Shown here: positions 1-64,000 of the stretch, in pieces
Position numbering within the stretch: the stretch's first letter is position 1
Layout of the letters: each line of letters starts with the position of its first letter
Assembly: GCA_030068525.1 (NCBI GenBank)
Contig: JASJOS010000012.1
Span: forward strand, 1-64,000
DNA: 64,000 nt
Direction of reading: 5' to 3'
Source of the DNA: Xanthocytophaga flava
Lineage (GTDB): Bacteria; Bacteroidota; Bacteroidia; Cytophagales; 172606-1
Notes under the pieces: generated by a model
Told to the model about the DNA's origin: nothing
The model's input: only the letters and a program-made list of their open reading frames with translations
Databases searched by the model: none
Position numbers and translations under genes: made by a program

Positions 1-62
1 CCAGATTCCACCTCTTGGAGAATCTTAATAATTTGAGGTTCACTAAAGCGAGTCTTTTTCAT
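1..62 (-). CDS. IS3-family transposase OrfA, N-terminal fragment (cut by window edge)
   Basis: Read on the minus strand from an ATG at 62, the first 20 codons give MKKTRFSEPQIIKILQEVES. This is the typical opening of the small helix-turn-helix OrfA protein of IS3-family (IS407-like) elements, which begin K-K-S/T-R-F-x-E-x-Q-I-I. OrfA binds the element ends and, with OrfB by frameshift, forms the DDE transposase. Only about 20 residues lie in the window and the rest runs off the left edge. Assignment rests on this short but characteristic start plus the inverted-repeat-like end just outside it. Confidence 0.75.
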   Translation of the reverse strand, partial: MKKTRFSEPQIIKILQEVES

Positions 63-123
63 AAGAACAAGGTAAATCTAATACATTTTTCGATTTAATC
101 CCTGTCTGAATTTTGGGGGGCCT
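1..123. mobile_element. End of an IS3-family (IS407-like) insertion sequence
   Basis: The OrfA start codon lies about 60 bp from a C/G-rich end at about 112-123. Read outward-in on the minus strand, this end is GGCCCCCCAAAATTCAGACA, which resembles the CCCC-AAAA-TTAGACA ends of IS407-group elements (from memory, not aligned). Immediately to the right the open frame of a fatty-acid desaturase begins without its own start, so the element boundary falls at about 120-124. The target duplication cannot be checked because the other end is outside the window. Confidence 0.65.
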
Positions 124-816
124 TACACACAAGAGAAGATAAACAGGCTACAACGCTTTCAGCACCTGTATGCTTTTTTTCTCTATTCATTGACCTCCCT
201 TTCGTGGGTATTGCGTAAAGACTATCTTAAGTTCTTTCATCATCGCATTGGCGCACACTCCTATACGCATCCCAGAAAGGAATACTTTAATCTGTTTTTC
301 TACAAAGCAATCTATTATTTTTTCTTCATTGTACTCCCGTTGGTACTACTGGATCTGTCCTGGTGGCAGGTAGGGCTAGGGTTTGTGATTATGCATCTGA
401 TAGAAGGTATCACACTGGGTCTGGTTTTCCAACTGGCTCATGTAGTGGAAGGCACTAACTTTCCTACACCCAATGCACAAGGCAATATGGAAGATGCCTG
501 GGCGGTTCATCAGTTGCGTACTACGGCCAACTTTGCCCCTGACAGTAAACTGGCAGCTTTTCTATGTGGCGGACTAAACCGCCAGATTGAGCATCACCTG
601 TTTCCTAAAATTTGTCATGTGCATTACCCAGCTCTTTCGGTCATTGTCAGACACACGGCACAGGAATTTGGTTTACCCTATCTGGAAAATAAAACCTTCT
701 TCATTGCTCTTCAGTCGCACTACCGGATGCTGCGCAAACTGGGAAAGGACGCCTTTGTCCCTTCTACTACTGTCCAACCAACCGTATTGCCGTTTCCTCT
801 GATTAAACTGGCTTAG
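124..816 (+). pseudogene. Fatty-acid desaturase, C-terminal part, interrupted by the IS
   Basis: The frame is open from the IS boundary to the stop at 816 and encodes the C-terminal part of a membrane fatty-acid desaturase (acyl-lipid or acyl-CoA, delta-6-like group, usually about 360 residues). It has the third histidine box QIEHHLFP near 586-609, two hydrophobic stretches (about 295-360 and 365-440) and the family's G-L-N-R-Q lead-in. The residues coded before 190 (HLYAFFLYSLTSLSWVLRKD) already belong to the family, so the TTG at 190 is not a true start. The first two His boxes are missing, so this half alone cannot bind the di-iron centre. The N-terminal half presumably lies beyond the IS. 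Alternatively the gene could be a fragment left by a larger rearrangement. Confidence 0.8.
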
Positions 817-1183
817 TACTGAATCAGGTATATTGCGCACGTCGGAAAATAATCAGTCTGGCGTAGCATTTTTAACACTTTGTGAGCATTCTGCTACTCC
901 CTTTCACTTTTCTGGTGACAGACTCAGTGAATCGGATTTTTGATAGCTATATAAAAGTAAATATAGTTCGTAGCAGGCTCACAATGCTGTCAATGTAAGC
1001 TTTCTAAGAGATGAAAATCTCTTTTTGCGCCAGTGATTTTTATTTTTCCGAACTTTCTCAATCAGACAATTACATGTAGACTAAAAAAACCACTACTATT
1101 CAAATCTCTCTTTTACAGTTCATACATCTTTTTTGACAATTCATCCAATATCGGTCTGATATCTGGCTTAAGAGTTAGTATTT
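817..1183. other. Intergenic region with a small terminator-like hairpin and an inverted repeat
   Basis: No gene is seen. At 1006-1026 a 7-bp stem (AAGAGAT / ATCTCTT) with a GAAA tetraloop is followed by a T run and could end transcription from the desaturase side. At 881-897 and 970-983 lie the arms of an interrupted inverted repeat (TGTGAGC-att-CTGCTAC against GTAGCAGGCTCACA). The kinase promoter should lie in the last 150 bp, but no clear TAnnTTTG box was found. Confidence 0.4.
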
Positions 1184-2797
1184 TTGGATACTAGTGCATA
1201 TATACTCTTTCCACAGAAACTCTTCAGCATATTGATACAAGCAGGTTTGCATCCTGGCTTCTTTTCCAAAGCAGAATGGAGGTATCACCTTCTCATGATG
1301 CCGGTGTTGTTCCCTCTGGGCAACTATTACCTTATTGGTCAGTCCTACTTTCAGCAACCCAGCCTGTTTCTTATCGGCACTCTGCTGGTATTCATTTTAT
1401 ACTGGTTTTCCATTATAATACTCACAGTGGCAGTACGAAAAGTATTGGCTTATTGGTCAGAAAAAGAACAGGTGTGGATACGAACTTCTTTCCTGTTTCT
1501 GGTAGTAGGTATACTTACCTTCTTTCTTGCTTTTTTTGATGTTTGGATCTATAGTTTATTTCATCAGACAGGCGTAAAATTTTCGTGGAAAACAGTTTGT
1601 CCAATCCTTATTCTGGGTGGAGTCTTTGATTTCTTTCTGTGTGCAGCCTTTCTTCTTTTCAACTCAAATCTGATCTGGAAATCCAACACCCCCACTAGTT
1701 CAGCCAGTTGGCTAGCTCTGGCTAATCCGGCTCTGACACGATTAGGAATTTCACCTCTGGGTTGGGGCTTTCATGGACTGGCCGTACTGGTTTTTATACC
1801 GATTGCCAACCATCTGATTATTGGCCCCCGCTACTGGACCAATGGATTGTTACTCGCACTAGGATCAGCGGTAGTAACACTCCTATATATTCCCATTGCA
1901 GCCTTGTTAACGTTGAGTGTACGACTGGCAATCTATTGTTATCCCAGCCTGCATTTTACAGTACTTCGCATTGGGTTCATGTTGTTGTTAACCGGAATTG
2001 TTTCAAGTATATCTGCAATTGGAAGTGTGTGGGTACTTAGTAAAATCGACATACTGGATGTCCGGTTTTCTCACGATAATATATATACTCTTATTCTGTT
2101 AGGTTCAATTTTTGATTTATTGTTCTGTATAGCACATGGTTATTTTTATGCCTTATCCATGTGGCAAAAACAACAGGTTGAAATTGAAAAACTAAAAAAA
2201 GAGAAACTACAACACCAGTTTGATACACTCAAGGGCCAGCTAAATCCACACTTTCTGTTTAACAGTCTCAATTCGCTTTCTTCCTTGATCAGTGAAGATA
2301 CCCAACAAGCGGAACATTTTGTGGATGATCTGGCTAAAGTATACCGTTATCTTTTACAAACAGGCAGATCATCTCAACCTGATGGCGAACATAGTGAGTT
2401 GGTAACACTGCAAACCGAACTCAATTTTATTGCTTCCTATATCAGCTTATTAAAAACCCGGTATGGCAAAAGCCTTCTTATTGAGCAACACATAGCCGAG
2501 GCGTACAAAAACCGTACATTACCTCCACTCACTCTGCAAACATTAATTGACAATGCCATGAAACATAATAGTATGCTTCCGGGCCGTCCTCTTACTATCT
2601 GCATTACAACAAGTGATCCCGGACATTTGAGAGTACGAAATAATATACAACGTAAAACCATGCGCCTGGAAACAGGTCAGTCCGGATTAGCTAATCTGGC
2701 AGCCAAGTATCAGTTAGTAGGTAAAAGTGAACCACAAATCATAGAAAATGATCAATATTTTGAAGTAATCGTACCTCTTCTCGAAAGCAATCGATAA
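1184..2797 (+). CDS. LytS/YehU-type sensor histidine kinase with duplicated 4-TM sensor
   Basis: Membrane histidine kinase of the His_kinase (LytS/YehU) family, signalling to a LytTR regulator. Residues about 35-160 and 190-330 look like two copies of a four-helix membrane module, followed by a coiled linker. The phosphoacceptor H-box NPHFLFNSLNSLSSL has its His near residue 356, and the ATP-binding N-box LIDNAMKHN lies near 454-462. The next gene has only one copy of the membrane module and an almost identical H-box, so the two are tandem paralogues. The only upstream start before the first membrane helix is TTG at 1184 (in-frame stop at 1169). An internal ATG near 1296 would remove the N-terminal 37 residues. 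The second kinase starts 14 nt after this gene's stop, so the three genes form an operon. Confidence 0.88.
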   Translation: MDTSAYILFPQKLFSILIQAGLHPGFFSKAEWRYHLLMMPVLFPLGNYYLIGQSYFQQPSLFLIGTLLVFILYWFSIIILTVAVRKVLAYWSEKEQVWIRTSFLFLVVGILTFFLAFFDVWIYSLFHQTGVKFSWKTVCPILILGGVFDFFLCAAFLLFNSNLIWKSNTPTSSASWLALANPALTRLGISPLGWGFHGLAVLVFIPIANHLIIGPRYWTNGLLLALGSAVVTLLYIPIAALLTLSVRLAIYCYPSLHFTVLRIGFMLLLTGIVSSISAIGSVWVLSKIDILDVRFSHDNIYTLILLGSIFDLLFCIAHGYFYALSMWQKQQVEIEKLKKEKLQHQFDTLKGQLNPHFLFNSLNSLSSLISEDTQQAEHFVDDLAKVYRYLLQTGRSSQPDGEHSELVTLQTELNFIASYISLLKTRYGKSLLIEQHIAEAYKNRTLPPLTLQTLIDNAMKHNSMLPGRPLTICITTSDPGHLRVRNNIQRKTMRLETGQSGLANLAAKYQLVGKSEPQIIENDQYFEVIVPLLESNR

Positions 2798-2811
2798 GGG
2801 CACTGTATAGT

Positions 2812-4011
2812 ATGAACTCCAGACTAAAACATATCATCTCCAAACTACCATTCAGGCGTTTACCTAAACACCAGCAGAATGCTACTGTACATAATACGAT
2901 ACCAGTAACGCAAAAAGAAGGTTTGCGATGGCATGTTTTATTAATGCCTATGGTATTCATTCCATTGGTTTCCTACTGGCTGGTTGGTCCTGCCTATTTC
3001 TCTGATGGAAAAATATTTCTGCAGGCATCACTTCTTAACTATTTCCTGACAGGTTGCTGTGTACTTACACTAGACACTCTAACCCAAAAGGTTATTCGCC
3101 AATACCCTGGATTAGATCAAAGTGCAGCCCGCGCAGGTCGTACGTTTCTGGTATTTTTTCTTGTTACACCCTCTTATTTAGTAGTTGGAATTTTTATCTA
3201 TAGTTATTTTCACCTGTTTGGATTTCAACATACTCCAGGATTAACCACACGGATTCTACTCTATAATGTGGGGTTCAATATATTGTCTGTAGGTATTGAT
3301 GAAACAGTCTATTCGCTTCGTAAATGGAGAGAAAATGCGTTAGAACGTGAAGAGCTGGAAAAAGTAACTCTTCAAAGTCAGTATGAAAGCTTAAAGCATC
3401 AGGTAAATCCCCATTTTCTATTTAACAGTCTCAATTCACTGTCATCATTGATCGCTGATGAACCCCAACAAGCGGAACATTTTGTAGACGAAATGGCCAA
3501 AGTATATCGCTATCTTCTGCAAACAAACAATGGCCAGGAAGGCAATGGAGAACTCACAACTCTAGCAACTGAGCTGGATTTTATTGAATCCTACTTCCAT
3601 TTGCTTAAAACCCGTTACCGTGCTGGTATTGAGCTGCAAATTGAGATAGATAAAGAATATATGACCTATCGGTTACCTCCTCTGGCATTACAAATGCTGG
3701 TTGAAAATGCTGTTAAGCACAATGTAATTTCAAACAGAAAGCCTCTTCTGCTGGAACTATTTATTCAGCAGGATCAAGCTGCAACAAATCTGTTGATACG
3801 CAATAATCTTCAACGCAAGATCGGCGCAACCATTCATTTACCGGATTCAAACAGGGATACGTCCAATGGTGTTGGCTTAACCAATATTACAGCCAAATAC
3901 CGATTGCTAAACCGAAACAAAGCAGGAGCAGGAAAACCGGGTATAACCGAGCCTGCCATTCTTTGTGACGATCATTACTTTACTGTTGTTTTACCGCTTT
4001 TTCTCCCATAA
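2812..4011 (+). CDS. LytS/YehU-type sensor histidine kinase
   Basis: Second kinase of the tandem pair, 399 residues. An N-terminal tail of about 35 residues is followed by one four-helix membrane module (about 40-165), a short coiled linker, the H-box NPHFLFNSLNSLSSL with His near 201, and the N-box MLVENAVKHN near 295-304. Glycines near the C-terminus (GVGLTNITAKYRL) fit the degenerate ATP-lid of this family. It starts 14 nt after the first kinase and its stop lies 3 nt before the regulator's ATG, indicating translational coupling. The signal sensed is unknown. The two kinases may form heterodimers or give the regulator two inputs; that is inference. Confidence 0.9.
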   Translation: MNSRLKHIISKLPFRRLPKHQQNATVHNTIPVTQKEGLRWHVLLMPMVFIPLVSYWLVGPAYFSDGKIFLQASLLNYFLTGCCVLTLDTLTQKVIRQYPGLDQSAARAGRTFLVFFLVTPSYLVVGIFIYSYFHLFGFQHTPGLTTRILLYNVGFNILSVGIDETVYSLRKWRENALEREELEKVTLQSQYESLKHQVNPHFLFNSLNSLSSLIADEPQQAEHFVDEMAKVYRYLLQTNNGQEGNGELTTLATELDFIESYFHLLKTRYRAGIELQIEIDKEYMTYRLPPLALQMLVENAVKHNVISNRKPLLLELFIQQDQAATNLLIRNNLQRKIGATIHLPDSNRDTSNGVGLTNITAKYRLLNRNKAGAGKPGITEPAILCDDHYFTVVLPLFLP

Positions 4012-4014
4012 ATT

Positions 4015-4812
4015 ATGAATATCTTAATCGTAGAGGACGAAGAACTAGCCGTCCGCAAATTACAAAAGTTACTGACAGAGGTTGATCCTTCTTTAACCAT
4101 TGTTGGCGTCACCAACAGCATTGAAGATACGGTTGCCTGGCTTGGAGAATATGACAGTACCCATCCATCCAAGCCAGATCTGATATTTATGGATATTGAA
4201 CTGGCAGACGGGCAAAGTTTTGAAATCTTTGATCAGGTAGAAGTATATAGTACGGTCATCTTTACTACGTCCTATGATGAATATGCCTTACAAGCTTTTA
4301 AGGTAAATAGCATTGATTATCTGCTCAAACCGATTCAGAAAGAAGATTTGCAGCGCAGCCTCAAAAAATTTCAGGATCTGAAAACATCAATGACTCAGGC
4401 AGGTACTGAAACCAATGTTACTTTAAACGTAGATAAACTATTACGTGAACTGCAGTTACAATCTGCCAAAGATTACCGCAAACGTTTTCTGGTACGGCAA
4501 GGGCAGCGGTATCTGTCTATTGAAACCAGCGAGATCGCCTATTTCTTTACAGATGAACGATACAGCTTTTTTGTCACCCATACCAATCAGAAGTTTCTGG
4601 TAGATTATACACTTGATGAAATATCCCAGTCACTCGATCCAGCCCATTTCTTCCGAATTAATCGGGCAATGCTTGTTACCCATAAGTCTGTTGACCAGAT
4701 TCAACCCTATTTCGGTAACAGGTTATCACTGGTATTAAAACCTATTCTTGACAAAGAAATATTGGTAAGCCGCGAAAAAGTACAGGATTTTAAGAAATGG
4801 ATGGGAAAATAA
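4015..4812 (+). CDS. LytTR-family response regulator
   Basis: Two-domain DNA-binding regulator of 265 residues. The receiver domain (about 1-120) begins with ILIVEDEELAV, has the acidic pocket E-D-E, the phosphorylated Asp near residue 60 in FMDIEL, and the conserved Lys near 105 in LLKPI. The C-terminal LytTR domain (about 165-262) shows the family pattern from the R-F-L-V-R start through FFRINRAMLV and a Y-F-G-N-R-L strand. LytTR domains bind pairs of direct repeats with beta-strands rather than a helix-turn-helix. It is the cognate regulator of the two kinases just upstream. A strong hairpin with T run follows the stop. Confidence 0.93.
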   Translation: MNILIVEDEELAVRKLQKLLTEVDPSLTIVGVTNSIEDTVAWLGEYDSTHPSKPDLIFMDIELADGQSFEIFDQVEVYSTVIFTTSYDEYALQAFKVNSIDYLLKPIQKEDLQRSLKKFQDLKTSMTQAGTETNVTLNVDKLLRELQLQSAKDYRKRFLVRQGQRYLSIETSEIAYFFTDERYSFFVTHTNQKFLVDYTLDEISQSLDPAHFFRINRAMLVTHKSVDQIQPYFGNRLSLVLKPILDKEILVSREKVQDFKKWMGK

Positions 4813-4836
4813 CATGTATAGCATAACATAGCCCTA

Positions 4837-4894
4837 CATGCGCATAGTTTTATGGATCTTTATTTTGACCTAAACTATGCGCATGAAATTTTTT
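4837..4894 (+). terminator. Terminator after the LytS-LytTR operon
   Basis: Perfect 14-bp inverted repeat, CATGCGCATAGTTT at 4837-4850 and its complement at 4872-4885, with a 21-nt loop. The stretch AAATTTTTT follows. It lies 24 nt after the response regulator stop. The loop is long for a classical intrinsic terminator. Confidence 0.6.
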
Positions 4895-5002
4895 GTAGTG
4901 AATTCTGTTCAAACACCAATCTTGTGGTTAATTCTATGTAAAAACTTTTTTGCAGTGAATTCAACACATCGGCAATTTTGCGGTCAACTCTGGGCAAAAA
5001 TT
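4889..5002. repeat. Two-copy imperfect tandem repeat of about 57 bp
   Basis: Unit 1 (4889-4945) and unit 2 (4946-5002) both begin TTTTTTG(T/C)AGTGAATTC. They share a second block (AATCTTGTGG against AATTTTGCGG) and an ending of TCT-x-x-G-x-AAAAA, with one gap between them. A perfect hairpin CTGCGGTG-ACTT-CACCGCAG lies just after, at 5045-5064. The remaining intergenic sequence to the tetR start at 5329 shows no gene. Function unknown; an operator for the LytTR regulator is possible since such regulators bind direct repeats. Confidence 0.6.
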
Positions 5003-5328
5003 GTTTTGACTCAATCAACCATGATCCACACTTCTACATCTCCGCTGCGGTGACTTCACCGCAGGACTTACCATGTGCCGAAGTCAGTTCAACACGTCTG
5101 TACGAATATAGTTATACACAAAACAATATGTATCGCAATAAAATACACAGACAGGTAGAAATGTCAGATATCAAACAAATAAGAAGGTTGTTGAAATAAA
5201 ATAAATCCAACACCCATACGTCTACCAGATAGGATGAGTGACCTATAGTTACTCAACTATTTATCATCCTAAATCAAAACCATTTACCTGACTTTTGGGT
5301 TATTTTGTAAACCTGACTCATTACTTCT

Positions 5329-5973
5329 ATGAACAACCAAGAACTTATTCAAAAAACCTATATCGAGTACCTTCTTGAAAATGGCAAGGTCCCTCCTTCT
5401 CCCTATCTTTTAGCTAAACTAGCCGGAATTGATGAAAAAGATTTTTATGCCATCTACAATTCGCTACAGGCAGTGGAGGCAGATATCTGGCTCCAGTTTT
5501 TTCAGGAAGCCAAACAACAAACCATTTCCCAGGAAGTGTATGAACGATATTCTGTCCGTGAAAAACTTCTTTCCTTTTATTATACCTGGGTGGAGGTATT
5601 GAAAAATCACCGGAGTTTTGTACTGTTTGCTGTAGGGACCAGACATCTACACCAGGAAACAGCCCTGCTAAGTCCTTTCAAGAGAGCATTTACCGAATAT
5701 GCAAATGAATTAATTACTGAAGGTCGTAATACAGGAGAGGTTGTAAACAGACCATTTGTGACTGAAAGATATGCTGATGGATTCTGGGTTCAAGCCTTAT
5801 TTGTACTACGTTTTTGGGTAAAAGACAATAGTGCTGGTTATGAATTGACAGATGCCGCTATAGAAAAAGCAGTAAATACATCGTTTGACTTTATTGGTAA
5901 GTCAGCACTGGATACATTGTTTGACTTTGGCAAATTCCTTTATCAGACTCAGCGAGCAGGATACGGACTATAA
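5329..5973 (+). CDS. TetR-family transcriptional regulator
   Basis: 214 residues with a TetR-type N-terminal helix-turn-helix (about 3-50: a KTYIEYLLENG start and the LAKLAGIDEKDFYAIYNS recognition region) and an all-helical C-terminal ligand domain. Its ATG is followed 51 nt after its stop by an ABC1-type kinase gene on the same strand, so the two are probably co-transcribed. This pairing recurs in Bacteroidota genomes as far as I recall. The helix-turn-helix is rather divergent (no clear G-x-x-x-x-x-LY pattern), so DNA binding is inferred from overall layout. The ligand is unknown. Confidence 0.75.
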   Translation: MNNQELIQKTYIEYLLENGKVPPSPYLLAKLAGIDEKDFYAIYNSLQAVEADIWLQFFQEAKQQTISQEVYERYSVREKLLSFYYTWVEVLKNHRSFVLFAVGTRHLHQETALLSPFKRAFTEYANELITEGRNTGEVVNRPFVTERYADGFWVQALFVLRFWVKDNSAGYELTDAAIEKAVNTSFDFIGKSALDTLFDFGKFLYQTQRAGYGL

Positions 5974-6024
5974 GATCGGACTACGTAGTAAAAACAGGCA
6001 TTTGTCATCAATCAAACCTACACT

Positions 6025-7341
6025 ATGAAATCGCAGAATAATATTCCAGCAACCAAAGTTGAAAGAGCAACCCGGTTTGTTACCACAGGTATTAAAGTTG
6101 GAGGAAACTACATTAAGCACTATGCAAAGAAAGCCATCAATCCGGACCTATCCCGTGATGAGCTTCATGAAAGCAATGCAGCTGATATTTATGAAACTCT
6201 TAGTGAATTAAAAGGCAGCGCACTAAAAGTAGCACAGATGATGAGTATGGACCGCAATCTGTTACCGAAAGCCTACTCTGAACGATTTCAAATGGCACAA
6301 TACAGTGCCCCTCCTCTATCTGGTCCATTAGTAATCAAAACCTTTACCCGCTACTTCGGCAAAGCACCTCAAGCATTGTTTGATACTTTTGCGATGGACG
6401 CATCCAATGCAGCATCTATCGGTCAGGTACATCAGGCTACAAAAAATGGCAAAAAGCTGGCCGTGAAGATCCAGTATCCGGGGGTAGCTCAAAGCGTTAA
6501 GTCAGATCTGAAAATGGTTAAGCCCTTTGCTGTCCGTCTGATGAATCTGAATGAAAAAGATGTAGATAAGTATATGGACGAAGTTGAGACGAAACTTCTG
6601 GAAGAGACAGACTATCAACTTGAACTTCAACGTTCTCAAGAAATATCAACAGCCTGTGGCCACATTAACGGTCTGGTATTTCCGACCTACTATCCTGAAT
6701 TTTCCAGCGAAAGGGTACTTACTATGGACTGGCTGGAAGGTTTCCATCTGGACGACTTTCTTAAAACCAATCCTTCTCAGGAAGTACGTAATAAAATAGG
6801 TCAGGCCTTATGGGATTTCTATGACTTTCAGGTCCATATACTACGGAAAGTACATGCAGATCCCCATCCGGGAAACTTTCTGATGCGTCCGGATGGAACG
6901 ATGGGTGTTATCGACTTTGGTTGTGTCAAAGAGATTCCGGAAAACTATTACCGCAATTATTTCACGCTGATCAATCCTGATAATCTGAAAGACCCGGCTA
7001 TCTGTGATAAAGTTTTTGTTAATCTGGAATTTTTACACGAACAAGACACGCCTCAGGAACGAAAATTTTATAGTGATTTATTTATTACTATGATTGGCTT
7101 GTTGGGAAAACCTTTTCATACTCAAGAGTTTGACTTTGGAGATGATGCTTATTTCCAGTCTATTTATGATTATGCAGAATATCTTTCCAATCTAAAAGAA
7201 TTAAGAGAATCAAAAGTAGCACGTGGTTCAAAAGATTCTTTATATATTAACCGGACGTATTATGGATTGTATTCCATGCTGAATCAACTGAAGGCAGTAG
7301 TTCGCACCAGCAGTCCGGCATGGCTATGGCAACCTATCTGA
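6025..7341 (+). CDS. ABC1/AarF (UbiB-type) atypical kinase
   Basis: 438-residue member of the ABC1/ADCK/UbiB protein-kinase-like family, which is linked to quinone or lipid handling. The family's lysine-rich N-terminal KxGQ-like segment appears as LKGSALKVAQMMSMD (about 64-78) and is followed by an A-S-I-G-Q-V-H alanine-rich nucleotide loop and the VKIQYPG catalytic lysine strand. HADPHPGNF is near 277-285 and the metal-binding DFG of VIDFGCVKEI has its Asp near 297. No C-terminal transmembrane anchor is obvious. Substrate unknown; the UbiB-like role in quinone biosynthesis is family knowledge, not shown here. Probably in one operon with the TetR gene. Confidence 0.88.
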   Translation: MKSQNNIPATKVERATRFVTTGIKVGGNYIKHYAKKAINPDLSRDELHESNAADIYETLSELKGSALKVAQMMSMDRNLLPKAYSERFQMAQYSAPPLSGPLVIKTFTRYFGKAPQALFDTFAMDASNAASIGQVHQATKNGKKLAVKIQYPGVAQSVKSDLKMVKPFAVRLMNLNEKDVDKYMDEVETKLLEETDYQLELQRSQEISTACGHINGLVFPTYYPEFSSERVLTMDWLEGFHLDDFLKTNPSQEVRNKIGQALWDFYDFQVHILRKVHADPHPGNFLMRPDGTMGVIDFGCVKEIPENYYRNYFTLINPDNLKDPAICDKVFVNLEFLHEQDTPQERKFYSDLFITMIGLLGKPFHTQEFDFGDDAYFQSIYDYAEYLSNLKELRESKVARGSKDSLYINRTYYGLYSMLNQLKAVVRTSSPAWLWQPI

Positions 7342-7533
7342 ACTAACACTATATAAATGCTTCAATAAAAGAGTTTTGCATCGGGGGTCATCTGTTTTTC
7401 CAGTAAAATATTTCCATTTTTTATATGGAATTTACAACTTATTTGTATCTTAACTAAGTGTAATAAAAACACTGGAGAAATCCATTTACAGTACCAGCTT
7501 ACATGATCTATAATCATATACACCAGACTCCCG

Positions 7534-9075
7534 ATGAAAAAACGCATACTTATCCTTGCTGTTTTACTAGCCTGGATTAATCCAATACTTACCAGAGCAC
7601 AGCTCAATCAGGTCTTACGGTTAGAATTACCCTTAAAAGAAGACGATTACGAAGATCTGATTTATGATGTAACACCTTTAGAAAAACAAGGACTACTTGT
7701 ATCTACTCAACCGCGCTTTCCGTCGGGAAGAGATGGGAATGTATGGAATATTACTCGTTATGATACTACACTGCATCAGATATGGGCTAATCAATACAAA
7801 GTAGATCACCTGTTCGAACCTGTCAACACCTATCTGGATTCCAGTTATTATTATGTCTTGCTAGCTCAGCCAGACTCGAAGAAGTTTAAAATATTTCGAC
7901 TGGATCTGATAACGGGTGATCATGAATGGATGGATGGTAATACCCTGACTTATATTTATATGACAGAGTTCAAGGTATTAAGTAATACAGCTTTTATTGG
8001 TGGAATAGTGAATTATCGCCCTGTTGTGCTAACATTCAACTTCTTTGATAAACGAACGCGTGTATTACCGGCTTTGTATGAACCCCGTACAGAGCTTAAT
8101 CATATTCAGATTGATCCATACCAACGTATCAGTAATGTACTCATCTATACGCAGGAACGTAATCATGGTAAGTTATCTGTTCGCTCGTTTGATTATTCAG
8201 GTAAAGTAGTACAGAATGTGACATTGGAAAGTCCTAAAGAGAAAGGTCTTATTACAGGACGTATTACATCCCTCAACGAACAGGAAAAGCTAATTATGGG
8301 ACACTATGCCTATAAAAACCTTCCTTACTCTCAGGGGTTATTCATGGCTAAACTCAATGGGAATAACCAGGAATACATCAAATACTTTCAATTTAATGAC
8401 TTTAAGAACTTCTTTAATTTCATGAAGCCGCGCCGGCAGGAAAAAATCAAAGAACGGATCTTAAAGAAACGCCAGAAAGGAAAAGAAATGTTATTGCATT
8501 ATAAATTGCTAATGCATGATATTATCGAAACTTCAGATCAGTATATACTTGTTGCAGAAGCATTTTACCCGCAGTATCGTTCAGGTACTTCGTATGGCTA
8601 TGCCTATGCTCCAATAGGAAACTTAGGAAGAAGTTATGGAGACCGTGTATTTGAAGGGTATCACTATACTCATGCTGTGATATGTGGTTTTGACAAATCA
8701 GGCAATCTACTTTGGGACAACTCTTTTGAAATCCAGAATATAGTTAATTATAATCTGCGGGAAATGGTTGAAGTTGCCTTTGACCAGGACAAAATTATTC
8801 TCACCTATCCGGAAGAAGGAGAAATCCATACCAAAGTGATTCGTGGTAATGATGTATTAAAAGAAAAAGAGAAATTTAAGATCGCGACTAATTTTGAAGA
8901 AGATAAAGTGATTGACTCTGATGATGTGAATATTGATTTCTGGTATAACAAATATTTTATCAGTTGGGGCACACAGGAGATCCAGGGTGCAAGAACTGTA
9001 GGCTCCAGCAAACGCAGAGTATTTTATCTTAATAAAATAACCTACGATGCCAATCTGACTACCCGACAAGAGTAA
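7534..9075 (+). CDS. Secreted protein of unknown function, beta-propeller-like
   Basis: 513 residues starting with a clear type I signal peptide (KKR, a hydrophobic stretch, cleavage after TRAQ near residue 23), so it is exported. The body is rich in short beta-strand patterns, with repeating aromatic/D-x-x-G turns (for example CGFDKSGNLLWDNSFE near 385-400), suggesting a propeller or quinoprotein-like fold. A basic helical stretch (about 300-325, many K/R) interrupts it. No family is recognised. Preceded by 190 bp without a gene and followed by a terminator, so it is monocistronic. Confidence 0.7.
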   Translation: MKKRILILAVLLAWINPILTRAQLNQVLRLELPLKEDDYEDLIYDVTPLEKQGLLVSTQPRFPSGRDGNVWNITRYDTTLHQIWANQYKVDHLFEPVNTYLDSSYYYVLLAQPDSKKFKIFRLDLITGDHEWMDGNTLTYIYMTEFKVLSNTAFIGGIVNYRPVVLTFNFFDKRTRVLPALYEPRTELNHIQIDPYQRISNVLIYTQERNHGKLSVRSFDYSGKVVQNVTLESPKEKGLITGRITSLNEQEKLIMGHYAYKNLPYSQGLFMAKLNGNNQEYIKYFQFNDFKNFFNFMKPRRQEKIKERILKKRQKGKEMLLHYKLLMHDIIETSDQYILVAEAFYPQYRSGTSYGYAYAPIGNLGRSYGDRVFEGYHYTHAVICGFDKSGNLLWDNSFEIQNIVNYNLREMVEVAFDQDKIILTYPEEGEIHTKVIRGNDVLKEKEKFKIATNFEEDKVIDSDDVNIDFWYNKYFISWGTQEIQGARTVGSSKRRVFYLNKITYDANLTTRQE

Positions 9076-9163
9076 TTGATATATTTTGTATAAGCGGATC
9101 ATCTCATAAATCACATAGTATTTCATTGATTTTCACATAGGTCATTCTTAGCAGATTAATTAC

Positions 9164-9208
9164 ATAGCTGTTTTAGCTGAATCAAGCTGGAACAGCTATT
9201 CTTTTTTA
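9164..9208 (+). terminator. Terminator after the 7534-9075 gene
   Basis: 15-bp stem (ATAGCTGTTTTAGCT at 9164-9178 with AGCTGGAACAGCTAT at 9185-9199; two G-T pairs), six-base loop, then TCTTTTTTAG. Placed about 90 nt downstream of the stop. Confidence 0.75.
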
Positions 9209-9252
9209 GTAAAGAGTTTTCTTTACCTTTACACTACAAAACTATAGTATGC

Positions 9253-10440
9253 ATGCCTTTTACAATCTTGCAGTTACTACTTGTTGCCGGTGCTGCTCAA
9301 GGATTTCTGTTAGCTTTTTTGCTGGTAACCCGAAGAGTTAATCCTTTGGCAAGTCGTTTATTAGGGTTATTAATTTTTCTAATTTCCATTCAAACGTTAT
9401 TAGTCGGCTTTGACAATCGGGAATTTTTCCTTCGCTTTCCTCATCTGAGTAAGATATCCTGGCTACTACCCTCTTTGTTTGGTCCATTACTCTTCTTGTT
9501 TACCCGAAAAATAACTTCAGAGAAACCAATCTGGAAAAGAGTAGACGGTATTCATCTGGTTCCCTTTATCGTTTATTTCTTTTATCTCTTGCCTTATTAT
9601 GCAAAATCGGCAGCAGAAAAAAGTGCCTATCTCAATAACTTTGAGGCAGCTCTACAGGACGATTTTGGTTTTTTGAATCAACTAACCAACTTCCTGCATC
9701 TGTTTTATGCAACGTTGTCTTTATTTATAGTAAAGAAATACCAGCAGGGTATTCTGAATTCATTCTCTGATATTACTCAAATCCGCCTCCGCTGGCTTCG
9801 TCAGCTTCTGCTTTTTGTATTAACAGTAATGCTTATCTCTGTTATTATTTTTTATGCAAAAAAATGGAATATTGGTTGGCTAACCCAGCTCTATCGCTAT
9901 CATTATCTTGGTGTTGTAGCCTTAATTTACTGGATTGGCTATAAAGCACTCTCACAGCCTCGCATTTTTAACCAGTTTGAATTGCCAGTCACCCATGTGC
10001 CTGAACCCAAAAAAGATGAGTCTATTTCTGTTGTAGCAGAAGAAGAAATACCTAAAAACAAATACCAGAAATCGACATTGACTAATGATGTAGCGGATAC
10101 CTATCTTAAGCAGTTGGCTCATTTGATGGAAAACGAGAAACTGTACCTGCGGCAAGAACTAACCATTCAGGATTTAGCGGAACGAACAGGAATTTCCAGG
10201 CATCAATTGTCTCAACTTATCAATGAGCGCCTGGAAAAGAACTTTTATGATTTTGTAAACGAATATCGTGTAAAAGAAGCACAGCGTATGCTTGTTGATC
10301 CCAAGTATAAACACTTGACGACATTAGCTATTTCAGGAGAAGCAGGATTTAACTCCAAAGCCACATTCAATGCTGTTTTCAAAAAAATAACCGGACAAAC
10401 TCCGTCTGAATACATCAAATCATACAAAGAAGTTGTCTGA
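9253..10440 (+). CDS. AraC-family regulator with N-terminal membrane domain
   Basis: 395 residues. Residues about 5-235 hold six or seven hydrophobic helices. After a charged linker, the last 110 residues form an AraC/XylS double helix-turn-helix: first helix-turn-helix in LTIQDLAERTGISRHQLSQL, then the conserved VNEYRVKEAQRML and the signature GFNSKATFNAVFKKITGQTPSEY. A membrane-bound AraC protein of this layout is common in Bacteroidota and would couple an envelope signal directly to transcription. The ATG at 9253 follows a short AT-rich leader. The downstream S41 peptidase has its own promoter, so the target is not evident. Confidence 0.88.
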   Translation: MPFTILQLLLVAGAAQGFLLAFLLVTRRVNPLASRLLGLLIFLISIQTLLVGFDNREFFLRFPHLSKISWLLPSLFGPLLFLFTRKITSEKPIWKRVDGIHLVPFIVYFFYLLPYYAKSAAEKSAYLNNFEAALQDDFGFLNQLTNFLHLFYATLSLFIVKKYQQGILNSFSDITQIRLRWLRQLLLFVLTVMLISVIIFYAKKWNIGWLTQLYRYHYLGVVALIYWIGYKALSQPRIFNQFELPVTHVPEPKKDESISVVAEEEIPKNKYQKSTLTNDVADTYLKQLAHLMENEKLYLRQELTIQDLAERTGISRHQLSQLINERLEKNFYDFVNEYRVKEAQRMLVDPKYKHLTTLAISGEAGFNSKATFNAVFKKITGQTPSEYIKSYKEVV

Positions 10441-10477
10441 ATTTATCGGATCAGACGATCAATACTGAGTGGGGATA

Positions 10478-10485
10478 TACTTTTG
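10478..10485 (+). promoter_or_regulatory. -7 box of the S41 peptidase promoter
   Basis: TACTTTTG matches the Bacteroidota -7 consensus TAnnTTTG. It ends 32 nt before the peptidase ATG. No clear -33 TTTG was found at the usual distance. Confidence 0.5.
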
Positions 10486-10517
10486 CACCACATTTTACTA
10501 CAATCTTATTTACAACT

Positions 10518-11966
10518 ATGCAAAAAAAGATCCTTTGTTTCTGGATAGGTCTAATCATATGCCTGTCCAGCTTTGCTCAGACAGTAAAGCTAACTCCCAC
10601 TCAGATGCAGGAAGATTTTGATGTCTTCCAGAGAGCATTAAAAGAAGCACATCCTGGTTTGTATCGTTATACAGATACAACAACATTTACAAAGATGTTT
10701 GATAGTCTGTCACATTCTTTTAAACGAGATATGACTGATCAGGAATTCTATCAAACTCTTACTCCAGCTATTGCGCAGATCAAATGTGGTCACACAAAAT
10801 TTCATCCGGATGGCAAGTGGACGACTCGTTATTTTTACGCGACAGATCAATTGTTCCCTTGGCAGCTTTATTTTACTCAGCAGAAAGTATATGTACTGGA
10901 AAGTTATGCAGGCAACCTTCCAGTCGCTAAAGGAACAGAAATTATTGCAATCAATGGCAAACCTGTTTCAGAAGTTGTTTCTTCATTACTCACAAAAATT
11001 TTCGTAGATGGAAACAATCGGTCTACCCGATATCTGGAATTAAACCAAGGCTTTTCAGCTTATTATGCTAACCTTATAGGTTCGTCCCCATCCTTTCAGA
11101 TTACTTGCCGTAAAACAGATAGTACTACGTCATCTCTTGAAGTTCCAGCAGTAACAATATCTCAGATTGAAACATTTGAGAAACAGCATCCCAAACCAGA
11201 AGAACCTACCTTTCAGCTGAAATTTCTGGACAATCAAACAGCTCTTATACGTATCAAGGTATTCTATCCAGCTCAAAAAGGAGATGATTATGAACAATTT
11301 CTAAAGGAATCTTTTGCTCAACTCAAAACCCGTAATATTCAACATTTGATTCTTGACTTGCGGGATAATGAAGGAGGCCTGGACCGATGGGGAGCTCAAC
11401 TGTATTCTTATCTGACAGATGAAAAATTTCCTTACTATGACCGTCTGGAAATGACCTCAACCCATTCATATAGCTTTGCACAATATGCAGATATGCCTAA
11501 GTTTTACGGCATTCTAAAAATGCTAATCAAAAAACCTAAAAATGGACCACATTTATGGACACATCACAAAAACCTGAAGGTTCAGAAGCCCCAGCAAAAT
11601 GCCTATTTGGGTAAATTATATATTCTTACGAATGGATGGAGCTTTTCGGTAACGTCAGAGTTTGCTGCAATAGCCCACTCTCATCAGAGAGCTACATTTA
11701 TTGGACAAGAAGTAGGCGGAGGCTATTATGGAAACAACAGTGGCACCTTCATTATTGTTAAATTACCTCACAGTAAGTTTATTGTAGGGATTCCCATGTT
11801 AGCTTATTATATGGCTGTTTCAGGATATCCATATCCGGATCATGGTGTGATTCCAGATCATACGATTGAACCCTCTATTCAGGATATACTTAATCATACT
11901 GACAGGGAACTACAATTTACTCAGGATTTGATTAAACAATCTTCGCTTTCATCAAATGGTAATTAA
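10518..11966 (+). CDS. Secreted S41-family (C-terminal processing type) peptidase
   Basis: 482 residues with a type I signal peptide (MQKK, hydrophobic core, cut after SFAQ at about 21). A helical N-terminal domain (about 25-90) precedes a PDZ-like region (about 105-160; KGTEIIAINGKPVSEVVS). The S41 protease core follows: the strand HLILDLRDNEGG near 275-286 and the catalytic region LTNGWSFSVTSEFAA, with the nucleophile probably Ser377. The G-Q-E-V-G-G-G-Y-Y-G-N motif after it is typical of Bacteroidota S41 members. Such enzymes act in the periplasm on unfolded or C-terminal peptide substrates. Monocistronic by spacing. Confidence 0.85.
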   Translation: MQKKILCFWIGLIICLSSFAQTVKLTPTQMQEDFDVFQRALKEAHPGLYRYTDTTTFTKMFDSLSHSFKRDMTDQEFYQTLTPAIAQIKCGHTKFHPDGKWTTRYFYATDQLFPWQLYFTQQKVYVLESYAGNLPVAKGTEIIAINGKPVSEVVSSLLTKIFVDGNNRSTRYLELNQGFSAYYANLIGSSPSFQITCRKTDSTTSSLEVPAVTISQIETFEKQHPKPEEPTFQLKFLDNQTALIRIKVFYPAQKGDDYEQFLKESFAQLKTRNIQHLILDLRDNEGGLDRWGAQLYSYLTDEKFPYYDRLEMTSTHSYSFAQYADMPKFYGILKMLIKKPKNGPHLWTHHKNLKVQKPQQNAYLGKLYILTNGWSFSVTSEFAAIAHSHQRATFIGQEVGGGYYGNNSGTFIIVKLPHSKFIVGIPMLAYYMAVSGYPYPDHGVIPDHTIEPSIQDILNHTDRELQFTQDLIKQSSLSSNGN

Positions 11967-12100
11967 CTATGATTAACAACAAAATAGAAGGTATTCAAAC
12001 AAGTACAGATAATGTCTAGGAAAAGGTTATTGAAATTCTAAAACAATAAGCATTTAAACAATCATAGTCAATCGCTATCACTTCCCAAGCTTACAAACAG

Positions 12101-12144
12101 AAAAAGTCCCATTGTATGTTACTCTGACTACATACAATGGGACT
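12101..12144 (-). terminator. Terminator of the leftward phage-like operon
   Basis: Perfect 15-bp stem (AGTCCCATTGTATGT at 12105-12119 and its complement at 12130-12144) with a 10-nt loop. On the minus strand it is followed by TTTTT (12101-12105 read in reverse). It lies 30 nt after the last stop of the operon. Confidence 0.85.
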
Positions 12145-12173
12145 GTGTATTGTATTAATAATCTATCTGATTA

Positions 12174-12542
12174 TTAGCTGGCAGCACGTAAATGATCGGC
12201 ACTCTCAATGAAAAGTTCTGTAAAGGTAGACTTTGATACAGCCAAAGAAGACTGAAGCTTTCTGTCAGCATCCACTAATCTTTCTCTGGTATGTGAGTAT
12301 ACCTCATTAAAAGAAGCTGCATCACATTTTTTCAATTCATCAAAATCTATGGAATATTTGCTATTAAACGTCTCATCAAAAGTCTGTACCTGGCATGAAT
12401 CACATGAAACTACTAACACAGTATTTTCATCCAAAACAGCATAGTACCATATATTAAACTCGTCTGTCAGATATAACGGCAATGTCGTTGCCAGATTATC
12501 AATAGTTTCTGTTGTTAATCTACGTTTAATCTTAAGTGCCAT
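12174..12542 (-). CDS. Small hypothetical protein, last gene of the phage-like operon
   Basis: 122 residues, soluble, no signal or membrane segment. The N-terminal part is a beta-rich segment (LTTETIDNLATTLPLYLTDE, then WYYAVLDENTVLVVSC), followed by a helical C-terminal half. Two cysteines (VSCDSCQ) are close together but no full zinc site is seen. The start is an ATG at 12542. Family not recognised; placed in the phage-like operon by strand and by the shared terminator. Confidence 0.6.
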   Translation of the reverse strand: MALKIKRRLTTETIDNLATTLPLYLTDEFNIWYYAVLDENTVLVVSCDSCQVQTFDETFNSKYSIDFDELKKCDAASFNEVYSHTRERLVDADRKLQSSLAVSKSTFTELFIESADHLRAAS

Positions 12543-12632
12543 AGTTTTCTAACGTTTTAATTATTTTCAATTTGGGTAATAAGTGGATTGGTTAAATTTG
12601 TGTATGCAATCCTGCACAATTCCACTTCTATT

Positions 12633-13040
12633 TTAATATACATCTGCACTCACATCAACTCGGTTTGTTTCCTGCACTGAGCGTGGTGCTTTAGTAAAAT
12701 CCAGAAAAACACCTACAACTTCATCTCCTGTCAGAAGATCTGTATTCACCAATGAGACTTCTGCTTCTATAGCCCATTCAGGTATTTCGATTACTTCATT
12801 ATACTCAGCAATAGGATAACAATTTGCAACAGAAACTTCATTGAATGGATGCCATATGATACTTTCAGTCCGTCCATTATGGTTAGTCATCTTAATACAG
12901 AAATAGATTTTTATAAAATCATCAATCCAGTCAAAATAAGAAATATGTGAAAGGAGGATTACTTTATCTAAAACCATCTCTGTAAAATCAGGGTCAAGGG
13001 TAATGCGTTGACAAGGATAGCGGGTTGTAAGTTCAATCAT
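12633..13040 (-). CDS. Small hypothetical protein of the phage-like operon
   Basis: About 135 residues if started at the ATG at 13040 (MIELTTRYPCQRITLDPDF). The frame stays open to 13100, but those extra 20 residues are a hydrophobic stretch lacking the charge pattern of a signal peptide and look like untranslated leader. Beta-rich, acidic (pattern W-I-D-D-F-I-K-I-Y-F and E-W-A-I-E-A-E-V-S-L). No family recognised. It is in line with the neighbouring leftward small genes. Confidence 0.55.
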   Translation of the reverse strand: MIELTTRYPCQRITLDPDFTEMVLDKVILLSHISYFDWIDDFIKIYFCIKMTNHNGRTESIIWHPFNEVSVANCYPIAEYNEVIEIPEWAIEAEVSLVNTDLLTGDEVVGVFLDFTKAPRSVQETNRVDVSADVY

Positions 13041-13148
13041 CAGTAAAAAATCGAAAAGTAATACACTGAAAACAGGATATATCAATACATAAAACCACAC
13101 CCTTTATTGAGTAATCTACCAGTGATCTATTACTCACTGTTGTCTGGC

Positions 13149-13412
13149 CTATGACTTCTTAATAACGCCTTTCCGATCATCATTTCTATCTTGCGAACTC
13201 CCCCCTTCTCCACTGTTAACAGCATACTTAACATCCGTATTCGTATCTTCCTGCCATATCATTCCAAAAATCTGAGCAGCAGTAAGTTTTTGATACTTTT
13301 GAATATACCCTCTGCCACTACAAACACCGCAGATAGCAAATTCGCGTTCCTGTATCTGAACAGTACGACTTCCGGCACAATGAGGGCAAGTGATCTTTTC
13401 AGCAACGTACAT
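13149..13412 (-). CDS. Small zinc-ribbon protein (DnaJ-like CxxC motifs)
   Basis: About 87 residues from the ATG at 13412 (a GTG at 13457 would add 15). Two Cys pairs are spaced as in a zinc ribbon or half a DnaJ zinc finger: CPHCAG near the start and CGVCSGRGY about 18 residues later. The C-terminal 40 residues are polar and probably disordered. Small CxxCxG proteins of this sort are frequent in phage early regions and may bind nucleic acid or protein; the exact role is unknown. Member of the leftward operon. Confidence 0.65.
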   Translation of the reverse strand: MYVAEKITCPHCAGSRTVQIQEREFAICGVCSGRGYIQKYQKLTAAQIFGMIWQEDTNTDVKYAVNSGEGGSSQDRNDDRKGVIKKS

Positions 13413-13483
13413 GGCTATTATTAGTTTTGTTTTAATTTGTAAAAACACCTGGTCCACCTATTGTAACCAGCATTTTTTATAGT

Positions 13484-13852
13484 CTAAAGCTGTTGTTTTA
13501 TTAATCTGGCAATTTGTTCGAATGGTAATCCCTTATCGTTCAAAGCTACCAGAGAAATATTTTGTCCGTCATACTCTACCAACGGATTATTTTTTTCCAA
13601 TCCAGCCCATTCCATTACAGGCTCAATCAAATAATCTTCACACCAATGAATTTCACGTTTACCGACAATCCGAAAACCACTTTTGGTTTCCATAGGCTTC
13701 CATCGGCAATCCGTATGGTGTTTTACATATAAATCACATAATACTCCCAATACACAGAAATGATCTTCTTTATCTCTAAGCCGTTTAGATCCCTGTTTAT
13801 ACTCCCCACTGAGCAATGCCTCTGTCCATAACTGCTTAACTTTACTATTCAT
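13484..13852 (-). CDS. Small phage/plasmid-type hypothetical protein (CLGVLCDL-like)
   Basis: 122 residues. The pattern L-W-T-E-A-L-L-S-G-E-Y-K-Q-G, then FCVLGVLCDLY, then a tryptophan-centred acidic middle, then ALNDKGLPFEQIARLI belongs to a small family I associate with phages and plasmids (F-C-C-L-G-V-L-C-D-L and L-N-D-x-G-x-x-F-x-x-I-A). Function unknown. ATG start at 13852. Placement between phage-like small genes agrees. Confidence 0.65.
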   Translation of the reverse strand: MNSKVKQLWTEALLSGEYKQGSKRLRDKEDHFCVLGVLCDLYVKHHTDCRWKPMETKSGFRIVGKREIHWCEDYLIEPVMEWAGLEKNNPLVEYDGQNISLVALNDKGLPFEQIARLIKQQL

Positions 13853-13921
13853 ATGGTTTGTTTTTTTAAAATGAATCCCTTCTACCAGATAAAGATCAAA
13901 TCTGAAAGAGTACCACTTTCC

Positions 13922-14230
13922 TTAGGCAGGGATACGCCATCCGGTATTTTCCGGCAAAAAACGAATTGACTTTCCTTCCTGTGAAACAGAGTCTCCACGC
14001 ATAAACCAATTCATTTCCTCACTGATTAATTCATCTTCCGGCGCTATTTCTACAGGTTCTAAAGAATCATCTCTTAAATCCAGAAAAAATGATTCAGATT
14101 GACGAATACGATCATCGGCCCATTTCAACAATGCCTCCCACGCTTGCCATGCTTCAAATTCCTGATACATAGCTATCTCTGCGCCATTCTGATAGTATTC
14201 TTCCAGATATAAATCTTTATTCGAAATCAT
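13922..14230 (-). CDS. Small acidic hypothetical protein of the phage-like operon
   Basis: 102 residues, strongly acidic and rich in Trp and Glu (EFEAWQAWEALLKWADDRI near 26-44). An amphipathic helix is followed by a loop and a short basic end. No family recognised. It lies 70 nt upstream of the 122-residue gene and about 100 nt downstream of the SSB-like gene, on the same strand. Confidence 0.55.
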   Translation of the reverse strand: MISNKDLYLEEYYQNGAEIAMYQEFEAWQAWEALLKWADDRIRQSESFFLDLRDDSLEPVEIAPEDELISEEMNWFMRGDSVSQEGKSIRFLPENTGWRIPA

Positions 14231-14331
14231 AGTTGTAGTAAATGAATATAATAAGGTACTATAGCTGGTTGAGAGAGGGGAAATCTATTAATAAATTTCC
14301 TGCCAGATTTCACCCTCTCATCAGATCTTAC

Positions 14332-15219
14332 TTAAAAAGGCAGGTCTTCATCATGCATGGATGTTATAGGCAGGTCTAGCTGTGAAATAGGTTCCTGCAT
14401 ATTAGAATGCACCATGTTAGATGAATTACTTGTCGTCACTACTTCATCATACACACGAAGGCGATATAACTTTCGGTCATACACCATATCCGGAGTAACA
14501 CCATAATCATTACGAGATTGGGCATTTGACAAATAATTCACCAATTCTTTATGCAAACGTTCATAGTTTATTGTCCATGAAGGCATAACCAAACGAGGAA
14601 ATACAGTCTGAAAACGACGTCCGTCATCTGCAATACGTACACCCAGCATTATTTTCACATAAGAAGCTTTGTCACTTTGCAGAATCTGGTGCAATTGTTT
14701 CAGGTTTCCTTTAGAAATGGATGCAAAATCCAGTACAACTGCTTTGTCTTCTGTTTTCTTGTTCATCCAGGCATTTACAAAGTGTAGTAATTCTGCTTCT
14801 CCTACACGTGCACGTTGAAAAGGAGCACTAAACCAATCTTCATAAGGAGATTTTCCCTTTTCGAAAAATACCTGAGGGATGTAAGCGGTTTTCCCTTGTT
14901 GATTAATTACCTGAATATTACCCACTGTCGATGGACGAGCATCTTCATTTTTCACAAAAAGAGAGTGACGTACCCGTACATCTCTTCCAGATTCATCTTT
15001 ACCTTTTAACCAAAAATCGATCCGATACCGACCGTCTTCTTCGCGATAGTTTACAGGTTTAGTCCTGCCACTATCCAGCGATTCCTGAGTGACAATACCC
15101 ATTTCAATACGTTCTGCATCAGTTGGGTTAATTGCTTCAACATACGCCAATAAAATACCTACATAGTGTTCTCTACGTACTGATTCTTGGGGCATAGTTG
15201 GAATGGAAGTTGCTAACAT
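14332..15219 (-). CDS. Phage-type single-stranded-DNA-binding protein (SSB-like acidic tail)
   Basis: 295 residues with no recognisable standard SSB OB-fold signature. The C-terminus is ITSMHDEDLPF, the acidic tip (D-x-D-L-P-F) by which bacterial SSB and phage ssDNA-binding proteins recruit partner proteins. The body starts with a short helix (YVGILLAYVEAINP) and continues through strands (YRIDFWLKGKDESGRDVRV, then IQVINQQGKTAYIPQVFF) that could form an extended OB-fold. It sits directly downstream of the ATPase and nuclease genes, the place expected for a phage SSB. Assignment rests on tail plus context. The middle 100 residues are not explained. Confidence 0.6.
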   Translation of the reverse strand: MLATSIPTMPQESVRREHYVGILLAYVEAINPTDAERIEMGIVTQESLDSGRTKPVNYREEDGRYRIDFWLKGKDESGRDVRVRHSLFVKNEDARPSTVGNIQVINQQGKTAYIPQVFFEKGKSPYEDWFSAPFQRARVGEAELLHFVNAWMNKKTEDKAVVLDFASISKGNLKQLHQILQSDKASYVKIMLGVRIADDGRRFQTVFPRLVMPSWTINYERLHKELVNYLSNAQSRNDYGVTPDMVYDRKLYRLRVYDEVVTTSNSSNMVHSNMQEPISQLDLPITSMHDEDLPF

Positions 15220-15307
15220 AGAATTTAAAAATTAAGGAAGTTAAACATCTTTTGAAGTAAATATTCTGGTTTTCTTATTGAAGCTTCTCTCTATTCGCAA
15301 CCACAAA

Positions 15308-15976
15308 TCAGGCAGCTTCTGCCAGTTTCATTGCACTTTCATGATAGAAAGCGTCGTATACCTTTACAATTGCAGCAAGGTCATTTTCAACCAGAAAATC
15401 TTTAAACATGCCAAATGGCGTTTTAGCAGGTAAATACCCGTCTGTATTTGTTATAAACTTGTAGTCTACTCCATTACCATCCTGTCTGCGTACAGTTTTG
15501 GAATAGAACACACATGTTGCATTCTTTTCAATCATCCCTTCATTCTCTTTTCCTTTTACCTTTAACCGTTGAATTCTTTCACCATCTGAATCCATTAAAG
15601 TTTCGGTATGTCCTACAACAAACACATATTTGTTTTTTAGGCTTTTCAACGCCTGAAACAAATTGAATATCTCTGTGTTGTATAAGTTCCATACATCAAA
15701 TCCCTTAGCTTTATTTTTACATTCAGCTAAAAGAATATCACAGAATTCAGAGAACGAATCCAGTATTATTATTCTAAACTCATCATTATCACGTAACCGG
15801 TTAATTGCTTCAAACAGTTTGAAAGTAGAATTGATCGGTACATTTACCAATCCCTTAGATTGAAAGGGCAACATTTTGCGTTCAACATTTAATACAACCG
15901 CATCTTTGCCTAAGTTATGTAGTGAGTAGCTCTTGCCTGTACCTGAACCACCGCCAATGATTGTGATAAGATTCAT
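15308..15976 (-). CDS. Sak4-like RecA-fold ATPase (AAA_24 type)
   Basis: 222 residues. A Walker A loop GGGSGTGKSYS lies near residues 8-18, a Walker B-like strand FRIIILDSF near 68-76, and VFVVGHTET near 119-127 fits the sensor strand of RecA-like phage ATPases. These single-domain proteins (Sak4/AAA_24) promote single-strand annealing together with a phage SSB. The SSB-like gene follows 88 nt downstream, and a nuclease gene lies upstream after a 260-bp gap carrying a promoter and a terminator-like hairpin. The start is ATG at 15976, preceded on the minus strand by ACGAATAAAACT. Confidence 0.75.
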   Translation of the reverse strand: MNLITIIGGGSGTGKSYSLHNLGKDAVVLNVERKMLPFQSKGLVNVPINSTFKLFEAINRLRDNDEFRIIILDSFSEFCDILLAECKNKAKGFDVWNLYNTEIFNLFQALKSLKNKYVFVVGHTETLMDSDGERIQRLKVKGKENEGMIEKNATCVFYSKTVRRQDGNGVDYKFITNTDGYLPAKTPFGMFKDFLVENDLAAIVKVYDAFYHESAMKLAEAA

Positions 15977-16011
15977 AGTTTTATTCGTTATTTGCGATAT
16001 TATTTATAGTA

Positions 16012-16019
16012 CAAATATA
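16012..16019 (-). promoter_or_regulatory. -7 box upstream of the phage ATPase gene
   Basis: On the minus strand TATATTTG (TAnnTTTG) with a TTTTG element about 18-19 nt further upstream (16038-16042). It lies 36 nt before the ATG at 15976. The surrounding ATTATATTTGTA is repeated at the nuclease promoter (17075-17082). Confidence 0.6.
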
Positions 16020-16131
16020 ATCAAATATCATATTATCCAAAATAATTATTAAAAATATTTTCAAGATATTTATTATCATCTCAACTTCAGTACTTTATAA
16101 AATATGATGATAAGACATGATATATAACAAT

Positions 16132-16165
16132 AAAAAAACTCCATCAACAGGGTTAATGGAGTTTT
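16132..16165 (-). terminator. Terminator-like hairpin between nuclease and ATPase genes
   Basis: Stem AAAACTCCAT (16135-16144) / ATGGAGTTTT (16156-16165), 11-nt loop, with an A run at 16132-16138 that reads as T on the minus strand. It would end or thin transcription after the nuclease gene. Confidence 0.65.
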
Positions 16166-16236
16166 CGAACAAGGATGAAAAATAACAAAAGAGAAGGTTG
16201 TCAACTATTTTCTGCTCAGAAATAAAGTCTCTATTT

Positions 16237-17034
16237 TTACCAGATCACTTTCACTTCTTTAAATTGTTTCTTATCTGCACAGGAATGTTGGAACGGGCAA
16301 GACTGACACTGTTGATAAGATGGTTTGGCAGGAAACCCCTGCTCTTCCATACTCTTCATTTTATCAAATGCTTCTGTTGCGGCATGTCGTACCTCCCAAA
16401 AACTTCCATTATTCCACTCAACTTTAATTACTTCATAATCACTACGTGGAGACCAATCAGCTACTACATAATAAAACTCAGGCATAACACCCTCACTATT
16501 AAGCTCCTTCGACTGATATAAAGCCCACATATAGAAATAAGCCTGTGTATGATCAAGTCCTATCGGATTGCGCCATCCTCCATTTGCTACATCTCCAGTC
16601 GCCTTGATATCAATTACTGCCAGTTTATTATTTACTCGTGCCAAAACATCCAGACGGCATTTTACAGTAACAATCTCGTCCGTATCAGGATGCGTAAACT
16701 CAGTTGCGATCACAACATCCGTATCCAATATTTCTATACCATAATATGGAAAGAGTTCTTCTCGTATAAATTGAGCCTGTCCATCTAGTCGCTCAAAATC
16801 CACATAGCGCTTACCTGTTTTCTGCAAAGGCTCTATAGGTGGAATGCCCGATTTACCACATGAACCAGTGAGTTTATATTCAAAGTAAATCCCTCTCAAC
16901 TGACTATCTGTAGGCACTGTTGGTAGTCCTAAAACATAAGCACCATATATACGTCTGGGACATACATCATTACGCAATTCTTTCACCAGGGACTGAGATA
17001 CAGAAGGTCTGGATGTAATAGCAGGTATAAACAT
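16237..17034 (-). CDS. PD-(D/E)XK (Cas4/exonuclease-type) nuclease
   Basis: About 265 residues from the ATG at 17034 (MFIPAITSRP). The frame opens at a TTG at 17109, but that adds 25 residues unlike a domain and runs across the promoter. Nuclease motifs are the E in ATEF, the Asp in VKCRLDVLARV and the E/D-x-K strand as LAVIDIKATG near 143-152, followed by Q-A-Y at LDHTQAYFYMWALY. A C-terminal Cys cluster (CQSCPFQHSC) resembles the iron-sulfur or zinc clasp of Cas4/AddB-like nucleases. In phages such proteins process DNA ends for recombination. First gene of the leftward operon, opposite the S24 repressor. Confidence 0.8.
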   Translation of the reverse strand: MFIPAITSRPSVSQSLVKELRNDVCPRRIYGAYVLGLPTVPTDSQLRGIYFEYKLTGSCGKSGIPPIEPLQKTGKRYVDFERLDGQAQFIREELFPYYGIEILDTDVVIATEFTHPDTDEIVTVKCRLDVLARVNNKLAVIDIKATGDVANGGWRNPIGLDHTQAYFYMWALYQSKELNSEGVMPEFYYVVADWSPRSDYEVIKVEWNNGSFWEVRHAATEAFDKMKSMEEQGFPAKPSYQQCQSCPFQHSCADKKQFKEVKVIW

Positions 17035-17074
17035 ATTATCTCTCTTTATTATAATCAAACCATTTAAACCGCTA

Positions 17075-17082
17075 CAAATATA
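17075..17082 (-). promoter_or_regulatory. -7 box of the leftward phage-like operon
   Basis: On the minus strand TATATTTG (TAnnTTTG), 41 nt before the nuclease ATG. It sits in a stretch (ATTATATTTGTA) also present at the ATPase promoter (16012-16019), so it may also be part of an operator bound by the divergently coded repressor. Confidence 0.55.
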
Positions 17083-17223
17083 ATTAAAAGAAATAAACAT
17101 TAAAAACAAAATTTCTTATTTTTGAGGTAAAATAATTTTTATCACTAAAAAATAGGAATAAATAATTTATTTTAATTATTATTGCATTCGAAAATTATTA
17201 CTACAGCGAAAGAAATATCAGTG

Positions 17224-17231
17224 TAACTTTG
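17224..17231 (+). promoter_or_regulatory. -7 box of the repressor promoter
   Basis: TAACTTTG fits TAnnTTTG and ends 15 nt before the repressor ATG, giving a very short leader. The 140 bp between the two divergent -7 boxes is AT-rich and would hold the operators. Confidence 0.5.
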
Positions 17232-17246
17232 TCCTTATTATAATAT

Positions 17247-18269
17247 ATGACACCTTTTTCAACATATGCGCAACGTTTTAAACAATTGCGCAAAGCAGCA
17301 GGATTAAATCAGCAAGAGTTTGGAGAGAAGCTGGAGATTACCCAATCCAGTATTTCTCAGATTGAAAGTGGAAAGAATCTGCCCAGCACAGCAGTATTGG
17401 AAAAGCTGGTAGAAATATTTCCTAATCTTAATAAACAATGGTTATATCATGGTGAAGGTGAAATGTTTCTAAATACTACCCCTCCTACGCCAGCAGCACA
17501 ACGTATTCTATCAACCAACTCTTTTCTGGGAACAAGCGAATCTACTAATCGCGACTGGCAACGTATCCAGGCTGAAAATGATATGCTAAAGGCTCGTATT
17601 GAGTTAATTGAAGAAACCAATGATGATCTATACCGCAAACGGAAAGAACTTGAAAGAGAAAATGAAAAATTACGTCTGGATAAAGACACAAGTAAAGGAA
17701 ATGTAGTAGAACGTGTTATCACTCAAACTGAGCGTATTATTCAGCCATTTGCAGTTACAGTCAACCAGGAAGGTACTGATAATATACTGATGGTTAGCAC
17801 TAAAGCCGCCGCCGGATATATGCAGGGATGTGTTGAACCAGAATACATTCGTAATCTGCCAGCCTTTTCTATTCCTAGCGTAGAGTTTAGAAATGGCACA
17901 TTTCGAGCCTTTCAGGTAACAGGGCAAAGTATGGAACCCACTTTGCATACAGGTGATTGGCTGGTTTGTGAATTTACTGAAAAACTGAAAGATATCAGAA
18001 GTGGAGAAATGTATGTGGTAGTATCTGATACCAAAGAAAGTGTGGTAGTAAAACGAGTGGAATATGTGGAAGATTCACAAAAACTTTACCTGCAATCTGA
18101 TAATTCCATCTATCCAACCTATTCGATAGCTACCAAAGATGTCAAGGAAATATGGAAGGTAAAAGCCCATATGAATATGCAACCAGTTAAAGGATTCTTG
18201 TATGAAGTAGAATTGGAACTAGCCAAAATGAAAGATCAATTACAGGAATTACAACGTCGAATTGGATAA
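17247..18269 (+). CDS. XRE/S24 (CI/LexA-like) transcriptional repressor
   Basis: 340 residues. An XRE helix-turn-helix at about 8-65 (LRKAAGLNQQEFGEKLEITQSSISQIESG) is followed by a linker, a coiled coil (about 110-150) and a LexA-like S24 peptidase domain. The likely self-cleavage Ala-Gly is in KAAAGYMQG (near 192-200), the catalytic Ser in QSMEPTLHTGD (near 230) and the Lys in VVVKRVEY (near 270). This is the arrangement of phage CI and LexA: DNA damage lets RecA trigger autocleavage, lifting repression. It faces the recombination genes, so it is the likely master switch of the island. The downstream terminator at 18299 closes this transcript. Confidence 0.88.
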   Translation: MTPFSTYAQRFKQLRKAAGLNQQEFGEKLEITQSSISQIESGKNLPSTAVLEKLVEIFPNLNKQWLYHGEGEMFLNTTPPTPAAQRILSTNSFLGTSESTNRDWQRIQAENDMLKARIELIEETNDDLYRKRKELERENEKLRLDKDTSKGNVVERVITQTERIIQPFAVTVNQEGTDNILMVSTKAAAGYMQGCVEPEYIRNLPAFSIPSVEFRNGTFRAFQVTGQSMEPTLHTGDWLVCEFTEKLKDIRSGEMYVVVSDTKESVVVKRVEYVEDSQKLYLQSDNSIYPTYSIATKDVKEIWKVKAHMNMQPVKGFLYEVELELAKMKDQLQELQRRIG

Positions 18270-18298
18270 AAATCTGCTGAGAATGACCTAATAATCGC

Positions 18299-18328
18299 AA
18301 AAGCCCCGCTCTTTGAGACGGGGTTTTT
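18299..18328 (+). terminator. Terminator after the S24 repressor
   Basis: GC-rich stem (GCCCCG / CGGGGT, about 18303-18324) with flanking A and T runs (AAAA and TTTTT), 30 nt after the stop. Confidence 0.8.
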
Positions 18329-18463
18329 GTTTATCCGGGCAATCATTATTTACTAAGACTCTATCAATACATGATAAGAGGGATCTCCTTTATCTGAATA
18401 AGCACATTTTAGAATAATCTGTAAAAAATTCCAGTATGCGAAACTGAAATCCGAAATCGTTTT

Positions 18464-18471
18464 TATCTTTG
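18464..18471 (+). promoter_or_regulatory. -7 box of the pyrR promoter
   Basis: TATCTTTG fits TAnnTTTG and ends 19 nt before the pyrR ATG at 18491, so the leader is too short for a classical PyrR-binding attenuator of this gene. Confidence 0.5.
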
Positions 18472-18490
18472 CAGGCATATTTACAACCCC

Positions 18491-19045
18491 ATGCATAAAA
18501 GACTAATTTTAGATAGTCGTTTGCTGGACATCACTATCACACGTTTGTGCCAGCAGCTCATTGAAAACCATGACACTTTCGAGCAGTCAGTCATTCTGGG
18601 TTTACAGCCCAAGGGTACATTTCTAGCCAAGCACATACAAAGCAAGTTACAGGAATTAACTGGCAAAGAAGTACCAACAGGATATCTGGATACTACTTTT
18701 TATAGAGATGACTTTCGCAGGCGGGAAACCCCTCTTCTTGCAAATACAACCCATGTGCCTTTTATTATTGAAAATAAAAAAGTCATTCTGATTGATGATG
18801 TCTTGTTTACCGGCCGATCTATACGGGCAGCGCTGGATGCAATGATTGCCTTTGGAAGGCCGCGTAAAGTAGAATTGTTGGTTTTAATTGATAGAAAATA
18901 CAGTAGAGACTTACCTATTGAGCCACATTATGTTGGCCAACATGTAAATACAATTCTGTCTCAACGTGTTTTGGTGGAGTGGACAGAGAAAGGAGCCACA
19001 GAAAATGCAATATGGTTAGTAGATACGCAGGATATACCCGCATAG
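18491..19045 (+). CDS. pyrR: PyrR-type bifunctional regulator / uracil phosphoribosyltransferase
   Basis: 184 residues with the PRTase fold. The PRPP-binding loop is VILIDDVLFTGRSIRAALD (near 97-115), after the PyrR-typical R-D-D-F pattern (TTFYRDDFRRRETPL) and before VELLVLIDRKYSRDLPI and the C-terminal hood. In Bacillus this protein binds pyr mRNA in response to UMP and also has weak uracil phosphoribosyltransferase activity. Directly upstream of pyrB (74-nt gap), so it is likely part of a pyrimidine operon. Whether it binds RNA here is unknown, as the leader is short. Confidence 0.93.
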   Translation: MHKRLILDSRLLDITITRLCQQLIENHDTFEQSVILGLQPKGTFLAKHIQSKLQELTGKEVPTGYLDTTFYRDDFRRRETPLLANTTHVPFIIENKKVILIDDVLFTGRSIRAALDAMIAFGRPRKVELLVLIDRKYSRDLPIEPHYVGQHVNTILSQRVLVEWTEKGATENAIWLVDTQDIPA

Positions 19046-19119
19046 AAAACCCACCTATCCTTTGTAGTAAAAAGATAGCTTGTTTTATAATTTCTTAGTA
19101 TAACTTTATAATTAACGCG

Positions 19120-20046
19120 ATGCCTTCACTGAGTGTCAGACACTTACTTGGAATCAAAGACCTCACACGTGAGGATATAGAACTGATTTTTGAAACGGCT
19201 GATACCTTTAAAGAAGTAATCAACCGACCTATCAAAAAAGTACCTTCTTTACGGGATATAACGATTGCCAATGTCTTTTTTGAAAATTCAACCAGAACAA
19301 GATTATCATTTGAATTAGCAGAAAAACGGTTATCTGCAGATGTAATCAATTTTTCATCTTCAGGCAGCTCTGTAAAAAAAGGAGAAACATTGCTGGATAC
19401 GGTGAATAATATTCTGGCAATGAAAGTAGATATGATAGTAATGCGCCATTCCAGTCCAGGAGCACCTCATTATCTATCAAAACATATCAAAGCAAATGTG
19501 GTCAATGCAGGTGATGGCACTCACGAACATCCAACACAAGCTTTACTGGATGCATTTTCAATTCGGGAAAAACTGGGAGGTCTGGAAGGAAAGAAAATAG
19601 CTATCATTGGCGATATTCTTCACTCACGTGTTGCCTTATCCAATATATTCTGTCTACAAAAACTAGGTGCAGAAGTAATGGTCTGCGGACCTATTACACT
19701 TATACCTAAATATATTCAGGAACTGGGTATAAAAGTAGAATATGATATTCGAAAAGCATTACAATGGTGTGATGTAGCCAATGTGCTTCGTATACAACTG
19801 GAACGTCAGCAAATCAAATATTTCCCATCTCTGCGAGAATATAGCCTGTACTATGGCATAGATAAAAATCTACTTGATTCATTAAATAAAGAAATTATTC
19901 TTATGCACCCAGGTCCTATCAACAGGGGTGTAGAGCTTACCAGTGATGCAGCAGACTCTCAACATTCAATCATTCTACAACAAGTAGAGAATGGAGTGTC
20001 TGTTCGTATGGCAGTGTTATACTTACTGGCACAAATGAATCAATAA
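19120..20046 (+). CDS. pyrB: Aspartate carbamoyltransferase, catalytic chain
   Basis: 308 residues, normal length for PyrB. The carbamoyl-phosphate motif FFENSTRTRLSFE is near 50-62, with VMRHSSPGAPH near 108-118, the DAGDGTHEHPTQALLD-like active-site stretch near 130-145, the GDILHSRVA loop near 165-173, and HPGPINRGVEL near the C-terminus. It makes carbamoyl-aspartate, the first committed step of pyrimidine synthesis. No regulatory chain (pyrI) gene follows, so the catalytic trimer probably acts alone. A near-consensus promoter (TAACTTTA) lies between pyrR and this gene. Confidence 0.96.
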   Translation: MPSLSVRHLLGIKDLTREDIELIFETADTFKEVINRPIKKVPSLRDITIANVFFENSTRTRLSFELAEKRLSADVINFSSSGSSVKKGETLLDTVNNILAMKVDMIVMRHSSPGAPHYLSKHIKANVVNAGDGTHEHPTQALLDAFSIREKLGGLEGKKIAIIGDILHSRVALSNIFCLQKLGAEVMVCGPITLIPKYIQELGIKVEYDIRKALQWCDVANVLRIQLERQQIKYFPSLREYSLYYGIDKNLLDSLNKEIILMHPGPINRGVELTSDAADSQHSIILQQVENGVSVRMAVLYLLAQMNQ

Positions 20047-20250
20047 ACAGATCTTTTGCATTTGATAAACACAGTACTGTATGCCAACAGGAGATTTATG
20101 ACATTACAAAATATCTGATAAAACATCTCCTATGTGAGGATAATCGAAAAAATGCTGTAATTTCGCGGCATCTTCATGGCTATTGGGAAAATATTGTACT
20201 GAACAGAAATCAAGAATATTATCAATCCATATCTTTTACCTTTCTTTTAA

Positions 20251-20967
20251 ATGAAAAAAAACAATATGATCGCCATTATGCTGATAGCGGGTGGTGTTTT
20301 CTTTTCTTCATGTAACAACAACAAAGCCGGATTTAGCTCAGGATCTGTTTCATTGAAAAATGCCAAAGACTCAGCTAGCTATGCACTAGGTATAATGCAG
20401 GGAAAACGTTTTAAGGATAATGGAGCTGATACTCTGTTTAACCTTGAAGTACTTCAAAGTGCCATGTTGAGTGCATTAAAAGGTGACAGCGTGAAAATGA
20501 GTGATATGCAAATGCAAATGATGATTAACTCATATATAGAGAAAGAACAAAACAAAAAGTTTGAAGCAAATGCAAAAGCAGGTGAGAAATTTCTTGCAGA
20601 CAATAAATCAAAGTCTGGCGTAAAAACAACAGCATCAGGATTACAATATGAAGTAATCAAAGAAGGTACTGGCGTAAAACCTGTTGCTACAGATACTGTA
20701 GAAGTACACTATACAGGAACACTGACTAATGGTAAGAAATTTGATAGTTCATACGACCATGGCAAAGCCGTTAAATTCCCATTGAATGGTGTAATTCCTG
20801 CATGGACTGAAGGTTTACAACTGATGACTGAAGGTTCTAAATATAAACTGTATGTGCCATCTTCTTTAGGCTATGGAATGCAACCACCACCACAAAGTGG
20901 TATCGAACCAAATTCAGTACTGATATTTGAAGTTGAACTTTTAAAAGTATATAAAGGGAAAAAATAA
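20251..20967 (+). CDS. FKBP-type peptidyl-prolyl isomerase, lipoprotein
   Basis: 238 residues with a lipoprotein signal (KKNNMIAIMLIAGGVFFSSC; lipobox Cys near 21). An FKBP dimerisation-like helical segment (about 30-110) leads to a C-terminal FKBP domain (about 120-238; VEVHYTGTLTNGKKFDSSYD and FEVELLKV). Typical of FkpA-like periplasmic proline isomerases that act as envelope chaperones. The start is ATG at 20251. Followed by its own terminator and then a second FKBP gene, so this is a tandem duplication with separate control. Confidence 0.92.
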   Translation: MKKNNMIAIMLIAGGVFFSSCNNNKAGFSSGSVSLKNAKDSASYALGIMQGKRFKDNGADTLFNLEVLQSAMLSALKGDSVKMSDMQMQMMINSYIEKEQNKKFEANAKAGEKFLADNKSKSGVKTTASGLQYEVIKEGTGVKPVATDTVEVHYTGTLTNGKKFDSSYDHGKAVKFPLNGVIPAWTEGLQLMTEGSKYKLYVPSSLGYGMQPPPQSGIEPNSVLIFEVELLKVYKGKK

Positions 20968-20984
20968 TTTTAAAACAAACTAAC

Positions 20985-21020
20985 GCAAAGTAGCACGCAA
21001 TGTCGTGCTACTTTGCTTTT
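20985..21020 (+). terminator. Terminator between the two FKBP genes
   Basis: Perfect 13-bp stem GCAAAGTAGCACG / CGTGCTACTTTGC (20985-20997 and 21004-21016), 6-nt loop CAATGT, then TTTT. The in-frame ATG at 21000 lies in its loop and cannot be a sensible start, which decides the second FKBP gene's start at 21027. Confidence 0.85.
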
Positions 21021-21026
21021 ACTGCT

Positions 21027-21794
21027 ATGAAAAGAATTTCAATTCTGTTATTATTACTAAGTCTGATTTCGGGAATTACATACGCCCAAAAAGAAAAGAA
21101 AGAGAAGAAGAAGAAAAAGGGCAAAGGAGAAACAGAAGCAACATTGCCTGTAACACCACCTAAGCCTCAATTGAAAAACTATCTTGATTCAGTAAGTTAT
21201 TCAATTGGGGTAAATATAGGAAGTAGTGTAAACTCTCAACCGATAGACTCATTAAATACTGAATTATTACTGCATGGTTTACGCTCTGTACTGGAAAAGA
21301 AAGATACTTTATTACTAAGCGAAATGCAATCTGTAGGTATCCTTCAAAGCTATTTTCAATCTATGAGACAGAAAATGGAAGAGAAAAACAAACAAAAAGC
21401 TGTTGAAAACAAAAAAATGGCAGATGATTTTTTAGCTGCAAATAAAACAAAACCTGGAGTAGTAACTACAGGAACTGGCCTACAATATATAGTTCAGAAA
21501 GAAGGTACAGGCCCCTATCCAAAACCAACTGATCGTGTGAAGGTACACTATACAGGTACATTCCTGGATGGCAAAAAGTTTGATAGCTCTGTAGATCGTG
21601 GTGAACCAGCCGTTTTTGGTGTTCAACAAGTAATTAAAGGCTGGACTGAAGCACTGCAAATGATGAAAGTAGGTTCAAAATGGAAAGTATTCATTTCTCC
21701 TGAACTTGGCTATGGAGATCAGGGAAGAGGTGCAGAAATGCCTCCTAATAGCCTGCTTATATTTGAAGTTGAATTACTTGGAATAGAAAAATAA
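21027..21794 (+). CDS. FKBP-type peptidyl-prolyl isomerase, secreted
   Basis: About 255 residues from the ATG at 21027. A type I signal peptide (MKRISILLLLLSLISGITYA, cut near 20) is followed by a very lysine-rich stretch (KEKKEKKKKKGKG), then the helical N-terminal domain and the FKBP domain (about 150-255; VKVHYTGTFLDGKKFDSS and FEVELLGIEK). An in-frame ATG at 21000 is inside the upstream terminator hairpin, so it was not used. Paralogue of the preceding FKBP lipoprotein; this copy is not lipidated, having AQK where the lipobox Cys would be. Confidence 0.9.
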   Translation: MKRISILLLLLSLISGITYAQKEKKEKKKKKGKGETEATLPVTPPKPQLKNYLDSVSYSIGVNIGSSVNSQPIDSLNTELLLHGLRSVLEKKDTLLLSEMQSVGILQSYFQSMRQKMEEKNKQKAVENKKMADDFLAANKTKPGVVTTGTGLQYIVQKEGTGPYPKPTDRVKVHYTGTFLDGKKFDSSVDRGEPAVFGVQQVIKGWTEALQMMKVGSKWKVFISPELGYGDQGRGAEMPPNSLLIFEVELLGIEK

Positions 21795-21814
21795 TAACCT
21801 TTTGCTATAGCTAT

Positions 21815-21853
21815 AAAAAAGCCTGTGATGATTGATTTGTCACAGGCTTTTTT
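21815..21853. terminator. Bidirectional terminator between FKBP gene and dcd
   Basis: 14-bp stem AAAAAAGCCTGTGA / TCACAGGCTTTTTT (21815-21828 and 21840-21853), 11-nt loop. A on one side and T on the other serve both convergent genes. Confidence 0.85.
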
Positions 21854-21856
21854 ATT

Positions 21857-22381
21857 TTATTTCTTTTCAAAATCTTTATAAAGCAGACTTGGCTGTATCC
21901 CCTGATTATTCTGATATTTCCCACTAGAGTAGACTTCATATTCACCCTCTACAGCATGGTAGAAAATCTGACATATCTCAACGCCTGCATAAATACGCAA
22001 TGGATGTATACAAAACATTTCTAATGTCCAGAAGCCATTAAAACCAACATCTCCAAATCCTGCTGTAACATGTACAAATAAGCCAAGTCTACCAATGGAA
22101 GAACGTCCTTCCAGCATAGGAACATAGGCATCTGTCCTTGTGTGTTCTATAGTACGTCCCAGATAAAGCTTTCCTGGCTCTAATAGTAATCCATCTTCAG
22201 GTATTACCAATTTACTTGCAGGATTAGGCTTCCGCATATCCAGCTCAGGTCCATCGTATACCAACAACTCATGATGTAATTTTAAATTATAACTATTTGG
22301 ATTAAGTTGGGTTTCACTGTAAGGCTCAATAAAGATGGTTTTATTTAATTGCTTACGTATTTCCAGCCCTGAAAGGATCAT
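21857..22381 (-). CDS. dcd: dCTP deaminase
   Basis: 174 residues from the ATG at 22381 (MILSGLEIRKQL). The frame extends 16 codons upstream to 22429, but those residues do not fit the family start. Nucleotide-binding and catalytic motif: EGRSSIGRLGLFVHVTAGF, then GFNGFWTLEMF carrying the catalytic Glu. C-terminal QIFYHAVEG and KYQNNQGIQPS are also family features. It deaminates dCTP to dUTP in dTTP supply, forming trimers of the dUTPase fold. The terminator downstream is shared with the convergent FKBP gene. Confidence 0.93.
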   Translation of the reverse strand: MILSGLEIRKQLNKTIFIEPYSETQLNPNSYNLKLHHELLVYDGPELDMRKPNPASKLVIPEDGLLLEPGKLYLGRTIEHTRTDAYVPMLEGRSSIGRLGLFVHVTAGFGDVGFNGFWTLEMFCIHPLRIYAGVEICQIFYHAVEGEYEVYSSGKYQNNQGIQPSLLYKDFEKK

Positions 22382-22556
22382 AATTAAGTAAAATTGCAGA
22401 TTATATAGAATAAACCCACCTGTAATCAAATGGGTTGTAAAAAAACAGTCAAAGGTAATGAAAAGCCCTATGTTTTTTCTTTGCCCGATCTACTATTTTT
22501 TAAATCTGGTTAATTGTTTGCATCAATAAATTTGCAACATCATTGCAAATAATATC

Positions 22557-22564
22557 TAAATTTG
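22557..22564 (+). promoter_or_regulatory. Promoter (TTTG / TAAATTTG) of the DUF3299 gene
   Basis: TAAATTTG at 22557-22564 with TTTG at 22531-22534 about 22 nt upstream, matching the Bacteroidota -33/-7 pair. The ATG at 22595 lies 30 nt downstream, supporting that start over the TTG at 22562. Confidence 0.6.
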
Positions 22565-22594
22565 TCATTCATCAACCCTTCTGACAAGTTAGAT

Positions 22595-23035
22595 ATGCAT
22601 AAATTAATCTTATTTCTGATCTTTATCACTATTTGCTCTTTGTTACAAGCCCAGAACAAGCAGAATAATACTTCTATTTCTTCAGAAACGTGGAAGATAT
22701 TATCAGATGTAAAATTCAGATTACGGGATGATTACTACACACCACAATTTGGTGACCGTGTCAAAGCATTACAGGGAAAGTCTGTAGAAATAACAGGATA
22801 CATCTACCCATTTGAGCAAACACGTTGGTCAAAACATTTTGCACTCTCCTCTCTCCCACTGAATGCTTGTTTCTTCTGTGGTGTAGGAGGCCCAGAAACG
22901 GTAGTAGAAGTTGAAGCCCATTCTCCTGTTAAACAATCAGAAGACCCTATTAGAATTCGTGGTACTCTGATACTTAATAGCCAAGATCCAGAAAAGATGA
23001 TTTATATTATCCGTAATGCAGTAGTCACAGAATAA
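22595..23035 (+). CDS. Secreted DUF3299-like protein
   Basis: 146 residues from the ATG at 22595. Signal peptide MHKLILFLIFITICSLLQAQ (cut near 20). The body matches what I know of the DUF3299 family: W-K-I-L-S-D-V-K-F start, PQFGDRVKALQGKSVEITGYIYP, the Cys-rich NACFFCGVGGPETVVEVEA, then a strand repeat ending PEKMIYIIRNA. The two Cys of CFFC suggest a metal or disulfide site. Its family sits near metal-uptake genes in some proteobacteria as I recall, and here it precedes a TonB receptor by 136 nt; the link is inference. Confidence 0.75.
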   Translation: MHKLILFLIFITICSLLQAQNKQNNTSISSETWKILSDVKFRLRDDYYTPQFGDRVKALQGKSVEITGYIYPFEQTRWSKHFALSSLPLNACFFCGVGGPETVVEVEAHSPVKQSEDPIRIRGTLILNSQDPEKMIYIIRNAVVTE

Positions 23036-23084
23036 AAAATTTAGTCTCACCTAAAATTACTTTTCAATTAATTAAAATAATATA

Positions 23085-23092
23085 TACATTTG
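23085..23092 (+). promoter_or_regulatory. -7 box of the TonB receptor promoter
   Basis: TACATTTG fits TAnnTTTG and ends 78 nt before the receptor ATG, leaving a leader of about 70 nt. Confidence 0.45.
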
Positions 23093-23170
23093 CATAAAAT
23101 AAAATAGTAGCGTTGTCTGAAATAAATTCAACCTACTAAACAAAATACCACAAAACAATCTGTCGTATCT

Positions 23171-25594
23171 ATGCAAAAAATATATACTATCCTTATCCTT
23201 TCGTTATGCTATTGTACCACATGGGCACAATATTCGCTACAAGGAACAATTATTCATCAGAATGATAGCACAGCTGTGGTGGGTGCTACTATCTATATAC
23301 CACAGCTACAGATTGGAGCAACAACGGATGCCAATGGAAAATATCGAATAAACAGGCTTCCGAAAGGCTATTACACGATCCAGATCAGTAGTGTATCCTA
23401 TAAGACTATTCTAGCCAAAGCAGACATACAAAGTGATCAAAATATCAACTTTGTTATGGAAAGCACCTCTCAAACACTAGAAGAAGTGATTGTAACAGGA
23501 TCATCTACTAAAACCATCATAAAAGAAAGTCCTATCCCAATTGTAGCTATTGGTCAAGCAAAGCTCCTGCAACAATCCTCAACCAACTTAGTAGATGCGG
23601 TTGCTAAACTACCAGGTATGTCACAAGTATCTACAGGTATAGGATTAAGCAAACCTATTATCAGAGGCCTGGGATTTAATCGGGTTATCACTATGCATGA
23701 TGGAGTACGCCAGGAAGATAATCAATGGGGAGAGGAACATAGTATTCAGATAGATGAGTATTCCATTGATCGTTATGAAATTATTCGGGGAGCAGGTTCA
23801 CTTATGTATGGTTCAGATGGATTAGGGGGAGTTGTATCTATGCTATCACCACGTCCTGTTGAAGAAGGAAAAATAACAGGACGTATACTAACCAATTATC
23901 AAACCAATCATAGGCTGATAGGAACATCCGTACAAATTTCAGGAAATAAAAATGGTGTCACCTGGCATTTGCATACATCTACAAAATCTTCTCAAAACTA
24001 TAGAAACCGTTATGATGGTATTGTATATGCTTCTAACTTTTCAGAGCCTTTTAATATCAATGGATCTATAGGTTTAAGTAAAAAATGGGGGTATTCCAGA
24101 ATCTACTTTCTACGATCATTCCAAAAATTTAATATTATAAATGGTACACGCGATAGTAACGGCCATTTTACTACAGCGACTATTCTACCAGACGATAGTA
24201 CAGGTACAAGAACCGTAACTCAGGAAGAATTAAAGAGCAGAAGTTTTATTCCTTACAATTCCCAGGAGCTTATAAATAGTAAAATCGCTTGGAGCAGCCT
24301 CTTCAATCTCAATGATAAAGCTTCGCTTTCTGCAACTATCAGTTATGCTCAAAATCGCCGAAATGAATATGGGGATGTAACCCGTCCCTGGCAGTCTCAA
24401 TTAAGCCTTTATCTGCATACGTATTATTATGACATTCGATACAATTTAGCTCCTACTACACTTTGGGAAGTAAATGTAGGTTCTAATGGTATGTATCAAC
24501 AATTAGACAACCATGGATTTCAGGTATTATATCCAAACTATAATCTATTTGACAATGGCCTTTTTATATTTGGTAAGCGCAACTTTGAAAAACTGAAAAT
24601 TAGTGGAGGAATAAGATATGATTCAAGGACACTTACTATTGGCAAATTATATATCGACTCTACAGGTAACTTCCAGGTTACTCCACAAGGAGTAAACTCT
24701 GAAAGATTCAGTGGATTGGAGAAAAGATATCAAAACATATCTGCCAGTCTGGGTGGTGTCTACACTATCAATGATCAACTCCTGATACGAACCAATATAT
24801 CCAGAGGCTTTCGTGCACCAACAGTTCCGGAACTTTCCTCTAACGGTGTTCATGCCGGAACGTTTCGTTATGAAATAGGTAATCTGAAAGCAATACCAGA
24901 AGTAGCCTATCAAGGTGATATTGGCTTCACCTATGAAAACAAAAACTTGTATGTGGATGTAAATTTTTTCCAAAATTCTATTCGCAACTATACATTTTCT
25001 GAACGAGTTCAAACACAGAATGGAACTGACTCACTGGTACAAGGTTCAATTCCTGTATTCAGATACACTCAGGGCAATGCCCGCTTACGAGGAATTGAAG
25101 CAACTGCCACCTTTAATCCTCAATCTGCCAGATGGTTTAGTGTTACCCAAAATTACTCCAGTGTATTTGGAGAAAATCTATCTGCCAGTAGTGAAGATGG
25201 GAAAAACTTACCTTTTATGCCTGCTCCACGATGGATTACTCAGTTAAAAGTAAGTAAAGATCGCTGGCATTCATACTTTCAAAATCTATATGCAACCATT
25301 GACTTTGAATTATATCAGGCACAGAATAACTATTTGAAGGCATATAATACAGAAACACGCACCCCAGGATATCAAATCGTCAATATAGGTATTGGTGGCG
25401 ATTTAACAACAAAAAGACGACAAACATTGTGTTCTGTTTATTTATCTGTAAATAACGTATTTGATATAGCCTATCAGTCACATCAAAGTCGTCTGAAATA
25501 CCTGGATAAAAATATGGCTACAGGGAGAACAGGGGTATATAATATGGGTAGAAACATTAGTTTCAAGGTTGTTATTCCTTTTACATCCAACTAG
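23171..25594 (+). CDS. TonB-dependent outer-membrane receptor
   Basis: 807 residues. Signal peptide to about 20 (CTTWAQ). A carboxypeptidase-regulatory-like beta-sandwich (about 21-110) precedes the plug domain (about 115-230; VDAVAKLPGMSQVSTG, then PIIRGLGFNRV and the GAGSLMYGSDGLGGVVSML stretch). The 22-strand barrel follows, ending in the aromatic-rich FKVVIPFTSN. Imports a substrate with TonB energy. No SusD partner follows, so it is not a glycan-uptake pair; a metal chelate, siderophore or cobalamin-like ligand is more likely. It follows the DUF3299 gene and has its own promoter. It converges with the GT2 gene 5 nt away. Confidence 0.93.
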   Translation: MQKIYTILILSLCYCTTWAQYSLQGTIIHQNDSTAVVGATIYIPQLQIGATTDANGKYRINRLPKGYYTIQISSVSYKTILAKADIQSDQNINFVMESTSQTLEEVIVTGSSTKTIIKESPIPIVAIGQAKLLQQSSTNLVDAVAKLPGMSQVSTGIGLSKPIIRGLGFNRVITMHDGVRQEDNQWGEEHSIQIDEYSIDRYEIIRGAGSLMYGSDGLGGVVSMLSPRPVEEGKITGRILTNYQTNHRLIGTSVQISGNKNGVTWHLHTSTKSSQNYRNRYDGIVYASNFSEPFNINGSIGLSKKWGYSRIYFLRSFQKFNIINGTRDSNGHFTTATILPDDSTGTRTVTQEELKSRSFIPYNSQELINSKIAWSSLFNLNDKASLSATISYAQNRRNEYGDVTRPWQSQLSLYLHTYYYDIRYNLAPTTLWEVNVGSNGMYQQLDNHGFQVLYPNYNLFDNGLFIFGKRNFEKLKISGGIRYDSRTLTIGKLYIDSTGNFQVTPQGVNSERFSGLEKRYQNISASLGGVYTINDQLLIRTNISRGFRAPTVPELSSNGVHAGTFRYEIGNLKAIPEVAYQGDIGFTYENKNLYVDVNFFQNSIRNYTFSERVQTQNGTDSLVQGSIPVFRYTQGNARLRGIEATATFNPQSARWFSVTQNYSSVFGENLSASSEDGKNLPFMPAPRWITQLKVSKDRWHSYFQNLYATIDFELYQAQNNYLKAYNTETRTPGYQIVNIGIGGDLTTKRRQTLCSVYLSVNNVFDIAYQSHQSRLKYLDKNMATGRTGVYNMGRNISFKVVIPFTSN

Positions 25595-25599
25595 TAGAG

Positions 25600-26562
25600 C
25601 TAAAATACAATCACAGGCTTTTTTAATCGCAGATATTGACGATAAAAAATAAATAAAGGGAGTCTGCTTTTGGCCAAACCAAGCCAAAGGTGGTCTAAAC
25701 GGGTGAGTTCAGTAATTTTTGAGAGAAGTTGTCCAAATTTATGTACAAGCTCCCGATTATCGGTAAATAAGGCTTGAAGTAAATAACGACGTATGCAAAT
25801 CGCTAGTGCCTGATTTTCTTTATCAAAAGAATTCAGACGATAAGCATGCTGACATCCTTTTAATATTGATAGCAGATGAGCGTGAATGTAGTTTCGGTCA
25901 TTCAGTATATCTCCACAAATTCTTATTTTGGTAAGGGCTTCGTTCTGATAATAGTAATAATACTTTTTAGCAGAACGAACCTGGAAATCAAACTCTTCAT
26001 GCTCCAATGATTCATCATAGCCATTCAGGGTTTTATAAACTACCCGGGCAACCATCATAGAGGCACTACAAATATATTTTTTCCTGAATAATGAGGCATA
26101 TACATTTCCAGAATTTCCTTCATTGAACTGCTTATTTTCACTGTTCCTTTCATACCAGAACCCAATATGATCAAGCTGTTCATTTAATAATTCCGCATCT
26201 GAATAGACTATTCCATATCGTTTATCCAATTTAGAAAAAGCATTTAATTGCCTTTCTACTCTGTGAGGGACCAGAATATGATTTCCGCTAATGTGAATGA
26301 TATACTTGCCAGAGGAGTGACTGAGTGCCTGATTGAAAGCAATAGCTGTATTCTGGTTTGTATTCAGCCGAATGAATATCGCATGAGGACATATTTCCAG
26401 GAAAGTTTCAATCTTGGATACACTATCATCCGTACTTCCATTGTCAATAATTATCAGTTCAATGGCAGAGTAGGTTTGCTGATATACAGATAATAGAGTA
26501 TCTCCTACAAAACATTCCTGATTGTAGCACAGACAGATTACAGTTACCAGGGGCTGCTCCAT
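25600..26562 (-). CDS. Family 2 glycosyltransferase
   Basis: 320 residues. The GT-A fold N-terminus VTVICLCYNQE and IELIIIDNGSTDDS (near 9-45) bind the nucleotide-sugar. The Asp pair is in IVYSDAELL near 138-146, and the acceptor region H-E-E-F-D-F lies near 220-225. It has no membrane helix, so it acts at the cytosolic face on polysaccharide or lipid-linked sugar. First of a leftward group with rsgA, an acyltransferase and kdtA, which point to surface polysaccharide or LPS work. It is separated from rsgA by 130 nt, so it may have its own promoter. Confidence 0.85.
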   Translation of the reverse strand: MEQPLVTVICLCYNQECFVGDTLLSVYQQTYSAIELIIIDNGSTDDSVSKIETFLEICPHAIFIRLNTNQNTAIAFNQALSHSSGKYIIHISGNHILVPHRVERQLNAFSKLDKRYGIVYSDAELLNEQLDHIGFWYERNSENKQFNEGNSGNVYASLFRKKYICSASMMVARVVYKTLNGYDESLEHEEFDFQVRSAKKYYYYYQNEALTKIRICGDILNDRNYIHAHLLSILKGCQHAYRLNSFDKENQALAICIRRYLLQALFTDNRELVHKFGQLLSKITELTRLDHLWLGLAKSRLPLFIFYRQYLRLKKPVIVF

Positions 26563-26691
26563 AAGATAAAAGAGCGAGATTTTAAATAGACAGGTATTCT
26601 ATACTACGAAAATCCTTACCAAAAGTTACTTTCCACTATCATTGCACACAAAGTTTATGAATTTCCTGTAAAAATAACAGGAAATAAGCGA

Positions 26692-27615
26692 TTATTTACG
26701 ATTATCGTCTCCCTGAAGCATGCTCAAATAGCTGATATATCTGCTTTCAGCAATCTTGCCTGCTTCTACAGCTTCAAGTACTGCACAACCTGGCTCATGA
26801 GTATGGGTACAATTATGGTATTTGCATTCACCAAGTAAATCACGCATCTCAGGAAAATAATGGCTGATCTCCCATGATTCTATATCCGCCAAACCCAATT
26901 CTTTAATACCCGGAGTATCTATAATAAAAGTATCAGGTTCTATCTCGAACATTTCTGCAAAGGTAGTAGTATGTACTCCCTTATTGGCAAAAGTAGACAC
27001 TTCATTAGTCTTCAGTTTCAGATTGGGATTAACACTATTGACTAAAGACGACTTTCCTACTCCAGAATGTCCAGACAATAAACTTTTCTTATGGCGGATT
27101 GTTGCATGAAATTCATCAAGATTGATATTATCTAAGGTTGAGGTTTCTATACATTTGTAGCCTAATCCTTCATATAAAGAAATCAAATCCTTCTGGTATG
27201 TCCTTCCCTGTTCTTCCAGCAAATCTATTTTGTTAAAAATCAACACAGTAGGTATTCTAAAACTCTCTGCTGTAACCAAAAACCGATCAATAAATCCAAG
27301 AGAAGTTCTTGGGAATGTAAGAGTAACTATAAGAATAGCCTGATCTATATTAGCAGCAAGAATATGGCTAAAAGCCGATTTGTGTACTGATTGACGAATA
27401 ATATAGTTTTCTCTTAGTAAAATTTCAGTAATGATCCCTGTAGCAAGACCTGGCTCATACTCATATACTACTTTATCGCCCACAGCAATAGGATTATTTA
27501 TCTTAATATCCTTAAGCTTTATCTTTCCCCTCAAACGGCATTTTAACAATTGATGGTCATCCGTACGAACTTCATACCATGATCCGGTTGATCGCATTAC
27601 AATTCCTTCAGGCAT
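26692..27615 (-). CDS. rsgA: Small ribosomal subunit biogenesis GTPase RsgA
   Basis: 307 residues with the circularly permuted GTPase order. An N-terminal OB-fold (about 1-75) leads to NKID (G4) near 130, GHSGVGKSSLVN (G1) near 183-194 and DTPGIKELGL (G3) near 234-243. The C-terminal zinc-binding helix domain has C-K-Y-H-N-C-T-H and E-P-G-C. It acts in late 30S assembly, binding h44 and checking the decoding site. Orientation agrees with the group GT2-rsgA-acyltransferase-kdtA, although function is unrelated. Confidence 0.96.
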   Translation of the reverse strand: MPEGIVMRSTGSWYEVRTDDHQLLKCRLRGKIKLKDIKINNPIAVGDKVVYEYEPGLATGIITEILLRENYIIRQSVHKSAFSHILAANIDQAILIVTLTFPRTSLGFIDRFLVTAESFRIPTVLIFNKIDLLEEQGRTYQKDLISLYEGLGYKCIETSTLDNINLDEFHATIRHKKSLLSGHSGVGKSSLVNSVNPNLKLKTNEVSTFANKGVHTTTFAEMFEIEPDTFIIDTPGIKELGLADIESWEISHYFPEMRDLLGECKYHNCTHTHEPGCAVLEAVEAGKIAESRYISYLSMLQGDDNRK

Positions 27616-27709
27616 TAGCTATTCTTTTTTGCCACAAATGTCGGGAATTCTACTAAGGAAGTGAAATAAGTATCTGATTTTGTCAATAAGCATTTATAAT
27701 GCAGTAATA

Positions 27710-28897
27710 CTAACTTCGGGTAAAATACAATTTCAATTTCATAAATCGTATTTCTATGCAATGATATGATAAGGCCGCAATAATAATAGCGATACTAAAT
27801 ACCATCCCTGTAAGAATCAAATGATGGAATAAATTATCCACTGTTGAGAAAAAATATAGAAAGACACGAATTGCTATAACAATGGCAATATTATGACACA
27901 TATACAACCCAAAAGATATTTTTCCCAAATAATTGATTATAGAATTTTCCAGACTAAATAAACGATTGGTATTAGCAGCCATATTCAGAATAAAAATAAT
28001 AAACAACACAGCATAAAATTCCTGGCTTACTGGAGTCCCACGTAGTAATAAAAGAACTAGAACTGCATATGTAAATAATTGAACACTTCTTGAAAACAAG
28101 ATTTTCAAAATCTCTTCTTTGTTAAAAAATAATACGTAAGCTCCAATCCCGCCAATCGCCATACAACTAATCCGCAAGTCCTTAAAAAATTTTGTAACAA
28201 TAGTAGACAAAGTATACCAATCTGGATTCGAAATATGTAGATAATGTCCCAGTGTAATAAGTCCATCACCAATAAAGCCATTGGAGAATATTACAATCAC
28301 TACAATAATTGCACATAAAACCTCAAGGTAGTGCTGTGTTTTGCTTAGAATGATTGGCCAAAGAAGATAAAACTGTTCCTCAACACCAACAGACCATGCC
28401 TGCCCGGCATAGGGTACAGTACTTGTCACTACTGAAGCTACATTAGGAAGAATAAGCAGATATAAAGTAAGCTTGAGAGAGAAATCTGTTAATAAATTAT
28501 CAGATAGATGAGGGATATAAAAAAAATCGAAGCGTGGTAAAACCAGAAAAGCAAGTATAACAACCAGGTAATACAATGGCCAGATACGTAGTATACGACG
28601 CATGTAAAATGACTTGATAGCTATATGGGAATGCTTCTGTTTTTCAGTTAATAAAAGATATGTAATTAAGAAACCACTTAATACAAAGAAAAGAACTACT
28701 CCTAATCCTCCTATTCTGGCAATAAATATATTCTCGGAAAAGTTTTTCATTCCAAAAAATGCCTTAAGTATTTCCATATGATGGAACAATACTAATAGGG
28801 ATGCAATACAACGAATGCCATTCAGATTTGGAAAAAAAACAGAAACCGAAGTAGAGACAGAATTTGAAGTGTTGGCTTTTAACAACTTTTTTACCAT
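27710..28897 (-). CDS. Acyltransferase 3 (OafA/YrhL-type)
   Basis: 395 residues, ten or so transmembrane helices. Family-3 acyltransferase motifs: the start FFPNLNGIRCIASLLVLFHH carries the conserved R and the catalytic His. Further down are GGLGVVLFFVLSGFLITYLL and the SVGVEEQFYLLWPI stretch with the conserved Glu. Transfers acetyl or another acyl group to surface sugars or peptidoglycan from the cytoplasmic face. It lies between rsgA and kdtA on the same strand, consistent with LPS or capsule decoration. No fused SGNH domain. Confidence 0.93.
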   Translation of the reverse strand: MVKKLLKANTSNSVSTSVSVFFPNLNGIRCIASLLVLFHHMEILKAFFGMKNFSENIFIARIGGLGVVLFFVLSGFLITYLLLTEKQKHSHIAIKSFYMRRILRIWPLYYLVVILAFLVLPRFDFFYIPHLSDNLLTDFSLKLTLYLLILPNVASVVTSTVPYAGQAWSVGVEEQFYLLWPIILSKTQHYLEVLCAIIVVIVIFSNGFIGDGLITLGHYLHISNPDWYTLSTIVTKFFKDLRISCMAIGGIGAYVLFFNKEEILKILFSRSVQLFTYAVLVLLLLRGTPVSQEFYAVLFIIFILNMAANTNRLFSLENSIINYLGKISFGLYMCHNIAIVIAIRVFLYFFSTVDNLFHHLILTGMVFSIAIIIAALSYHCIEIRFMKLKLYFTRS

Positions 28898-29054
28898 TAG
28901 TTAACAGGCTCTAACCATTGCGAAATTCACAATAAACTACAGCTGGTATTATCAATTTGTAAGATGTAAAAAATAGAAACACACATATCAACCTGACATT
29001 CAGGAGATATCTTCACAAACAAATATATAACTTATCTAAATGGTTTATTATACT

Positions 29055-30326
29055 TCAACACAGGAAATCTATTTCTTTAAGAATTTTCTCAGTTGCTCCT
29101 AACTTTTTTCGAATATACATCTGTACTCTATCACTTACCTCTTTTTGTAAGATAGCATCTGAATACAGCTTTTCAAAAATGGGAATAAACTCAGCTGTAT
29201 TTCTAACAGAAAATGCACCACCTTCTTCAATCAAATCAAATGCTTCCTGAAACTTCTTATAATTAGGTCCAAAAAAAATCGGCATTCCAAAAACAGCAGG
29301 TTCTAGTATACTGTGAATCCCATCATAGAATCCTCCACCTATAAACGCAAAATCTCCATACTGATACAAAGAAGACAAAAGGCCAATACTATCAATTAAA
29401 AGAACATCATATGTAGCAATAGAATTATCTACAGCTTTTGATAAACGTATAGTTTTTTTTGTAAAAGATGATTCAATACTTTGTAAAGTTTCTTCTTTTA
29501 TCTCGTGTGGAGCTATTAGTATCTTAAGTGGCTTAGTATATTGATTCAGATAGCCTGTTAAAAGATCCAGATCACCCTGCCAGGCGCTCCCTACAATCAG
29601 CAACGGATGGTCTGCTTTAAATGTGGCAGCCAATGGAATATCTTTCTTCGTTTCTGCAATCTTACTTACCCGATCAATACGAGTATCACCTGCCACTGAG
29701 ACATTTTGTAAATCAATATCTTTTAATAAAGCCAGCGAGCTTGTATTCTGAACAAAGATATGAGTAAAGCATGTAAGCATATTTCTAAAAAACTGGCCAT
29801 ACGATTTAAAAAATGCCTGATCTGGACGAAATATTGCAGAGAAAAGTATGGTTGGAACAGCTCGATTCCGCAGCTCTGTCAGATAATAATGCCAAAACTC
29901 ATATTTTGCAAAGAATACGATGGTAGGTCGGACAGTTTTAATAAACTGTTTAGCATTACTGGCGGTGTCTAAGGGAAGATAAAATACCCAGTCAGCATAC
30001 TCATAGTTTTTTCGTATTTCATATCCAGAGGGTGAGTAGAAGGTTAATAAAATACGATAGTGTGGATGTTTAGTTCGAAATCCTTCAATTACAGGTCGGG
30101 CTTGTTCAAACTCTCCCAGCGAAGCACAATGAAACCAGGCTATAGGATGGGTGTTTTCATCAAAAGATGCATGTAAACTTGAAAAAATGTCTTTTCGTCC
30201 CGTTACCCATTGTCTAGCCTTCTTATTCCACAAAGCAGCAATACGGATAAGTGCACCCATTAAGTAAATACCTATAGTATAGAAAACAAGCATCATAACT
30301 GAATAAGAAGTCAAATTAGCCTGCAA
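29055..30326 (-). CDS. kdtA: 3-deoxy-D-manno-octulosonic-acid (Kdo) transferase
   Basis: 423 residues with an N-terminal membrane helix (about 8-28) and the GT-B type Kdo transferase fold. Family motifs: WFHCASLGEFEQARPVIE with the catalytic Glu near 70, RILLTFYSPSGYE, FFAKYEFWHYYL, and the C-terminal FGPNYKKFQEAFDLIEEGG. It adds Kdo to lipid A precursor, so the host makes LPS. Its ATG lies 8 bp from the left end of the divergent TPR frame (7 nt between). The promoters therefore sit inside the upstream gene's 5' region. Confidence 0.94.
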   Translation of the reverse strand: MQANLTSYSVMMLVFYTIGIYLMGALIRIAALWNKKARQWVTGRKDIFSSLHASFDENTHPIAWFHCASLGEFEQARPVIEGFRTKHPHYRILLTFYSPSGYEIRKNYEYADWVFYLPLDTASNAKQFIKTVRPTIVFFAKYEFWHYYLTELRNRAVPTILFSAIFRPDQAFFKSYGQFFRNMLTCFTHIFVQNTSSLALLKDIDLQNVSVAGDTRIDRVSKIAETKKDIPLAATFKADHPLLIVGSAWQGDLDLLTGYLNQYTKPLKILIAPHEIKEETLQSIESSFTKKTIRLSKAVDNSIATYDVLLIDSIGLLSSLYQYGDFAFIGGGFYDGIHSILEPAVFGMPIFFGPNYKKFQEAFDLIEEGGAFSVRNTAEFIPIFEKLYSDAILQKEVSDRVQMYIRKKLGATEKILKEIDFLC

Positions 30327-30441
30327 AAATACTATGTTATCTGAATCTTTATCTACGGAAGAAGCAAAAGCTAAAAACAGAAATATAGCTTATGGAAAAG
30401 CTTCTTCTTTTTCATCATATGAAAAACATCAAGCATATTAT

Positions 30442-31491
30442 ATGAAACACATCTGTATACTTTTCTTATCTGTTTTGAGTATTTTTTCATTGAAAGCTCA
30501 GAATCCACAGAAAGCCTCACAATTTCTAAAAGAAGGGATTGCCTTACATGATGAAGGAAGATACGAAGAAGCTATTCAAAAGTATGATGCGGCATTAACA
30601 GAAGAACCCGATAATTACACAGCTTTATATGAAAAAGCGTTTTCCTTATCTTCACTTAATCGAAGCAAAGAAGCAATAGAAATAGCTAAAAAACTGATCA
30701 AAATCTGCCAGAATGAGTCAACGCTTCAACTCACATATGTTTTGTATGGCAATACGCTTGATCAATTAGACAAAGGAAAAGAAGCCATAAAGATCTATGA
30801 TCAAGGAATTAAGAGATTCCCGGATCATTATCTGTTGTATTTTAATAAGGGAATTTCACTAGCCCAGCAAGAAAAGCAGGAAGAAGCACTAGAAAACTTT
30901 CAGAAAGCCATTGTATTAGAGCCTAATCATCCTGGTTCTCATAATATGATTGGCAGGATTCTACTAAGAGCCAATAAAGTTCCTGCCCTGCTGGCTTTGA
31001 TGCGAATGCTAGTTCTAGAACCGGAAAGCAAGCGTTCAGCTCAAAACTGGCAGATATTACAGGAAATACTAATGCCAGCCTCAACTGATAAAAGAGAAAT
31101 AACCATTACAGTAGATGCACTCAAAAACCTATCTAGCGATAAACCCAAAGAAAATGATTTTTTTGCAGAAGAATTGATACTAAGCAGTATGGGTGGAGAA
31201 GTAAAAGCTGAAGAAAAAGAACTTACAGGTCTTGACAAACTTAATTTTCAACTAGGTACTTTTTTCTCTATGCTTGGGTCTAATCAGGATAAAAAAACAG
31301 GCTTTTACTGGCAATACTATGTTCCTTATTTTGCAGAAATGCAAAATAAATCAATGGTCACTACATTCATGTACATTATACAGGCAAGTAACCCAAGTAA
31401 AGAAGTTCAGGACTGGCTCGGTTCACATGGCAAAGAAATTGAAGATTTCTATTTATGGAATAAAAACTACACCTGGCCAGCTTTAAAATAA
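30442..31491 (+). CDS. Secreted TPR-repeat protein
   Basis: About 349 residues from the ATG at 30442 (MKHICILFLSVLSIFSLKAQ, a type I signal peptide). The frame is open from 30334 but the additional 36 residues form no signal and overlap the kdtA promoter area. At least four tetratricopeptide units at about 20-170 (A-L-Y-E-K-A-F-S-L, then Y-G-N-T-L-D and YFNKGISLAQQEKQEEALENF), then a non-repeat C-terminal domain with two Trp near the end. Likely an envelope protein-binding scaffold; partner unknown. Confidence 0.85.
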   Translation: MKHICILFLSVLSIFSLKAQNPQKASQFLKEGIALHDEGRYEEAIQKYDAALTEEPDNYTALYEKAFSLSSLNRSKEAIEIAKKLIKICQNESTLQLTYVLYGNTLDQLDKGKEAIKIYDQGIKRFPDHYLLYFNKGISLAQQEKQEEALENFQKAIVLEPNHPGSHNMIGRILLRANKVPALLALMRMLVLEPESKRSAQNWQILQEILMPASTDKREITITVDALKNLSSDKPKENDFFAEELILSSMGGEVKAEEKELTGLDKLNFQLGTFFSMLGSNQDKKTGFYWQYYVPYFAEMQNKSMVTTFMYIIQASNPSKEVQDWLGSHGKEIEDFYLWNKNYTWPALK

Positions 31492-31506
31492 GCAGTCATA
31501 TACCTT

Positions 31507-31905
31507 TTACTCCCATTCTCTTTTCTGTCGCTGGGCTTTTTTATCTGCCTGGCGACGCTTTTTTTCACGACGAACTTCTTTAGATGCAGCACTTGGTTGG
31601 GTAGCTTTTCTTGGCTTTGGAGTCACAAAAGCTTTCTCCAGAAGTCTATAAAACTTTTTAATAGCAGTCTCTTTATTTTTTAGCTGACTACGATCTGTCT
31701 GAGCCGTAATAATGATCTCGCTACCATTGGTAATATGATTTGCTAACTTCTCTTTGATCTTCTGCTTTTCCGCCTCTGTTAGTAGTGAGGAGTTATCTAC
31801 ATTAAAACGAATCTCGACCTTAGATGCAGTTTTATTAACATTCTGTCCTCCCGGGCCGCTACTACGTACAGCAGCAAACTCAAATTCAGATGATAAATCT
31901 TTCAT
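31507..31905 (-). CDS. arfB: Alternative ribosome-rescue peptidyl-tRNA hydrolase ArfB
   Basis: 132 residues. The RF-1-like GGQ lies at residues 19-21 in SSGPGGQNVNKTASKVEIRF. The central KLANHITNGSEIIITAQTDRSQ matches the domain end, and the C-terminal tail is basic (KKRRQADKKAQRQKR) as needed to enter the empty mRNA channel. ArfB rescues ribosomes stalled on non-stop mRNA without tmRNA. Normal length for the family (about 140). It is downstream of the OmpA-like gene, with a bidirectional hairpin between. Confidence 0.95.
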   Translation of the reverse strand: MKDLSSEFEFAAVRSSGPGGQNVNKTASKVEIRFNVDNSSLLTEAEKQKIKEKLANHITNGSEIIITAQTDRSQLKNKETAIKKFYRLLEKAFVTPKPRKATQPSAASKEVRREKKRRQADKKAQRQKREWE

Positions 31906-31960
31906 TAAAATTTCAATTAATCAATTTATAATTATACCACTAAAACACATTACTGGCAAA

Positions 31961-31995
31961 AATAAAAGTACCACCTTTTGAGTGGTACTTTTATT
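31961..31995. terminator. Terminator between the OmpA-like gene and arfB
   Basis: Perfect 14-bp stem AATAAAAGTACCAC / GTGGTACTTTTATT (31961-31974 and 31982-31995) with a 7-nt loop. On the minus strand the T-rich arm serves the OmpA-family gene that ends at 32015. Confidence 0.8.
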
Positions 31996-32014
31996 CAATG
32001 TCCAATACTATTAT

Positions 32015-34339
32015 TTATTTTCTCAGGATTTTCACTTCTACACGACGGTTTACATCCCGACCATTCAACTCGTGATCGTTTGTAGTGATAGGTTGTGTAA
32101 ATCCATAGCCGACAGCAGTCAAGCGCTTCTTATCTATACCTTTTTTAATCAGATAATTAACTACTGCCTGAGCACGTTTCTGAGATAAAAATTTATTCAC
32201 ATATGCTGTACCTAAATTATCTGTATGACCGCCTATCTCCATAATGATTCGTGGGTTACGCTTTAAAAACTCATAAAGCTTATCCAGCGCAAAGTTACTT
32301 TCAGGGCGCAGATCTGCACTATTAAAATCAAAGTAAACCCCACCCAATACAGCTTTAGCTCCTTCTTTTATGTCAATAGGGAATGCATAGGTAAGTACAG
32401 AACGTACATCGACCTGATTCAATGCCACAGAAGTTAAATCCTGATCTGTTACAAACTTATTTGTATTACCAGGACTTGGATAATTTAACACAACCAAATA
32501 TGGGAAGTAATTTTTCTGAGTAATCTCAATTACATAATTTGTTTGTTTTCCTGGTATAAATCCAAAATGATATACCCCATTAGCATCTGTTTTTGTTGAC
32601 AGGAAAGGTTTATTACTACTTTCCTCTCTGATCTCCACAAGAGCTCCAGCTAGGATACCAGCATTATCTCTTACTTCGCCATTGATAAGCAGAGAATCTG
32701 TCTCCACATATTTAACACGAACAAGATTTAAATTTTGTAGTACAATTCGTTGGCCGGCAGCAGTACGAATGGTATCAGGAATATCTATCTCAAAGTTTTT
32801 TACTATTTCAGCTCCTTCGCTTTCCGCCATTGGAATCTCAACATCATCTGTTAATACTACTTCTCCATTTTGTTTTCTTACTTCTACAGTATAAGTGTGT
32901 CCGGAACGAAGTTTTAAAGAATAGTTACCATCTGCACCCGATAAAGCACTACCTTTTACACCTAGTTTTCGCTGGGAATCAAAGTTAAGAATATAATCAC
33001 CTAACGGACGTTTTGTAGTTTTAATAACAACTTGTCCTTTTACCACAACATCATCATACATTTTGACCATGTAGATATCCTCCTGACCCATAGTCCCCTG
33101 ACGATTGGAGGTAATATATCCATTTTTCCCTGTGCTATCAGTAATAAAATAGATATCATCTCCAGGAGTATTTATTGGATACCCCATGTTGATTGGTTTA
33201 CTCCATGTACGGGTAAATGGCTCATATGTAGTTTTATATACATCATATCCTCCCATACTGTCATGGCCTCTGGATGAGAAAAATAAGGTCAAACCATCTT
33301 CAGACAAAAAAGGAGCATCTTCATCAGCATCTGTATTTACAATGTTAGGTAAACGTTCAGGTTCGCTCCATTTTGTTGTATCTTCTTCTTTGCGACGAGA
33401 AATCCATAAATCAAGATTACCGTTTTTATTATCCAGACTTGATGCAAAGTATACCACACTACCATCTTTAATGACAAATCCGTCTGGCTCAAATTTCTGT
33501 GTATTAGTAAACTTGGCAAAAGGTTTAGGTTTTGACCAAGTCCCTCCATTTAATACAGACTCATACAATGATCCAAATTTTGAGGATTTATAAACCAACA
33601 TTTTCTCATCATTATCATATAGCTGAACATTGGATGTATGTGTCTTTCTTTCATTTACCTGGCCGGTTAATAAAGAAGCACCACTCCAATGACTACCTTT
33701 TCCGCTGGTAGTATAGACATTCTCCCATCCATCACCACGAGGAGTAATTTCAGAAGGATTAGCAGGGCGACGAGAGGTAAAATACAAGGTTTGTTTATCC
33801 TTAGTCAACATAGGGCTGTGCTCTGAATATTCAGAATTAACCTCAGTACCCAGATTGACAATCTGATAATCAACTGGACTGCTAAGATAAGTCTTTCCAA
33901 ATTCAGCCTGAAGAATAAGAGTTTTTACAGCATCCTGACGACTATCATTTTTTCCAATTTCATCGTTCAGATATACACGATAAGAAGCAACTGCAGAATC
34001 AAACTGCAGATTAGCATGAAAAGCCCTTCCCAGCCAGTAGTAGTAATGTTTGTCCACATCAGCATCCAATTCTCTTGCTTTTCGCAAATAATCCAGAGAT
34101 TCTTTATTATTAAATAGTAGCAGATTGGTTACTCCAAGCCCAAAGTATGCATCAGCATTTTCTCCATTACTTGTATTAGCTTGTTTGTAGTATTCTAAAG
34201 CTTTGTGGTAATTCTCTTTGTCAAGAGCTTTATCCCCTTTCTTAACCAGTGACTTTGCACTTTGAGCAAAGGCCTGAAAACCTAAAAAGGAAAGCAAAAA
34301 AAGCAGTGAAGTAAGTTTGAGCGAGTATTGATTTTTCAT
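32015..34339 (-). CDS. PorE-like outer-membrane protein (TPR, PD40 propeller, CRD, OmpA)
   Basis: 774 residues. Signal peptide to about 26 (GFQAFAQ), then TPR repeats (about 27-125). A propeller of PD40/WD40-like blades follows (about 160-430; TLYFTSRRP, TLFFSSRGHDSMGGYDVY and GYITSNRQGTMGQEDIY are blade signatures). Carboxypeptidase-regulatory-like beta-sandwiches (about 430-620) and a C-terminal OmpA peptidoglycan-binding domain (about 655-774; FDFNSADLRPES, then GGHTDNLG and VNRRVEV) complete it. This is the domain order of PorE, a type IX secretion component linking the apparatus to the cell wall. Unlike some PorE proteins, no lipobox is present. Paralogues with this architecture exist, so PorE itself is not certain. 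Confidence 0.82.
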   Translation of the reverse strand: MKNQYSLKLTSLLFLLSFLGFQAFAQSAKSLVKKGDKALDKENYHKALEYYKQANTSNGENADAYFGLGVTNLLLFNNKESLDYLRKARELDADVDKHYYYWLGRAFHANLQFDSAVASYRVYLNDEIGKNDSRQDAVKTLILQAEFGKTYLSSPVDYQIVNLGTEVNSEYSEHSPMLTKDKQTLYFTSRRPANPSEITPRGDGWENVYTTSGKGSHWSGASLLTGQVNERKTHTSNVQLYDNDEKMLVYKSSKFGSLYESVLNGGTWSKPKPFAKFTNTQKFEPDGFVIKDGSVVYFASSLDNKNGNLDLWISRRKEEDTTKWSEPERLPNIVNTDADEDAPFLSEDGLTLFFSSRGHDSMGGYDVYKTTYEPFTRTWSKPINMGYPINTPGDDIYFITDSTGKNGYITSNRQGTMGQEDIYMVKMYDDVVVKGQVVIKTTKRPLGDYILNFDSQRKLGVKGSALSGADGNYSLKLRSGHTYTVEVRKQNGEVVLTDDVEIPMAESEGAEIVKNFEIDIPDTIRTAAGQRIVLQNLNLVRVKYVETDSLLINGEVRDNAGILAGALVEIREESSNKPFLSTKTDANGVYHFGFIPGKQTNYVIEITQKNYFPYLVVLNYPSPGNTNKFVTDQDLTSVALNQVDVRSVLTYAFPIDIKEGAKAVLGGVYFDFNSADLRPESNFALDKLYEFLKRNPRIIMEIGGHTDNLGTAYVNKFLSQKRAQAVVNYLIKKGIDKKRLTAVGYGFTQPITTNDHELNGRDVNRRVEVKILRK

Positions 34340-34780
34340 GTATAATGATATAATAAAAGATCAAAGAACAAATAAATAATTTATCCTTTTGAATTAAATT
34401 CAGTCTGATTACCAGGAAATTGAATCAAAAATTATTCTATAAAAAAATTTCTATAAATATTTTTTTTAATAATTTAATAGACTCATGCCTGTATAAAGTA
34501 CAGACACTTTCTTTCAAAAAAATATATTACCGCAAAAATCACAAATTTCTTACATAAAAGAAATAAAATCATATTTTATTCTCATAAAGAGCAAATTTGT
34601 AACCGCACAAATTGTTTTTTTGTGGTGTATAGAAGAAAATCTATTGTCTTTAGTCCTACATTTTCACTAAAATCCATATTATTTTCAGATACAACATTAG
34701 TGAAGATGCAAGTCAGACCATAATGCAAGAGATTACTTAGAGGAATTTAAATAAAAAAAAGACGCTCAGACACATAAAGT
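34340..34780. other. Intergenic region, AT-rich, no gene seen
   Basis: 441 bp with long A/T runs. It must hold the promoter of the leftward OmpA-family gene and the 3' end of the Anbu cluster. No hairpin with T tail, open reading frame or repeat that could be supported. Confidence 0.4.
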
Positions 34781-35623
34781 TCAAATAATGGGCTGAATAG
34801 AGACCTTATTTCTTAATAATGAACGAGCATCTCCACGAAATACGCCCTGAACAGGTGCGATCAGATTTGGATAAGCAGAAGAAGCAAGCAGAATATGTTG
34901 ATCGGCTACAACCAACCCTTCGGTAGGATCATACCCTCTCCACCCTGCTCCAGGTAAATATACTTCAACCCATGCATGCAAATAAGATTCATTTGTACCA
35001 TTACCAAGAAAATATCCGCTGGCAAACCGGGCCGCAATGCCTAACATACGACAAATATCAATCATCAAAACTGCCAGATCACGACACGATCCTTTTTTTA
35101 GTCGTAATGTTTCATCAGAGCTACGTGGAGACCCAAACTCATTAAACTCATAGACAAAATCCTGATTAATAGTCTCAGTGAGGTACATTAATAATCGTAA
35201 CGTACTTTGTTGTGATTTGCCGACACACTCCAATGCAAAGTTTTCTATTTTAGAATTCCGGTTGTCAGGCTTTAAATAAGGTTTTAACAGGGGATGGAGT
35301 TCTACAGGATAATGAAAGGGTAAATTACAGGTTTCAAAAGGATACAACACATAATCAAAAGGATTTGACCGAAATGTCTGAACTTCAAATTCTGTTTCAA
35401 TTAATAAATGATCCGTCAGGTCCTGAAAACAAGCCAGATAGATGGAGTTTCCTTCAATATCATTTGACCGGGAGAAAACAACTGGCTCGGGATTTATGTT
35501 TAGGGTAAAATTGAAAATTGTCTGATAAGGATAGGTAGGAGGGTGCACACATAAGATATGAGGCTCCAGGTAAACCATCTTTGAATAAGTATAATAGGTT
35601 TGGTGGTTAACTTTAAAATGCAT
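34781..35623 (-). CDS. Transglutaminase-like cysteine protease of the Anbu cluster
   Basis: 280 residues. The N-terminal beta domain (FKVNHQTYYTYSKMVYLEPH) is the Bacterial transglutaminase-like N region. The catalytic triad is Cys180 in KKGSCRDLAVLM, His216 in YLHAWVEVYLPGAGW and the Asp in YDPTEG. These enzymes cleave, or form, isopeptide/amide bonds. It is the fourth gene after ATP-grasp, alpha-E and Anbu, an arrangement known from many bacteria and predicted to make and break a small peptide or amide tag. Location cytosolic: no signal peptide. The Anbu stop codon lies 68 nt before its ATG. Confidence 0.88.
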   Translation of the reverse strand: MHFKVNHQTYYTYSKMVYLEPHILCVHPPTYPYQTIFNFTLNINPEPVVFSRSNDIEGNSIYLACFQDLTDHLLIETEFEVQTFRSNPFDYVLYPFETCNLPFHYPVELHPLLKPYLKPDNRNSKIENFALECVGKSQQSTLRLLMYLTETINQDFVYEFNEFGSPRSSDETLRLKKGSCRDLAVLMIDICRMLGIAARFASGYFLGNGTNESYLHAWVEVYLPGAGWRGYDPTEGLVVADQHILLASSAYPNLIAPVQGVFRGDARSLLRNKVSIQPII

Positions 35624-35691
35624 GAGAGGAGTCAGTTCAGGAATTTCAGATCAACAAAAAAAGAATAGTCACTTGAATCAGATACCAGCAA

Positions 35692-36432
35692 TTACTCTTC
35701 TTTGGGTAGTTCACATACATCAAAAACTTTATCTACCCATTCGTCTGGCAACTGGCCTATTGCATGTTTCAATAATTCGCTCCATGTTTTTGATGTTTCT
35801 TTTAATTCCTCTCTTTCAAGCCGGCAGTCCTTTATCTGAAAGCTTCCTTTTTCATACAGAATAATATCAAGAGGATAATCTACATCATTCACACTAACTT
35901 TTGTGGCATCAAAAGCAAGAAAACCTACCATCAAAGCATCTCTCATTGAAGTTTCATACCGCAACTGTCTATGTAATAATGGTTTTCCATAATTGGTATT
36001 TCCGATGATTACAAATGGAGTTCCAGGTCCAACTTCTACCCAATTTCCTTCCGGATACAATAGAAATAGTCTATGTTCATCATCATCTTCCAATTGTCCA
36101 CCCACAATAGCATGTAGATTAAAATACAATCCGGATTGATATAATGAATCTTTATCTTCACCCGCAACACGCTTTACCTGTTCTCCAAAAGCATTTACAG
36201 CCTTATATAGTCTATTAAATTTCCGATCCTGTTCTTTAATTACTTCATCAAAATAGGTGATAGCTTTATCTCGTACAGATCTGAGGCCGGAAGTCATAAT
36301 AAACATAGAATGCTTGCCAAACTGATGTACTGATACCTTTTTACCTGTAGAATATTCAGCTCCTGATGTTAAACGAGTATCAGCAATTGCCACTAATCCA
36401 GATTCTACCTTTATACCTAAACAAAAAGTCAT
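35692..36432 (-). CDS. Anbu (ancestral beta-subunit) proteasome-type peptidase
   Basis: About 246 residues from the ATG at 36432 (MTFCLGIKVESGLVAIADTR). The frame runs 17 codons upstream to 36483 but this would bury the catalytic Thr. The Ntn-hydrolase nucleophile is Thr2, as in proteasome beta subunits and HslV after removal of Met. Family hallmarks are I-A-D-T-R-L-T-S-G-A, the lysine near KKVSVHQFGKHSMFIMTSG (K33-like), and NYGKPLLHRQL near 160-170. Anbu forms a self-compartmentalised ring of uncertain substrate. It lies in the cluster with an ATP-grasp ligase, an alpha-E protein and a transglutaminase-like protease, its standard context. Confidence 0.9.
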   Translation of the reverse strand: MTFCLGIKVESGLVAIADTRLTSGAEYSTGKKVSVHQFGKHSMFIMTSGLRSVRDKAITYFDEVIKEQDRKFNRLYKAVNAFGEQVKRVAGEDKDSLYQSGLYFNLHAIVGGQLEDDDEHRLFLLYPEGNWVEVGPGTPFVIIGNTNYGKPLLHRQLRYETSMRDALMVGFLAFDATKVSVNDVDYPLDIILYEKGSFQIKDCRLEREELKETSKTWSELLKHAIGQLPDEWVDKVFDVCELPKEE

Positions 36433-36534
36433 AAAATTCAATATTAAATCTGTCTTAGAACCAGATGTTTGATATTCAAACAATTACCTGTCAAAACTAC
36501 TAAAATAGAAGTGTTTATTACTATATTACTTCCT

Positions 36535-37488
36535 TTAAATGGGTTTAATAGCAAAAAATGTGTGAAATATCTCCTCTCCTACCTCATTGTTTTTCATTTG
36601 AAATGTATCAATAAATTCATGGAGTCCTTTATCAAAAACTTCGTCAACAGAGGTAAACTCAATTTCAGAACGCAAACGACTCAGTTTCTTCTCAGCTTCA
36701 TTGCTATAACGCATACTTGAAGGGGTTCCGGAAATCTCTCGTAAGGAACTTTCTGCATATAATAAAGAATGCAACACAGAACGAGGAAACAACTTATCAA
36801 GAACCAGGAATTCAACAATATTTGCAGGTGTTATCTCTTTGTATTGCTGTCGAAACATATTGTAAGCACTGGCAGATTTTAATACAGATGACCATTGCAA
36901 AATATCTAAAGGAGAGCCTACCAGATTTGTATCTGGCAACAAAATGAAATACTTGACATCTACAAAACGGGATATTTTGTCAGCCCTTTCCAGAAAACGC
37001 CCAGCTCTCCCGAAATGCCAACCTTCACCACGTGTTACAGTAGAGTCTACAATACCAAAAAACAGCTGGCTTCCCATCTTTATTTCTTTGTAGAACTCCT
37101 GCAATGCCAGCAAATCCATCTGGTGATGAGAAGCCTCCTTTACACGCAAATAGGATTTATTGATATGCTCCCACATTTCTTTTGATAATGTCTCCCGAAT
37201 GGTACGGGCATTTTCCCTTGCATTATACAGGTTAGATATGATCGAATTGGGATTTCGCATATCAAATGTCATAAACCTCAACACATTATCGCGTGTGGGA
37301 ACATCAAAATATTCTTTAAAGAGCTTATCATCTGCCATTGTTATAACCAGAGGAGCCCACTGCTCAGATATCTCCGGTGGCAGATCAAACATCAAATGAA
37401 AATTAACATCTATAAAACGGGCATAATTTTCAGCCCGCTCAATATAACGATTGATCCAGTAGATAGAATTTGCGACTCTTGAAAGCAT
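36535..37488 (-). CDS. Alpha-E (DUF403) domain protein
   Basis: 317 residues, nearly all alpha-helical. The family start MLSRVANSIYWINRYIERAEN is followed by ARFIDVNFHLMF, RENARTIRETLSKEMW and, further on, GRFLERADKISRFVDVKYF. Always linked with circularly permuted ATP-grasp proteins and thought to bind or present the amino-acid or peptide substrate of the ligase. Located 91 nt downstream of the ATP-grasp gene and upstream of Anbu. Enzymatic activity not established for the family. Confidence 0.92.
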   Translation of the reverse strand: MLSRVANSIYWINRYIERAENYARFIDVNFHLMFDLPPEISEQWAPLVITMADDKLFKEYFDVPTRDNVLRFMTFDMRNPNSIISNLYNARENARTIRETLSKEMWEHINKSYLRVKEASHHQMDLLALQEFYKEIKMGSQLFFGIVDSTVTRGEGWHFGRAGRFLERADKISRFVDVKYFILLPDTNLVGSPLDILQWSSVLKSASAYNMFRQQYKEITPANIVEFLVLDKLFPRSVLHSLLYAESSLREISGTPSSMRYSNEAEKKLSRLRSEIEFTSVDEVFDKGLHEFIDTFQMKNNEVGEEIFHTFFAIKPI

Positions 37489-37579
37489 TGATTAGAAGTA
37501 CAGTTAAAAAATGTATAGATGATAAAACAACTATGGACTATCTATTCCAGCCCATGGTTAGTAACGGAAACTGACATAA

Positions 37580-39010
37580 TTAGTACAAAACCCAAGTGTC
37601 TTTGCTTCCACCTCCTTGGGAAGAATTTACAACTAACGAACCTTTGCGTAATGCAACCCGTGTTAATCCACCAGGAATCACCTCAATATTTTCTCCATAT
37701 AAAATATATGGTCTCAAATCTACATGTCGGCCTTCAAAATGATTCTCAACCATAGAAGGTACACGAGACAAGGATATAGTTGGCTGTGCAATATAGTTAC
37801 GCGGGTTCTGCTTAATTTTCATCCGGAACAACCGTTGTTGGGCCTTTGTTGATTTCGGTCCAATCAACATTCCATATCCTCCTGCTTCATTGGCTTCCTT
37901 CACTACTAATTTGTCAATGTTCTCCAAAACATATTGCATATCATTATCCTCTCCACAAATATATGTCTGAACATTAGGGATTATAGGGTCTTCATTCAAA
38001 TAATACTTAATAATACGTGGCACATAAGCATAGATTACTTTATCATCAGCCACCCCTGTTCCTGGTGCATTGGCCAATGCAACTCTACCCTTTTTATAAA
38101 CTTCAAATATTCCAGGTATACCCAGTAATGATTCTGGATTAAATACATTTGGATCTAAAAAGCTATCGTCAATACGGCGGTAAATCACATCTACAATCTG
38201 AAAACCTTTGGTAGTACGCATTTTCACATAACCATCATGGACAACAAGATCATTGTTTTCCACTAATTCTACTCCCATTTGCTGTGCCAGGTATGAGTGT
38301 TCAAAATAAGCGGAATTGTAACGTCCTGGAGTTAGTACAACTACTGTCGGAGAGGGATTATTGGAGATGTATTGCAGCATCTGCAATAATTGTGTTGGAT
38401 AATTGGATACAGGTTGTACACGTAGTCTTTCAAAAATTTCAGGGAATGAATGCTTAGAAATTTCACGATTTTCCAACATATATGACACACCAGATGGACA
38501 TCTTAGGTTGTCTTCAAGCACCATAAATGTACCATCATCTCCACGAATCAGATCAGTACCTGTAATATGGCACCACACACCTTTGGGAGGATTTATTCCT
38601 TCACATGGCTTTAAATAGCCTTTACACGATTCTACCAATTCACGAGGTACTATTCCATCTTTAAGAATTTTTTGATCATTATATACATCATCTAAAAATA
38701 AATTCAATGCAGTAATACGTTGCTTCAACCCTCTCTCCAATCGAGCCCATTCATCAGCCCGTATCATGCGTGGCACAATGTCAAAAGGCATTATACGTTC
38801 AGTACCTTCTCCATTATGGTACACATTGAAAGTAATCCCCATTTGCATCAGCGTTCTTTCAGCAGCATGCTGACGTTGAAGCAGTTCTCCTTTTGGCAAA
38901 TTTTCAATCTGTTGTTTGAAATATTCATAGTGGGGTCTTACCTTGCCATCTACTTCAAACATCTCGTCAAAAAAACCTTCTGTATGGTAGCTATCAAATA
39001 TAAAAGCCAT
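37580..39010 (-). CDS. Circularly permuted ATP-grasp amidoligase (DUF404/DUF407)
   Basis: 476 residues. The family start YHTEGFFDEMFEVDG and the HITGTDLIRGDDGTFMVLEDN stretch (about 145-165) place it among circularly permuted ATP-grasp proteins. Catalytic and Mg/ATP-binding residues lie in VIYRRIDDSFLDP (about 270) and NVQTY...DKLVVKEANEAGGYGM (about 350-385), with the closing ALRKGSLVVNSSQGGGSKDTW. Predicted to form a peptide-like or amide bond with ATP. First gene of the leftward Anbu cluster, so the promoter lies in 39011-39243; no clear box was found. Substrate unknown. Confidence 0.92.
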   Translation of the reverse strand: MAFIFDSYHTEGFFDEMFEVDGKVRPHYEYFKQQIENLPKGELLQRQHAAERTLMQMGITFNVYHNGEGTERIMPFDIVPRMIRADEWARLERGLKQRITALNLFLDDVYNDQKILKDGIVPRELVESCKGYLKPCEGINPPKGVWCHITGTDLIRGDDGTFMVLEDNLRCPSGVSYMLENREISKHSFPEIFERLRVQPVSNYPTQLLQMLQYISNNPSPTVVVLTPGRYNSAYFEHSYLAQQMGVELVENNDLVVHDGYVKMRTTKGFQIVDVIYRRIDDSFLDPNVFNPESLLGIPGIFEVYKKGRVALANAPGTGVADDKVIYAYVPRIIKYYLNEDPIIPNVQTYICGEDNDMQYVLENIDKLVVKEANEAGGYGMLIGPKSTKAQQRLFRMKIKQNPRNYIAQPTISLSRVPSMVENHFEGRHVDLRPYILYGENIEVIPGGLTRVALRKGSLVVNSSQGGGSKDTWVLY

Positions 39011-39243
39011 ATAACTGATTATTAATAAGGTTAGAATTTTTTATCATAGACAGGCCAAATTGCCTTTTTTGCTTATAAGTAAGCTAGCATATACTCGATC
39101 TGATTTATTGGCGAATAATAATTGAAATTTTGATTTAAGTCAACTATTCGAAACAATATCCAAGTTATTAATCAAAAAATAAAATAAAAACTCTATCAAA
39201 AGCATCCAAAAGCAAACATTATTCCAGACACCAATTTAAAACT

Positions 39244-39705
39244 ATGCCACAACAAATTGATCTTGAAAACTATCTGACATCTTTTCGCTTTCGCTGGAAA
39301 ATACAAATGCGCTGGTCAGACATGGATGAAATGAAGCACGTAAACAATGCTGTCTATCTGACGTATTTTGAAGAAGCTCGTTTACGGTATTTGCATGAAA
39401 CACTTCAGATTCCCTATCGGGATGTCGATACGCGTGTTATCATCGCACGTAATACAGTAGACTATATTCTGCCGCTTTTCTTTTTAGACGAGCCGTATTT
39501 GTATATTCGCTGTACCCATATAGGTACTAAAAGTTTTGAACTGGAACAAGTAATAGTCAATGAAAAAGATGGACAGAAAAAACTCATAGCTAAGGGTGGC
39601 ACAGTTATGGTTACTTACAACTATAAACTCAATCAATCAGTAGCTATACCAGATAGCTGGCGTGAGCAATTTTTACAACACGAGAAGTTTATCGAAACCA
39701 AATAA
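39244..39705 (+). CDS. Acyl-CoA thioesterase, 4HBT hotdog fold
   Basis: 153 residues. The family active-site stretch MRWSDMDEMKHVNNAVYLTYFEEAR with the conserved Asp is near 24-48, then the hotdog helix RLRYLHET. Strands VIIARNTVDYILPLFF and LEQVIVNEKDGQKKLIAKGGTVMV match the fold. It hydrolyses acyl-CoA or similar thioesters. Six nt before the lipid-kinase start, so the two genes are co-transcribed. Confidence 0.9.
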   Translation: MPQQIDLENYLTSFRFRWKIQMRWSDMDEMKHVNNAVYLTYFEEARLRYLHETLQIPYRDVDTRVIIARNTVDYILPLFFLDEPYLYIRCTHIGTKSFELEQVIVNEKDGQKKLIAKGGTVMVTYNYKLNQSVAIPDSWREQFLQHEKFIETK

Positions 39706-39711
39706 TCCTGC

Positions 39712-40599
39712 ATGCAACCCCAAAAACTACTTATAGTATTTAATCCTATTTCAGGAGATAATATAGATAAGGACGAAATCGAATTACTTATTAAAGTCTT
39801 TTGTGACGAAGAACGCATCGACTTTTCCATCTACAAAACCACAGCTGATCAAAAAAATGATCAAAAAGTTATCTTAAAATATATAGAAGATGAACACCCT
39901 GATGCAGTGGTAGCTGTTGGAGGAGATGGGACTGTAAGCCTGGTAGCAAACCTACTTATTGGGAAGCCTATTCCTATGGGCATTTTACCATTGGGGTCAG
40001 GCAATGGATTGTCTAAAGACCTGAAAATTCCTCAGGAAACAACAGAAGCCTTACACATAATCCAAAACTTTCAGATTCAAACCATTGATACACTTACTAT
40101 CAATGGACTTCCTTGTGTACACATTGGAGATATAGGTTTTAATGCAGTCATTGTAGACAGGTTTACAAAAGATGAAGGAAGAGGTCTTACAACATATGCC
40201 TGGAATACAGTAAAAGAATTTACAGACTATCAGCCCAAACAATACAAGGTAGTCACTGATAATGGAGAATTTGAAGGCACTGCCTTTATGATCGCATTTA
40301 CCAATGCTAATGCTTTTGGAAGTAATGCAACTATCAATCCCACTGGAATTATCAATGATGGACTATTTGAAATATGCATTATTAAAGAATTTCCAAAGCT
40401 GGAAGGAGTTGGAATCTTATATCGTCTTCTGGTAGGTGATATAGACCAGTCTATGCACTATGAAATTATTCAATGCACTAAAGCATCCATCAGCAATCCA
40501 GATTTAGAACTAATTCAGATTGACGGTGAACCAATTGATGCAACAGAAATTGTAGATATATCTATTAATCCAAGCAGTTTACATATCATTGTTCCCTAA
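39712..40599 (+). CDS. Diacylglycerol-kinase family lipid kinase (YegS/DagK-like)
   Basis: 295 residues. Nucleotide-binding VAVGGDGTVSLVAN near 65-78, then GILPLGSGNGLSKDL near 91-105 and the C-terminal IDGEPIDATEI. The N-terminal LLIVFNPISGDN is the family's first strand. It phosphorylates diacylglycerol or a related lipid such as undecaprenol or sphingolipid. Second gene of a two-gene unit with the thioesterase. Its stop TAA overlaps the convergent metallophosphoesterase end by 4 nt (40596-40599). Confidence 0.92.
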   Translation: MQPQKLLIVFNPISGDNIDKDEIELLIKVFCDEERIDFSIYKTTADQKNDQKVILKYIEDEHPDAVVAVGGDGTVSLVANLLIGKPIPMGILPLGSGNGLSKDLKIPQETTEALHIIQNFQIQTIDTLTINGLPCVHIGDIGFNAVIVDRFTKDEGRGLTTYAWNTVKEFTDYQPKQYKVVTDNGEFEGTAFMIAFTNANAFGSNATINPTGIINDGLFEICIIKEFPKLEGVGILYRLLVGDIDQSMHYEIIQCTKASISNPDLELIQIDGEPIDATEIVDISINPSSLHIIVP

Positions 40600-41738
40600 T
40601 TTAGCTTTTTTCTAAATACCTCCTGATGGCCTGCATAGCTATTTGCAGGTTCCAGCACATGCAACCATAATTCCTGGTTCTTATAATAATCTAGGCGAAA
40701 ACATCCTTTTTGCGCATGGGTAAATGAAGCCTTGCCACCCTTGTGTACAAAGGATGTTTTGCTCCCGGACCCACTTACAATGAAGTGATTATCATGCTGA
40801 TGAAAATATTGTAGGTTATGGTCATGACCTGCTGCATAAACAATATTTCTGTATTTCTTTACAATACTTAGTAATTTACGACGCATTCGCTTGTAAGGAG
40901 GAAATGACATATCTTCGTATGCACCAAAAAAACGTCTGTAAAGAGGGTAAAGTGATCCTGCAACCGGAAGCGGAAAATACAATTTACCATGTAGAGCGGT
41001 TAGCGGAAACAAATGATGCTTTAATGTAAATCTACCTCCATGCAAGGCATTACTAAACAAAGGATGGTGTCCAGCTATAATTACCTGTTTTTCAGCAAGC
41101 GACTCTAGTGCTTGTTCTAACAACTCATAAAAGTGCATTTCACTTTGTGCGTCACACCCTGCAGAAATCCCAATCGGCTTATAACCTCTTTGTACCCACC
41201 ATTGCGTATTGATCACTATCAAATACAAATTCTCATGTAGCCTAATTGTTTTCGGTCCCGGACATCCATTTGAAGGCAAGAAAACATCTATTCTATTGGT
41301 ATAGTCCTCTATATATTTTTCCTGCCTGGTTACATATTCAAAACCATTTGCTCTACCTCGATTCCAGTCATGATTTCCGGAAAGAAAAATGAGTCTCCCG
41401 TCAAAATTCTTGAACAAATCCAACTGAGCGGTCAGTCTGTCTTCCGATATTTTACGCAATGCACTATGTTTATCTGGTAGTCCTTTAGGATACACATTAT
41501 CTCCCAAAAAAATCACAGTAAGATCTTGTTTGTATATACTTATCTGTTCATGAATCAGATGAAGTATAGGATCCTTTCCATCCAGATTGGGATGTCCTGC
41601 ATCTCCTATCAGTAATATAGAATGGATTAACAAATCTGTTTGAGGAGGCGCTTGCTGCTGCCACCCATGTTCTGTTTCACTGTAATAAGGTAGTCTGCTA
41701 TACCAAAAATCCCGATCCCGTAAAAAAGTAAAAGGCAT
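40596..41738 (-). CDS. Calcineurin-like metallophosphoesterase
   Basis: About 380 residues from the ATG at 41738 (MPFTFLRDRDF). A TTG at 41774 is the other possible start but is less likely. Metal-binding pattern: D-x-H changed to LLIGDAGHPN, GDNVYP, LSGNHDWNRG (the invariant GNHD), then AGHHPLFSN and AAGHDHNLQYF. Family members hydrolyse phosphodiesters or UDP-glucose/ATP-like compounds. Cytosolic, no signal peptide seen. A possible structured leader lies upstream. Confidence 0.88.
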   Translation of the reverse strand: MPFTFLRDRDFWYSRLPYYSETEHGWQQQAPPQTDLLIHSILLIGDAGHPNLDGKDPILHLIHEQISIYKQDLTVIFLGDNVYPKGLPDKHSALRKISEDRLTAQLDLFKNFDGRLIFLSGNHDWNRGRANGFEYVTRQEKYIEDYTNRIDVFLPSNGCPGPKTIRLHENLYLIVINTQWWVQRGYKPIGISAGCDAQSEMHFYELLEQALESLAEKQVIIAGHHPLFSNALHGGRFTLKHHLFPLTALHGKLYFPLPVAGSLYPLYRRFFGAYEDMSFPPYKRMRRKLLSIVKKYRNIVYAAGHDHNLQYFHQHDNHFIVSGSGSKTSFVHKGGKASFTHAQKGCFRLDYYKNQELWLHVLEPANSYAGHQEVFRKKLN

Positions 41739-41823
41739 AATATACTTTATTGAATTGACATAATACCGTAGCAAACACTTCTACAAAATGTATTCCTCAT
41801 CATTCTGCGAATGTATAAAAATC

Positions 41824-41932
41824 AAAAAAGGTTATGGTATAACCATAACCTTTTTCAATTAGTTAAATACGAGCAACCTAAAAGAGCGTCTAGCATAGAA
41901 AGTAGTGCCTTCCGGGCTAAAACTTACTCTTT
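41824..41932 (-). ncRNA. Candidate small structured RNA or attenuated leader
   Basis: On the minus strand a weak -7 box TTGGTTTG (41933-41940) is followed by AAAGAGTAAG (41932 downward). A stem CTCTTT (41927-41932) / AAAGAG (41881-41886) encloses a small GGC/GCC hairpin (41907-41917). The segment ends at a perfect terminator, GGTTATGGT / ACCATAACC (41830-41838 and 41842-41850; loop ATA), with a T6 tail on the minus strand (41824-41829). It could be a free sRNA of about 105 nt, or a riboswitch-like leader ending 86 nt upstream of the metallophosphoesterase. No known family was matched. Confidence 0.45.
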
Positions 41933-42332
41933 CAAACCAATAATAATACTTATTTATAGAAAACTCAAAAAAAAGTTTTTTTTAATACAAATTTCTTGTC
42001 ACAACTGAAAAACAACACTTTAAGACACATTTCATAAAAAATAAATTTCAAATTAACACACACACACAACAAGAAAATATTTTTAAATCTCTATTATCTG
42101 CTCTTCCTCACTTCTCATAAAACTATTAAAGTAACAACTACATACTTGCATATAACTAAGGAATCTATATAAAACTAACAAATAACAACATTATTAAATA
42201 AGAGATATAAAAAAATACAAAAAATTGCCATATTTAATATATTTCAATAGAATAAAAAGATATAATTTCAACAACAATTAAATAATTCTTAAACCAAATA
42301 CACTACAGTATCTTATCTATTAGGGCATAAAA
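41933..42332. other. AT-rich intergenic region, nothing further seen
   Basis: About 400 bp, very AT-rich, between the candidate RNA and the terminator of the 42388-43101 gene. No open frame with a start and coding bias, and no clear repeat, apart from mononucleotide runs. Confidence 0.4.
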
Positions 42333-42353
42333 AAGCCTGGCTTGACCAGGCTT
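42333..42353 (-). terminator. Terminator of the SPOR-like gene
   Basis: Stem AAGCCTGG / CCAGGCTT (42333-42340 and 42346-42353), loop CTTGA, with A run on the plus strand that reads as T on the minus strand. Confidence 0.8.
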
Positions 42354-42387
42354 CTTGACAAAGAAATCATTTATATTGTCTATGTTA

Positions 42388-43101
42388 CTACCGATTTTTA
42401 CTTGCTTTGATAGCCTCATTAATATCTTCTACACGTTGCCCATTAATTCTTCCAACAACAAACGCCCCTGTAACTCCCATACGTTGTAAATCATTTTTTA
42501 ACTTTTCAGCTTTTCTATAATCGCGAAATTTAGCAAAGGTAAACTTACGGGTAGCGTCACCTTCCTGACGTAATGCGGATAACTCAGCCTGATAATCATC
42601 TAAACTAAAATCTTGAAAAGCACCTAATTGCACCTCAAAAAATACACCTTCTTCTATTTCAGGTTGTTGCTCAACCAGTATGTCGTTAGCTTTCTGTAAA
42701 GTATCTACCTTTGACCTTGCTTTTTTCAACTCTTCAGACTGAGCTGCAAATTCTTTATGTTCCTTGGCTATAGGGCCAAATAATGGAGCCTTGAAGTGTG
42801 AAAATAATATATAGCCAATTCCAGCAAACGCCAGCACTCCAAAAATAATAGCCAGGATTCTTAGTGTTCCGGCAGATGACTTTAGATTATCATTTTCCTT
42901 CCGCAAATCCTCATTCTCATCCTCTAATTCACTAGAAGACTTAGCAGAATAATCCTGACTCGATACAAAATCTTCTTCCTCTTCGGATTGATACGATGAA
43001 CTTGTATCACTCTCAGTAGGATAATCATAATTATATAATCTATATTCTTTAGCCTCTTCGTTTTGTTCAGAATCCCGGTTATAGTCTTGATCTGGTAGCA
43101 T
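42388..43101 (-). CDS. Single-pass membrane protein with SPOR-like domain
   Basis: 237 residues. An acidic, serine-rich N-terminus (about 1-75; many E, D, S) is cytosolic and likely disordered. A transmembrane helix (about 80-103; TLRILAIIFGVLAFAGIGYILF) is followed by a coiled coil (about 115-150). A C-terminal SPOR-like fold (about 160-225; VFFEVQLGAFQDFSLDDYQ, then TFAKFRDYRKAEKLKNDLQRMG) would bind denuded peptidoglycan at the septum. Likely a cell-division-associated membrane protein. The terminator at 42333 follows. Confidence 0.8.
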   Translation of the reverse strand: MLPDQDYNRDSEQNEEAKEYRLYNYDYPTESDTSSSYQSEEEEDFVSSQDYSAKSSSELEDENEDLRKENDNLKSSAGTLRILAIIFGVLAFAGIGYILFSHFKAPLFGPIAKEHKEFAAQSEELKKARSKVDTLQKANDILVEQQPEIEEGVFFEVQLGAFQDFSLDDYQAELSALRQEGDATRKFTFAKFRDYRKAEKLKNDLQRMGVTGAFVVGRINGQRVEDINEAIKASKNR

Positions 43102-43319
43102 CGCTGTGTATTTAAATTTAGAACGAACTGATATTCAGACGCATAATTACAGGAAATTTCTGTTAAATTCAAAATTTGATTATACTTTTATTACAACCAA
43201 AAGGTTTAACAATTGTAGTTCCTATCAATAATTACGGCCATAAAATACAATTATAAGGCAAAAATTACACTATAAAGACAGTGCTGTAAAAAAAATCCGG
43301 TTACATATGTATTGATTGA

Positions 43320-44384
43320 TTATGCTAATTCTTTGATTAATTTCTGTATATCTTCCAATGAAGTAGCCGGAAAGTTTGCAATACGGACTTGTCTGTCCTT
43401 GTAGGCACCATACCCGCTTCCTATCACTAATGCTTTTTCCTTCAAAGAAGCTATTTTTTCAGATGGATTGTCTACCTCAGCAACAATCACAGTTTGTGAT
43501 CTGTGAGCTGGATTTTCAACAGCAGGACGGAACTTCTCACTTTGTTCAAGGAACTGATACAACAAAGTCGCCTTTTCTTCTGTTTCCTGCCTGATTTTTT
43601 GAACTCCTATAGTATTCATATCTTTCACAACCTTTCCCAAAAGATACATTCCGAAAACATTTGGAGTAGCAGGAGTTTCATAGTTCAGATAGTTTTTCCA
43701 TAAAGAAGGCAAGCTATGATGTGTACCAATATATTGTCCTTGCTGCTTCAATTGCTCGGCTTTCTGTAGACAAGTTTCATTCACAATCCAGACACCTAAC
43801 CCCGCTGGCAAGCCAAACGCCTTTTGCACAGAAAAAAATGCTGTATCTACAAGACTCCAGTCCAGGTCCGGATAAGGAGCAGAAGAAACAACATCCACAG
43901 CAACAATCTTACCTGGGTATGTTTTCTTAAAGTAATGAATATCAGTCACTGGCATAGAAACACCCGAACTTGTTTCATTATGTGTCAGACAAATCAATTC
44001 GGAGGAATCAGATACTGCATGTTGTGAGATATCAAAACCCTCTCCAAAAGGAGCTTCAAATTTCTGCGCTTTCTTACCTAGTTCAACAGAAAACTCATAA
44101 AAACGCTTTGAAAAAGATCCATTCACAAAATGAGTTGATTCCTTCTCTGCACAGTTCTGAATAATTCTTTCCCAGATTTCAGTCGCAGATCCTGTAAATA
44201 ATATTGCTCTGTCAGCAGGAATGTTCAACAGTTCTCGAAGTTGCTCTACAGCAAACTGGTATATACCACGAAATTGTTTGCTCCGATGTGAAATAGAACC
44301 AATCTGCTCACGAATAGCTTGTTGTACATGTAATTCAAATGTAGGATAAAGTTGAGCCGGACCGGGAGTGAAAAATATTTGCAT
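43320..44384 (-). CDS. Class V aminotransferase, probable phosphoserine aminotransferase
   Basis: 354 residues. Start MQIFFTPGPAQLYPTFELHV is typical of Bacteroidota class V aminotransferases. PLP contacts are in LFTGSATEIWERII, LTHNETSSGV and AVDVVSSAPY, and the Schiff-base Lys in FFSVQKAFGLPAGLGVWIV near 197. Because the neighbouring SerB-SerA fusion makes phosphohydroxypyruvate and dephosphorylates phosphoserine, this enzyme is the likely missing transamination step. It is shorter than canonical SerC and not close to it by motif, so the gene symbol is left open. A transporter gene separates them. Confidence 0.75.
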   Translation of the reverse strand: MQIFFTPGPAQLYPTFELHVQQAIREQIGSISHRSKQFRGIYQFAVEQLRELLNIPADRAILFTGSATEIWERIIQNCAEKESTHFVNGSFSKRFYEFSVELGKKAQKFEAPFGEGFDISQHAVSDSSELICLTHNETSSGVSMPVTDIHYFKKTYPGKIVAVDVVSSAPYPDLDWSLVDTAFFSVQKAFGLPAGLGVWIVNETCLQKAEQLKQQGQYIGTHHSLPSLWKNYLNYETPATPNVFGMYLLGKVVKDMNTIGVQKIRQETEEKATLLYQFLEQSEKFRPAVENPAHRSQTVIVAEVDNPSEKIASLKEKALVIGSGYGAYKDRQVRIANFPATSLEDIQKLIKELA

Positions 44385-44476
44385 TGATCAGTAAGTGTGT
44401 ATAATAATAGGATTACAAATATTGGAAATAGAAATGAGATAAGTTCGAGACGAGAAAATAAAAAATATCAACTATG

Positions 44477-45409
44477 TTACTCAACAACAGCTTTTTTTGC
44501 CTTTCGTTGACTGGTAATAATAACTACTGCACAAATAATAATAGCAGCAGCAATTAATGACTTATCAGTCAATTTCTCCCCAGCAAATGCCCATCCCAGC
44601 AACATAGCCACAACAGGATTCACATAAGCATAGGTAGAAGTAATATGAGGGGGCGCATTTTGTGCAAGCCAGGCATAAGCAGTAAATCCAATCCAGGAAC
44701 CAAATACAATCAGATAAATCAAAGACCAGCCAGCCTTTGGTGTCAGATCATTCCACATAGCTAGTGTTGGATGCTCATAGAAAAAACTAAAAACCAGTAA
44801 GAGTACGCCACCAGCAAACATTTGCATAGATGTAGCCTGTAGCTGAGAGGGGTGTAAAGGCAGTCGTGGAGCCAACAAAGTAGCAGTTCCCCAGGAAGCT
44901 ACCCCAATCATAACAATAACTACCCCTACCCAGTTGAGTGATAACCCTGACGATAAACTAGTTGGGCCAATCAACACGAGAAATCCAATCAGGCCAATGC
45001 CCAAACCTGCTATGGTAGGTATACTAGGTTTTTGTTTGTTAAAAGCAAGCCAGTTGAGTATAACTATCCAGAGAGGCAACATAGCTGTTAACAAAGCTCC
45101 TATTCCGGAAGGAATTAATCTCAAAGCAATGGCTAATCCACCATTGGCTACGGCCAGCAACATGAAACCTAATAAAGTGGCAGAACGCCAATGTTTAAAT
45201 TCAGGAACAGAACCACCCGAACGAAATCTGGCAAACAAATATAATAATCCTCCCGCAATGACATTGCGTATACCCGACATCAGAAGAGGAGGCATTACTT
45301 CTGTCATGAAGTGGATAAAGAGATAGGTACTTCCCCAGATAATATAAACCGCCAGCAACGCCAACACAATTTGCATACGTGTAGGTTGAGGGGCTGTAAT
45401 AACAGTCAT
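44477..45409 (-). CDS. EamA/DMT-family transporter
   Basis: 310 residues, ten transmembrane helices from two EamA repeats (about 12-140 and 160-295). Repeat signatures are AVYIIWGSTYLFIHF near the start and, in the second copy, the helical VGVASWGTATLLA. DMT exporters of the RhtA/YdcZ type efflux amino acids and other metabolites. Placed between aminotransferase and SerB-SerA genes on the same strand, it may export serine or a related amino acid; that is inference. Confidence 0.88.
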   Translation of the reverse strand: MTVITAPQPTRMQIVLALLAVYIIWGSTYLFIHFMTEVMPPLLMSGIRNVIAGGLLYLFARFRSGGSVPEFKHWRSATLLGFMLLAVANGGLAIALRLIPSGIGALLTAMLPLWIVILNWLAFNKQKPSIPTIAGLGIGLIGFLVLIGPTSLSSGLSLNWVGVVIVMIGVASWGTATLLAPRLPLHPSQLQATSMQMFAGGVLLLVFSFFYEHPTLAMWNDLTPKAGWSLIYLIVFGSWIGFTAYAWLAQNAPPHITSTYAYVNPVVAMLLGWAFAGEKLTDKSLIAAAIIICAVVIITSQRKAKKAVVE

Positions 45410-45490
45410 GTAGAAACTTTTGTATGGTAAAACCGGATTGATCTCAGGCTAAAAAACCTTCTGATACAGAGTACCAAGCCAAGAAAATAA

Positions 45491-45525
45491 TTGTCTCCTT
45501 CTATCATTTTGAGAGAAGGAGACAA
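45491..45525 (-). terminator. Terminator of the SerB-SerA gene
   Basis: Stem TTGTCTCCTTCT / AGAAGGAGACAA (45491-45502 and 45514-45525) with an 11-nt loop. On the minus strand it is followed by TTATTTTCTT. It lies just after the gene's stop at 45532. Confidence 0.75.
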
Positions 45526-45531
45526 GTCCTG

Positions 45532-47439
45532 CTAATATAACATTCTAAACTTAATAGTATGAGGTATATTCTTAAGTTCAGTAATTACCTCTTTATTATA
45601 AGCTTTATCTATATCTGTGATCACATAACCTACATCCTCACGTGTATTCAAATATTGTCCACGGATATTGATTTGATAGTTAGCCAAAATACTATTGATC
45701 TGAGCCAGAATACCTGGTACATTTCTATGGATATGAATCATTCGATGTGCATCATTCAAATCTGGTAATTGAATATTCGGGAAGTTAACACTACCAAAAG
45801 TATTTCCTTTGTTAATGAAATCCAGTAGTTTACCAGGAACAAAGTTAGCAATATTCTCCTGAGCCTCCTCTGTACTTCCACCAATATGTGGAGTCAGCAA
45901 CACATTGGGCAAACCTCTTAGTTCATTAATAAATTCTTCATTATTGGTTTTAGGCTCATAAGGAAACACATCCACAGCAGCACCTGCTACTTTACCACTT
46001 TTTACAGCATTCACTAAAGCAGGTACATCTACAATATGTCCACGAGACAGATTCAGGAAGATTACGCCATCTTTCATACGTTCAAACTCTTTCGCTCCTA
46101 TAAGATTGGCATTCTCTTTTCGGCCATCTGTATGCAAGGTAATCACATCACATATTTCCAATAGCTCATGTAGTGTCTTACAACGTTGTGCATTTCCTAA
46201 AGCAAGTTTCTCAACCAAATCATAATAATACACTTTCATTCCCAATGCTTCCGCAACAACAGATAGTTGTGTACCTATATTTCCATACCCTACCAGTCCT
46301 AATTTTTTTCCTCTGATTTCATAGCTTCCAATAGCAGACTTATCCCACTCCCCTCTATGCATCTTATTGCTTTTCTCAACAATCTGACGCATCAGAATAA
46401 TCATTTCACCTATCGCAAGTTCTACCACAGACCGGGTATTGCTATAAGGTGCATTAAAGGCAACAATTCCTCTCTCCTGACAAGCTTTTAAATCAATCTG
46501 ATTGGTCCCGATACAAAATGCCCCTACACACATTAGTTTATTGGCGTTCTCTAAAACCTTTTTGGTGACCTGTGTTTTGCTTCGGATACCCAATACACTG
46601 ACATCTCTAATACGTTCCGCTAATTCATCCTCGTCCAGAGCACCCTTAACCATCTCAACTGTAAAACCTTGCTCCTGAAATAATTCTTTTGCTTTAGGAT
46701 GAATATTTTCCAGTAGCAGAACTTTGATACGGTTTTTAGGGTAAGATAAACTGGCAGGAAGTTTATTTACAAACAAGAACTCATCCAGGCTTGGTGTAAT
46801 ATGATCAGCATTAGCAATTACTTTTCCTCGCTCGACATTTTCTGTAAATGCATAAAAACGATTGGCTAATCCAGCTTCTTTAATTTCGTAATCTGTATAC
46901 CCATCTCCTATCACATATACATCACCCTGTAAATTAAGTTTACGCATTAACTCAGGCTTGCCTTTATCCTTAGCCAATGGGTTTTCGGCATCAAAGCCAA
47001 TAATGTTTCCACTGTCATCAAATAAAAATGTATTGGCATACACATTTTCAGGCTTGATGCCTAAAGCTGTAACAATAGGAACGATGAACTCACGAAATCC
47101 ACTTGAGATAATCAGAATGCTATCGGCAAATTCATTTAAAAAATCACGATTTCTTTCAAAAGAATCAGACACTTTACCACTAAGGACGGCAATTAACTCA
47201 GGAAGATGATCTTTGTGTGCCTTTAGCAAGTCAACCCGACGTTGAAGTGCTTCGCTAAAAGAAATATCTCCATTCATAGCCAACTCAGTAACCTGATGAA
47301 TTTCACGAAGAATATCTTCCCGTTTTGGATTTCCCTGCAGTGAAATCTTTCCCAACTCATCCATTGCTTCCACTTTTGTAAATGTACTGTCAAAGTCAAT
47401 GATAAAGTACTTTTGTTCTTTTGTAGGTATTTCAACCAT
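45532..47439 (-). CDS. SerB-SerA fusion: phosphoserine phosphatase + phosphoglycerate dehydrogenase
   Basis: 635 residues, two enzymes in one chain. Residues about 1-225 are a HAD phosphoserine phosphatase: the nucleophile is Asp15 in IIDFDST, with Asp17 as the acid, and GDGYTDYEIKEAG is the closing motif. After a short linker, residues about 235-545 are a D-3-phosphoglycerate dehydrogenase: NAD loop GLVGYGNIGTQLSVVAE, LSRGHIVD (catalytic Arg) and LTPHIGGSTEEAQ (catalytic His). An ACT domain (about 555-635; HRNVPGILAQINSIL) ends the protein and usually binds serine for feedback inhibition. It covers the first and last steps of the serine pathway. The aminotransferase gene downstream likely supplies the middle step. 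Confidence 0.93.
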   Translation of the reverse strand: MVEIPTKEQKYFIIDFDSTFTKVEAMDELGKISLQGNPKREDILREIHQVTELAMNGDISFSEALQRRVDLLKAHKDHLPELIAVLSGKVSDSFERNRDFLNEFADSILIISSGFREFIVPIVTALGIKPENVYANTFLFDDSGNIIGFDAENPLAKDKGKPELMRKLNLQGDVYVIGDGYTDYEIKEAGLANRFYAFTENVERGKVIANADHITPSLDEFLFVNKLPASLSYPKNRIKVLLLENIHPKAKELFQEQGFTVEMVKGALDEDELAERIRDVSVLGIRSKTQVTKKVLENANKLMCVGAFCIGTNQIDLKACQERGIVAFNAPYSNTRSVVELAIGEMIILMRQIVEKSNKMHRGEWDKSAIGSYEIRGKKLGLVGYGNIGTQLSVVAEALGMKVYYYDLVEKLALGNAQRCKTLHELLEICDVITLHTDGRKENANLIGAKEFERMKDGVIFLNLSRGHIVDVPALVNAVKSGKVAGAAVDVFPYEPKTNNEEFINELRGLPNVLLTPHIGGSTEEAQENIANFVPGKLLDFINKGNTFGSVNFPNIQLPDLNDAHRMIHIHRNVPGILAQINSILANYQINIRGQYLNTREDVGYVITDIDKAYNKEVITELKNIPHTIKFRMLY

Positions 47440-47879
47440 GATTGTTTTTGGTTATGTATTGGACTCCAAGTTTAATTCGGCAAAAGAGGTATCTATAAAT
47501 TCACTTTTTATATAATTCTAAAATAAAATGGTATCTATTCAAGATAAATATTCCAAATATTGTATGATTTCCAATCAAGTGGCAATTTCTCTCATTCTGG
47601 GGAGAAGTGCAAACCAAACCTGTAAAAGTGTTTTTTCGTAAACATTCACTTATATCAGCAAAACAATATATTTACAAAAAAATTCAGAATCAGAAATCAC
47701 ACAGATTCCGCTTAAAGTTTGATAGTCAAAATTACTCAAAAAAATAATATAACTAGGATTATCTACTCTTATCAATTTCTAGTAGTTAGCAAAATTATTG
47801 GGTAAAAGAGATTGTCTTGAATTTATAGCTTATATCATATAAACTACTAACGACTTAGCACTAACGCCTAATTCATTTT
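47440..47879. other. Divergent intergenic region, no gene seen
   Basis: 440 bp, AT-rich, between SerB-SerA (minus) and the tubulin-like operon (plus). It must contain promoters for both. No TAnnTTTG box at a suitable distance could be assigned with confidence, and no open frame stood out. Confidence 0.4.
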
Positions 47880-49454
47880 ATGAACAAATACTTTATCATC
47901 GGCATTGGCGGTACAGGCATGCGTTGTCTGGAAGCATTCATTCACACGTGTGCAATGGGCATGTTTGACAATAGTGAAATTAACCTTCTGGCTCTGGATA
48001 CAGATCTGGAAAATGGCAATTTTGCCCGTTTACAGGAGCTTGTGGATGCTTACTTAAAAACAAAAGGAGAAAACAAAACCCAAACCCCACATGCTGATAC
48101 GTTTTTTTCAGCAAAAATTAATTTTTATAAGTTCTCACCTGACTATTCCCGCACTGAAACCAGCAGTTTTCAACGTATAGCGAAGACTAGTTATGCAACA
48201 GAGACAGAGAGAGATCTGGCCAACTTATTATTTACTGATAATGTTCAGGCTTTCGATCTTAAACATGGTTATCGTGCTCAGACCCATCTGGGTTCTATGT
48301 TAATGTATCATGCAATCATTGATGAAGTCAATAAAAACCCAGGAGGCAACATGTCTGCCTTTATTGATGAGTTATACAATGCCAATACAGCTGGCAATGT
48401 AAAACTATTTATCATGGGATCTGTTTTCGGAGGTACAGGCGCATCTTCTATTCCTGTTATGCCGGCTGCATTGGATACTGCTGTCAGAAAACGACATCAG
48501 GGAAAAACATTGGATAAACTCTTTGTAGGAGCAACTTTACTGACTAGTTATTTCTCGTTTATATCACCTACTCAGAATTCACGCGAACTTCAGAAAATCG
48601 TTGCTGACTCCAAAAACTTCTCTATGAACTCGCAGGCAGCTATGATGTTTTATGAAGATGACCTGAGTGTACGACGTACCTATCAGAAGTTCTATATGTT
48701 GGGTACCCCAACCAATGATTTTACTACACCACAGGCAGAGCCAGATACTATCACAGGTGGCAATCGCCAGCGCAACGACTCTCATTATATTGAACTTTTC
48801 TGTGCTTTTGCAGCCTATGACTTCTTTAAGAATCCAGATGCAGATTTACAAAAAATTAAAGATGATAAGGCAAGTGGTGTACAATACTATTTCCGCTCTA
48901 TTGATGACAGTCAGAAACTTGATTTCAAAGATTTTCTTCCAGAAAATGAAGCATCCAATATCTTTCTTAAAAAATTAACACTCTTTACTGCCTTTTCCTT
49001 CCTGGTAGGTTTAGATAATACCGATTTCTTTGCCTCAGCACAAAGAGGTGATCTCAAGAATATAACAGGCTATGAAGATATAACAAAAGTTGAGTTAGAT
49101 GCACTATTAAAATATATGGGATTATTTCATTTCCGTTTCTCCAATGATGAACTACGCGAAGGATGGCTTCGTCAGGTATGGCGTTCATCAGGTGGAGGAG
49201 AGCGTTTTATGTATAATCCTGAGATGTTTGGTGCCACTACTGTACGAGATCTTCGAAAATTTGAGTTTAATAAATTATTTTCCAAGAGCAGCGAGTATCA
49301 GAGACATAATTTCAGTGTCAATTTCCTAACCAGTCCTTTTGACCGTTTTAAAGAGACATTTGTTAAAGAAACATCTGATGGGGCATTTGCGAACAAGAGT
49401 GAAAAGCTGATTAAGAGGATGTATGATACACTTGTTAAGTTATATAGTTTTTAA
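47880..49454 (+). CDS. Tubulin/FtsZ-superfamily protein (Tubulin_2-like)
   Basis: 524 residues. N-terminal GIGGTGMRCLEAF (residues 8-20) is the phosphate-binding loop of the tubulin/FtsZ Rossmann fold. The tubulin signature is GSVFGGTGASSIPVMPAAL (G184-G-T-G187), and the region IMG-SVFGG is preceded by a long helix, as in FtsZ. C-terminal half unlike FtsZ: helix-rich with acidic patches, ending LVKLYSF. It is not FtsZ itself, which is shorter and has the GGTGTG loop. Distant relatives with Tubulin_2 domains occur in bacterial genomes next to membrane-remodelling-type genes. First gene of a three-gene operon with a membrane protein and an actin/Hsp70-like protein. GTPase activity and polymerisation are not shown. 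Confidence 0.82.
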   Translation: MNKYFIIGIGGTGMRCLEAFIHTCAMGMFDNSEINLLALDTDLENGNFARLQELVDAYLKTKGENKTQTPHADTFFSAKINFYKFSPDYSRTETSSFQRIAKTSYATETERDLANLLFTDNVQAFDLKHGYRAQTHLGSMLMYHAIIDEVNKNPGGNMSAFIDELYNANTAGNVKLFIMGSVFGGTGASSIPVMPAALDTAVRKRHQGKTLDKLFVGATLLTSYFSFISPTQNSRELQKIVADSKNFSMNSQAAMMFYEDDLSVRRTYQKFYMLGTPTNDFTTPQAEPDTITGGNRQRNDSHYIELFCAFAAYDFFKNPDADLQKIKDDKASGVQYYFRSIDDSQKLDFKDFLPENEASNIFLKKLTLFTAFSFLVGLDNTDFFASAQRGDLKNITGYEDITKVELDALLKYMGLFHFRFSNDELREGWLRQVWRSSGGGERFMYNPEMFGATTVRDLRKFEFNKLFSKSSEYQRHNFSVNFLTSPFDRFKETFVKETSDGAFANKSEKLIKRMYDTLVKLYSF

Positions 49455-49518
49455 ACTCATAATTAATAGTAAATTAAGTCCATCTGTATCTTTATTCACT
49501 ATTAATTAGTTACAACAA

Positions 49519-50022
49519 ATGACCTCCAAACAATACTTTCTAACGCAATCTATTATCCATCTGGCATTAATGATGGGGCAGATTTTATTCGCTATTGTAA
49601 CTTTTTACATAAGTCAAACTTCGCCTTCGTCAGGTAATGAGGAATTAAAACAAACCTTTACTTACCTTATACCTTTAGTAGCATTGATAGGCATAGCAGC
49701 TGCATTTCTATTGTTTAATATTCTATTAAAAAAGGCCAGAGAAAAATCCAGTCTTAGTGAAAAAATATCAGCATATGGAACGGCAATGATTGTTCGATAT
49801 GCACTACTGGAGGCTCCATCACTGTTAAGTATCATTGCTTTTTTCCTTACTGGAGACTATACATTTCTCTCAGTATTCGGTATTGTTATCATTCTGTTTA
49901 TCTTCCTCCGCCCGTCAAAAGATAAGTTAATTCAAGAACTTGAGTTAGATCCCAATGAAGAAATACTGATTAATACTCCAGATGCAGTAATCATGAAAAG
50001 AAATTTAAGTAGTAAGGATTAG
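49519..50022 (+). CDS. Four-helix membrane protein of the tubulin-like operon
   Basis: 167 residues with four predicted transmembrane helices (about 10-32, 47-68, 90-112 and 117-136), and a soluble C-terminal tail (about 140-167; KDKLIQELELDPNEEILI). No family is recognised. The second gene of the operon, 64 nt after the tubulin-like gene and 50 nt before the actin-like gene. A membrane anchor or adaptor for the two NTPases is a reasonable guess from layout only. Confidence 0.75.
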   Translation: MTSKQYFLTQSIIHLALMMGQILFAIVTFYISQTSPSSGNEELKQTFTYLIPLVALIGIAAAFLLFNILLKKAREKSSLSEKISAYGTAMIVRYALLEAPSLLSIIAFFLTGDYTFLSVFGIVIILFIFLRPSKDKLIQELELDPNEEILINTPDAVIMKRNLSSKD

Positions 50023-50072
50023 CTTATCGATCAGAAAGAACAAATCAATTTGTAAACTCAGTAATTAAAAAT

Positions 50073-53000
50073 ATGCCCAAATCACTTCTCATTCAAAGTT
50101 CACAGGTCCGTAATGGAGATCGTGGTAAATGGAATAAATTTGATCAGCAAAAACCTTATATACAAGGCATTCAGACAGGAGATGTAGCTACTCAGGAAAT
50201 TGATGCGGTTACACTCAATACTATGATATCGGGAGTTCCCACTCCTTGGGCCAGAGCCAGATTGTTTGGATTTGCATTAAAATACACCCAGGAAGATCCC
50301 AATATAAAGACAACAGGCTTAATCAAATTTTACAATTCTCTAATTGCAGAATGGAAAGGGCTGATTGCCTGCATGGCATTATTTCCCAATCGAATCAAGA
50401 TTGCATCCCCTCTACCTATGGACGTACAGAATATCAACGATCTGTACTCAATTCCAACGTCTCTGGGAAGGATGCTTTTTGATGATACAGATCTGTGGAC
50501 AGAACCGGATTCTTTGTCAAGAAATGATCCCAATGCAAAACCTGCGGTCCAACTTATTTATTACAATGGAAAACTCATTGGTGGAACGTCTCCTTATTCC
50601 TTGGCTTTTCCAGCGGCCTCTTATACTAATTTACCGGACTCGGGAGATATCGGGTGGTATCGCAATGGAAAATTTGATGATCCTCTGGTATATGGTAATC
50701 TTGGAGCAGATGACCTGAAGAAATTGTTTCTTTTGGTTAAGACAATGGCAGCAAAAATCCCGTCTTTTGAGCAAAAAATTAACCAAAACAGACAAGGAAA
50801 AGTAGCACTTTCTTTATTGGGTCTCCGGGAATTTACGGAGAAATTTGCTCAGGACATAAAAGCTAAGGCTCCTAATATTGAAGAGAGTGGCACACTTGAT
50901 GGTGAATTAAATTTTGCAGCACCTTATCAGGAATTATTTGCAGTAAAATCAGGCTATTATTTCCTCAATGGGGTATTTTATCTGAATGATCCAGGTAGCG
51001 GAGCTGTAGAAATTGATCCAAAATCATTACTTCTGGATTCAGAAACGCTATCTCAGTTCTTTCTGGAAGATGAAACTCAGCCTTTGGATAATGCAGCTGT
51101 ATACTATCTGAAAGCACGGGATCTAAGTCGAAATGAAGACTTATATTTTCCATTACCATTAAGTCGTTCAGCTATTCTATTATTTCAGAATAATCTGGCA
51201 GATCTGCTACAAGGTAAAAAAGACTTTCATCAGATCTATGCAGAATTGAAACCCAACGAGTATCGTCTCAAGGTTCGTTTCAGGTTATATGTCGGTGATA
51301 AGCATATGACCCCTATTGAACGTGAATATAAGATTGAACCAATGGACACAGGGAAACATGTCATTCTATGGCCTAATTTTATTTCTGAACATTGGCAGCA
51401 ATATTATTTATACAATGAAATTCCAGCAAATGATACATCTATTAAGATAGTACCATTCTTTAAACGTTGGGAAAACCCATGGAAAATTATCACCAATGAC
51501 AAAAAACAATTTGTCTATGGAGAAGGGATGACAACAGATGAGTTTAAGTTCATCAATGATAATGGATTACCAGAAAAACGCCTGGAAGGAGACAAACTGG
51601 TATATTACCCGATTGGCAAATCAGGAGATATTCATAAATATGAAATCTACCGTTTCAATCAGCCACTAGCCGGTCTGGAAATCCGGAAAAACATTGGTGG
51701 ATCAGATCAGGTGATTGGTTATCTGATGGCTAAAAATGCAACAGAAACCTTCAAAGATCTTTCAGGTACACACACACCAGAATATATTCGTAATCGTAGG
51801 GCAACCGTCGGAATTGATTTTGGTTCTAACAACTCTTGTCTAAGCTATTCTACAGATGGAGTAGTTAAACCTTTTACCTTTAAAAACAGACGTGTGTTTT
51901 TGATGGGTGCAGAAACATTTAATGGTGACAGCAAGTTTGCATCCCTTCATGAAATGTATTTCTTTCAGAATGAAAGCATCATGAATGGACAACTCAAAAC
52001 CTGGGTTCAGCAGCACAATCGTCTGAGTGTTGTTCCTGGTAAAGAAACCATTGAAATTTCTGGCGGAGTACCTATTTTCGAACCTAACATCCGGGTTCTG
52101 GCAATGGAAAAGTCCTTTATGCGAACCAACGCCGGTGAATTGTACTACAGCCTGAAATGGGAAAATGATGATGCTGGTATGCATCGCAAGGAAGGATTTT
52201 TGAAAACCTTATGGCTGACAATGTGTGCAGAATTGTATGAAAATCAGTATGCACCTTCTGTTATGCGTTGGTCATATCCAGGAGCTCTGTCAAAAAAAGA
52301 TCAGCGTTTATATAACACTATGTACGGAAACATTGCCCAGATTACACCTATACGCAATGTACCTACAGCTAATCTTGAACAACCTCTTACTGAAGCAGAA
52401 GCAGTTTGCAACTATGCTCTTAGCAAAGGAGGATTAGCATTTTATGGTGACAATATGATGATTGGGGCAGATGTGGGAGGTAGTACCTGTAACGTACTTT
52501 TAGTGGCTCGTGAAAAAGGACAGGATGGAAGTTATGCACCAAGACTGGTTAAGCAAAGTTCTCTACGAATGTCAGCCGGTAAACTGGCAGAAGTAACCTT
52601 AAAATCATCTCAGGTACGTGAAGCTATCTATTATTTTGCTACCTCAGGCATTGCCAATATCAAGGTAATGGGTATTGAGGAAATGCGTAATAAACCAGAA
52701 GTCTCACCCTATTATCTAAATACGATTCTGGATCGCCTGCGTGGTGAGGATTTTGACAAATTTTATAAATCACTGGCCCAGTCAGGATCTCCATATGTTA
52801 ACAAAGCAGAAGCAAGAGCTATTTTTGCTATTCCAACCTTTATTTGTGGAACTGTATTGTTTTATTCTGGTATGTTGGCAAAGAAAACAATTCAGGATCG
52901 TAATCTGACAGGTATCAACACCTTTGAGTTCTTTCCATTTGGAAAAGGAGGCCGTATGTTTGACTGGTTAGAAAGCTTTATTGGCAAACAGGATACACTT

Positions 53001-53534
53001 TCTTATTATAACAATTGCTTTAAAGCTGGGTTTGGAGAAGGTTCTGACACTATCCGCCTGGTAAAACGTGATGAAATACGTCAGGATAATAAGTCAGAAG
53101 TTTCATTTGGTTTGTCAGCAGAACGAAAAGTAGTAGTTGATGAGAATAGCAGAGAAACAGCCGATATTGTAGGGGAAGAAGGATTTGTATTCAATGGTCA
53201 AACCTTAAAAGCAAGTGATTCTGTCACTACTCAATACCTGGAAAAGATTGAACAGTTTGATCAGATCCCTGCTAATTTTACCAACTTTGAAAAGTTTCTG
53301 GATGTATTCCTAAATCTGGCAGGACCTAATGACGCGGGTATCATTGAAAATACCCAGATGCTAAAAAGCAAACTACCTGAAATTCGAAGAATGCTGCTGA
53401 ATTATGTTACTTATGATCCTGAGTATATTAATGCCCGAACCTCTGGTCAATTCGACTATAAACACTCTATTCTGGTGCTTATAGCAATGTGTTTTTTAGA
53501 CCGTATTCTGATTCCAGACTTATTTAAAGGATAG
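50073..53534 (+). CDS. 1153-residue protein with C-terminal actin/Hsp70-like ATPase domain
   Basis: Two halves. Residues 1 to about 570 have no recognised family. They are beta-rich, aromatic and acidic, with repeated FPLP- and Y-F-L-N-G-type turns. Residues from about 575 carry actin/Hsp70-fold marks: phosphate-1 loop VGIDFGSNNSCLSY (Gly580-Asp582-Gly584) and phosphate-2 loop IGADVGGSTCNVLLVA (Asp800-Gly803). A large insertion between them (about 600-780) and a C-terminal helical tail follow. It lacks the Hsp70 substrate domain and signal peptide. Last gene of the operon with the tubulin-like and membrane proteins. Alternatives: a very divergent SrfB-like or cell-shape protein. A strong hairpin follows. 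Confidence 0.7.
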   Translation: MPKSLLIQSSQVRNGDRGKWNKFDQQKPYIQGIQTGDVATQEIDAVTLNTMISGVPTPWARARLFGFALKYTQEDPNIKTTGLIKFYNSLIAEWKGLIACMALFPNRIKIASPLPMDVQNINDLYSIPTSLGRMLFDDTDLWTEPDSLSRNDPNAKPAVQLIYYNGKLIGGTSPYSLAFPAASYTNLPDSGDIGWYRNGKFDDPLVYGNLGADDLKKLFLLVKTMAAKIPSFEQKINQNRQGKVALSLLGLREFTEKFAQDIKAKAPNIEESGTLDGELNFAAPYQELFAVKSGYYFLNGVFYLNDPGSGAVEIDPKSLLLDSETLSQFFLEDETQPLDNAAVYYLKARDLSRNEDLYFPLPLSRSAILLFQNNLADLLQGKKDFHQIYAELKPNEYRLKVRFRLYVGDKHMTPIEREYKIEPMDTGKHVILWPNFISEHWQQYYLYNEIPANDTSIKIVPFFKRWENPWKIITNDKKQFVYGEGMTTDEFKFINDNGLPEKRLEGDKLVYYPIGKSGDIHKYEIYRFNQPLAGLEIRKNIGGSDQVIGYLMAKNATETFKDLSGTHTPEYIRNRRATVGIDFGSNNSCLSYSTDGVVKPFTFKNRRVFLMGAETFNGDSKFASLHEMYFFQNESIMNGQLKTWVQQHNRLSVVPGKETIEISGGVPIFEPNIRVLAMEKSFMRTNAGELYYSLKWENDDAGMHRKEGFLKTLWLTMCAELYENQYAPSVMRWSYPGALSKKDQRLYNTMYGNIAQITPIRNVPTANLEQPLTEAEAVCNYALSKGGLAFYGDNMMIGADVGGSTCNVLLVAREKGQDGSYAPRLVKQSSLRMSAGKLAEVTLKSSQVREAIYYFATSGIANIKVMGIEEMRNKPEVSPYYLNTILDRLRGEDFDKFYKSLAQSGSPYVNKAEARAIFAIPTFICGTVLFYSGMLAKKTIQDRNLTGINTFEFFPFGKGGRMFDWLESFIGKQDTLSYYNNCFKAGFGEGSDTIRLVKRDEIRQDNKSEVSFGLSAERKVVVDENSRETADIVGEEGFVFNGQTLKASDSVTTQYLEKIEQFDQIPANFTNFEKFLDVFLNLAGPNDAGIIENTQMLKSKLPEIRRMLLNYVTYDPEYINARTSGQFDYKHSILVLIAMCFLDRILIPDLFKG

Positions 53535-53549
53535 TTTATTTAGATTTGG

Positions 53550-53583
53550 TAGAATAGCTCTGGGATATCCTAGAGCTATTCTA
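53550..53583. terminator. Bidirectional terminator after the actin-like gene
   Basis: 12-bp stem TAGAATAGCTCT / AGAGCTATTCTA (53550-53561 and 53572-53583), with the palindromic GGATATCC in the loop, then CTTTTAAAG. Shared by the convergent gene ending at 53593. Confidence 0.8.
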
Positions 53584-53592
53584 CTTTTAAAG

Positions 53593-54822
53593 CTATTTAT
53601 TCTTCCGCCACATCCAATATAAAAAAAGATAAATGGCTAAACTGGTTAATGTAGAATAGATCAAAAAATCCCTCCGCCAATCAGGTAGCATAAATGCTTT
53701 TATAGCCGGACCTGAATTAGCCCAAGCAATAAAAGCATCCGCGATAGGCAAAACACCAAAAAGATATTTTTTCTGATTGCCAGATGTCCAACCCACACCA
53801 AAGCCTTCTATACTATTGCGTAAACCAACTGCAACATCACTTTCAGTGTGAACAGACATAACACGTAGTCCAACAACAGAAGCAGCCCCACCAATTCCCC
53901 AGATTACAGGTCCTGAATCAATATCACCCACCCCAAACTCTCCTTCAGGATATTCCCGGATACCAGGTAGCCCCAGTCTACGAGTAAGAAAAAACTGTTT
54001 ATAACGTACAAACTGATTAGTTGCAAATACAGAATCAATTTCTGGCAAAAAACAATTTATCAGACTCTGTGAAGAACCTCTGGCCCCTTCTTCAGGATAT
54101 CCAGTCTGAGCATGTACATAATGTGGTATAAGTCCTGTTACTGTATCCATTCGTTGCTGTACTTTCTTAATCCATTGTCGGGTCGCATATTGGTATTTAG
54201 GTTCAAATAGATGGTTATACATTGCCAATGAGGTTACACAGATAACCATATCAGCAGGCCAGGCCTGGTTGGCATAGGATGTAGCAAAAGGGGTTTCACT
54301 ATCTTTTATAAATCCAGCTATATTTTCGCATCTGAATTTGAATAATCGAATATTCTCTACACTTCTATCTACTGGCTTTTGTAATAACAATTTTCTACCC
54401 AATACCAGATTGCTCCATCCTGTATAAAAAGCACCATACTCTATTTCCTGGGCTTCACTGAAAATAGATTTTGCTTCATCAGACTCAATTCTCTGCACTA
54501 CCCAATCCATTTCCTGTATTGCTTCTTTATAATATGGAGAGGAATACTTTAGATCTTTTACCAGATCATACCAGGTGAGTGCATACAGGGAATAGATAAA
54601 GAGAAATCCTTCCGGATATAATTGCTGCATTTGCTCACCAGCTTGACGCGTATGCAGCTCTTCTTTTAAAAAATAAAGCTGATGCAACACATCCTGATTA
54701 ACTATACCATCTGGTGTCATGTTCAATTCAGGTCGAAAACCTAATCGAATGTTCACGTATAGTAACAAGGCTATACAGAGTATCAGGAAAAAGGAAAATA
54801 GAATTTTAAAAAGTTGTTTCAA
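53593..54822 (-). CDS. Membrane-anchored protein of unknown function, possible (alpha/alpha) barrel
   Basis: 409 residues with one helix at each end (about 6-26 and 380-400), so the long middle lies on one side of the membrane, likely periplasmic. The middle is helical with repeated W/Y and short helical hairpins (for example ATSYANQAWPADMVICVTSLAMY near 185-205, then GDIDSGPVIWGIGGAASVVG near 310-330). This resembles a six-hairpin toroid of glycosidase type. Catalytic residues cannot be named. Transcribed toward the tubulin-like operon, so it is not part of it. Confidence 0.6.
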   Translation of the reverse strand: MKQLFKILFSFFLILCIALLLYVNIRLGFRPELNMTPDGIVNQDVLHQLYFLKEELHTRQAGEQMQQLYPEGFLFIYSLYALTWYDLVKDLKYSSPYYKEAIQEMDWVVQRIESDEAKSIFSEAQEIEYGAFYTGWSNLVLGRKLLLQKPVDRSVENIRLFKFRCENIAGFIKDSETPFATSYANQAWPADMVICVTSLAMYNHLFEPKYQYATRQWIKKVQQRMDTVTGLIPHYVHAQTGYPEEGARGSSQSLINCFLPEIDSVFATNQFVRYKQFFLTRRLGLPGIREYPEGEFGVGDIDSGPVIWGIGGAASVVGLRVMSVHTESDVAVGLRNSIEGFGVGWTSGNQKKYLFGVLPIADAFIAWANSGPAIKAFMLPDWRRDFLIYSTLTSLAIYLFLYWMWRKNK

Positions 54823-54990
54823 TGCACATTAAATTTTTAGGTCTCGGTGTTTCGCAAAATATACAATATTGCATAATTAAATTTTACTCTATTGTACATA
54901 AGCTACATTCTATTCTTATTTTCCCTTGACATTCAGGTTTATACATTTATTTTAGCATTTCATTTTTCTCACCTTTAAACACCTATTCTT

Positions 54991-55434
54991 ATGAAAAGAA
55001 AAGCGTCTGCCGTTTGGAACGGATCGTTAAAAGAAGGTAAAGGTAATCTGACCACACAAAGTGGTGCCTTAAAACAACAAATGTATTCATTCAATACTCG
55101 CTTTGGAGAGGATGGAACAGTGGGCACCAATCCAGAAGAATTGATAGCAGCAGCTCATGCCGGATGCTTTACAATGGCAACAGGAGCCACACTCAATGGA
55201 GAAGGCTATATTCCGGAAGAACTATCAACTGAGGCTACGTTGGATTTAGTATTTGAAAATGGAGGATATACAATTAAAGGTATCCATCTGGAATTAACAG
55301 GAAATGTTCCAGGTATTGATAATGCAAAGTTTCAGGAAATTGCTCAAAATGCAAAAGCTAACTGTCCTGTATCCAAAGCTTTGAGTGTACCTATTACCTT
55401 GACGGCATCTCTTGTAGCTGAAAAAGCCGTTTAA
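54991..55434 (+). CDS. OsmC-family hydroperoxide-reducing protein
   Basis: 147 residues. Redox-active Cys pair: AAHAGCFTMATGA (near 55-67) and AKANCPVSKALS (near 124-135). N-terminal K-A-S-A-V-W-N-G and the NPEELIAAAHAG stretch are family features. OsmC/Ohr proteins reduce organic peroxides in dimers. It is a single gene followed by a terminator; no peroxide regulator is adjacent. Confidence 0.93.
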   Translation: MKRKASAVWNGSLKEGKGNLTTQSGALKQQMYSFNTRFGEDGTVGTNPEELIAAAHAGCFTMATGATLNGEGYIPEELSTEATLDLVFENGGYTIKGIHLELTGNVPGIDNAKFQEIAQNAKANCPVSKALSVPITLTASLVAEKAV

Positions 55435-55443
55435 TAGTATAAC

Positions 55444-55489
55444 AATAATTTAATTCATGTATATAATTATATACATGAATTAAATTATT
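55444..55489. repeat. Perfect 46-bp palindrome after osmC
   Basis: Positions 55444-55466 are the exact complement of 55467-55489 (23 bp per arm, centre TATAATTATA). It is AT-only apart from four C/G pairs, begins 10 nt after the osmC stop and overlaps the terminator stem that follows. Confidence 0.85.
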
Positions 55490-55541
55490 GACCTTAACTA
55501 TGTTCATCAAAAATTCTGAGTATAGTTAAGGTCAATTTTTT
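55487..55541 (+). terminator. Terminator downstream of osmC
   Basis: 15-bp perfect stem ATTGACCTTAACTAT (55487-55501) / ATAGTTAAGGTCAAT (55522-55536), 20-nt loop, then TTTTTGA. Confidence 0.8.
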
Positions 55542-55606
55542 GATGCTAAGAAAATACAAATTGTTTTCTAAAATTGTAATCTACTCATAGATATGATTAA
55601 AGACTC

Positions 55607-55637
55607 ATCACCTGTTGAACTAAGCTCAACAGGTGAT
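55607..55637. repeat. 12-bp inverted repeat between osmC and hppA
   Basis: ATCACCTGTTGA (55607-55618) and TCAACAGGTGAT (55626-55637), with a 7-nt loop. No T run follows on either strand, so it is not a clear intrinsic terminator. It might be an operator or a paired RNA end. Confidence 0.6.
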
Positions 55638-55713
55638 AAATTTAGAACTCAGTACAACCAACATCGTACGAATAAAATTTCTAAAAAAGATAAATTTCTT
55701 TAATCAAAGAAAA

Positions 55714-55735
55714 TGCCCAGCCTTTCGACCGGGCA
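55714..55735 (-). terminator. Terminator of hppA
   Basis: On the minus strand, 9-bp stem TGCCCGGTC / GGCTGGGCA with two G-U pairs and a GAAA tetraloop, followed by TTTTCTTT. It lies 36 nt after the hppA stop. Confidence 0.8.
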
Positions 55736-55770
55736 AAATACTATAATATACAATCTATAAATACCAAAAT

Positions 55771-57963
55771 TCACTTTTTCACAACAGATATCTCTTTCTT
55801 AACTTCCATCTTTGCATTGTGAGAATGTGTAGCATCAACCTTTGCAATGTAAGGAGCAATTACAAGTGCTACAATCGACATAAGTTTGATCAGAATATTC
55901 ATGGATGGGCCAGATGTATCTTTAAAAGGATCACCAACAGTATCACCAGTTACAGAAGCCTTATGGGGTTCAGACTTTTTGTAGAAGATTTCTGGCTTTC
56001 CATTTACTATAATTTCAGCACCTTTTTCGAACGATTTCTTGGCATTATCCCAGGCACCACCTGCATTGTTCTGAAACATTCCCATCAATACACCACTCAC
56101 AGTTGCACCTGCTAAAAATCCACCTAAAGCTTCAGGTCCAAAAATAAAACCTATTATTAGCGGAGAGATTAAAGCAATAGCTCCCGGAGCTACCATCTTC
56201 TGGATAGATGCCTGCGTGGAAATAGCTACACATTTATCATATTCAGGCTTGGCCTTCCCTTCCATAATACCAGGAATTTCACGAAACTGCCGACGTACTT
56301 CTTCTACCATTGACATGGCAGCTTGTCCTACAGCACGTATTGCCAGTGAAGAAAAAATAAAAGGAATCATTCCTCCAACAAACAAACAAGCCAGTACATC
56401 TGCCTTGTAAATATCAATACCTGTAATTCCGGCAATCCCAACAAAAGCAGCAAATAAGGCTAGTGATGTTAGTGCAGCAGAAGCAATGGCAAAGCCCTTA
56501 CCAGTTGCTGCTGTTGTATTTCCTACAGCATCCAGAATATCTGTTTTTTCACGCACCTCTTTGGGTAATTCACTCATTTCAGCAATACCTCCAGCATTGT
56601 CAGCTATAGGGCCAAAGGCGTCAATAGCCAATTGCATTGCAGTTGTAGCCATCATACCAGCTGCTGCAATGGCTACTCCGTATAACCCAGCTAGTTCATA
56701 AGAACCCCAAATACCAGCGGCCAGCACAATCATAGGCAATGTTGTAGATTCCATCCCTACAGACAAGCCACCAATAATGTTAGTTGCATGCCCTGTAGAA
56801 GACTGCTGAATAATACTCTTAACAGGACGTTTGCCCATTGCAGTGTAATATTCAGTAATCATACTCATCAGTGTTCCTACTGCCAGACCTACAATTACAG
56901 CTCCGAATACCCCCATAGAAGTAAACTGATGTCCGCGCAATTCCAGATGTTCGGGTAATAACCAGGTAATCAGAAAATAAGAAGAAATTGCTGTTAATAC
57001 GATAGAACCCCAGTTACCTAAGTTCAGAGCATTCTGTACAGCATCCGGTTTTAGCGATTGATCAGAAATACGAACGAAAAATGTGCCGATAATAGAAAAT
57101 ATAATTCCCAAACCAGCAATAAGCATAGGAAGAAGAATAGGAGATAATCCACCAAAATTATCACTAACATCAATTTCCTGCCCCAACACCATTGTAGAAA
57201 GCACTGTAGCTACATAGGAACCAAATAAATCGGCACCCATTCCTGCTACATCACCTACATTATCACCTACGTTGTCCGCAATAGTTGCTGGATTTCTTGG
57301 ATCATCTTCAGGAATACCTGCCTCGACTTTACCTACTAAGTCAGCGCCAACATCAGCAGCTTTGGTATAAATTCCTCCTCCTACACGGGCAAATAAGGCA
57401 ATACTTTCCGCACCTAATGAAAACCCAGTCAACACTTCCAGTGCAAGCTTCATGCGTTCAGGATTCATCACTCCATCAGGGCCTACACCGCCAAATATAG
57501 ATACAAACACAATAAACAATGAACCCAACCCCAGTACAGCAAGCCCAGCCACACCCATACCCATTACAGATCCACCAGCAAATGAGACTGCTAATGCCTT
57601 AGATAAACTTGTTCTTGCAGCCTGTGCCGTACGTACATTGGCTTTTGTTGCAATACGCATACCTATATATCCTGCCAAAGCAGATAAAAATGCACCTATT
57701 AAAAAAGCCCCAACAATAATAGGACTGGAATTTTCACTAAAAGCTCCTAATATACCCAGACCAGCAGAAGCGATTATGGCAAAGATTCCCAATATTCTCC
57801 ACTCTGCCCGAAGAAATGCCATTGCTCCTTCAGCAATATAACCAGCAATTTCTGTCATTCGGGCATCGCCCGCCTCTTGTTTTGTAACCCAGGCTGATCG
57901 AATAAATGTGTAGAGAAGTCCAAGCAGACCAAAAATAGGAATCAGGTAAATAATACTATTCAT
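55771..57963 (-). CDS. hppA: Membrane-bound (ion-pumping) pyrophosphatase, K+-dependent type
   Basis: 730 residues, about 16 transmembrane helices. PPi-binding loops: the long [20 protein letters not shown] (near 220-239) with the Asp/Asn metal ligands, and the later [13 protein letters not shown]. It hydrolyses PPi and pumps H+ or Na+ across the membrane. The residue that decides potassium dependence is Ala in [11 protein letters not shown] (potassium-independent enzymes have Lys there), so this belongs to the K+-dependent group. Which ion is pumped cannot be read safely. Single gene with its own terminator. Confidence 0.96.
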
Positions 57964-58131
57964 GAAACAGAGTGTTAAAGTGATAATTATGAACTGATTA
58001 AAAAATTCAATGTATTGCTATAGTTATATCTAATACTATTGATCTATCACAAAGACAACTTTTAATTCAGACTTATCTGCATGAAACTATACACTATCCT
58101 ACCTTCTCCTGCCGCTTAGCTTTATTCATTC

Positions 58132-58461
58132 TTATCCAATCCGAAGACCGTTAGGCACAGGTCTGTCTGGTTGTAACAATACCACTTCTTTACTCTCTCC
58201 AATTACTCCCAGTACCAAACACTCTGACATAAAATTGGCAATCTGCTTGGGTGGAAAATTTACAATGGCAATTACCTGCTTACCCACTAACTGTTCCTTC
58301 TCGTATAATTTGGTTATTTGTGCAGAGCTTTTTCGGATTCCATATTCTCCAAAATCAATAACCAATTGATAGGCCGGATTTTTAGCTTTGGGAAAATCGT
58401 TTGCTTCCAACACAGTTCCAACTCTCATTTCAATCTTTTCAAAATCATTCCATGAAATCAT
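58132..58461 (-). CDS. csaA: CsaA-type tRNA-binding protein
   Basis: 109 residues, the OB-fold tRNA-binding domain alone, the length of CsaA. W-N-D-F-E-K-I-E-M-R-V-G-T-V start, NPAYQLVIDFGEYG, KSSAQITKLYEKE, then QVIAIVNFPPKQIANFMSE and the conserved LGV end. CsaA is proposed to act as a secretion-related chaperone or tRNA-binding protein; the cellular role remains unclear. Divergent from the exported aminotransferase gene. Confidence 0.93.
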   Translation of the reverse strand: MISWNDFEKIEMRVGTVLEANDFPKAKNPAYQLVIDFGEYGIRKSSAQITKLYEKEQLVGKQVIAIVNFPPKQIANFMSECLVLGVIGESKEVVLLQPDRPVPNGLRIG

Positions 58462-58858
58462 TTCTTCTCAAATAATTAATATAGGTTTATGAAAAAAAGA
58501 TGATCTAATCAATTACTTATGATCTAATCACTCAACCTAAAATACTATTTTTTTGAAGCAAACAAGATATTCAGGCTTTATTTCCACCGTCTCTGTGCAA
58601 AATATAGAATTCAACTCAAGTTTTAAAAGAAAAATTCTATTTTTTCATAAAATACTACATAATACATCTTATAAAATCACTGCCTCTTATCTTATTTAAG
58701 GCAAATAAAAACTAGCTAATTGATATTCAACCAGATGTATGTATTGATAAAAAACAGGTTGTTACAGACAATGACTTTAAGAAATAAAAAACGTTTTCTA
58801 TTTTTAGCATTGCCTCTAGTTATAACAATTCGTTTATAGTCATCCAGACAAATTTTAT
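58462..58858. other. Divergent intergenic region with a two-copy 12-bp direct repeat
   Basis: 397 bp between csaA (minus) and the aminotransferase (plus). ATGATCTAATCA occurs twice in direct orientation (58500-58511 and 58519-58530), with a start-to-start distance of 19 bp, near two helical turns. This is the spacing of tandem operator half-sites. The rest shows no gene. Confidence 0.55.
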
Positions 58859-60124
58859 ATGAAATCACTTTCTAAACGTCAGTTCCTAAAGTCTGTTGCA
58901 GGGATCAGTGGATCTCTTACCTTGTCAAATTGGGAAAATATGTTTGCCCAAGTAGCACATATTTCTGCTCCAGAACTGGCAAAGAAGGAAGAGTTTTGGG
59001 TACAAATACGAAAAGGCTATACAGTAACTCCGGATTTTATTCAGCTTGAAAATGGATATTATTCCTTGGCTGCAACAGAGGTGTTGGAAAAATATATAGA
59101 ACATATTCGTCAGGTCAATGCGGTCTCTTCTTATTATATGCGTACGCGTATGACAGACGATAAACTTATGGCACGTAACGAATTGGCACGTTTGCTAGGA
59201 TGTACACCTGAAGAGTTAATCATTACCCGCAACACAACAGAATCACTAGATACTGTTATCTCCGGTATTACCTGGAAGGCAGGAGATGAAGTCATTATGG
59301 CTGAACAGGATTATGGCGCCATGCTGGATATGTTTGCACTACAGGCACGTAGGTATGGAATTGTCAATAAACTGGTTTCCATACCTAATCATCCCAAATC
59401 CGACGAAGAAATAGTGAGCCTGTATGAGAAGATGATTACCAGCAAAACCCGCATGTTAATGGTATGTCAGATTGTAAATATTACTGGTCAGATTTTGCCA
59501 GTTCGCAAAATTGCAGATATGGCTCATCATCATAATGTAGAGGTGCTAGTAGATGGAGCCCATGCCTTTGGACACCTTGACTTTAAGATTTCAGATCTGG
59601 GTTGTGATTACTATGGTAGTAGTTTACACAAATGGCTGGGCACACCACTGGGAGCAGGTATTCTCTATGTGAGAAAAGAAAAAATTCCAGGTATCTGGCA
59701 ACTATTTGGCGATATGGGATTCAAAGACGATGATATTCGTAAACTCAATCACACAGGCACTCATCCGGTAGCTACAGATCTGGCTATACAGGATGCTATA
59801 CGCTTCCACGAAAAAATAGGTATTCAGCGTAAAGAAGCTCGTTTGCGTTATCTGCAACATTATTGGACAGATCAGGTTCGGAACCATCCAGCTATCATTC
59901 TTAACACTCCTTCTGATCCAAAACGATCCTGTGCAATTGCCAATGTACATGTCAAAGGCAAGAAACCAGACGAATTAGCCAAGCTCCTTATGAGTAAATA
60001 CAAAATCTTTACAGTAGCCATTGATCGTCCGGGAGTAGCAGGTATTCGGGTAACGCCTCACGTATATACAACCACTCAGGAACTGGATATATTTGTAAAA
60101 GCACTACATCAAATTGCTGGATGA
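58859..60124 (+). CDS. Exported class V aminotransferase (isopenicillin-N epimerase-like)
   Basis: 421 residues. N-terminus MKSLSKRQFLKSVAGISGSL is a Tat-like signal with S-K-R-Q-F-L-K (Lys in place of the first Arg), so export of a folded enzyme is suggested. Class V PLP fold: the N-terminal ELARLLGCTPEELIITRNTTESL with the phosphate-binding turn, VLVDGAHAFGH near 227-237, and the PLP Lys in YGSSLHKWLGTPLGAG near 258-273. Isopenicillin-N epimerase and cysteine desulfurase relatives share this architecture. Substrate unknown. Confidence 0.85.
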   Translation: MKSLSKRQFLKSVAGISGSLTLSNWENMFAQVAHISAPELAKKEEFWVQIRKGYTVTPDFIQLENGYYSLAATEVLEKYIEHIRQVNAVSSYYMRTRMTDDKLMARNELARLLGCTPEELIITRNTTESLDTVISGITWKAGDEVIMAEQDYGAMLDMFALQARRYGIVNKLVSIPNHPKSDEEIVSLYEKMITSKTRMLMVCQIVNITGQILPVRKIADMAHHHNVEVLVDGAHAFGHLDFKISDLGCDYYGSSLHKWLGTPLGAGILYVRKEKIPGIWQLFGDMGFKDDDIRKLNHTGTHPVATDLAIQDAIRFHEKIGIQRKEARLRYLQHYWTDQVRNHPAIILNTPSDPKRSCAIANVHVKGKKPDELAKLLMSKYKIFTVAIDRPGVAGIRVTPHVYTTTQELDIFVKALHQIAG

Positions 60125-60160
60125 TACTATTTTTCTCAAATCACATAATACGAAATAGGA

Positions 60161-60202
60161 AGGGAATAAAAGCATTTAGCAGAAAGTTAGCTTTTATTCC
60201 CT
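60161..60202. terminator. Terminator between convergent genes
   Basis: 13-bp stem AGGGAATAAAAGC / GCTTTTATTCCCT (60161-60173 and 60190-60202), 16-nt loop. It lies between the aminotransferase and the 60245-60550 gene. Confidence 0.75.
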
Positions 60203-60244
60203 GAAAGAACTATCTCTGCTTACACTAGAAATAGAACTATTATA

Positions 60245-60550
60245 TTAGTTTACTGAAGGAAGAATAGTCTCATCCCCTAAAACCTCTTTTAATTCTATAG
60301 TCTCTGCAGCGACAACAGGTTCAGGAAACTCAGGTTCTATTCTGGAGTATTCTCCATAAACAATAAATTTATCCCCTTTGACAACTGTCTGTACTGTTGA
60401 CTGATTAATCTTTGATCCAATAGGAAGCTGTTTTTCTATTTGTTCAAAATCCACTTCTATAGTAGATATAGAGGATGTTTGTACAACACTAATAGCCTTT
60501 TCATGATCAAAAGAAATGAGGTATTCTTTTACAAAAAAGTTCTTTTTCAT
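60245..60550 (-). CDS. Small hypothetical protein
   Basis: 101 residues, soluble, acidic C-terminus (EPEFPEPVVAAETIELKEV). N-terminal strand pattern VKEYLISFDHEKAISVVQT resembles a small beta protein. No family recognised. It starts 71 nt downstream of the prenyltransferase stop on the same strand, so it may be its co-transcribed neighbour. Confidence 0.6.
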   Translation of the reverse strand: MKKNFFVKEYLISFDHEKAISVVQTSSISTIEVDFEQIEKQLPIGSKINQSTVQTVVKGDKFIVYGEYSRIEPEFPEPVVAAETIELKEVLGDETILPSVN

Positions 60551-60621
60551 ATGCAGTTACAGTGATCTGATCACCGATTTGTATGATTTGGGTAATCAGA
60601 CCTAAAAAAGTGTACCTGCGA

Positions 60622-61620
60622 TTATGTTACAGCAAAATATTTCGCTAAAAAACGTGATAATGGAAGCAATGACAGCACAATCAGTCCATAGATCCCTCCA
60701 GCAAATACAGCTGCAATAGAAGCATCCATCACGATTAATGAAATCACACCTGCTTTCACTGCCAGCCCAATATTACGAGGTTGAGGATCATTATAAGCAA
60801 GAATTAATGGCGGAAATATAAGGTAAATGAAAAATACTAAAAAAGGAAGACTTTGCCAAAGAGGTATTCCTGAGATAAATGCCAATGCACAAATAGATAG
60901 GATTACGATCCCATATAAGAAGAAAGGAATATAAAACGACCTCTTACTCCCCCCATGAACTTCACCTCTACTCACGGAGGTAATAGCAGATATATAGATG
61001 ATGGGAATGAGACATATATAAAGAACTTTATATTGTTCAAAATGTAGTAAAAATTCGCTCTCTATATGATTCTCAATACCCCAAGACCCAAATTCCCCTC
61101 TAAATGGTAAAGTTGTTCCTAAAAAAAGGTTTAGTCCCCTGCAAAGCCCCATATTTATCGGCCCCCAAGATTGATGCTTACCGACTTTGTTATACAATAA
61201 GGCAAAAAATGCAGTTAGGATTGCAATGTAACCACTTAAACCAGATACAGAAAATGCACACAAAACTCCCCCTATCAATAAAAAACTACCCAATATAACC
61301 GCTCCAATAAATGAGGCTCGTCCACTTGGAATAGGACGTTCTGGCCTTTCTACAGCATCAAGTTTTGCATCAAAAACATCATTATAAACAACCCCTCCTC
61401 CATACAAGCCAATAGTAGAAACTAATAGTAGTAAAGCATTAAAACGATATTGCACCCACATGTATTCTACAAATTTCATTTCACCTACTCTCATATAGGT
61501 AAATATGTAGAGAATAAAGGCCTGTCTTACTGCAAAACCTGCTAAAATATCAGCCATTGCAGTGACAATATTAGCAGGACGCATCAGTTGCAGATAGGCG
61601 AACAAACGAGATGATTTCAC
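60622..61620 (-). CDS. UbiA-family prenyltransferase, EboC-like
   Basis: 332 residues, about eight transmembrane helices. Family start AYLQLMRPANIVTAMADILAG and the first Asp motif NDVFDAKLDAVERPERPIPSG (near 105-125). The second Asp-rich motif is weak, which agrees with the EboC subgroup of UbiA-like proteins. EboC belongs to the ebo cluster (eboA-F), linked in cyanobacteria to export of indole-alkaloid precursors and, in other phyla, to unknown prenylated products. No other ebo gene is adjacent. Substrate unknown. Confidence 0.8.
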   Translation of the reverse strand: MKSSRLFAYLQLMRPANIVTAMADILAGFAVRQAFILYIFTYMRVGEMKFVEYMWVQYRFNALLLLVSTIGLYGGGVVYNDVFDAKLDAVERPERPIPSGRASFIGAVILGSFLLIGGVLCAFSVSGLSGYIAILTAFFALLYNKVGKHQSWGPINMGLCRGLNLFLGTTLPFRGEFGSWGIENHIESEFLLHFEQYKVLYICLIPIIYISAITSVSRGEVHGGSKRSFYIPFFLYGIVILSICALAFISGIPLWQSLPFLVFFIYLIFPPLILAYNDPQPRNIGLAVKAGVISLIVMDASIAAVFAGGIYGLIVLSLLPLSRFLAKYFAVT

Positions 61621-61694
61621 TTGTATAAACTAAAAGAAATGAACAGATTTTATTTATAATATCAGATAATTCTCCTCAAAACAAATGAGAACAG

Positions 61695-62342
61695 CTACTC
61701 TCCCATCTTTACTATTTTAAACTGTTCCCATTGCTTATTCGCATAATCCAGAAAGGCTTTGGGTGCTTTATTGAAGGTAGCATCTACTACTTTAGCAGGA
61801 GTCTCAGCATAATCTTTCATAGGTGAACCATTTTCATATAAGACAGTCCGACCACGAATCGCATATTTCTCTCCATTCTCAAGCATCATCAGTTTCAATA
61901 CATCGGGACTTACATCACTTCTACATCCTACTGTATACAAAAAGGTTATTTCAGCAAAGCCATCTTTATCCAGGTCTGTTACAGACAACGATCCTGCAAC
62001 ATGGTCAACCATTACATCAAAGGGGCAATCTTTCTCAAAATCGTAGATTTGACGAAGCTGCTGAAAGGTGTTGGTGCTTTTATCAATGTAATGAAAAGCA
62101 TATAATTCTTTACTTCTTCCATCCTTTTCCTCTTTACCTTCTTTCATTTCAGTTTCGGTGAGTATTATTAGATTTTCGCCATTCTTGTCTTCCCAGCTCA
62201 ACGCCTGAATAAAGTTTCCTTTGTATTTTATCTTTTTGGCTGCAATATCTTTAACTGTTACATAATGAGTTTGAGGGGTTTGGGCATTGCATAAAAAAAT
62301 AGTTGCCAGAAAGGCTATACTCACAACAAATAACTTTCTCAT
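61695..62342 (-). CDS. Secreted protein, M949_RS01915-like surface polysaccharide family (tentative)
   Basis: About 215 residues from the ATG at 62342 (MRKLFVVSIAFLATIFLCNA, signal peptide cut near 21). The frame is open 17 codons further but those lack a signal. Body pattern VTDLDKDGFAEITFLYTVGCRSDVSPDVLKLMM and the C-terminal YANKQWEQFKIVK matches a small secreted family that I recall being annotated as surface-polysaccharide-related from Riemerella. That name is weakly founded. The D-x-D-x-D-G stretch may bind calcium. Confidence 0.65.
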   Translation of the reverse strand: MRKLFVVSIAFLATIFLCNAQTPQTHYVTVKDIAAKKIKYKGNFIQALSWEDKNGENLIILTETEMKEGKEEKDGRSKELYAFHYIDKSTNTFQQLRQIYDFEKDCPFDVMVDHVAGSLSVTDLDKDGFAEITFLYTVGCRSDVSPDVLKLMMLENGEKYAIRGRTVLYENGSPMKDYAETPAKVVDATFNKAPKAFLDYANKQWEQFKIVKMGE

Positions 62343-62398
62343 AAATGGAAATAAAGTAGAATGATAAAACAGCGTAAAAATACAAGAATGCATATAAT

Positions 62399-62433
62399 AA
62401 AAAACACCACTCCTTTTCAGAAATGGTGTTTTT
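62399..62433 (-). terminator. Terminator of the YbjN-like gene
   Basis: 10-bp stem AAAAACACCA / TGGTGTTTTT (62400-62409 and 62424-62433), 14-nt loop. The A run reads as T on the minus strand. Confidence 0.75.
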
Positions 62434-62456
62434 AAAAAACTAAGTTATATTAAAAA

Positions 62457-62918
62457 TTAGTTCGACCAATTTGGAAATGTGTTTTTCAGATCATCATCCA
62501 GCAAGTCAGCCCAATATTCCAGATCGGCTATACAAGTTGCCAGTTCGTGATAATCCATACCCCGAATATCCCGTTCATAGGTCGCATATACCCAGTTGCT
62601 GTTTGGCATGATAGTAAGCTTCACCCCTAGTTTTGAGTCGTTCAATTCTAGTAGATGGCGATAAAATTTCAGTAGATCATTGGCAGGAATTTGCATTAAT
62701 GCAGAGAAAATGCGCAGATAATCACGGGAGGTTCCGTTTTCAAAACGAATAGTCTGAATAAAGATATCAATATAGGCTGATCCGATACGCCAGCGCCAGG
62801 TTTTCTTTTCCGAATTAAATACCTGTTCGCGTGTCAAGCCAACAGATTCTGCATATTGATGGATCATTTCAGTAACCTTCTCTACTTGAGGGCTAACAGA
62901 TTGCGGATTTGCACTCAT
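62457..62918 (-). CDS. YbjN-domain protein
   Basis: 153 residues. The type III secretion chaperone-like fold of the YbjN family is suggested by VEKVTEMIHQYAESVG, YIDIFIQTIRFENGTSRDYLRIFS, FYRHLLELNDSKLGVKLTI and the closing ATCIADLEYWADLLDDDL. YbjN proteins are small cytosolic regulators or chaperones of unknown partners. Separate from its neighbours by a terminator on one side and 380 bp on the other. Confidence 0.82.
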   Translation of the reverse strand: MSANPQSVSPQVEKVTEMIHQYAESVGLTREQVFNSEKKTWRWRIGSAYIDIFIQTIRFENGTSRDYLRIFSALMQIPANDLLKFYRHLLELNDSKLGVKLTIMPNSNWVYATYERDIRGMDYHELATCIADLEYWADLLDDDLKNTFPNWSN

Positions 62919-63301
62919 AAGTTTAATAGTTAAAGTATGAATAATGGGTTTGGCTTAGTAATATTCTGGTGTTTGCTACCCTTGTACGGATAAGTAGTAT
63001 TGAAAGTATGAATCTATCATTTTTTATTTTTTCAGTATGATTTTTTTAATCATTTTCTATTCATTAGTTGGCAACAAGAGAAAAAGTAAACAGATTGAAA
63101 ATCATATTAATGTATTTCTATCTTTGTGCCTTTATATAAAGAAACAGCTTTACAGTAAACTGAAAAATAAAACTTCGCTTTTCTTTCTAAATGATTATTG
63201 TTTAGATTCGCGCCGAGACTTTCCAGTAAAGCTTCACTCCATTTGATATAGTTTTGTAATTCTTAATCCATCAGTTGTAACCTTTAACTAGTTATTCAAT
63301 A
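62919..63301. other. Intergenic region upstream of sucC
   Basis: 383 bp between the minus-strand YbjN-like gene and sucC. No supported gene (a 69-codon frame at 63037-63246 is low-complexity and lacks coding signs). The sucC promoter -7 box is described separately. Confidence 0.45.
63249..63256 (+). promoter_or_regulatory. -7 box of the sucC promoter
   Basis: TAGTTTTG fits TAnnTTTG and ends 45 nt before the sucC ATG. Confidence 0.5.
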
Positions 63302-64000
63302 ATGAACATTCACGAATATCAAGGCAAAGACATTCTGAAAAGTTACGGCGTTCGTGTTCAGGAAGGTATTGTTGTCAATACTCCTGATGAGGCTGTAGAA
63401 GCAGCACGTCAGTTGCACGAAAAAACCGGCACTAATTTCTATGTAGTAAAAGCCCAGATCCACGCTGGTGGACGCGGAAAAGGAGGCGGAGTGAAAGTGG
63501 CTAAAAATTTTGAAGAGGTACGTGAGAAAGCCAAAAATATTCTGGGAATGCAGCTGATTACTCATCAGACAGGCCCTGAAGGAAAAAAAGTACATAAAGT
63601 GTTGATTGCTCAAGATGTATACTATCCAGGTCCGTCAGAACCGAAAGAATATTATCTGAGTATTCTTTTAGATCGTGGTAAGTCTTGCAATGTAATTATG
63701 GCAAGTACTGAGGGTGGTATGGATATAGAAGAAGTAGCAGAGCATCACCCTGATAAAATCGTAAAAGAATGGATTGACCCGGTAATCGGTCTGCAACCAT
63801 TCCAGGCACGTAAAGTAGCCTTTGGTTTAGGGCTTGAAGGCGAAGCATTCAAAGAGATGGTAAAATTCATCACTGCTTTGTACCGTGCATATGTAGAAAC
63901 AGATTCTTCTATGTTTGAAATCAACCCAGTGTTGAAAACTTCAGACAACAAGATATTGGCTGTAGATGCAAAAGTAAACCTGGACGACAACGCATTGTAT
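63302..64000 (+). CDS. sucC: Succinyl-CoA ligase, ADP-forming, beta subunit (partial, runs off window)
   Basis: 233 codons from the ATG at 63302 to the window end, about 60 % of the usual 390-400. [19 protein letters not shown] is the hallmark start of SucC. The ATP-grasp substrate-binding stretch follows in [20 protein letters not shown] (near 49-68), then [20 protein letters not shown] and [20 protein letters not shown], which holds the Mg-binding residues. It makes succinate and ATP in the TCA cycle, with SucD expected downstream. It has its own -7 box. Confidence 0.97.

Follow-up and report, generated by a model that had tools for sequence, protein, structure and literature searches.

A tubulin-like protein and a large actin/Hsp70-fold protein kept together in Bacteroidota

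Do the folds of tubulin and of actin meet in one bacterial operon and, if so, what could such an operon do? The question is raised by a locus of Xanthocytophaga flava located in the window, i.e. in the whole stretch of 64 000 nucleotides that was analyzed (contig JASJOS010000012.1). A preliminary description had placed here three forward-strand open reading frames (ORFs) coding for a tubulin-like GTPase, a small membrane protein and a giant actin/Hsp70-like protein, designated below as TUB, MEM and GIANT; the ORF list confirms their coordinates (Table 1). The gaps between the genes are 64 bases (TUB–MEM) and 50 bases (MEM–GIANT). Given the strong hairpin after GIANT, the three genes could be a single transcript; this hairpin was not among the calls of a consensus terminator scan.

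Table 1. Features of the locus, in coordinates of the window
Feature	Position	Strand	Basis
TUB, tubulin/FtsZ-superfamily GTPase-like protein, 524 aa	47880..49454	+	ORF, Pfam, AlphaFold2, Foldseek
TUB loop T1-like motif GIGGTG, residues 8-13	47901..47918	+	Alignment of relatives
TUB signature loop FGGTGAS (tubulin T4-like), residues 183-189	48426..48446	+	Motif count in relatives
MEM, small membrane protein, 167 aa, probably bystander	49519..50022	+	ORF; limited distribution; other neighbours in G002
GIANT, predicted actin/Hsp70-fold ATPase core, 1153 aa	50073..53534	+	ORF, AlphaFold2, Foldseek, PDB profile search
GIANT phosphate-1 motif DFGSNN, residues 582-587	51816..51833	+	DFG..N in 68/72 relatives
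GIANT phosphate-2 motif DVGGST, residues 800-805	52470..52487	+	D[VI]GG[GS][ST] in 62/72 relatives, contig ends cut some
GIANT adenosine-side motif GKGG, residues 957-960	52941..52952	+	G[KT]G in 62/72 relatives, contig ends cut some
Hairpin, likely terminator, between GIANT and convergent gene	about 53548-53585	+	RNA fold -28.9 kcal/mol, z -6.56, 0/200 shuffles

Folds of the two large proteins

The GGTGAS signature attributed earlier to the tubulin-like protein is indeed present, and FGGTGA[SA] was found in 80 of 81 sequences from 80 loci. In the T1-like loop G10, G11, T12 and G13 are nearly invariant among 57 aligned sequences; the pattern GGTG.R was observed in 79 of the 81 sequences, the strict T1 pattern G.GGTG in only 33. 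At E ≤ 0.01, 45 of the 57 aligned sequences matched Pfam Tubulin_2 and 43 matched Pfam Tubulin (window protein included). While the best Tubulin_2 E-value among the relatives was 1.8e-7, that of the window TUB was 0.0014, with a score of 18.4 bits under the curated cut-off of 27 bits, and nothing in the window's whole genome matched Tubulin_2 at E ≤ 0.001.

In a Foldseek search with the AlphaFold2 model of TUB (pLDDT 89.2, pTM 0.93, longest helix 22 residues) microtubule entries ranked first (best E 1.0e-3, probability 0.99), but the match was weak, with TM of only 0.2-0.3, and no PDB match fell below E 0.001. A profile search of PDB sequences found neither tubulin nor FtsZ, and no catalytic T7 loop was recognized by eye. 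We characterized TUB as a distant relative of tubulin, with a predicted fold that computation supports weakly. The earlier statement that it is a relative other than FtsZ agrees with our results: FtsZ was ruled out, with no strong match to it in the Pfam or PDB profile searches.

The core of GIANT, as judged from motifs and predicted strands, spans residues ∼575-990 and is preceded by an N-terminal region of ∼570 aa; complete relatives are mostly 1120-1460 aa long. Both Asp/Gly phosphate loops of actin fold, noticed already in the preliminary description, were found, along with the adenosine-side motif; D582, F583, G584, D800, G802, G803, G957, K958 and G959 are invariant in 46 sequences. Residues 774-778 read EAEAV. 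The window GIANT alone had no match to any Pfam family at E ≤ 1, HSP70 and FtsA included; one distant relative had a weak match to FtsA (E 0.0018, 19.1 bits against a cut-off of 31.8). With the GIANT profile, Hsp70-type chains were the best PDB matches (E 0.0084). The AlphaFold2 model (pLDDT 85.6, pTM 0.75) had its best Foldseek match in Hsp70/DnaK (E 7.2e-9, probability 1.00), among 199 PDB matches at E ≤ 0.001. The prediction of an actin/Hsp70 superfamily fold for GIANT is, therefore, well supported by computation.

Distribution of the pair and of the small membrane protein

We searched 192 related genomes with a completeness of 90% or more. TUB and strong GIANT matches were observed in the same 57 genomes; the remaining 135 had neither TUB nor a strong GIANT match. 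Of these 57 pairs 47 were adjacent and 10 were not. In a phylum-wide sample of 148 genomes TUB had matches in four, and GIANT in these same four (G000 and G018 are shared with the set of 192). Chance co-occurrence was rejected, though the genomes are not independent and the count ignores kinship. Among 80 loci of named relatives, GIANT was situated downstream of TUB in 72, within 200 bases in 71 of them, with a median gap of 7.5; six loci had no GIANT despite 4.4-10 kb remaining downstream, one of these organisms having GIANT elsewhere. In draft genome G259 TUB and GIANT are joined in one ORF. TUB and GIANT make a real, conserved pair, kept or lost together across relatives.

The GIANT profile also matched 73 further genomes with E-values from 8.5e-7 to 8.9e-4. 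As the matches listed were short and located mostly at model positions about 795-940, we set them aside as putative generic actin-fold proteins.

No TUB match was found in phages and no GIANT match in plasmids; the window TUB, used alone as a query, had no relative in a viral collection. This collection gave one GIANT match, with the full operon at a contig end, which may be host flank. On these searches a phage or plasmid origin of TUB and GIANT was rejected.

The small membrane protein behaves differently from the pair. MEM has four TM-like stretches. In a search of seven genomes it had matches of 100% identity in G000 and of 90% in G002; G058 has a match of 28% identity (E 7.6e-17) on another contig, and the remainder had marginal matches only (E 0.08 to 0.9). 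Outside this search, a match of 53% was found in G001, on the contig of its GIANT. In G002 MEM resides between two hydrophobic ORFs, 536 and 539 aa long. It does not resemble the conserved TM component described below (hhalign probability 1.4%, single sequence against profile). With its limited distribution and different neighbours MEM was rejected as the membrane partner; it is probably a bystander. Thus, of the trio proposed earlier as one conserved system, TUB and GIANT stay together (57/57) but MEM is not supported as a third member, and co-conservation of all three genes was not found.

The operon in relatives and its parts in the window genome

In relatives the usual gene order is vWA-like lipoprotein, small TM protein, TUB, GIANT, second Hsp70-like protein and an exchangeable module, which may be TerD/OmpA, double-GTPase/GAP1-N2 or kinase/PP2C. 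The lipoprotein was called in 65 of the 80 loci, the second Hsp70-like protein in 53. Close genomes have the lipoprotein and the second Hsp70-like protein in 8 of 8 cases (the lipoprotein is in pieces in two) and the conserved TM protein in 4 of 4. The lipoprotein had no Pfam vWA match and no PDB match; its vWA assignment is based on a D.S pattern (62 of 65) and on a profile match of 95% between two lipoprotein groups.

TerD-type genes were present in 33 to 38 of the 80 loci (Pfam-checked in L113 and L083), and clusters of DO-GTPase2 and GAP1-N2 in 10 (Pfam-checked in L093). ZorA/ZorB-like (MotA/MotB-type) genes were seen in 4 of 11 distant loci; L027, the only one profiled, gave E-values of 3.5e-5 for ZorA and 6.8e-13 for ZorB. 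Output switching was counted on a tree for 48 of 78 rows; we dropped 28 rows with no recognized module as well as L098 (identical to L099) and L138 (near-copy of L137). Seven changes were counted versus the least possible two, on a tree with long branches in which starred branches force fewer.

In G058 a DnaJ-domain gene lies at 2.2 kb from GIANT, and in G008, about 3 kb from GIANT, there is a gene that by eye looks J-protein-like, with an M41-peptidase/AAA gene nearby.

A single window can point to a wrong membrane partner, MEM in this case, because the operon is split in this genome. The lipoprotein, TM and second Hsp70-like parts, plus kinase and PP2C, are situated at two further places: the conserved membrane partners are at G000:C4, the lipoprotein being on another contig than TUB, and the kinase and PP2C are near the second Hsp70-like gene, with other genes intervening. 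The window TUB groups with kinase-type loci with 88% support, the window having been labelled kinase-type from its own genome. DO-GTPase2 is absent from the window genome and, among six genomes, was found only in G003, on another contig than its TUB. TerD and Zorya ZorA/ZorB were not seen at the three loci of the window genome to which this search was directed. The kinase matched 36 PADLOC models, the best being PD-T4-6 (E 3.6e-47), as general kinases may do; TUB, GIANT, the lipoprotein and the second Hsp70-like protein had no PADLOC match at E ≤ 0.01. The output in this genome is most likely the Ser/Thr kinase with PP2C near the second Hsp70-like gene, though these could be bystanders as well, being common folds separated from that gene by others.

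Candidate functions and relation to known systems

We infer that the system is most likely a switch or scaffold in stress or conflict signalling, anchored at the envelope and driven by NTP. We see about an even chance that TUB and GIANT make up the NTPase core, in the cytoplasm, of an envelope-linked surveillance and signalling machine of Bacteroidota. In such a machine the lipid-anchored vWA-like protein would sense an event at the envelope and the small TM protein would relay the signal inward; TUB (with GTP), GIANT (with ATP, Hsp70-like) and the second Hsp70-like protein would then act as a switch or scaffold, by assembling or by changing state, with the exchangeable output acting last. More tentatively, this could be an obligate assembly of two NTPases, a tubulin relative and an Hsp70/actin relative, serving purposes other than division, anchored at the envelope and having interchangeable outputs: kinase/phosphatase, TerD, GTPase/GAP1 or an ion-driven ZorAB-type motor.

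In FtsZ and FtsA a GTPase of tubulin fold is paired, at the membrane, with an ATPase of actin fold; apart from this case, we know of no obligate tubulin-fold/actin-fold pair in bacteria. With the same pairing of folds, FtsZ/FtsA may work similarly to TUB/GIANT; still, TUB is not FtsZ by profile, and GIANT is nearest to Hsp70 and much larger than FtsA. A similar device made of two cytoskeletal proteins, in which TUB and GIANT form polymers, or tether them, at the membrane and shape or partition the cell or the envelope, the lipoprotein and TM protein being the anchor, would suit the origin of both folds in cytoskeletal superfamilies, the constant pairing, the membrane partners, the fused frame in G259 and the weak FtsA match of one distant GIANT. 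We consider it unlikely, as Foldseek places GIANT closest to Hsp70 chaperones rather than to filament-forming actins, the modules of relatives are signalling or stress genes, and the patchy distribution (57 of 192 genomes) is unlike that of a core shape or division system.

Patchiness speaks instead for a system dedicated to phage defence or conflict, along the lines proposed by Kaur et al. 2020, in which an effector is triggered at an NTP-dependent threshold, and so do the GTPase/GAP1-N2 clusters, the TerD-type and ZorA/ZorB-like genes in relatives and the PD-T4-6 match of the kinase, as far as a match open to general kinases can. However, there are no PADLOC matches for the four other proteins, plasmids gave no match for GIANT and phages none for TUB, and DO-GTPase2 is absent from the window genome, where the parts are scattered in a manner unlike a mobile defence cassette; the probability of this explanation appears low. 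A chaperone role, in which the machine would fold an envelope complex or insert it and TUB would be a regulatory GTPase but not a polymer, seems improbable indeed. Two Hsp70-fold proteins per system, the lipoprotein and TM partners and the J-domain-type genes near GIANT in G058 and G008 would agree with it; yet J-domain genes are common, the core genes of both these genomes are on different contigs, and no client gene was recognized among annotated neighbour families.

The switch or scaffold that we favor has relatives in print. FtsZl1, a divergent FtsZ/tubulin homologue, is encoded beside a vWA-domain gene and OmpA-type genes; FtsZl1 proteins carry the signature GGGTG(S/T)G, and in most of them there is a long coiled coil as well as a C-terminal domain made of helices (Makarova and Koonin 2010, PMC2875224). 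Most of the aligned TUB members match the Pfam family Tubulin_2, and the TUB loops GIGGTG and FGGTGAS present a variant of the FtsZl1 signature as given there. The vWA-like lipoprotein of 65/80 loci may be a counterpart of the vWA gene; it has no Pfam vWA match and in the window genome is on another contig. On the other side, the window TUB is under the Tubulin_2 cut-off, and the model of TUB, with 524 aa and a longest helix of 22 residues, shows no such coiled coil and helical domain. Also, the constant partner of TUB is the Hsp70-fold GIANT, while terms Hsp70 and DnaK are absent from the main text of that paper.

GTPase systems with tubulin and HSP70 components have been described by Kaur et al. 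2020 (PMC7159879). In the available text tubulin, HSP70 and kinase are non-overlapping themes, mainly of Firmicutes and Actinobacteria. The GAP1-N2 systems share with ours the themes of tubulin, HSP70, vWA, kinase and PP2C (PMC7159879, same portion), but in the Bacteroidota loci described here TUB is joined with an Hsp70 fold, and the GTPase/GAP1 pair is missing from most of the 80 loci. The likeness to Hsp70 (DnaK) itself is in the phosphate-1, phosphate-2 and adenosine motifs, and the difference in the large extra N-terminal region of GIANT and its lack of a Pfam HSP70 match. With the Ter stress response the common element is TerD-type genes, one of several alternative modules; with Zorya it is ZorA/ZorB-type genes, the two Zorya components covered, in the distant loci.

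The TUB/GIANT system is most likely related to, yet distinct from, the published FtsZl1/vWA and GTPase-centric systems. In abstracts and passages from open-licence papers we found no description of the TUB/GIANT arrangement. The earlier remark that the trio matches no described system holds in that sense, but needs qualification in view of the FtsZ/FtsA precedent and of the tubulin- and HSP70-containing GTPase systems in the part of PMC7159879 referred to above.

If TUB and GIANT form one assembly, they would offer a tractable model for cooperation of both folds and would represent, in Bacteroidota including gut genera, an envelope-linked switch of a new kind. The pairing holds in all 57 positives of the 192 genomes, even where TUB and GIANT are far apart.

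Co-inheritance and folds of the two large proteins

The preliminary description had proposed an operon joining a tubulin-like protein (TUB), a small membrane protein (MEM) and a giant actin/Hsp70-fold protein (GIANT); a genome survey found TUB and GIANT conserved as a pair. Among 192 relatives with completeness of at least 90%, TUB was present in 57. The GIANT profile matched 130 of the 192 at E ≤ 0.001, and the genomes with strong matches (E 3.5e-84 or better) were the identical set of 57, the 73 genomes with weak matches being set aside from this count. The two genes were adjacent (same strand, under 1 kb) in 47 of the 57 genomes, shared a contig at distances of 1.7 to 239 kb in four, and were split between contigs in six, some of which may be explained by assembly breaks. 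A scan of named genomes gave at least 560 stretches encoding TUB relatives. In the best 80 of these, used as loci, GIANT was present in 72, in every case on the strand of TUB, and lay less than 200 bases downstream of it in 71 loci and 210 bases in one (median gap 7.5); in the eight loci without GIANT the contig edge was reached in two, with 4.4-10 kb remaining in six. In a phylum-wide sample of 148 genomes, TUB and GIANT matches occurred in the same four genomes, two of them also among the 192; the three GIANT matches beyond the window genome were weak (E 5.9e-8 to 6.9e-6), yet lay ~3 kb or less from TUB. In genome G259 TUB and GIANT are encoded by a single open frame that is truncated where the contig stops and spans no fewer than 1623 aa; the assembly is a draft in ~330 contigs, and the fusion is therefore tentative.

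Structure comparison bore out the proposed actin/Hsp70-type fold. The window GIANT has no Pfam match; its predicted structure (pLDDT 85.6, pTM 0.75) had 199 Foldseek matches in PDB at E ≤ 0.001, and the 50 matches listed were Hsp70-containing entries, the best at E 7.2e-9, with target TM-scores reaching ~0.5. A region of ~570 residues at the N terminus lies outside this assignment. The motif DFG..N was found in 68, and D[VI]GG[GS][ST] and G[KT]G in 62 each, of the 72 GIANT relatives, some of these sequences being cut by contig ends.

For TUB, 57 sequences including that of the window were aligned; at E ≤ 0.01, 45 of them matched Pfam Tubulin_2 (best 1.8e-7) and 43 matched Tubulin (best 6.4e-6). 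The window TUB itself scored 18.4 bits against the Tubulin_2 cut-off of 27, a Tubulin_2 search of the whole window genome gave nothing at E ≤ 0.001, and a TUB profile search of PDB sequences returned no tubulin. The AlphaFold2 model was confident (pLDDT 89.2, pTM 0.93), and the 50 Foldseek matches listed came almost exclusively from tubulin or microtubule structures, with E 1.0e-3 and probability 0.99 at best; as none was counted at E ≤ 0.001 and TM-scores were ~0.2-0.3, the modelled resemblance to tubulin structures is remote.

The window locus and the membrane protein

In the window, TUB is preceded by a gene on the opposite strand and GIANT is followed by a convergent gene. The 58-base gap 3′ of GIANT contains a strong hairpin, which makes a single transcript of TUB, MEM and GIANT plausible. 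This hairpin was absent from the list of the consensus terminator scan, which found four terminator-like sites in the window versus 3.9 in shuffles (promoter-like sites, 25 versus 21.8). No Rfam or tRNA match was found across the window.

MEM could not be retained as a conserved third member. In the seven genomes searched, close matches were seen in the window's own genome (G000) and in G002, a 28% match in G058 on a different contig, and marginal matches in the rest. G001, outside that set, has a 53% match on the contig of its GIANT. In G002, the interval between TUB and GIANT also contains two hydrophobic ORFs, one on each side of MEM, of 536 aa with 8 and 539 aa with 9 TM-like stretches. 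Comparison of MEM with the conserved transmembrane (TM) protein of the usual operon revealed no resemblance. We read MEM as a bystander left by rearrangement.

Features of the window, its genome and related loci
Feature	Location	Strand
TUB, ORF	window, 47880-49454	+
MEM, ORF	window, 49519-50022	+
GIANT, ORF	window, 50073-53534	+
Lipoprotein and TM protein, adjacent	G000:C4, ~196.8-198.7 kb	
Second Hsp70-like gene	G000:C22	
TUB + GIANT frame (G259)	L174:3-4871	-
Complete operon, viral-collection contig	L173:2621-12032	
Second kinase-like stretch	L160:3917-4714	-
DnaJ-domain gene (G058)	L058:6697-7083	
J-protein-like gene (G008)	L059:15733-16581	
DO-GTPase2 gene (G003)	G003:C18:1022984-1023634	
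Cation-transporting-ATPase-like neighbour	L074, L080, L081, L083, L086, L092, L096, L098, L099, L102, L107, L124	

The usual operon and its dispersal

Neighbour clustering gave the operon order vWA-like lipoprotein, TM protein, TUB, GIANT, second Hsp70-like protein. Calls among the 80 loci numbered 65 for the lipoprotein, 53 for the second Hsp70-like gene and 30 for the TM gene, which is short and, like other short genes, under-called. The lipoprotein family has a conserved TD.E stretch, a D.S pattern (62/65) and a lipobox-like pattern (35/65); its vWA identity is putative. The second Hsp70-like family matched Hsp70 in PDB at E 0.0033, and one member matched Pfam HSP70 below the cut-off.

The complete operon on a viral-collection contig, with all five genes from lipoprotein to second Hsp70-like protein, may be the host flank of a prophage. 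A Saccharibacteria MAG has a TUB identical to one from Bacteroidales (L098 and L099), and an Eubacteriales MAG TUB (L087) sits among Bacteroidota; both are likely MAG contamination. Twelve of the 80 loci have a large gene in the operon's vicinity that resembles, by eye, cation-transporting ATPases.

The window's genome (9.49 Mb, 63 contigs) carries the remaining core genes elsewhere. Two PP2C genes and a Ser/Thr kinase gene lie on opposite sides of its second Hsp70-like gene, separated from it by one gene in each direction. One of the PP2Cs shares 63% identity with the product of the gene called next downstream of G003's GIANT, at a distance of 0.85 kb; the kinase is similar to the kinases of three operons (L072, L078, L079), one match spanning 457 residues, past the kinase domain. 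A second kinase-like stretch adjoins this kinase gene (tblastn E 1.4e-37). The lipoprotein and second Hsp70-like genes were found in all eight close genomes tested; the former is fragmented with internal stops in G003 and G005, of genus g2 (L022, L165, L168), through either decay or assembly error. Two genomes, G058 and G008, each have their five core genes spread over five contigs. Retention despite scattering argues that the core genes function jointly. A DnaJ-domain gene (Pfam) in G058 and a J-protein-like gene (by eye) in G008 lie ~3 kb or less from GIANT.

Possible mode of working and exchangeable modules

The most economical reading is that the system would act as a switch or scaffold, anchored to the envelope and powered by NTPs, whose output is exchangeable; FtsZ with FtsA is the nearest counterpart in possible mode of working. 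A bolder one, based on the co-inheritance and the one fused frame, is that TUB and GIANT might form a joint tubulin-actin-fold assembly. In Kaur et al. 2020 (PMC7159879), tubulin and HSP70 appear as components of different GTPase systems, themes that do not overlap there and occur chiefly in Firmicutes and Actinobacteria; Makarova and Koonin 2010 (PMC2875224) describe vWA/FtsZl1 operons and name, in the superfamily alignment legend, a Bacteroides caccae sequence that may or may not belong to the TUB family. The TUB-GIANT system overlaps both, but in the window genome it lacks a defining feature of each.

As to candidate output modules, TerD-type genes were found in 33 to 38 of the 80 loci and a protein of OmpA or CW_7 type in 34; ten loci have DO-GTPase2 with GAP1-N2, and four have kinase with PP2C (upstream in one, L100). 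Pfam, applied to representatives only, identified TerD with OmpA (L113), TerD with CW_7 (L083), DO-GTPase2 with GAP1-N2 (L093; GAP1-N2 at 22.3 bits versus a cut-off of 24), kinase (L078) and PP2C (L057). The 78 tree rows were labelled TerD/OmpA (36), GTPase/GAP1 (10), kinase (4, counting the window, labelled from its own genome's locus) and unrecognised (28). The DO-GTPase2 gene of G003 lies on a different contig from its TUB. Four of 11 more distant loci (L026-L036) have MotA/MotB-type genes (L026, L027, L028, L030); in L027 the pair matches profiles of ZorA (E 3.5e-5) and of ZorB (E 6.8e-13).
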